Positions 1 to 21,104 of a DNA stretch of 21,104 nt are shown piece by piece. The position numbers and the translations under genes were made by a program. The notes beneath the pieces were generated by a model, which searched no databases, was not told the origin of the DNA, and was given only the letters and a program-made list of their open reading frames with translations. The DNA comes from a virus. Within the stretch, counting starts at the first letter, position 1. Every line of letters begins with the position of its first letter. The stretch covers positions 1 through 21,104 of IMG/VR virus record IMGVR_UViG_3300048790_000086; one strand, written 5' to 3'.

Positions 1-370
1 GTGGCAGGGCTTGGTAGGGCAGGCAACGCAGGGCGGGTTTAGGCGGGGTGGGGTTGGGCGCGGCAGGTGTGGCGCGTCTAGGCATGGCGCGGCCCGTTAG
101 GGTCTGGCGGGGCAGGCGAGGCGGGGTAAGTCTTGGCAAGGCGCGGCAAGTCGGGGCAGGCATGGCTTGGTAAGTCTGGGTAAGGCAGGGCCTGGCAAGG
201 CAGGCGGGGCGAGGCAGGGTTGTGCGCGGCTAGGCTGGGTCGGGCTCGGCGTGGCAGGCGAGGTGCGGCGGGGCATAGCAAGTCCGGGCAAGTTTAGGCG
301 AGGCAAGGCAGGCATGGCGGCGTAACGCGAGGCAGGGTCAGGCGGGTTACGGCAGGGCAGGCAGCGACGG
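1..370. repeat. Degenerate pentanucleotide (NGGCN) array
   Basis: The whole left end is built from G-rich five-base units of the form NGGCN or NGGTN (for example aggca, tggct, tggta, aggca, gggcc, tggca), with the phase slipping every few units. G is far more frequent than C on the + strand, so the strand bias is strong. ORFs on the - strand here only translate the period into Pro/Leu/Ala/Arg-rich repeats and have no ribosome-binding site, so I call it non-coding. The array is cut by the left edge and its full length is unknown. It lies directly upstream of the promoters of the replication operon. Its function is unknown to me. Confidence 0.85.
31..58 (+). other. G-quadruplex-type motif
   Basis: Five G-runs of three to four bases lie at 31-33, 35-37, 45-48, 50-53 and 56-58. 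They are separated by loops of 1, 7, 1 and 2 bases, which satisfies the usual G3+N1-7 pattern. It sits inside the pentanucleotide array and may be a by-product of its G-richness. Confidence 0.5.
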
Positions 371-378
371 AATAGGCG

Positions 379-406
379 TTGACACACCCGGAGGCGGCTG
401 AATAAC
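379..406 (+). promoter_or_regulatory. Candidate sigma70 promoter, distal
   Basis: A perfect -35 TTGACA at 379-384 is followed after 16 bases by AATAAC at 401-406, a four-of-six match to TATAAT. It would be the upstream member of a tandem pair reading into the replication operon. The -10 is imperfect, so this is weaker than the proximal promoter. Confidence 0.45.
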
Positions 407-422
407 CCCAGCCGGCGGGGTT
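404..422. promoter_or_regulatory. Perfect inverted repeat, candidate operator
   Basis: AACCCC (404-409) and GGGGTT (417-422) are perfect inverted arms around the seven-base centre AGCCGGC. The right arm shares its last two bases with the -35 box at 421-426, and the left arm touches the distal -10. A protein bound here could block both promoters. The ribbon-helix-helix gene just downstream is an obvious candidate repressor, but that pairing is inference. Confidence 0.5.
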
Positions 423-449
423 GACGCGCCTCTGAAACACGCCTAGAAT
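421..449 (+). promoter_or_regulatory. Sigma70-type promoter of the replication operon
   Basis: TTGACG (421-426) and TAGAAT (444-449) are separated by exactly 17 bases and lie 27 bases before the start codon at 476. Each box matches consensus at five of six positions. No other promoter in the window is this good. Confidence 0.75.
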
Positions 450-475
450 GCCACTATTCCGCACATGAGGCGTTC

Positions 476-637
476 ATGGCCGAGCCGCAGGTTGCTTTTC
501 AGATCCGCCTTCCGGTGCCGCAGCGCGATAAGCTGCGGACCATCGCCGACATCGAAGGCACCTCCATCAACGATATCATTCGACGCCTGGTGGCGGCAAC
601 TCCTGCGCCGGTCAAGCAGCCGGTTGAGGAGGATTGA
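476..637 (+). CDS. Ribbon-helix-helix (Arc-like) DNA-binding protein, 53 aa
   Basis: This small protein has the pattern of an Arc/CopG-type ribbon-helix-helix regulator. A short alternating strand (VAFQIRLPVP, about residues 6-15) would form the DNA-contacting ribbon. Helix one follows (RDKLRTIADIEG), then a Thr/Ser-Ile-N turn and helix two (NDIIRRLVAA). The tail is proline-rich and acidic. GAGG lies a few bases before the ATG, and the promoter at 421-449 drives it directly. As the first gene of the unit containing the SpoVG-like and primase-helicase genes, it could autoregulate through the inverted repeat at 404-422. The fold is called from pattern only; the target is not known. Confidence 0.7.
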   Translation: MAEPQVAFQIRLPVPQRDKLRTIADIEGTSINDIIRRLVAATPAPVKQPVEED

Positions 638-640
638 GCC

Positions 641-961
641 ATGTCCACAACCACCCTCATGCCAGTCGTGATCTTAGACTGGAAGCCCCTGAACCGCAAC
701 ACGCTGCGGGGGTTTGCCAAAATCCGCCTGGGCGCGCTGATTATCAACGACGTTGCTGTTCACCGATACGACGCCGACAAAGCCTGGGCGTCTATGCCAG
801 CCAAGCCGATCGTTCGATCTGACCAGACGGTCAAGGTCAATGATCAGGGCAAGGTTCAATACGTTCCCATGATAGAATGGGAGAATAAAGCGGCGTCGGA
901 TCGGTTCTCGGCTAGCGTTATCGATGCGCTGGAGCGGACGCACCCAGACGCGACCAGGTAG
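641..961 (+). CDS. SpoVG-like phage protein, 106 aa
   Basis: The core reads like the SpoVG family of small nucleic-acid-binding proteins. A strand containing LRGFAKIRLGALIINDVAVH is followed by a W-A-SMPAKP segment, which corresponds to the family's conserved MPSK-type motif. A KVQYVPMIEW strand and a C-terminal helix (residues about 84-101) follow. The start is fixed by GGAGGA seven bases upstream, inside the end of the previous gene, and only three bases separate the two genes. Related proteins occur in many proteobacterial phages beside replication genes, often unannotated. Placement between a regulator and the primase-helicase suggests a replication or regulatory role, but no specific activity can be read from the sequence. 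Confidence 0.6.
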   Translation: MSTTTLMPVVILDWKPLNRNTLRGFAKIRLGALIINDVAVHRYDADKAWASMPAKPIVRSDQTVKVNDQGKVQYVPMIEWENKAASDRFSASVIDALERTHPDATR

Positions 962-963
962 TT

Positions 964-3210
964 ATGTCCCCGCTGGACCGCGCGATAGCGGTCACGTTCT
1001 TTCGGGATTTTGGTGCGTCGAGGAAGACTGAGGAGGAGTTATCCCTTCAGCAGCTCGCGCCGCGCATTCTGGCGTCGAACGCGCCGGTCAAAAAGCAACT
1101 CCCATGGTTGAAACTGGCACGCTTCGGGAACGTGCGGACTGAGAAGAATTCCCTTCGGCACAATCCTAATGTGCTCGCGATCTCAGGCATCGAGGCGGAC
1201 TACGACACTGAAATCATGTCTGTTGACGAGGCATGTGCGGTTCTGGCGAACGCGCGCCTTGCCGCCATGGTATACACCAGCCCAAGCCACACCGAGGATG
1301 CACCACGCTGGCGGGTGCTGTGTCCATTTTCAGCGGAATACCCTCCTGCCGACCGTGTCCGGTTTCTATCGCGCCTCAATGGTGTGTTCCAGGGCGCGCT
1401 GGCACGAGAGTCGTTCGTGCTTTCGCAATCGTATTATTTTGGAAGTGAAAACGGTAATCCAAGCCATCGCGTCGAACTGGTGGATGGCGATTATCTGGAT
1501 CTGCGGCCGGATCTTGATGAAAACGCTATAGGCGTGCCGGTTTCGGAGGCCGAGTACGAGCCAATAGCCTACACGCCTGGAGAGGGTGCCGATCGATACG
1601 TCGATGGGGTAATCCGCAACGTGCTAGGCAAGGTTGCCAGTGCTGGGGAAGGGCAGAAGCACTACACCATTCGCAACCAAGCCATGATTCTCGGTGGCTA
1701 CATGCACATCGGGAACTACGGCGTCGAGGAAGCTGCCAGCTGGCTGGTGAGCGCTCTGCCGGCATCTGTCAGAGATCCAAAGGCGGCACACAAAACAGCG
1801 CTGTGGGGCATCGAGCGCGGCGCTATGAAGCCGCTGAATGTGCCGGAACGGAAGTCCTACACCAACGGCCACGCCAACGGTCATGCGCCCACGCCAGAGC
1901 CCCCGTCGGCAGGCGACAACAATCCCCCACCAGACAACGTCGTCCAGCTCAAGCCAAAGAAGCAGCCGAAACCCAGGCCGGCGCGCCCCGACGACTGGCG
2001 CAAAGACTGGCACGTCAGTGACGAGGGAACAGCACTCCCTTCCCTGTTTAATGCCATGGTCGCCATGCGTCAGCACCCCGCACTGGCAGGCGTGACACGG
2101 TTCGACGAGATGGAGCGATCGGAAATTATCGCCGAGCAGATCCCTGGCACGCCATTTGACCCGACAATTCCCCGAATAATCCGCGACTGCGATGTGATCG
2201 CTATTCAGGAAGAGCTTCAGCAGATCGGATTACGGCGAATCGCCAAGGCGACGGTGCAGGATGCGGTCCATCTGCGCGCCAATCAGATGAGCTTCCACCC
2301 GGTCAAGGACTATTTAAACGGACTTGTGTGGGATAAAAAGTCCAGACTTGACAGTTGGTTGTCGTATTATCTTGGCGCCGAACCGCAGGATGGAGAGAAT
2401 AAGGAAAAGGCTCTAAAATATATATTTGAAGTTGGGCGATTATTCCTGATTGGCCTCGTTGCCCGCGTTCTTCGGCCGGGGTGCAAGGCCGATTACATGC
2501 TGATCCTTGAGGGTCCGCAAGGCGCACTGAAATCCAGCGCATGCCGTGTCCTCGCCGGCGAATGGTTTAGCGACAATCTGCCCGACCTTTCCCGAGGGGA
2601 TGCGGTGCGGCTCTCGATGCACCTTCGGGGCAAGTGGCTGATCGAGATCGCCGAAATGTCGAGCTTCAACGCCGCCGAAGCCCATACATTGAAAGAATTT
2701 CTAACGCAGACCGAGGAGCGATACACGCCCAAGTTTGGGCGCAATGAGGTCAAAGAAGCGCGGCAGTGCCTGTTTGTGGGCACCACGAACGAACAAGTGT
2801 ACCTGCGGGACGCTACCGGTGCCCGGCGGTTTTGGCCTGTGCGGGTCGGGACCATCAATCTCACGGACTTGCAAAAAGACCGCGACCAGCTTTTGGCTGA
2901 GGCCGTCTCGCTCTTCAACGCCGGACAGCCGTGGTGGCCAGAACAGGAGTTCGAGAAGGCTACCATAAGCCCGGAACAAGAGCAGCGGTTCGAGCACGAT
3001 CCATGGGAAGGGCCTATTCAGGATTGGATAGCTGAACACGCGATCGAATCTTGTAATATGACTTCAATCCTACGACACGCGATTGGCCTCGGCGTCGAGA
3101 AACATGGAACACGGGACATACGCCGGGTGACGGCGATCATGCGGCGCCTCAAATGGACGCGCAACATGAACAAGCATGGCCGTCCATACGAAAAACCGCA
3201 AAAAATCTAA
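964..3210 (+). CDS. Primase-helicase, VapE/VirE family
   Basis: A two-part replication protein of 748 residues. The C-terminal half is a VapE/VirE-type ATPase: Walker A GPQGALKSS (517-525), Walker B KWLIEIAEM (557-565), a sensor-1-like FVGTTN (604-609) and a likely arginine finger RDATGARRFWP (615-625). The N-terminal part has features of an archaeo-eukaryotic-type primase: GIEADYD (75-81) fits the metal-binding motif and YTSPSHT (104-110) followed by RWRV fits the sxH motif. A Pro/Lys/Asn-rich linker (about 295-345) joins the halves. Such fusions prime and unwind phage or island DNA at replication start. ATG at 964 follows two bases after the upstream stop. The RTGTTCCA repeats begin inside its 3' end and continue downstream, as expected for an initiator next to its origin. 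The helicase is firm; the primase half is less sure. Confidence 0.88.
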   Translation: MSPLDRAIAVTFFRDFGASRKTEEELSLQQLAPRILASNAPVKKQLPWLKLARFGNVRTEKNSLRHNPNVLAISGIEADYDTEIMSVDEACAVLANARLAAMVYTSPSHTEDAPRWRVLCPFSAEYPPADRVRFLSRLNGVFQGALARESFVLSQSYYFGSENGNPSHRVELVDGDYLDLRPDLDENAIGVPVSEAEYEPIAYTPGEGADRYVDGVIRNVLGKVASAGEGQKHYTIRNQAMILGGYMHIGNYGVEEAASWLVSALPASVRDPKAAHKTALWGIERGAMKPLNVPERKSYTNGHANGHAPTPEPPSAGDNNPPPDNVVQLKPKKQPKPRPARPDDWRKDWHVSDEGTALPSLFNAMVAMRQHPALAGVTRFDEMERSEIIAEQIPGTPFDPTIPRIIRDCDVIAIQEELQQIGLRRIAKATVQDAVHLRANQMSFHPVKDYLNGLVWDKKSRLDSWLSYYLGAEPQDGENKEKALKYIFEVGRLFLIGLVARVLRPGCKADYMLILEGPQGALKSSACRVLAGEWFSDNLPDLSRGDAVRLSMHLRGKWLIEIAEMSSFNAAEAHTLKEFLTQTEERYTPKFGRNEVKEARQCLFVGTTNEQVYLRDATGARRFWPVRVGTINLTDLQKDRDQLLAEAVSLFNAGQPWWPEQEFEKATISPEQEQRFEHDPWEGPIQDWIAEHAIESCNMTSILRHAIGLGVEKHGTRDIRRVTAIMRRLKWTRNMNKHGRPYEKPQKI

Positions 3211-3254
3211 CACATTGTAATGTCTACAAATCCTGCCTAGCCGGGCGGAAATCT

Positions 3255-3352
3255 GTGTTCCAGTGTTCGTTGCATGTTCCATTATATTTTTCGTCGAGCA
3301 CGAATAACTATATGTTATACCTTATATATGTTCCATGTTTCACTGTGTTCCA
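3255..3352 (+). repeat. RTGTTCCA iteron-like repeats
   Basis: Copies are GTGTTCCA at 3255-3262, ATGTTCCA at 3274-3281, ATGTTCCA at 3328-3335 and GTGTTCCA at 3345-3352, with a degenerate GTGTTCG at 3263-3269. Inverted copies lie outside, at 3105-3112 (inside the primase-helicase gene) and 3468-3475. The two close pairs are spaced 19 and 17 bases start to start. This resembles initiator-binding iterons, although the spacing is not strictly helical. Confidence 0.55.
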
Positions 3353-3422
3353 TATTTATGAAGAGGTATGGATATAGGTGCAAATATATAGTTCGACATA
3401 GCATAGATACGTATACGATATA

Positions 3423-3452
3423 TTGCATAAAGGCAAACGCAGGCTCTATAGG
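3423..3452 (+). promoter_or_regulatory. Candidate promoter for the ATP-grasp gene
   Basis: TTGCAT (3423-3428) and TATAGG (3447-3452) are separated by 18 bases, and an inverted TGGAACAT repeat lies just downstream. Both boxes are partial matches. It is the best + strand promoter-like sequence before the gene at 3578. Confidence 0.35.
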
Positions 3453-3577
3453 GAAAATGCGACACAGTGGAACATGAAGCATGGAATTGTTTCCTATATT
3501 CGGGTAACGTTTCCGTGACACGGAACTGGCAAACGCACGGGCGTTGCTTTCGTAGGGGATGCCCGCTACAAATCCCC

Positions 3578-4294
3578 ATGCTCGATCCCAACGCGCTGTC
3601 CTATTGGCTCCCGCTCCTTGAAGCGGCGGATTTGCCAATGCCAAAGACGGTCATTTTGACCATGCCGGAAGATGCCCAAAGGGACGTATGGGAATTGCTG
3701 GAGGGCGCTCCTGGGAACGGTGTAGCGATCAAGGCGTTCGCCGAAGATGTCGCGAATGCGGTCTACGCATTTGGATATCCGGCGTTTCTCCGCACCGATC
3801 ACACTAGCGGCAAACATGGCTGGGAACGGACCTGCTTTTTACAGCGGCGCGAAGATGCTGCCAGCCACATCGCCGCCATTGCCGAATATTCGGAACTGGC
3901 CGGCATGCTAGGCTTGCCGTGGGATACCTGGGCCGTCCGTGAGTTGCTCCCGACAATCCCAGTCGGCATGTGCACGGGCTATGGCAACATGCCGATTTGT
4001 CGGGAGTTTCGGTTCTTCGTCGAGGACGGTGCGGTCAAATGCTGGCATCCCTATTGGCCGCTGGACTCGCTGGAGGAAGGCGGCGCGGAGGGCGTGGACT
4101 ACGACGCATTGTGCAAGCTGCCGGATGACGTGAACCTGCACGATCTGGCCATCCGTGCCAGCAATGCCGTGCCCGGCGCATGGTCCGTGGACATACTCGA
4201 AACCAAGCGAGGATGGTTCATCACGGATATGGCGGAGGCGGGAAAGTCCTATCATTGGCCATCGTGCGAACGTCTCTTGTCGGCTAAATGCTAA
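3578..4294 (+). CDS. ATP-grasp enzyme, R2K-type, 238 aa
   Basis: The protein shows an ATP-grasp fold signature: FLRTDHTSGKHGW (70-82) with the nucleotide-contacting lysine region, AVREL (119-123), CREFRFF (141-147) as the central Arg-Glu strand, then VDILE (204-208) and ITDMAEAGKS (215-224) as the metal-binding end. The layout matches the short R2K clade of ATP-grasp proteins known from phages and bacteria, thought to join an amino acid or peptide to a substrate through an acyl-phosphate. Its substrate cannot be predicted. I start it at ATG 3578; the frame stays open upstream to 3467, but that extension is Cys/Arg-rich, unlike the family, and lies in the AT-rich non-coding region. No strong ribosome-binding site precedes either start. 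The stop overlaps the next small ORF. Confidence 0.7.
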   Translation: MLDPNALSYWLPLLEAADLPMPKTVILTMPEDAQRDVWELLEGAPGNGVAIKAFAEDVANAVYAFGYPAFLRTDHTSGKHGWERTCFLQRREDAASHIAAIAEYSELAGMLGLPWDTWAVRELLPTIPVGMCTGYGNMPICREFRFFVEDGAVKCWHPYWPLDSLEEGGAEGVDYDALCKLPDDVNLHDLAIRASNAVPGAWSVDILETKRGWFITDMAEAGKSYHWPSCERLLSAKC

Positions 4295-4461
4295 CCCGCT
4301 ACACACCTCCACCTCCGTTGTCCCTCCCTTCGGCGGAGGTCCCGCTTGCCAAGCACCACTGGAACGGATACAAGCCCCTCAGCCGGTCGGCGGGTGCCTG
4401 TATGGCGGGACGCTGCCATTTCCTCCCCGACGACCGGAGCCTACTTGCAGCGACACGGTGA
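4288..4461 (+). CDS. Small hypothetical protein, 57 aa
   Basis: ATG at 4288 lies inside the end of the ATP-grasp gene, giving a seven-base overlap (ATGCTAA) typical of translational coupling. The product begins with a proline-rich stretch and continues with HHWNGYKPLSRS, two cysteines and two aspartates (CHFLPDD), ending LLAATR. The His and Cys residues could bind a metal, but no family is recognised. It has no ribosome-binding site of its own, so it depends on coupling if it is translated. A partner role with the ATP-grasp enzyme (for example as its substrate) is possible from position alone. Confidence 0.45.
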   Translation: MLTRYTPPPPLSLPSAEVPLAKHHWNGYKPLSRSAGACMAGRCHFLPDDRSLLAATR

Positions 4462-4573
4462 ATCTCCAGGCCGTGCCCGTCCGTCAGGATCGTGGATCAG
4501 GGGGAGCGATGGAGTCCCCCCGTTGCTTACCCCCAATTAGCCAGGAGGGAGGGGAATGGTGTTCTTCGCTCAT
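4462..4573. other. Short gap between convergent units
   Basis: This gap separates the + strand ATP-grasp unit from the - strand small-gene block. Apart from the hairpin at 4500-4520 I see no feature. GGAGGGAGGGG at about 4543 precedes an ATG, but the short reading frame there runs antisense into the - strand gene and is not convincing. Confidence 0.4.
4500..4520. terminator. Hairpin between convergent units
   Basis: GGGGGA (4500-4505) pairs perfectly with TCCCCC (4515-4520) around a nine-base loop. It lies where the + strand unit ending at 4461 and the - strand unit ending at 4574 converge, so it could act on both. There is no T-tract on either side, so intrinsic termination would be weak. 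Confidence 0.35.
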
Positions 4574-5113
4574 TCAGGCCGTAGGCGTTTCCCGGCCTTC
4601 AGCGGCCCGCACAGCGGCTTCGTAGCCGATCGCGTCCCTCGGGTCGCGGCCGTCTGCCACGTCCTCCAGGAACGCTCTGAGCGCCGGATCTAGGCGCATG
4701 GCTTGCGCGACGCCCCGGAGTGGGCTGGCGTAGACTAGGTCCAGCCAAAGTAGCCGGTGTGCGCGCAATGCCGCTTCCGGGTGCGGGCGCGGATGCAGCG
4801 CCAGCAGACCCCGGCAGGTCTCGCTGATCTGCTGCTGGACGGACATCTCCTGCCAACTAGGCCGTTCCCGCCCCTCAGAAGCCGCCACAGCCGCCTCGGC
4901 GATTTCGGGCGGCGCAACATCGCATCCCGCCGCCACGGCCTCCAGGAGCGCGCGGAGGGGCGGCGATGAACGCATGGTTTCCGCGTGCTTTGAAGGTATG
5001 CCGCACGGCGCGTGAGCTAGAGCATAGGCCGCTGTGCTCCTCCAGCTTCGCGGTTTTTTGGTCATCTCCCGCACAATCCGGGTGATCTTAGCCGCATCTT
5101 TCGTGTCGTTCAT
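4574..5113 (-). CDS. Hypothetical protein with internal duplication, 179 aa
   Basis: Last gene of the - strand block. The start at 5113 is chosen because AAGGG lies eight bases upstream; the longer frame to 5179 has no such site. The product is Ala/Arg/Glu-rich and helical. It carries two copies of a module of about 37 residues: PPLRALLEAVAAG followed by EAAVAASEGRERPS (about residues 50-85), and PALRAFLEDVADG followed by EAAVRAAEGRETPT (about 143-178, ending the protein). The spacer between them contains a Trp-rich helix. No catalytic motif or known family is recognised. Duplicated helical modules suggest protein or nucleic-acid binding, but that is inference. Confidence 0.7.
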   Translation of the reverse strand: MNDTKDAAKITRIVREMTKKPRSWRSTAAYALAHAPCGIPSKHAETMRSSPPLRALLEAVAAGCDVAPPEIAEAAVAASEGRERPSWQEMSVQQQISETCRGLLALHPRPHPEAALRAHRLLWLDLVYASPLRGVAQAMRLDPALRAFLEDVADGRDPRDAIGYEAAVRAAEGRETPTA

Positions 5114-5145
5114 GAAAGTTACCCTTGCTAACATTTTCGGGGAAA

Positions 5146-5436
5146 TCAGTCGTCGATCGGGACGGCGAGAACGCGCCACCGCATACCGGGCGGCGGGTCA
5201 TCGGATTCGGATAGGTGACGAGCTGAGATATTGTAAATCGCCGTCACCAGCGCACGCGCGCGACGTTCAAGCGTCCGTGCATCCGCCTCGATTGCTTTGG
5301 CTTCTGTTAGGATGTCGTAGAGGGTGGGCATTCTGGTATCGCTCCTTTCGGGATAGTCGCAAGCGCACGCAGGGTAAGCCGCGCAATCCGACATTTTGCC
5401 GCCGTGCTCTGCCGGGCATGTTCCGGGTGTTGGCAT
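5146..5436 (-). CDS. Small Cys-rich hypothetical protein, two possible starts
   Basis: The frame has two ATGs, each with a good ribosome-binding site. The first, at 5436, has AGGAG six bases upstream and gives 96 residues. The second, at 5331, has AAAGGAG about nine bases upstream and gives 61. The extra 35 residues of the long form are Cys-rich (C-P-A-E-H-G-G-K, then DCAAYPACACDYPE), a pattern that could hold a zinc ion. The shared part has a strongly helical segment (ILTEAKAIEADARTLERRAR) and ends MRWRVLAVPIDD. No family is recognised. It lies 32 bases upstream of the 179-residue gene on the same strand. Confidence 0.65.
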   Translation of the reverse strand: MPTPGTCPAEHGGKMSDCAAYPACACDYPERSDTRMPTLYDILTEAKAIEADARTLERRARALVTAIYNISARHLSESDDPPPGMRWRVLAVPIDD

Positions 5437-5445
5437 CTCACTCTC

Positions 5446-5670
5446 CTAATTATGCGCGCCGTCCGGCGGGATCGGGTGGAAGGTGGCGGCGCGGAGGTGG
5501 CTTTCGACAAATTCAAGCATGTAAGATAACCCCTCTAGTGCCACTTTGTCTCTTTCAACGCTGGTCGAGTCTTCTCTGTCGTACAGAGCTGCTATTTTAT
5601 TTCTACACCATTCCACCAGCTCATCCCGAAACTGCTCTGGTGTCAGTGCGTTGCTGGTCCATGGTTCCAT
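5446..5670 (-). CDS. Small hypothetical protein, 74 aa
   Basis: The start at ATG 5670 is preferred over a TTG at 5679, because GAGGA ends nine bases before the ATG but directly abuts the TTG. One base separates it from the stop of the upstream gene (TGATATG), so translation is probably coupled. The product is mostly helical and acidic (LTPEQFRDELVEWCRNKIAA, then LEGLSYMLEFVESH) and ends His/Pro-rich. It is a typical small phage accessory protein, with no family recognised. Confidence 0.65.
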   Translation of the reverse strand: MEPWTSNALTPEQFRDELVEWCRNKIAALYDREDSTSVERDKVALEGLSYMLEFVESHLRAATFHPIPPDGAHN

Positions 5671-5671
5671 A

Positions 5672-5902
5672 TCAACCAATCCTCGCCGTTATCATTGCTG
5701 TACGTAAGCAGATCAGAACGCTCCGAATGCGTCGAACATCCTGCTCAGTCACGGTGTCGGGCATCAGATCGAAATGTTCTTCGGACCAAGTGGTGAGTTT
5801 CGCCAGAGCATCATCTACTCTGGATTTCACAGCTAACAGCGCATCAACCGCTGCGTCGTTGCATTCGGCCTCGTCGTTCATGTATTCGGCATCGTCAGCC
5901 AT
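5672..5902 (-). CDS. Small acidic hypothetical protein, 76 aa
   Basis: ATG at 5902 has GGGAG eight bases upstream, within the end of the preceding gene, giving a 25-base overlap. The N-terminal third is very acidic (ADDAEYMNDEAECND) and is followed by a helix with alternating Leu/Val (VDALLAVKSRVDDALAKL), a Trp-containing turn and a basic C-terminal helix (VRRIRSVLICLRTAMITAR). The strong acidity recalls DNA-mimic and inhibitor proteins made early by phages, but nothing specific supports that. No family recognised. Confidence 0.65.
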   Translation of the reverse strand: MADDAEYMNDEAECNDAAVDALLAVKSRVDDALAKLTTWSEEHFDLMPDTVTEQDVRRIRSVLICLRTAMITARIG

Positions 5903-6090
5903 GTTTTTTGCTCCCGTATGCGGTTAGCAGCCTCGCGCGCCATGCGACGCACGTCTTCCTCGGTAGACCAATCCGCGATCATCGCCAGTGCCGCGACGAC
6001 ATCCACCAGGCACTGCCGGTCGCGGCGTCGTCGGTCGCGGGCGCGCTCCGCTGCGGTGAGGGGATGCGCGCCTCGGGGTTTAGGGGGCAT
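5878..6090 (-). CDS. Small basic helical protein, 70 aa
   Basis: The start is taken at ATG 6090, five bases after the stop of the DnaJ-like gene. Longer in-frame starts up to 6261 would run inside that gene and give an unlikely Gln/Arg-rich N-terminus. No clear ribosome-binding site precedes it, so reinitiation is likely. The product is strongly basic (TAAERARDRRRRDRQC), then helical (LVDVVAALAMIADWSTEEDV). It resembles the 59-residue protein encoded at 6399-6578: both have an Arg-rich segment, an AL-x2-IA-x2-ST core and an Ala-rich final helix. Function unknown; nucleic-acid binding is plausible from charge. Confidence 0.6.
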   Translation of the reverse strand: MPPKPRGAHPLTAAERARDRRRRDRQCLVDVVAALAMIADWSTEEDVRRMAREAANRIREQKTWLTMPNT

Positions 6091-6095
6091 TTCAG

Positions 6096-6308
6096 TTACA
6101 TCGAAGCAATCTGCGCGATCTTGTATCGGTTGTAAGTGTGGTTGCGCTTGATCTGGGTTTTGTCCTGCTTGCCGGTTCCGCGACACGAGAAGCATTGACC
6201 GGTATGGACTGACTTGCCGTTCACGGTGCCGCCCCAGCTGTAGGTTCCGGTGCCACGGCATTTCGGGCAGGTGCCAGGTGTTTCGGCGGGGTAAGCTAGG
6301 TCATACAT
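6096..6308 (-). CDS. DnaJ-type zinc-finger protein, 70 aa
   Basis: Two CxxCxGxG motifs, CPKCRGTG (14-21) and CFSCRGTG (39-46), form the paired cysteine pattern of the DnaJ central zinc-binding domain, here reduced to one zinc site. There is no J-domain, so it is not a co-chaperone in the usual sense. Free-standing fingers of this kind are common in phages and usually unassigned. The C-terminal tail is basic (KTQIKRNHTYNRYK), which would suit nucleic-acid or protein contact. AAGGGA lies eight bases before ATG 6308, within a leader nearly identical to those at 7893 and 8198. Tandem 16-bp repeats lie 40-77 bases upstream of the start. Confidence 0.75.
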   Translation of the reverse strand: MYDLAYPAETPGTCPKCRGTGTYSWGGTVNGKSVHTGQCFSCRGTGKQDKTQIKRNHTYNRYKIAQIASM

Positions 6309-6347
6309 TTCCGTATCCCTTTCTCTGCGTCTGGAAAGACCTTACCA

Positions 6348-6385
6348 CGTTCCGTGCGTCACGCAACGTCGTTCCGTGCGTCACG
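6348..6385 (-). promoter_or_regulatory. Tandem 16-bp repeat, candidate operator
   Basis: CGTTCCGTGCGTCACG occurs twice without change, at 6348-6363 and 6370-6385, with a period of 22 bases. Each copy contains the inverted repeat CGTG-CGT-CACG. The pair fills the gap between the - strand genes starting at 6308 and ending at 6399. This is the arrangement expected for two adjacent binding sites on one face of the helix. Confidence 0.5.
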
Positions 6386-6398
6386 AAACACGAAAGCG

Positions 6399-6578
6399 TT
6401 ACTCCTTACCCCATTTCGCTTCAACAATAGCCTGTGCTGCGCACGCGCGGCTGATCGGGTCTGTGCTTCGCTCCGCAATCGCGCGCAACGCGGCTATCAG
6501 GTTGTTTACGCGCTGCTTTTCGCGTTCTCGAAAGCGGTGCGATCGTGCGGTGTTCTTGTTAGGGCGCGGCGCGGTCAT
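6399..6578 (-). CDS. Small basic helical protein, 59 aa
   Basis: ATG at 6578 opens a 59-codon frame ending TAA at 6399. It fills an otherwise empty gap in the - strand block. The product is basic and helical: ARSHRFREREKQRV, then LIAALRAIAERST and an Ala-rich C-terminal helix ending KWGKE. It aligns by eye with the 70-residue product of 5878-6090 (Arg-rich start, AL-x2-IA-x2-ST core, Ala-rich end), which suggests an old duplication. The ribosome-binding site is weak (AAGAGC). Function unknown; charge is compatible with DNA or RNA binding. Confidence 0.6.
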   Translation of the reverse strand: MTAPRPNKNTARSHRFREREKQRVNNLIAALRAIAERSTDPISRACAAQAIVEAKWGKE

Positions 6579-6590
6579 GTGCGGATGCTC

Positions 6591-6863
6591 TTACGGGAAG
6601 CGGTCGAAATATGGCTTTGTCGCCCATACCCAAATGCGGCCGGTTTCGTCATAGATGTAACCGGCATCTCCTGAGCGCCATACTATGTGTGATTGGTCTT
6701 CCGGTTCTTCGTCGGTAAGTGTGCATCCTGATACAGTTTCGTAAACCATCGTCGGCACTTGGATTTTGTGCATCTCGATATTGACGGCGTGTTCGATGTT
6801 GTCTCCGTCCGGGCATGTCGCCAGTAGGAGATCTGGCAGTAGGGCTAGGGTGTAGGTAGTCAT
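6591..6863 (-). CDS. Small hypothetical protein, 90 aa
   Basis: The start is set at ATG 6863, with AGGAG ten bases upstream. The longer frame to 6941 overlaps the upstream gene and has no such site. The product looks like a compact beta-rich domain: TTYTLALLPDLLLATCP, then a HKIQVPTMVYETVSG strand pair, an acidic turn (DEEPEDQ) and a C-terminal segment with several Trp and Tyr residues (GYIYDETGRIWVW). No family is recognised. It is 12 bases from the next gene downstream and belongs to the same packed block. Confidence 0.65.
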   Translation of the reverse strand: MTTYTLALLPDLLLATCPDGDNIEHAVNIEMHKIQVPTMVYETVSGCTLTDEEPEDQSHIVWRSGDAGYIYDETGRIWVWATKPYFDRFP

Positions 6864-6876
6864 TTTCTGTTCGCTC

Positions 6877-7113
6877 CTAGTCCTGATACCCATGCGGATA
6901 CATGGTCGATGAATGATCTCGGCAGCTTTCGCATGGTTCAATATGAGCCGGCGACCATTTGCCTGTTATCGGTCGAGCGATGCGCTTCGGCGTTTTGTCA
7001 CTCGACCAGCGCGGTTCGTAAATGTAGAACCGATCCGTTGTTCGTAGCAGCGTTCCGCGTGTTAGGCATGGACCGGCGGCACTGAACTCGCGGACGATTT
7101 TGGTTTCTGACAT
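6877..7113 (-). CDS. Small hypothetical protein, 78 aa
   Basis: ATG at 7113 is preceded by AAGGGG eight bases upstream, in a leader similar to that of the gene starting at 7688 (both contain CGAAGGG and a following GAACG). The product has a strand-rich first half (TKIVREFSAAGPCLTRGTLL, then RFYIYEP) and a C-terminal CESCRDH motif that, with a nearby His, might bind a metal. No known family. The 68 bases between it and the upstream stop at 7182 hold its leader and nothing else I can identify. Confidence 0.65.
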   Translation of the reverse strand: MSETKIVREFSAAGPCLTRGTLLRTTDRFYIYEPRWSSDKTPKRIARPITGKWSPAHIEPCESCRDHSSTMYPHGYQD

Positions 7114-7181
7114 ATCTCGTTCCCCTTCGTTATCCTGGTCTGATCCAGGCCACGCCCGGCCGGAGCCGGGTCTGGTCATGA

Positions 7182-7688
7182 TCAAGCCGCTTCGATCGCT
7201 TTGACTTCCTCGACACGCGGAAAGGTGCCTTTGATCATGCGCGCGTTGGAACCTCGCATGGACACTTCTAAATCCCAGCGGGCCGCTAGCTTGCCGTTTC
7301 TCCGTACCTCGAGTGCCAAAACATCGCCGTAAATGCCTAGCTCGAGCAGCCAAGGGGATGAATGATCGTCGGCGCCGAACCGGAAGCTGATTTCATCGCC
7401 AGCCCGCAGCGTGGCCAGGACGCTGCCCAGCGGCGTGACCGAGTTGGGATATTGCCACAGCAGCGTGAAAGCCGAAGCACGGGACGTGTCCACATTCCAG
7501 CGGTGCTCAAAGATAGGCTCCACGGCGATGTGATAGTAAACCTCGCGCTCCTGAAATGGTTTGTCATCCTGGCGCTTGATTTCCTTGATGCAGTAGACCG
7601 CTGGCTTTGGATCCCGCCGCACAACAATGCGATCGCACTGCCGGAAAGCGTTCACGTCCATTTTTGTCAGTGTGTACCATTCGGTCAT
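7182..7688 (-). CDS. Hypothetical beta-rich protein, 168 aa
   Basis: The start at ATG 7688 is fixed by GAAGGGA about eight bases upstream; the longer frame to 7823 runs over the preceding 59-residue gene. The first 60 residues alternate strands (RIVVRRDPKPAVYCIKEIKR). The second half looks like a beta-sandwich: LGSVLATLRAGDEISFRFGA, WLLELGIYGDVLALEVRRNG, then KLAARWDLEVSMRGS. It ends in a short charged helix. It is the second largest protein of the block. I recognise no family and no catalytic motif. The strand-rich C-terminal half might be a binding domain. Confidence 0.7.
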   Translation of the reverse strand: MTEWYTLTKMDVNAFRQCDRIVVRRDPKPAVYCIKEIKRQDDKPFQEREVYYHIAVEPIFEHRWNVDTSRASAFTLLWQYPNSVTPLGSVLATLRAGDEISFRFGADDHSSPWLLELGIYGDVLALEVRRNGKLAARWDLEVSMRGSNARMIKGTFPRVEEVKAIEAA

Positions 7689-7713
7689 TGTCGCGTTCCC
7701 TTCGTTCGTGTTG

Positions 7714-7893
7714 TTACAACGTCCCCAGATCAAACCCGTCCTCGTCGCGAACCATAACCACAAACCCGCGTTCCCAGAGATCGACGGTGTAAGTCCATTC
7801 GTCTCCGGGGTAGGTATTGGCATCCGCGATCCGCTGCGCTGCCTCGGCAGTGCGGTAGAAGGTGATTGATTGGGTGGTGATTGTGCCTTGCAT
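7714..7893 (-). CDS. Small hypothetical protein, 59 aa
   Basis: This 59-codon frame starts at ATG 7893 behind an AAGGGAG ribosome-binding site in the leader AAGGGAGATACGGAA, shared almost base for base with the gene starting at 8198. The product reads as a small alpha/beta domain: ITTQSITFYRTAEAAQRIAD, then a Trp-containing strand (EWTYTVDLWERGFVVMVRDE) and an acidic tail DGFDLGTL. The WTYTVDLWERGFVVMV pattern resembles a short beta-hairpin. No family recognised. It lies 14 bases after the stop of the first gene in the block. Confidence 0.7.
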   Translation of the reverse strand: MQGTITTQSITFYRTAEAAQRIADANTYPGDEWTYTVDLWERGFVVMVRDEDGFDLGTL

Positions 7894-7907
7894 TTCCGTA
7901 TCTCCCT

Positions 7908-8198
7908 TTAGCTAATGAGTGTGTAAGTCGTCCGATAGTAGCGGCATTGCCCTTGACCGCTGACATAGCCGTTGCCCAGGTGGAGGACTTCGTTCTTGGC
8001 GTCAGTTTTGATCAGATCGGTGCAACCTTGGAGTGCTTTCGCCATACGAACCGGAATGGTGCCAGAGAATCCAAAGCGCTCTATCTGGTAGGTTCCCGGT
8101 TGGCATTCGGCTGTTTCAGCCTCGTTCGGGGTAACGATCATCATTTCAGTTTGCAGGTGCCTAGCTTTGGAGCGGAGCCAGTTGAGTTCGTTTGCCAT
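7908..8198 (-). CDS. First gene of the minus-strand block, hypothetical, 96 aa
   Basis: The start is placed at ATG 8198, with AGGGAG about ten bases upstream in the shared leader. The longer frame to 8366 would cross the promoter region and overlap terS. The N-terminus is a short helix (ELNWLRSKARHLQTEMM). The remainder looks beta-rich (GTYQIERFGFSGTIPVRM, HLGNGYVSGQGQCRYYRTTY). No family recognised. As the promoter-proximal gene, it should be the most strongly expressed of the block. Two tandem palindromes and a candidate promoter lie 27-73 bases upstream. Confidence 0.65.
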   Translation of the reverse strand: MANELNWLRSKARHLQTEMMIVTPNEAETAECQPGTYQIERFGFSGTIPVRMAKALQGCTDLIKTDAKNEVLHLGNGYVSGQGQCRYYRTTYTLIS

Positions 8199-8224
8199 TT
8201 CCGTATCTCCCTCTCGATTGGCAA

Positions 8225-8253
8225 AATCTACCAGCACACCGTTCGCAACGCAA
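8225..8253 (-). promoter_or_regulatory. Candidate promoter of the minus-strand block
   Basis: On the - strand TTGCGT (8253-8248) and TAGATT (8230-8225) are separated by exactly 17 bases, 27 bases before the start at 8198. The boxes match consensus at three and four positions. A perfect palindrome (8240-8250) overlaps the -35 and spacer, which suits repression. Confidence 0.5.
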
Positions 8254-8271
8254 TCCCCTATGTTCGCAACG
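8240..8271. promoter_or_regulatory. Two tandem palindromic sites, candidate operators
   Basis: GTTCGCAACG occurs at 8241-8250 and again at 8262-8271, a spacing of 21 bases or two helical turns. The first copy extends to the perfect palindrome CGTT-CGC-AACG (8240-8250). They lie in the divergent gap between the - strand block and terS, overlapping the candidate - strand promoter. Confidence 0.6.
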
Positions 8272-8341
8272 GTGGTAACATAAACGTGAGGTTGCGGGGC
8301 GGGGAAAGTGTGCCATTTTGCGAGGGCATTGGATTTGTGGG

Positions 8342-8833
8342 ATGAAAAAGCGCGCGCCGAAGACACAGGAACGCATACTGGATGAGTTAGAGGTTCCTGA
8401 GAGGTTTCGGGAAGTCGTGCCTGTTCCTGAAGTCAAGCGCGGCAAAAGTCACATTGAGACGATGGATAATCTCGGGATTGATGGTCTATGCCTGCTGATC
8501 AAAGCCGGCAAAGCCGTCTGGAAAATATCCGAGGAAATCAGCGTTCCGGCTGGGACAATTTACGATTGGCTGGGCAAAGATCCCGAACGTTCCGCGCGCG
8601 CGCGGCAAGCTAGAACGGAAACTGCCGAAATCTGGGACGAACTGGCAGAAAAGACGCTGATAGAGGCGGGTGCTGACCTTGACTTCCAGAAAGCCCGCGA
8701 ATTGGCGCATCATTACCGCTGGCGAGCGTCGAAGATCGCGCCGCAGTATTATGGTGACAAGAAAGAGGTTAACGTGAGTGGGCAGGTTACGTTTACCTCG
8801 CTGATTGCCGACAGCTTTAAGTCAGACGGGTGA
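8342..8833 (+). CDS. terS: Terminase small subunit, 163 aa
   Basis: A helix-turn-helix (about residues 58-80, VWKISEEISVPAGTIYDWLG) sits where small terminases carry their DNA-recognition domain. The segment that follows (DPERSARARQARTETAEIWDELAEK) is the long helix pair of Sf6-type small subunits. The C-terminal third would bind the large subunit. It recognises the packaging site and positions the large terminase. ATG at 8342 is preferred over TTG at 8318, although the nearest ribosome-binding site (GAGGG) is rather far. Its stop overlaps the start of terL by four bases (GTGA), the usual coupled pair, which adds strong support. Confidence 0.8.
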   Translation: MKKRAPKTQERILDELEVPERFREVVPVPEVKRGKSHIETMDNLGIDGLCLLIKAGKAVWKISEEISVPAGTIYDWLGKDPERSARARQARTETAEIWDELAEKTLIEAGADLDFQKARELAHHYRWRASKIAPQYYGDKKEVNVSGQVTFTSLIADSFKSDG

Positions 8834-10305
8834 GTGCCGAAGCTCTCCGCGCCTGGCGTGCGTCGCCGACAAGGATGGTGCGAGACCTGTTCAAAGTTAC
8901 GCCGGACGCATGGCAAGAAGAGGTTTTGGAATCTTTCCCGCATAATCAAAGACTTGCAATGCTTGCTTCAAAAGGACCGGGAAAAACTTGTGTACTGGCT
9001 TGGTTATGTTGGAATTTTCTGTTAACGCGACCAGACCCAAAAATAGCGGCGACTTCGATCAGTTCTGACAATTTGGCTGATGGGCTCTGGACCGAGATGG
9101 CTTTTTGGCAATCCAAATCATCCCTCCTGCAAGCCCTATTCACATGGACGAAAACCCGCATCGAGCTGAAAGAGCGGCCACAAACTCACTGGATGGCCGC
9201 TCGCGCCTGGTCGAAGACAGCAGATCAACAGGCGATTGCACAAACACTGGCAGGCTTGCACGCTGACTACATCCTGTTCGTGCTCGACGAAAGCGGCGGC
9301 ATTCCTGATGCCGTGATGGCGACGGCCGAGGCTGCGCTGTCGTCCTGCGTTGAGGGGCATATCGTCCAGGCCGGCAATCCGACGCACCGCACTGGTCCAT
9401 TATATAGAGCAGCGACATCCGAGCGGCGCTTGTGGCGCGTGTTCGAGGTCAACGGCGATCCGGACAATCCAAAGCGTTCGCCGCGGGTGTCGATCACCTG
9501 GGCGCGTGAGCAGATCGAGAAATACGGCCGCGACAACGCTTATGTTCTGGTCAACGTGTTCGGTCAGTTCCCGCCGTCGAGCATGAACACGCTGATCGGG
9601 CCGGACGAGGTGCGAGAGGCAACGCTGCGCAGGTATCACGAAGCTGACTTCGCGCATGCGGCCCGCGTTCTCGGGGTTGATGTGGCGCGGTTCGGCGGCG
9701 ATGCCAGTGTGATCTTCCCACGGCAGGGCATCTTTGCGCGCGATCCGCTGACATATCGCGAGGTCGATGGGACGCAGGGCGCAGGGTTGGTGGCGCGCTA
9801 CATGGACGATTGGGACGTTGATGCGGTTTTCATCGACGACACGGGCGGTTATGGCGCGTCGTGGATTGACAATTTGTTGCGTCTCGGCCGCTCTCCGATC
9901 GGCATCGGGTTCGCCAGCAAGGCCGCAGATCCGCGTTACGCCAACAAACGAGCGGAGATGGCATTTGATTGCGTCGAGTGGGTCAAGCGCGGTGGCCGGT
10001 TGCCTGACATCCCCGAGCTGCACAAAGCGATGACCGAGACGACATACACGTTTCAGGGCGATCGGCTCTTGATCGAGCCGAAGGAAGTGTTAAAACAACG
10101 CTTGGGTTTTTCGCCTGACCATTTTGATAGCTTAATGTTAACGTTCGCACAACCGGTAGCAAGGAAGCCGATGGGCATGCATGTGGCGTCTAAGCGCGGC
10201 CTCGAATCCGACTACGCGCCAATGCAGCAGGCATGGAACGTGAACAAGGGCGCGGCCGAGGACGCGCGGCGATCGTGGGTGCCGGGACAGAGGGGGTGGA
10301 GATAG
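8830..10305 (+). CDS. terL: Terminase large subunit, 491 aa
   Basis: The DNA-packaging motor, with ATPase and nuclease domains. The ATPase has Walker A ASKGPGKT (46-53) and Walker B ILFVLDESGG (148-157). AGNPTHRTGPLY (181-192) fits the coupling motif. The RNase-H-like nuclease has DVARFGGD (284-291), whose first Asp is a metal ligand, and FIDDTGGYG (334-342). A typical C-terminal stretch follows (FSPDHFDSLMLTFAQP). It packages DNA into the prohead through the portal and cuts concatemers. GTG at 8830 overlaps the terS stop. The length is normal for the family and the gene looks intact. Confidence 0.95.
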   Translation: MSAEALRAWRASPTRMVRDLFKVTPDAWQEEVLESFPHNQRLAMLASKGPGKTCVLAWLCWNFLLTRPDPKIAATSISSDNLADGLWTEMAFWQSKSSLLQALFTWTKTRIELKERPQTHWMAARAWSKTADQQAIAQTLAGLHADYILFVLDESGGIPDAVMATAEAALSSCVEGHIVQAGNPTHRTGPLYRAATSERRLWRVFEVNGDPDNPKRSPRVSITWAREQIEKYGRDNAYVLVNVFGQFPPSSMNTLIGPDEVREATLRRYHEADFAHAARVLGVDVARFGGDASVIFPRQGIFARDPLTYREVDGTQGAGLVARYMDDWDVDAVFIDDTGGYGASWIDNLLRLGRSPIGIGFASKAADPRYANKRAEMAFDCVEWVKRGGRLPDIPELHKAMTETTYTFQGDRLLIEPKEVLKQRLGFSPDHFDSLMLTFAQPVARKPMGMHVASKRGLESDYAPMQQAWNVNKGAAEDARRSWVPGQRGWR

Positions 10306-10601
10306 TGGACACACGCCACGCTGGAACGGATGCAAATCTAGGCACTCTTGCGCGTCTTCAATGCGTCGAGGCTATGTTGTTAGCCATTGTGCGCGCACTG
10401 GAAGCGAAAGCTGGCGAGTTCATACCAAAGGACATTGACTGGCAATCCGCTGGCACCACGCGCGCTGCATTCGATGCCTGGTGGTCCGATCACAAAGCGC
10501 GCGACAAAGCCAAGCGCGAAGAGCTGGTCCAGACCGCGCGTAACAAGGTATCGGCCGAGGAATTGCAAGCGTTGGTTAAGTGGGCGCAGGATCGGCGATG
10601 A
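10305..10601 (+). CDS. Hypothetical helical protein, 98 aa
   Basis: GTG at 10305 shares one base with the terL stop (TAGTG), and the G-rich GGGGGTGGAG just upstream can serve as ribosome-binding site. The product is mostly helical: LGTLARLQCVEAMLLAIVRA, then a DWQSAGTTRAAFDAWW segment and a basic C-terminal helix (ARDKAKREELVQTARNK). No family is recognised. It directly follows terL in a coupled chain, so a packaging or head-assembly role is possible but unsupported by motif. Confidence 0.65.
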   Translation: MDTRHAGTDANLGTLARLQCVEAMLLAIVRALEAKAGEFIPKDIDWQSAGTTRAAFDAWWSDHKARDKAKREELVQTARNKVSAEELQALVKWAQDRR

Positions 10602-10727
10602 ATGTGCCGCCGCATGCCAATCCCCCGACCGCTGTTGCTGGCGATCGTCGCTGCGGGGTTTATGGCGTGTGCGGTGGTGATCGAGGGGGTTTGGGTGGCG
10701 CTTTGGATGGTGGGATTGGTGGGATGA
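10602..10727 (+). CDS. Tiny single-span membrane protein, 41 aa
   Basis: ATG at 10602 directly follows the TGA of the upstream gene (TGAATG). The product starts MCRRMPIPRP and continues with one long hydrophobic segment (LLLAIVAAGFMACAVVI, then VWVALWMVGLVG), enough for one or possibly two short membrane spans. The positively charged N-terminus would stay in the cytoplasm. Small hydrophobic phage proteins like this may be holins or other lysis proteins, but nothing here proves it. A frame starting four bases earlier (10598) gives a Gly-rich non-membrane peptide and is less likely. Confidence 0.5.
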   Translation: MCRRMPIPRPLLLAIVAAGFMACAVVIEGVWVALWMVGLVG

Positions 10728-10776
10728 ACCGGCAGCCGGTAGAGACTGTCTAATGGTCCGAGTGAAGGGGTAGGCA

Positions 10777-11106
10777 ATGACGCGCGTTGTGCAACCAACA
10801 AAAGAGCAGGAAGCCGAATGGCGAGAGTGGGTTGAAAGTCGGCCGCCCGTCGTCCGCGCTGTGGCAGAGAAGCTTGATCCATGGACGTTATATCGGCTCA
10901 ATTGCAAGCATCGCGTGTCGATTGTGTCGATATTTGAAGATGGCACGGTGAAGGTTAACATATCCGGCCGATGGAATGCGATAATCGCAGAACGGCAAGT
11001 GTTCGGCATTGATCCGAACGATCTGGAGCCGTGTGATCCGCCCGGCCCCGATGAACCTGTTGGGGCGTTAATGGATCTGGAGGACGCTGTAAGGTTGATT
11101 AGATGA
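10777..11106 (+). CDS. Hypothetical protein, 109 aa
   Basis: ATG at 10777 has AAGGGG six bases upstream. The N-terminal half is helical and charged (KEQEAEWREWVESRPPVVRA), followed by KLDPWTLYRL and a beta segment with RVSIVSIFEDGTVKVNISGR. The second half is Asp/Pro-rich. The strand segment recalls small phage beta domains that follow a helical arm. No family recognised. Its stop overlaps the next start (ATGA at 11103). Confidence 0.65.
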   Translation: MTRVVQPTKEQEAEWREWVESRPPVVRAVAEKLDPWTLYRLNCKHRVSIVSIFEDGTVKVNISGRWNAIIAERQVFGIDPNDLEPCDPPGPDEPVGALMDLEDAVRLIR

Positions 11107-11249
11107 CAGACGAGGAGCACGCCGCATGGTTCGCCGCACTGCCTGATGAGGAGCGAGCGGCAGAGTTGTGGCTGATTTTTTCGTTTGCATCTAATGATAC
11201 GGCTGGAGGGATAGATGACAAATTCAGAGATAGAAAAAATGCTCAGTAG
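11103..11249 (+). CDS. Small acidic hypothetical protein, 48 aa
   Basis: ATG at 11103 overlaps the previous stop (ATGA), and the frame ends 35 bases inside the next gene. The product begins TDEEHAAWFAALPDEERAAE, an acidic Trp-containing helix repeated in style by ELWLIFSF. It is short and has no ribosome-binding site of its own, so translation would be by coupling. No family recognised. Confidence 0.5.
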   Translation: MTDEEHAAWFAALPDEERAAELWLIFSFASNDTAGGIDDKFRDRKNAQ

Positions 11250-11754
11250 CGTTGGTTTGCATGTTAAAATACCCGATGCCGACGCTCTAAACCTACTCCG
11301 TGCCAAGGTGGCGGAGTTACAGGCGGAGAACGCGGTGCTCAGAAGGCAGACGGTGCGTGTTCCGATGTTGAGCGCGGCGCAGATGGATTGGGCGGATAAC
11401 CGGAAGCCTCTGACGGCGACGATGCTTCCCGGTCGAGTTGAATGGGTTCCTGACGGTCAGCCGGTTGCGAATAACGCTAGTCCGCGTACAATTCGCGTGA
11501 AGATGGACCCAAAAGACATTGTAGATAGGAACATTCTTGTATCGTCAAAAGAGCGTATGGACGAAGCCAATCCAATCGCCGACCGTCTAACCGATGTAAT
11601 CAAAGATCTGACAAACCATCGCGTCGATCCGGCCGGCCGCAAAGCCCTTGGCGACGCACTCGACATAGCGAACAAGGGTCCGAAGCCCGCGCCGCGGTTC
11701 GTGACAACGGACGGCGCGCGGGGTATACGGATGCCACACAGTTTGGGGGGTTGA
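11215..11754 (+). CDS. Hypothetical protein with N-terminal coiled coil, 179 aa
   Basis: ATG at 11215 has GGAGGG about four bases upstream. Residues about 26-45 (LNLLRAKVAELQAENAVLRR) form a leucine-heptad coiled coil. A basic middle, a DPKDIVDRN segment, and a C-terminal half with a helical run (ADRLTDVIKDLTNHRVDPAG) follow. The protein ends Gly/Pro-rich. Coiled-coil proteins between terminase and portal can be head-assembly factors, but a scaffold role is not supported by size or motif. Confidence 0.65.
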   Translation: MTNSEIEKMLSSVGLHVKIPDADALNLLRAKVAELQAENAVLRRQTVRVPMLSAAQMDWADNRKPLTATMLPGRVEWVPDGQPVANNASPRTIRVKMDPKDIVDRNILVSSKERMDEANPIADRLTDVIKDLTNHRVDPAGRKALGDALDIANKGPKPAPRFVTTDGARGIRMPHSLGG

Positions 11755-11762
11755 CACCTTTC

Positions 11763-11885
11763 ATGTCCCGGACGCGCACGGGAACGACGGCCCAGCTCCC
11801 TACTTTCACGCCCCCCACTTCGTCTATCATGGCGCGTAAGATGGGCAAAGACGGTCAACCGGTAACTGAAAAACGTCTAAGCTAG
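11763..11885 (+). CDS. Small basic hypothetical protein, 40 aa
   Basis: A 40-codon frame in the gap between two clearer genes, starting at ATG 11763 nine bases after the previous stop. Its N-terminal half is Thr/Pro-rich (RTRTGTTAQLPTFTPPTSS) and the rest is basic (MARKMGKDGQPVTEKRLS). Only a distant G-run serves as ribosome-binding site. It keeps the usual tight spacing, which is the main support. Confidence 0.45.
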   Translation: MSRTRTGTTAQLPTFTPPTSSIMARKMGKDGQPVTEKRLS

Positions 11886-11908
11886 GCAACGCGCTTTTGG
11901 AGGATGGC

Positions 11909-12085
11909 ATGAATGAGGATAGACTAGAGGCTCTTGAACGTCGCGTCACGGAACTCGAACGCGCCCTTCCCGGTCTCCGCGAGGTCCACTACATGCCGGC
12001 GGATGGGGGACGAATGCAGCCGGTGTATCGCGGCGGGCCGGCGGAGCGGGTGGATACGGCGCCGGCTGCGAAGGAGTCCGCGTAA
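11909..12085 (+). CDS. Small coiled-coil protein, 58 aa
   Basis: ATG at 11909 has GGAGG five bases upstream; a TTG 12 bases earlier would overlap that site. The first 22 residues (MNEDRLEALERRVTELERAL) form a heptad-patterned coiled coil like a short oligomerisation helix. The rest is Gly/Pro/Arg-rich and flexible. The stop codon TAA shares its last A with the next ATG (TAATG). No family recognised. Confidence 0.6.
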   Translation: MNEDRLEALERRVTELERALPGLREVHYMPADGGRMQPVYRGGPAERVDTAPAAKESA

Positions 12086-12312
12086 TGGGCTTCCTCGCCC
12101 CCAAAACCCCATCGGTTCCCGCGGTCCCCCCGACACCGCCAGCGGCGTTGCCCGCTACACTGGCAAATTCCGCGGTGTCGCAAGCCGGCGTCGATCAACG
12201 GACCAAAGCTGCCGCTGCGGCTGGCGCGGGGTTCGATGGGACGCTGACGAACCAGGGCGGGGCGGCTGGGTTGAACAATCCATCTTCGGCGACTAGGTCT
12301 CTCTTGGGTTGA
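12085..12312 (+). CDS. Small Ala/Pro-rich phage protein, 75 aa
   Basis: The protein begins MGFLAPKTPSVPAVPPTPP and becomes Ala/Gly-rich, ending AAGLNNPSSATRSLLG. This shape (MGF start, proline-rich arm, Gly-rich centre, a final LLG) matches small unassigned proteins found next to the head-to-tail connector gene in podoviruses. The N-terminal Met-Gly recalls an acylation signal, but that is speculative in bacteria. It is coupled to both neighbours (TAATG upstream, TTGA downstream). Confidence 0.6.
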   Translation: MGFLAPKTPSVPAVPPTPPAALPATLANSAVSQAGVDQRTKAAAAAGAGFDGTLTNQGGAAGLNNPSSATRSLLG

Positions 12313-12665
12313 TCTCCGCTCGCACCCGCATAAGCCGCATCCGAATGAAAAATGGCGGCGCTGATGTGCATGTCGTTCGATCTAAAGACGCAAACGAAGT
12401 TCTGAACCAGATCCGGCAATGGCATGCTGACGTGAATAAATATGAGCCGCCAAGCGCGTTCGTCGCCGTGGCTTTCTGGCCTGGTGATGCGGGTCATGAA
12501 GGGCAAAGGCATTACCTGGTCGGGTGGCATACCAAGGATGCGGCGTTGCCATTGCCGGCGTTGATGCAACTGGCAGCGGCTCAGGTTGTCCAGGAAGGAC
12601 ATACGATCGCGGCGCGAGATAGGGTAATGCGTGAACTCGGGTATGTTCCGGATGAAAGCGCGTGA
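12309..12665 (+). CDS. Hypothetical protein, 118 aa
   Basis: I start it at TTG 12309, which overlaps the previous stop (TTGA). The next ATG (12345) has no ribosome-binding site and would remove a conserved-looking basic strand (SARTRISRIRMKNGG). The middle is alpha/beta (VVRSKDANEVLNQIRQW, then SAFVAVAFWPGDAGHEG and HYLVGWHTKDAA), ending in a helix with VVQEGHTIAARDRVMRELGY. The WHTKD and HEG segments contain potential metal or catalytic residues, but no family is recognised. Confidence 0.6.
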   Translation: MISARTRISRIRMKNGGADVHVVRSKDANEVLNQIRQWHADVNKYEPPSAFVAVAFWPGDAGHEGQRHYLVGWHTKDAALPLPALMQLAAAQVVQEGHTIAARDRVMRELGYVPDESA

Positions 12666-12817
12666 TCTCCGCCACCTCCGCCACCACGATCGGCTACGCC
12701 TATGTCGCGCAACTGGCACCACCGATGCCGATGAAATTCTACGGCTCCGTTATCATCCGGTATCAGGCGGGGAAGGTCATTCTGGTCGAGGTCACGGAGC
12801 AGATTAGGCCGGTATGA
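12662..12817 (+). CDS. Small hypothetical protein, 51 aa
   Basis: GTG at 12662 overlaps the previous stop (GTGA). The product is mainly beta: ATTIGYAYVAQLAPPMPM, then FYGSVIIRYQAGKVILVEVT. Its end overlaps the next start (ATGA). It has no ribosome-binding site beyond the coupling context. No family recognised. Confidence 0.55.
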   Translation: MISATSATTIGYAYVAQLAPPMPMKFYGSVIIRYQAGKVILVEVTEQIRPV

Positions 12818-12912
12818 ACCCGCCCCGCAACCTATGGGTCGGCGTCGTGGTTGCCTCCGTGTATCTGGTTGCGGTGTTGGGGTTTATCGTCGCGGTTTGG
12901 AAGTGGGGTTAG
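12814..12912 (+). CDS. Tiny single-span membrane protein, 32 aa
   Basis: ATG at 12814 overlaps the previous stop (ATGA). The product is MNPPRN followed by LWVGVVVASVYLVAVLGFIV and a short AVWKWG tail. This is one membrane span with a basic N-terminus and an aromatic, basic C-terminal end. It resembles the 41-residue and 29-residue membrane ORFs elsewhere in the chain in design but not in sequence. Lysis or envelope function is possible but unproved. Confidence 0.5.
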   Translation: MNPPRNLWVGVVVASVYLVAVLGFIVAVWKWG

Positions 12913-13266
12913 ATGCCGCTAATAGCCGGCCACACATTCGAGAAAGGCGTCTGCGCTTGCGGCCGCCGATGGATGGACATTCGCAACACGACTGAGGGCG
13001 ACATCGGGCAGACTGGCATAGCGCATGTTGGTGGTCTCAATAGGCACGAGTATTTGTCAATCCAGGACGCGAAACACGCGGAGGATCGGGCGATTGCCAG
13101 TGCGTGCGGGTGGGAGAAAGAGACGAGCGGAGATCAGCAGGAAATGGTCGTGTTTTGTCGGGAGTTGCCGCCGATGCATGAGGGGGCGAAATATAGCATT
13201 GCGTTTGATGCTGATGAACCGCCCAATGCCTGGAGTGTGACGTTGTGGGGATGGAAGAACCGCTAG
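12913..13266 (+). CDS. Hypothetical protein, 117 aa
   Basis: The ATG directly follows the preceding TAG. An N-terminal Cys pair (VCACGRRW) with nearby His suggests a small metal-binding site. A charged middle contains HVGGLNRHEYLSIQDAKHAE, and the C-terminal third is beta-rich (AKYSIAFDADEPPNAWSVTL). No family recognised. Its stop codon overlaps the stop of the oppositely oriented gene: the four bases CTAG at 13263-13266 supply TAG on both strands. Confidence 0.6.
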   Translation: MPLIAGHTFEKGVCACGRRWMDIRNTTEGDIGQTGIAHVGGLNRHEYLSIQDAKHAEDRAIASACGWEKETSGDQQEMVVFCRELPPMHEGAKYSIAFDADEPPNAWSVTLWGWKNR

Positions 13267-13910
13267 CTCGTCACCTCGACGTGTCCAGCTAGACCGATGC
13301 GGGTTGCATTCTGGAAGTCCGCCGTTGCACCGTTACTGGACACTAGATACATTCCGCCTCGTCCATCCGATCGTAGCGCTGCCATGGCTTGCGTTGTGGT
13401 CACAAACCCTTGGCCGACGAGATCCAGCATAGCGCCAGGATGGCCGGCAAAGTCGCGCAGAACCAAGCCTTGGTTGTACCCCTCGTCGAACACGGTGAGT
13501 TTCGAGACCTGATCGGTAACGGTCGTGTCGTAGGCATTCCCCGCCAGAACAATGGTCTCGGTTGTCGCCATCGCGGTTGGCACTGACATGGCGTCGATGT
13601 TGATGCCTGACGTGTTCCATAGATCAACGATGCCGTTCTGCATCAGGAACTGGATGTTCTCGCCGCCTTGATATTGCAGGATTTCGCACACTTTCAATGG
13701 CGTAAACGTAATCTCCCGGTCGGATATGTTCCACGCTGCTTGCTGAGCGACTGTCACGTCATAGAACCCGCGGCCGGTCGGATTGGCGGCGAGCATGTGT
13801 TGCAGCGCCAGTCGCGCGGCCGGGTTCATCGGGTTGTTGGCGAGCACGAAGCGCAGTTGCGCGTAGGTCATTTCCTCGGGTGCCAGGCCGCTGGTGGTGG
13901 TTGTGTCCAT
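13263..13910 (-). CDS. Probable moron gene, secreted-adhesin-like, 215 aa
   Basis: This is the only - strand gene among the + strand late genes. ATG at 13910 has AGGAG six bases upstream. The N-terminal part contains EEMTYAQLRFVLANNPMNPA (phage-like helical arm). The C-terminal half is Gly/Ala/Thr-rich, with repeating strands: MLDLVGQGFVTTTQAMAALR, then GRGGMYLVSSNGATADFQ. These recall RTX or adhesin-type beta repeats, but no GGXGXDXXX calcium repeat is present and no signal peptide is seen. Opposite orientation, self-contained start and its place between structural-region genes fit a moron, an extra gene expressed by itself. Its function is not known. Confidence 0.6.
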   Translation of the reverse strand: MDTTTTSGLAPEEMTYAQLRFVLANNPMNPAARLALQHMLAANPTGRGFYDVTVAQQAAWNISDREITFTPLKVCEILQYQGGENIQFLMQNGIVDLWNTSGINIDAMSVPTAMATTETIVLAGNAYDTTVTDQVSKLTVFDEGYNQGLVLRDFAGHPGAMLDLVGQGFVTTTQAMAALRSDGRGGMYLVSSNGATADFQNATRIGLAGHVEVTS

Positions 13911-13948
13911 GGGTCTCTCCTGTTTCGAGGTAGGTTGCGATTTGGGGG

Positions 13949-13977
13949 TTGCGGCGCAAGGGACGTGGTATTAAATT
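13949..13977 (+). promoter_or_regulatory. Candidate promoter after the moron
   Basis: TTGCGG (13949-13954) and TAAATT (13972-13977) are 17 bases apart, 24 bases before the ATG at 14002. Matches are partial. It lies in the 91-base gap between the divergent genes starting at 13910 and 14002. Confidence 0.35.
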
Positions 13978-14001
13978 CTAGGTGAGTGGCGGAGGGGTGA
14001 C

Positions 14002-14274
14002 ATGGGCGCTGGCAGTATATGGATGGTCATGAGGCAGCGCGGCGAGTTGAACGTGTTGCCGCCGCCTCGGAATTGCGAGGATTGTCGGTGGTCGCGAGAT
14101 TACCGAGACCGGCGGCACTGCAACGCGCTCGCAGCGATAAGAGCGTGGCCGAATCCGACCAACACAGGGCCGGAAGTGTTTTTGTGCGGGGCTCAGCGTG
14201 CGCCGGGGTGGCTGTTGGCTCGATATCTCGGTCTGTGCGGTAAGGGCGGGCGGTGGTTTGAGGGGAAGGAATGA
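14002..14274 (+). CDS. Cys-rich small phage protein, 90 aa
   Basis: ATG at 14002 has GGAGGGG four bases upstream. The core carries a Cys pattern suggesting one zinc site: NCEDCRWSRDY, a further Cys in RRHCNA, then FLCGAQ and LCGKGGRWFEGK at the end. The same order is found in the protein encoded at 14760-15041 (C-x2-C-K/R-W-S-R, then C, C, and CG-x2-GRWFE), so the two are paralogues. The GRWFE ending is common in small unassigned phage proteins. Its stop overlaps the next start (ATGA). Confidence 0.65.
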   Translation: MGAGSIWMVMRQRGELNVLPPPRNCEDCRWSRDYRDRRHCNALAAIRAWPNPTNTGPEVFLCGAQRAPGWLLARYLGLCGKGGRWFEGKE

Positions 14275-14495
14275 CCCCCCGCCAATCCCGCATGGCCCGC
14301 GCCGCTCTCGGCTGGTCGCGCATCGTTGCCGCCGCAAAGATGGGTATCGCGCACAATACGCTCGTTAACTTCGAGACCGGCCGGTATGCCGGGGAACCGG
14401 AAACGCGGGCGGCCATTCAGCGTGTGTATGAAGAGGCGGGGATTATGCTGACGGATCGGGGGATTGAGGTAGTGGATACGAGTTTGGCGCAATGA
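14271..14495 (+). CDS. Xre-type helix-turn-helix regulator, 74 aa
   Basis: A short Xre/Cro-type DNA-binding domain spans residues about 4-60. SRMARAALGWSRIVAAAKMG holds helices one and two, where the LGWS position matches the family's common LG-x-SQ. IAHNTLVNFETGRYAGEPET is the recognition helix with the FE-x-G turn. It has no further domain. GGGGAAGGA precedes the ATG, and the stop overlaps the next ORF (ATGA). Its place between two paralogous Cys-rich genes and next to the divergent 13910/14002 region suggests local control, perhaps of the moron, but no operator is proved. Confidence 0.75.
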   Translation: MTPRQSRMARAALGWSRIVAAAKMGIAHNTLVNFETGRYAGEPETRAAIQRVYEEAGIMLTDRGIEVVDTSLAQ

Positions 14496-14581
14496 CACCC
14501 CCAGAACGCCGCATGATCCTGATCGCGTCCGTAGCCTTCGCGGTGGCGGCGCTGTGTGTGGCGCTGGAGCACTGGCATTGA
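14492..14581 (+). CDS. Tiny single-span membrane protein, 29 aa
   Basis: ATG at 14492 overlaps the stop of the Xre gene (ATGA). The product starts MTPPERR and continues MILIASVAFAVAALCVALEH, ending WH. It is a single membrane span with a basic N-terminus. It is too short for family recognition. Coupling to the previous gene is the main argument that it is translated. Confidence 0.45.
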   Translation: MTPPERRMILIASVAFAVAALCVALEHWH

Positions 14582-14587
14582 ACAATA

Positions 14588-14767
14588 ATGGAGACTAAAC
14601 ATGAAGTCGATATGGGTTTGAGAATGCCTAGTATGTGGGAAGCCGCGAACGGATGGATCGGGCCAGACAATGTTCCGCCAGGATGGACGGTCGAGCAAGC
14701 TACGGCGTTTGCTAATAGGCCGCGTGGGAGATCTGTGCCCCCAAAGACCGGCATCTCAGATGCATGA
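14588..14767 (+). CDS. Small hypothetical protein, 59 aa
   Basis: A 59-codon frame that begins METKHEVDMGLRMPSMWEAA and contains GWIGPDNVPPGWTVEQAT and a basic end (ANRPRGRSVPPKTG). It overlaps the next gene by eight bases. GGAG lies about 20 bases before the start, which is too far to be convincing, so the start is uncertain. The Trp/Pro-rich middle looks like a real folded peptide, but no family is recognised. Confidence 0.45.
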   Translation: METKHEVDMGLRMPSMWEAANGWIGPDNVPPGWTVEQATAFANRPRGRSVPPKTGISDA

Positions 14768-15041
14768 AGACGAAGCAAATAGGCGGTTTTGCACAAACTG
14801 CAAATGGTCTCGCGTAGTGCAAGAAACGCTAGTTTGTGATTCGCCTATAGCGCGAAAAGCTAGCGCTAGGCCATCGGATGGGCGAACGTGGTTCCCAACG
14901 TGCGATGAACACAGGTTAGATCGACTTTCGGATCTCGGGCAATGTGGGAGTCAAGGCCGGTGGTTTGAGCTGAAAGCCGGACCGCCTCCAACACCGAGGG
15001 TGGAACTTGTGAGGCGATTGGGTAGGTTCTACGATCCCTAA
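14760..15041 (+). CDS. Cys-rich small phage protein, 93 aa, paralogue
   Basis: I begin it at ATG 14760. Upstream in-frame codons to 14670 overlap another ORF and lack a ribosome-binding site. The product shows FCTNCKWSRV, a later Cys (LVCDSP), TWFPTC and QCGSQGRWFELK, the same order of Cys, Trp and GRWFE as the 90-residue protein at 14002. A zinc-binding fold is likely. The extra C-terminal tail is basic (PRVELVRRLGRFYDP). The two copies flank the Xre gene, suggesting a duplicated cassette. Function unknown. Confidence 0.6.
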   Translation: MHEDEANRRFCTNCKWSRVVQETLVCDSPIARKASARPSDGRTWFPTCDEHRLDRLSDLGQCGSQGRWFELKAGPPPTPRVELVRRLGRFYDP

Positions 15042-15114
15042 CCCTAAGCCGTTCCTTGCTTTCCCGCCCCGAACAGCCTAAACCTTACCCCGTGTAACGG
15101 TATAGGGCCAGCCT

Positions 15115-15152
15115 AGCCTGCACTGCCTCTCACGGGGCGGCGCGGGCTTTTT
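15115..15152 (+). terminator. Rho-independent terminator before the portal gene
   Basis: AGCCTGC (15115-15121) pairs with GCGGGCT (15142-15148), with one G-T pair, and five T residues follow (15148-15152). The loop can form a further short GCC/GGC stem. It ends 15 bases before the portal start, so it would cut off transcription from the upstream chain of small genes unless antitermination occurs. Confidence 0.6.
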
Positions 15153-15167
15153 GGCGTTTGGAGCGGC

Positions 15168-17051
15168 ATGTCAGGGACCACGGACGCACCCACGCAAGCG
15201 GCTCCCAAGCGCCAGGCACCGCGCGAACGCAAACCGCTGGCCTATGAGGGTGCCGGTCCAGAACGCCTGTCACGCACACCGGGAATAGCTAAAAAGCGGC
15301 AACCGGGGCCGACGTATTGGCCGACGATCAAGAGCCATTGCGAGGCGCGTCTCAATTATATGCGGTCAGTGCGCCAGTCATGGATGGAGCATTATGCGCT
15401 GCTGGAGAGTTACATCCTGCCGAGGCGCGGGATTTTTATCAATTCGGCGCAACCCACGGCGAACCTTCTAATCAAAGGGTTACCCATAAACCAAAATATA
15501 CTTGATCCTACAGGCACTTATGCCATGCGGCGGTGTGCGGCCGGCATCATGTCGAATGAAATGTCGCCGTCTCGTCAGTGGTTCAAACTAAAACCTGCGT
15601 TATTTGATAGAGAGAACGCTCCGGACGAAGCGGTGGAGTGGTTTGAGGAAGTCGAAGACCGCATGGATACAGTCATGGCGCGGTCTAACTTCTATCAGGA
15701 AGCGGCACAGTTATTTGAAGACTTGTGTACATTTGGCACGGGGCCAATGCTTATCTATGAAGACGACGAGGATTTAATTCGCTGTTACACGCCATGCTGC
15801 GGCGAATACTTCGTTTCCAGTTCCTCGGCAAACCGAGTCGAGACGTTTGGCCGGCTGTTCGTCATGACGATCTCAGCGATTGTCGAGATGTTCGGCCTCG
15901 AAAACTGCCCGCCGGATGTGCAGGGCATGTGGCGTGACAAAGGTGGTGCGCTGGAGGTCGAACGTCTCGTCGCGCACATGATCGAACCCAATGCGCCGAT
16001 CCTGACACCCGGCGGCGGCCCGAATGCGGGGGTGGTGCCAGGTGGCTTTGCGTGGCGTGAGGCTTACTGGATCTGGGGCGGCGAGGCATCCTATCCATTG
16101 TCGCTCGCTGGCTTCCACGAAGCGCCGCATCTAGTGCCGCGGTGGGCCGTCACGTCGAACGATGCCTATGGCCGATCGGTCGGTATGGACGTGTTGCCGG
16201 ACATTATACAGCTCCAGGTCGAGACAGCGCGCAAAGCCGAAGCGATCGAGAAGATGGTTCGACCGCCGATGCTGGCGTCACTGGAAATGAAGAACGAGCC
16301 GGCGTCGATACTGCCGGGGAAAGTCACATACGTTAATGGGTTGGGTGCGGATAAGGGGATGCGGCCGGCGTTTACGGTTAATCCCGAAATTAGGGAAATG
16401 ATGTTGGATATATCTGCCGTCCAACTGAGAGTACGAGAAGGGTTCCTGAATGATCTCTTTGCGTCCCTGGAACAAATAACCAAACAAATGACTGCGTATG
16501 AAGTTGCAGCGCGTAACCAGGAGAAATTACAGATTCTCGGCCCCGTTGTCGAGAGATTGCAAAACGAGTGCCTAGCACCGGCAATAAAGCGCGTATTCCG
16601 CATCATGGAACGCAAGGGTGTTCTGCCGCCTCTGCCACCGTCTTTGCATGGCGTTCCGCTTGGTATCGAGTATGTCGGGATACTTAGTCTATCTCAGAAA
16701 GCTGCCAAAACCGCAAGCCTGGAGCGATTTGCACAAACCATGGATACGTTGCAGCAGATACATCCGGAAGCTGGAGATTGTTGGAATCTGGATAAATGGT
16801 GTTCTGAATATGGGTCCGATCTTTTTCTTCCTAAAGATATTCTTCGATCTCCGCAAGAAATCGCGCAAATTCGCGATCAACGTGCTAAACAACAACAGGC
16901 CCAACAGGCCATAGCGACAGCGCAACAAGCCTCGCAAATCGGCAAAAACCTTGGGGATATCAGTGTCGGTGGCGGAATGAATGCGGTCCAGGCCATGACT
17001 GGGTTGGGTGGTGATGTCGGCGGTGGGGCGCCGCAGCAAGGGAGTGGGTGA
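15168..17051 (+). CDS. Head-to-tail connector (portal) protein, 627 aa
   Basis: This matches the bacteriophage head-to-tail connecting protein family of T7-like podoviruses. The N-terminus contains MRSVRQSWMEHYALLESYIL followed by PRRG, where the family places its first helices. The ILDPTGTYAMRRCAAGIMSN segment, then SPSRQWFKLKP, is highly typical. A long central alpha/beta body and crown lead to a C-terminal Gln/Ala-rich coil (AKQQQAQQAIATAQQASQIG) and a Gly-rich tail. It forms the twelve-fold ring at one vertex through which DNA is packaged and ejected, and binds terminase and tail. GGAG precedes the ATG. The length is typical. The gene is intact. Confidence 0.92.
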   Translation: MSGTTDAPTQAAPKRQAPRERKPLAYEGAGPERLSRTPGIAKKRQPGPTYWPTIKSHCEARLNYMRSVRQSWMEHYALLESYILPRRGIFINSAQPTANLLIKGLPINQNILDPTGTYAMRRCAAGIMSNEMSPSRQWFKLKPALFDRENAPDEAVEWFEEVEDRMDTVMARSNFYQEAAQLFEDLCTFGTGPMLIYEDDEDLIRCYTPCCGEYFVSSSSANRVETFGRLFVMTISAIVEMFGLENCPPDVQGMWRDKGGALEVERLVAHMIEPNAPILTPGGGPNAGVVPGGFAWREAYWIWGGEASYPLSLAGFHEAPHLVPRWAVTSNDAYGRSVGMDVLPDIIQLQVETARKAEAIEKMVRPPMLASLEMKNEPASILPGKVTYVNGLGADKGMRPAFTVNPEIREMMLDISAVQLRVREGFLNDLFASLEQITKQMTAYEVAARNQEKLQILGPVVERLQNECLAPAIKRVFRIMERKGVLPPLPPSLHGVPLGIEYVGILSLSQKAAKTASLERFAQTMDTLQQIHPEAGDCWNLDKWCSEYGSDLFLPKDILRSPQEIAQIRDQRAKQQQAQQAIATAQQASQIGKNLGDISVGGGMNAVQAMTGLGGDVGGGAPQQGSG

Positions 17052-17052
17052 T

Positions 17053-17910
17053 ATGGAAGATCTGACGGGAAAGATTTTCGGGCGGTGGACTGTTCTCAGT
17101 CAAGTTGGAATGGACAGTCAATCAGTGTGCTGGGTGGAGTGCTCTTGTGGGGTTAATCCACCAAAAAAGGTAAGTGCCAGAGTCTTGTTGAGGGGGGATT
17201 CTAAAAGCTGCGGGTGCTTGAGTGCTGAAGTTGCCGGCAATAGATTTAGAACACACGGCCAAACTGGAACTCCGACATACATAGTATGGGTTCTTATGCG
17301 GCGTCGCTGTTATTCGGAATCAGATGTTTCGTATTATAAATATGGCGCTCGTGGCATTTCTGTTTGCGAAAGGTGGAGGACATCATTCGCAAATTTTTTG
17401 GCTGACATGGGGGAGAGGCCGAAGGGTCTTTCGATCGAAAGAAAAGATAACAACGGTAATTACGAACCGTCTAATTGTGTGTGGGCAACTGCATTCGAGC
17501 AGGGAGCAAATAAGCGCACAAACGTGTGGGTAGAGTTGGGCGGAGAAAAAGTAATACTCCAAGAGGCAGCTAGGAGACTAAATACGTCGAACGGCTCTCT
17601 TGTGAGGTGGGCAACTACTAGGGGGTTAGATCTTCAGGATGCAGTTGATTGGTATGCCGATCACCCCGCGACTGATGGCGCTCGGCCTCGTAACTCTCCG
17701 AAAAAAGAAATAGTTGTTGATGGGAAGCGCTTATCTATAAGCGACGCATCGCTCCTTTTTGGCATAAACAGAAATGCTATATTCACTCGTGTTTATGAGC
17801 AAAAATGCACTCATCAAGAGGCGTTTGATTGGATTTTGGCGAGGCGGCGCCGCCTCGCCGCCATAGAATCCGCCGACCTCCCCAACGCCACGCCCGTTGG
17901 CTCTGCCTAA
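17053..17910 (+). CDS. HNH-type phage DNA-binding endonuclease-like protein, 285 aa
   Basis: A well-known phage protein pattern: TGKIFGRWTVL at the start, a zinc-finger-like set of Cys (26, 30, 32, 53, 55), then TYIVWVLMRRRCY, KYGARGISVCERW and FLADMGERPKGLSIERKDNN (115-134), ending NCVWAT. These are linked to HNH-like mobile endonucleases. Two DNA-binding modules of about 45 residues follow (about 158-203 and 218-262): a short strand, a Lys/Arg-flanked helix-turn-helix, then DLQDAVDW in one and THQEAFDW in the other. AAGGGAG lies before ATG 17053, one base after the portal stop. The gene is visibly richer in A and T than its neighbours, as expected of a mobile insertion. Whether it still cuts DNA is unknown. 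Confidence 0.75.
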   Translation: MEDLTGKIFGRWTVLSQVGMDSQSVCWVECSCGVNPPKKVSARVLLRGDSKSCGCLSAEVAGNRFRTHGQTGTPTYIVWVLMRRRCYSESDVSYYKYGARGISVCERWRTSFANFLADMGERPKGLSIERKDNNGNYEPSNCVWATAFEQGANKRTNVWVELGGEKVILQEAARRLNTSNGSLVRWATTRGLDLQDAVDWYADHPATDGARPRNSPKKEIVVDGKRLSISDASLLFGINRNAIFTRVYEQKCTHQEAFDWILARRRRLAAIESADLPNATPVGSA

Positions 17911-18354
17911 ATGCCCGGCGGCTTCACCTTCCCCACAATAGATGCGCTAACGCCGCGTTTTGTCGATCTAGGACAAGGCGCGCGGGGCCGTCTGCTGTCA
18001 TGGGCAGCGTGGACCGCAGATCCACAACCGCTATTCGGTGCCGCGCAAACCATCATTCTCCGTGATGGCGAGTATCAACCGATCCTGGATGGTTCGTCGA
18101 ACGGCGCGACGAGTGGGGGTGACAACTGCTTCTACACGATCATCCCGGCCGGCGCACCCATACCTCCTGCACCTCCGACAGGACCGTTCCTGCAAAACGA
18201 TCAGGGCGGATTGATCACGGACGATCAGGGCAATCCGATCAACGTGGTTCTCGGGCCGCCGCCGCCAACGCCGCAGCTTACGCCGTTGATCGACGAAAAC
18301 GGCAACTACCTGCGGGATGAGTTGGGCAACGTCATGTATGCGAGTGCCAATTGA
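17911..18354 (+). CDS. Hypothetical structural-type protein, 147 aa
   Basis: ATG directly follows the TAA of the HNH-type gene. The N-terminal half looks like a small beta domain (TFPTIDALTPRFVDLG, then GAAQTIILRDGEYQP). A proline-rich linker (PIPPAPPTGPF) leads to two short repeats, ITDDQGNPINVV and LIDENGNYLRDELGNVMYA, of the D-x-GN type found in tail proteins. Its stop overlaps the next start (TGATG). It is probably a structural or tail-associated protein, but no family is recognised. Confidence 0.6.
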   Translation: MPGGFTFPTIDALTPRFVDLGQGARGRLLSWAAWTADPQPLFGAAQTIILRDGEYQPILDGSSNGATSGGDNCFYTIIPAGAPIPPAPPTGPFLQNDQGGLITDDQGNPINVVLGPPPPTPQLTPLIDENGNYLRDELGNVMYASAN

Positions 18355-21104
18355 TGCGTTGGTTATGGGCGTTGTTGTTCCTTCTCCCGATTGCCGCGCA
18401 AGCGCAACCGGCATGCACGGCACAGGCGCCGAATGCGCCGGCGTGCTTATCGCGAGCGGTCAATCCGGTCTATACGGATATTGTTGATGGTCAGCAGGGT
18501 ATAGGGCCGTCTCGCGCAAACCAGAGTGTGCAGTTTTCGCTCCTGCAACTTATCCAGATGAACCATACCACTTCGCCGGTTGCCGCGAACAACGGTGGCG
18601 GAACGCAGACGCTGGGCGTGTGGACATCGTATCTCAATGGCACGGCCGACCCGAATCCGGTCAATTTCGGCAACACATTCACGCTATCCGGGATTACTGG
18701 CTCGACGCAATGTCTGCATGTGAGCACGCTGGGCGTTGTCAGCGGGACGGGCGTGGATTGTGGCGCTGGAGGTGGCGGCGGCGTGAACGCTGGCACGGCC
18801 GGGCAGATGGCGTGGTATGCCGCATCCGGCGCGACGGTCTCGGGGAATGCGAACGTCACCGTCAATCTTGGCGCACTGGCACTGGGGTCGGCCGGTGTTG
18901 GCGGGTCGGTTGTCCTCAACGGCGCGACATCGGGAACCACTACGCTCGCGCCGAACTCGACGGCATCCGGGACTATCACATTCCCCGCTGCGACAGACAC
19001 GGTTGCGCTGCTGACCGCGACGCAGACCTTGACCGGCAAAACCATATCAGGCGCGTCGAATACGATTTCCGCGATCGGCAATGGATCGCTGACCAACTCG
19101 TCGATCACCTTTGGCGGGCAAGCCGTGGCGCTGGGCGCGTCGGCCGGTGTGCAGGGCAATGGCGCGCTGGTCCAACTCTCCACGGGCACGTTGACGAGCG
19201 GCGATTGTCTGAAAGCCGATGCAAATGGCAACGTCGTCGATGCTGGTGCGGCGTGCTCGCTGTCGGGCAGCGGGACGGTGAACGCCGGCACGGGCGGCCA
19301 ACTGAGCTGGTATGCCACGAATGGATCGGCGGTTTCGGGCAACGCGAACGCGACGATATCCCTCGGGGCACTGACACTCGGATCGTCCGGTGTCGGCGGC
19401 TCCGTGGCGTTCAACGGTGCGACGTCCGGCACCACAACGCTGGCGCCAACGGCGGTTGCCGGCTCCACGACGATCACCATGCCGGCCGCAACGGACACCA
19501 TGGCGCTACTCGCGGCAGCGCAGACCCTGACAAACAAGACAATGTCAGGATCGTCCAACACATTTAGCGCGATAGCCAATGCGTCACTGACAAATTCATC
19601 GATGACGTTCGGTGGCCAAAGCGTTGCATTGGGCGCCTCCGCGACGGTGCAGGGGAACGGCGCCAAGATACAACTTGGAACCGGCACGCTCACGAGCGGT
19701 GACTGTCTGTCTGCGGACGCCAATGCGAACGTGGTTGACGCTGGGGGTCCATGCACAACCGGAGGCGGAGGTGGCACTGTAACCGCCGGTACGGCGCACC
19801 AACTCGCCTGGTATTCGGCGTCTGGCTCTACGGTTGTCGGGTTGGCATCGGCCAACAATGGCGTCCTTGTCACCAGCGGGACGGGCGTTCCTTCGATCTC
19901 ATCGACGCTGCCGGCAAGCCTTAGTGCCACGTCCATGACGCTGGTAACACCAGCGCTTGGCACGCCGGCTTCGGGGGTGATGACCAACGTAACCGGCCTG
20001 CCGCTGACTTCGGCCGTCACTGGCATCCTGCCATCGGCCAACGGCGGAACGGGCGTCAATAATGGCGCGACGCTGACCATGGCCGGCAACATCACATTCT
20101 CTGGTGCCTTTACCCAAACGTTTACCGCTACCAGCAACACCTCGGTAACGCTGCCCATTTCTGGCACGCTGATTACAACCTCCGCCATTCCATCGGCCGC
20201 GACAACCGCGCCTGAGTGCGGCAGCGGTGGTGCGGGTGCGGTTTCAACGTGTTCCGCGACGATGGTTCTCCCGAATGGCACCACGGCAACAACGCAGATC
20301 GCCAACGATGGATCGACCAAGGTCGCGACAACGGCCTATGTTGCGACGCCTGGTGCGATCACGCCTACGAACGTCACAGCCAGCGGCCAGATTATCGGCA
20401 TGGGCACGTCCACCAATGACAATGCCTGCGCGGGTTGCATTGGAGAGTTCCAGACCGCGACGGCATCGAGTGTATCTGTCTCAACGGGGACGGCGGCAAA
20501 CGTCACCAGCCTGACGCTTACGGGCGGCGATTGGGATGTGTGGGGGGTCTGCTCTTTCAATCCGGCCGGCTCGACGACTGTTCAGTCTATCGGATGCAGC
20601 ACGAGTTCGACAACCGCGACGTTCGGCGGGTTGGGTTTAGCGCAAGCCCTGACAAACACGTTCCAAACCGGATCGGCTCAAGCTCTGGACGCGCCGGTTG
20701 CGCGGTACTCTATCTCGTCCTCGTCGCCTGGCTCGCCGGTTACGTGGAACCCGGCAGACGAAACTCTGATCAGCCTCTCAAACGCGAACCTTACGGCTAC
20801 GTCCACGGGCGCACATCAGTCGGCTTTTGTCCGCGCAACCACGTCCTACACAACCGGCAAATACTGTTTCCAGGAGACCGCCAGCACTCTGACCGCTAAC
20901 TGGACGGCGGGGATTGCCAATTCGACCTATGCTTATCCGACGCTACTTGGGTCTGATGCGAACGGGATCGGCATTGACCCAGGCCCAAACCCCGGCAATC
21001 AGGCGATTTATTACAACAATGTCCTGCTTTCAGCCGGGTCTGGCGTCAGCGCGAACGGTGATCCTATCGTTATATGTGCTGATTTGGGAGCGAAAAAGGC
21101 GTGG
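18354..21104 (+). CDS. Tail-fibre-like repeat protein with signal peptide, partial
   Basis: The frame is open from ATG 18354 to the right edge (917 codons, no stop). The N-terminus is a clear Sec signal: MRWLWALLFLLPIAAQA with AQA before residue 18. This is unusual for a tail protein. Two tandem copies of a domain of about 165 residues follow (codons at 18783 and 19278), each ending TSGDC and a VVDAG segment, with a partial third start at 19779. Each contains SLTNSSITFGGQAVALG-type repeats known from phage tail fibres. A PALGTPASGV and LPSANGGTG section follows, also typical. The C-terminal part visible here has Cys-rich beta segments. Function is likely host recognition; the end is missing. 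Confidence 0.7.
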   Translation, partial: MRWLWALLFLLPIAAQAQPACTAQAPNAPACLSRAVNPVYTDIVDGQQGIGPSRANQSVQFSLLQLIQMNHTTSPVAANNGGGTQTLGVWTSYLNGTADPNPVNFGNTFTLSGITGSTQCLHVSTLGVVSGTGVDCGAGGGGGVNAGTAGQMAWYAASGATVSGNANVTVNLGALALGSAGVGGSVVLNGATSGTTTLAPNSTASGTITFPAATDTVALLTATQTLTGKTISGASNTISAIGNGSLTNSSITFGGQAVALGASAGVQGNGALVQLSTGTLTSGDCLKADANGNVVDAGAACSLSGSGTVNAGTGGQLSWYATNGSAVSGNANATISLGALTLGSSGVGGSVAFNGATSGTTTLAPTAVAGSTTITMPAATDTMALLAAAQTLTNKTMSGSSNTFSAIANASLTNSSMTFGGQSVALGASATVQGNGAKIQLGTGTLTSGDCLSADANANVVDAGGPCTTGGGGGTVTAGTAHQLAWYSASGSTVVGLASANNGVLVTSGTGVPSISSTLPASLSATSMTLVTPALGTPASGVMTNVTGLPLTSAVTGILPSANGGTGVNNGATLTMAGNITFSGAFTQTFTATSNTSVTLPISGTLITTSAIPSAATTAPECGSGGAGAVSTCSATMVLPNGTTATTQIANDGSTKVATTAYVATPGAITPTNVTASGQIIGMGTSTNDNACAGCIGEFQTATASSVSVSTGTAANVTSLTLTGGDWDVWGVCSFNPAGSTTVQSIGCSTSSTTATFGGLGLAQALTNTFQTGSAQALDAPVARYSISSSSPGSPVTWNPADETLISLSNANLTATSTGAHQSAFVRATTSYTTGKYCFQETASTLTANWTAGIANSTYAYPTLLGSDANGIGIDPGPNPGNQAIYYNNVLLSAGSGVSANGDPIVICADLGAKKAW
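18783..19778 (+). repeat. Tandem 165-codon domain repeat in the fibre gene
   Basis: The first copy starts at 18783 and the second at 19278 (495 bases on); a partial third starts at 19779 (501 bases on). Matching landmarks are the VNAGT start, the NGATSGTTTLAP segment, the LTNSS repeat and the SGDCL-x-ADAN end. DNA differs mostly at third codon positions, so the duplication is old and the protein sequence has been kept. Confidence 0.85.

Follow-up and report, generated by a model that had tools for sequence, protein, structure and literature searches.

A phage gene for an R2K-related ATP-grasp protein with an altered metal motif and a predicted zinc site

We identified a genuine ATP-grasp enzyme gene of phages, belonging to a widespread viral subfamily, at positions 3578-4294 of a 21,104-base virus record with phage genes; the whole of this record was analyzed and is called the window here. 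We consider it probable that the 238-residue product is a stand-alone R2K-related enzyme that works without a peptide partner, with a putative ligase chemistry and a predicted structural zinc ion. This reading builds on what was observed directly, namely the gene, its predicted fold, its conserved residues, the co-variation of four of them and the absence of any conserved partner. R2K ATP-grasps are predicted phage peptide ligases. Earlier papers described the clade and proposed that it modifies proteins, with host proteins as predicted targets of the phage enzymes (PMC4431377, PMC7824862), and we found no member from phages or bacteria with a demonstrated function in the literature searched. 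Judging from the sequences compared here, what appears to be new is a subfamily with DxA in its metal motif and a co-varying Cys/His set (CHHC) that forms a predicted zinc site. Both the altered motif and the predicted site offer direct targets for mutagenesis. The gene is flanked by a helicase gene on one side and by a group of opposite-strand genes on the other, in the following layout.

964-3210, VapE-like helicase/primase, a phage gene
3211..3577, no strand, AT-rich gap 5' of the ATP-grasp gene
3578..4294, plus strand, R2K-related ATP-grasp protein of 238 aa (DxA/CHHC subfamily; Pfam R2K_3, AlphaFold2 model, Cdc123/LysX fold, about 50 viral relatives)
4288..4461, plus strand, 57-codon open reading frame, most likely intergenic and no gene
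4574-5113, minus strand, convergent gene 3' of the ATP-grasp gene, without a family match
8318-8833, terminase small subunit, a phage gene
8830-10305, terminase large subunit-like protein, a phage gene
15168-17051, head-tail connector, a phage gene

The earliest start codon in the ATP-grasp frame is a GTG at 3467, and the ATG at 3578 is the likely start because the conserved sequence opens at residue 7 from there, much as in the relatives. The protein matches Pfam R2K_3 with 28 bits against a cut-off of 26.3, and the same family is matched by all eight aligned relatives (8/8, E up to 0.1). An AlphaFold2 model built from 8 sequences (model 1) reached a mean pLDDT of 85, and one built from 31 sequences (model 2) reached 95 with a pTM of 0.90. 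Modeling together with Foldseek revealed the ATP-grasp fold, comprising a RAGNYA half and a kinase-like half; Foldseek returned more than 400 PDB chains at E <= 0.001, and among the matches listed all are ATP-grasps. The identification as an R2K-type ATP-grasp, which an earlier note had made from the letters of this DNA, was thus correct, with a family score above the cut-off and the expected fold in the model. The matches from Foldseek and VIA-align include LysX, ArgX, RimK, D-Ala-D-Ala ligase and Cdc123. LysX (3vpd) is the top one (Z 14.3, rmsd 3.4, 179 residues), the yeast and human Cdc123 proteins follow at Z 13.1-13.9 (rmsd 3.5-3.8, 204-209 residues aligned), and many D-Ala-D-Ala ligases score about 13. 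Since Z scores differing by 1 or less were treated as ties, the fold does not settle whether the protein is a ligase or Cdc123-like.

Active-site residues were mapped by alignment and motif order, and the subfamily was compared with more distant R2K proteins. The mapped sites are as follows.

3791..3814, plus strand, RTDHTSGK, residues 72-79, in which Arg72 replaces the first RAGNYA lysine and K79 is the second lysine
4004..4012, plus strand, E143xR145, an ExR motif, invariant in all sequences covering the site
4190..4192, plus strand, D205, acidic metal ligand of the kinase-like half, invariant in all sequences covering the site
4226..4237, plus strand, D217-M-A219-E220, in place of the ExN or ExGD metal motif, with DxA found subfamily-wide

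The R2K clade is recognized by two conserved RAGNYA lysines, the second of which may be Lys or Arg. Here it is the first position that is usually altered: Arg72 is found in 47 of the 54 aligned sequences, and Lys occupies the position in L077, L078, Ps_L033, three further outgroup proteins and the canonical members. K79 is kept in nearly all sequences compared, and D217 is conserved as well. The asparagine of ExN is replaced by alanine throughout the subfamily, with L080 (Gly, giving DxG) as the sole exception, and is intact in the distant R2K relatives L094 to L098, L100 and L101. The residue after DxA is variable; the present protein reads DMAE and lacks the ExGD motif in the last strand that characterizes the R2K.3 family (PMC4431377). 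The protein shares with R2K.3 (PF14243) the fold, the ExR motif described for peptide-bond-forming ATP-grasps (PMC4431377), the second RAGNYA lysine, the acidic residues of the kinase-like half and a match above the Pfam cut-off, but its subfamily differs in the usual Arg at the first lysine, in DxA for ExN/ExGD and in the co-varying CHHC set. Because DxA replaces ExGD, we filed it as an R2K-related variant rather than a plain R2K.3 member. The earlier note had named loss of active-site residues as grounds for rejecting its proposal, and the outcome is divided: K79, E143xR145, D205 and D217 are kept, whereas alanine has taken the place of the ExN asparagine and most members have arginine for the first lysine. 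About 50 viral relatives have most of the active site in common. On this evidence, the protein can probably bind ATP and magnesium, and its catalysis may differ from that of known ligases. Given that the ExN asparagine, an ATP-grasp metal ligand, is alanine subfamily-wide, the protein may have a changed ligase activity or none.

This substitution bears on a second reading, in which the protein is a Cdc123-like, ATP-binding assembly chaperone or ATPase without ligase activity that would bind a phage or host protein and use ATP to aid the assembly of a complex. Loss of the asparagine throughout the subfamily is consistent with such a role, as is the place of Cdc123 (R2K.1, the eukaryotic eIF2 assembly factor) among the best structural matches, where it has the longest aligned span. 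To our knowledge, bacteria have no eIF2. Cdc123, the R2K protein studied in most depth, is reported to act as an ATPase and as a chaperone that promotes the assembly of eIF2 (PMC12860950), yet it retains DxN (PMC4431377), so that the DxA change is not common to the two proteins, which share about 15% identity. Ligases score alike in fold, with LysX at the top and the D-Ala-D-Ala ligases close by, and no partner gene is conserved. We therefore regard a chaperone as a rather unlikely identity for this protein.

A set of cysteines and histidines within the enzyme, which the earlier note did not mention, emerged from the co-variation analysis. It consists of two halves.

4040..4048, plus strand, C155-x-H157, one half of the predicted zinc site, present or absent together with H226/C230 across 54 sequences
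4253..4267, plus strand, H226-xxx-C230, the other half of this predicted site, identified by co-variation

These four residues are nearly invariant among close relatives and absent from the canonical R2K members compared. Across the 54 tree sequences, C155-x-H157 and H226-x(n)-C/H230 are both present in 41 and both absent in 13, with no mixed case. C230 itself is missing in three of the 41 (L062, L075 and L088), where a His lies near its place and the other three residues remain. The six pairs among the four positions take ranks 1 to 6 of 378 pairs of moderately conserved columns. The CHHC label changes about five times on the tree, in clusters, too few for a sign test to have power. The C-terminal tail that carries the second half is confidently modeled (model 2, mean pLDDT 97 at residues 211-220 and 91 at 221-230). 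From the all-or-none pattern and the strongest co-variation, the four residues are predicted to be ligands of one metal ion and appear to form a zinc site built into the enzyme. A bolder proposal is that the zinc lies at the active site and does part of the work of the missing asparagine, which would make this a zinc-dependent ATP-grasp with chemistry new to the superfamily; we hold this to be improbable.

For the stand-alone ligase that we favor, ATP-Mg would most likely be held between the two halves by R72, K79, D205 and D217, and a carboxylate would most likely be activated as an acyl phosphate, if the chemistry is that of a ligase. The acyl phosphate would then be joined to an amine on a presumed target, either a small molecule or a host protein, and modification of a host protein is possible by analogy with what is proposed for the clade. 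Zinc bound by C155, H157, H226 and C230 would probably anchor the C-terminal tail on the kinase-like half's sheet, and the tail so held would probably shape a pocket beside the active site.

Relatives of the gene occur in dozens of uncultivated phage contigs ranging from 10 kb to more than 400 kb. The archaeal plasmid L032 carries a relative with all four CHHC residues, and relatives lacking the set are found on bacterial and archaeal plasmids. Apart from uncultivated phages, the subfamily is seen almost nowhere but on one archaeal plasmid and, where CHHC is lacking, on bacterial plasmids. A Pseudomonas megaplasmid (NZ_CP032678.1, L039-L042) has four R2K_3 matches, including a canonical one that reads EMN. 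In bacterial genome contigs, a search with the patterns used turned up no relative. The protein resembles the R2K proteins of jumbo phages and other viruses in being a phage-encoded ATP-grasp, with BFVD fold matches that include R4TMT8 (Halogranum tailed virus 1) and A0A2L0V0T4 (Agrobacterium phage Atu_ph07), but none of the 50,697 named phage records contains a close relative; they gave only weak, remote matches.

The neighborhoods of these relatives vary. When all open reading frames of 28 loci were clustered, the widest family besides the ATP-grasp gene and shadow frames occurred in five loci, and no neighbor family is widely shared, which leaves no conserved adjacent gene as a precursor or carrier. 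Some neighborhoods point to glycans. In a 129-kb viral contig (L012, 4027-7938) the gene lies amid genes for an epimerase, RmlD and UDP-galactopyranose mutase, in L022 it adjoins two glycosyltransferases, and in L026, of which L025 is a near-copy, it stands between a glycosyltransferase and a UDP-glucose/GDP-mannose dehydrogenase. The enzyme could accordingly be imagined as a small-molecule or glycan amide ligase, attaching for instance an amino acid to a sugar acid of a phage-made or host surface glycan. Such a context is limited to these three loci and the near-copy, and is absent beside the gene in the window and in most other relatives, which makes a ligase of this kind unlikely.

The earlier note had proposed that the enzyme acts on a dedicated peptide encoded by the 57-codon frame. 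The ATG at 4288 does overlap the ATP-grasp stop by seven bases (ATGCTAA), and the frame is open for 57 codons to 4461, as that note stated; its translation contains two Cys and three His, and PsnB, an ATP-grasp whose substrate is a peptide precursor, is among the fold matches. Overlapping starts are frequent in these compact genomes and are no sign of a functional pair. In codon usage the frame scores -0.18. The helicase, terminase, portal and ATP-grasp genes, which served to train the score, lie at +0.15 to +0.18, and the 106-residue frame at 641, outside that training set, also reaches +0.18. Its length is within chance, with 26% of composition-matched shuffles staying open as long. No ribosome-binding site is visible ahead of 4288, and a self-trained gene finder leaves the frame out.

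Conservation speaks against the frame as well. No homologue was found in viral contigs or in the nearest relative, and in tblastn searches of 101 loci (viral contigs plus a small number of records from plasmids and phages, with some overlap among them) its best E value was 0.61, whereas the ATP-grasp protein matched 92 of the 101. The refuting condition that the earlier note had set for the peptide partner thus applies: none of the relatives with the ATP-grasp gene has the frame. Unrelated genes follow the ATP-grasp stop in relatives, such as a PD-(D/E)XK protein (L004, L018), a 172-residue protein (L006), a convergent gene (L003) and a Cys-rich 149-residue protein (L008). In the window, the frame fills the gap ahead of the convergent gene at 4574-5113, and the sequence beyond the stop is predicted to fold no more stably than shuffled sequence (z -0.82). 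The partner peptide is almost certainly not a gene, and with its frame unconserved and its codon usage wrong, we find the idea of a dedicated peptide substrate hardly credible. Setting it aside spares experiments a false lead.

The nearest known parallel to a peptide partner is LysW, the small carrier protein of LysX and ArgX. LysX is the closest structural match of the ATP-grasp protein, but the 57-residue translation differs from LysW in lacking a CxxC zinc motif and an acidic C-terminus and in being unconserved. In four relatives, small to mid-sized Cys-rich proteins are encoded directly 3' of the ATP-grasp gene, at L005 5696-5866 (56 aa), L007 5723-5950 (75 aa), L021 5035-5286 (83 aa) and L008 5689-6138 (149 aa). 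A LysW-like carrier was considered for them and dropped, as they form no common cluster; their position may be due to chance.

Upstream, the gene is set apart from the replication gene, as the earlier note had observed, by an AT-rich gap of 367 bp that follows the VapE-like gene (GC 42% overall, 30% at its lowest). The suggestion of a separate promoter fared less clearly: no sigma-70 consensus pair was found where 1.1 would be expected, and the base composition and a cluster of TGTTCCA motifs leave an own promoter for the ATP-grasp gene possible. The motif occurs at 3256, 3275, 3329 and 3346 on the plus strand and at 3468 on the minus strand, so that five of the window's ten TGTTCCA/TGGAACA 7-mers fall within the gap (3256-3474), which also holds an imperfect 29-nt inverted repeat (3328-3356 / 3454-3482). 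Lying next to the helicase gene, the gap may serve as a control region with operators or as an origin of replication. No Rfam elements were found in the window. At its far end, a long Ala/Gly/Thr-rich, tail-fibre-like frame on the plus strand (18355-21104) runs past the end of the window, and because of it the 609-residue frame at 18491-20320 on the minus strand is probably an antisense artifact.
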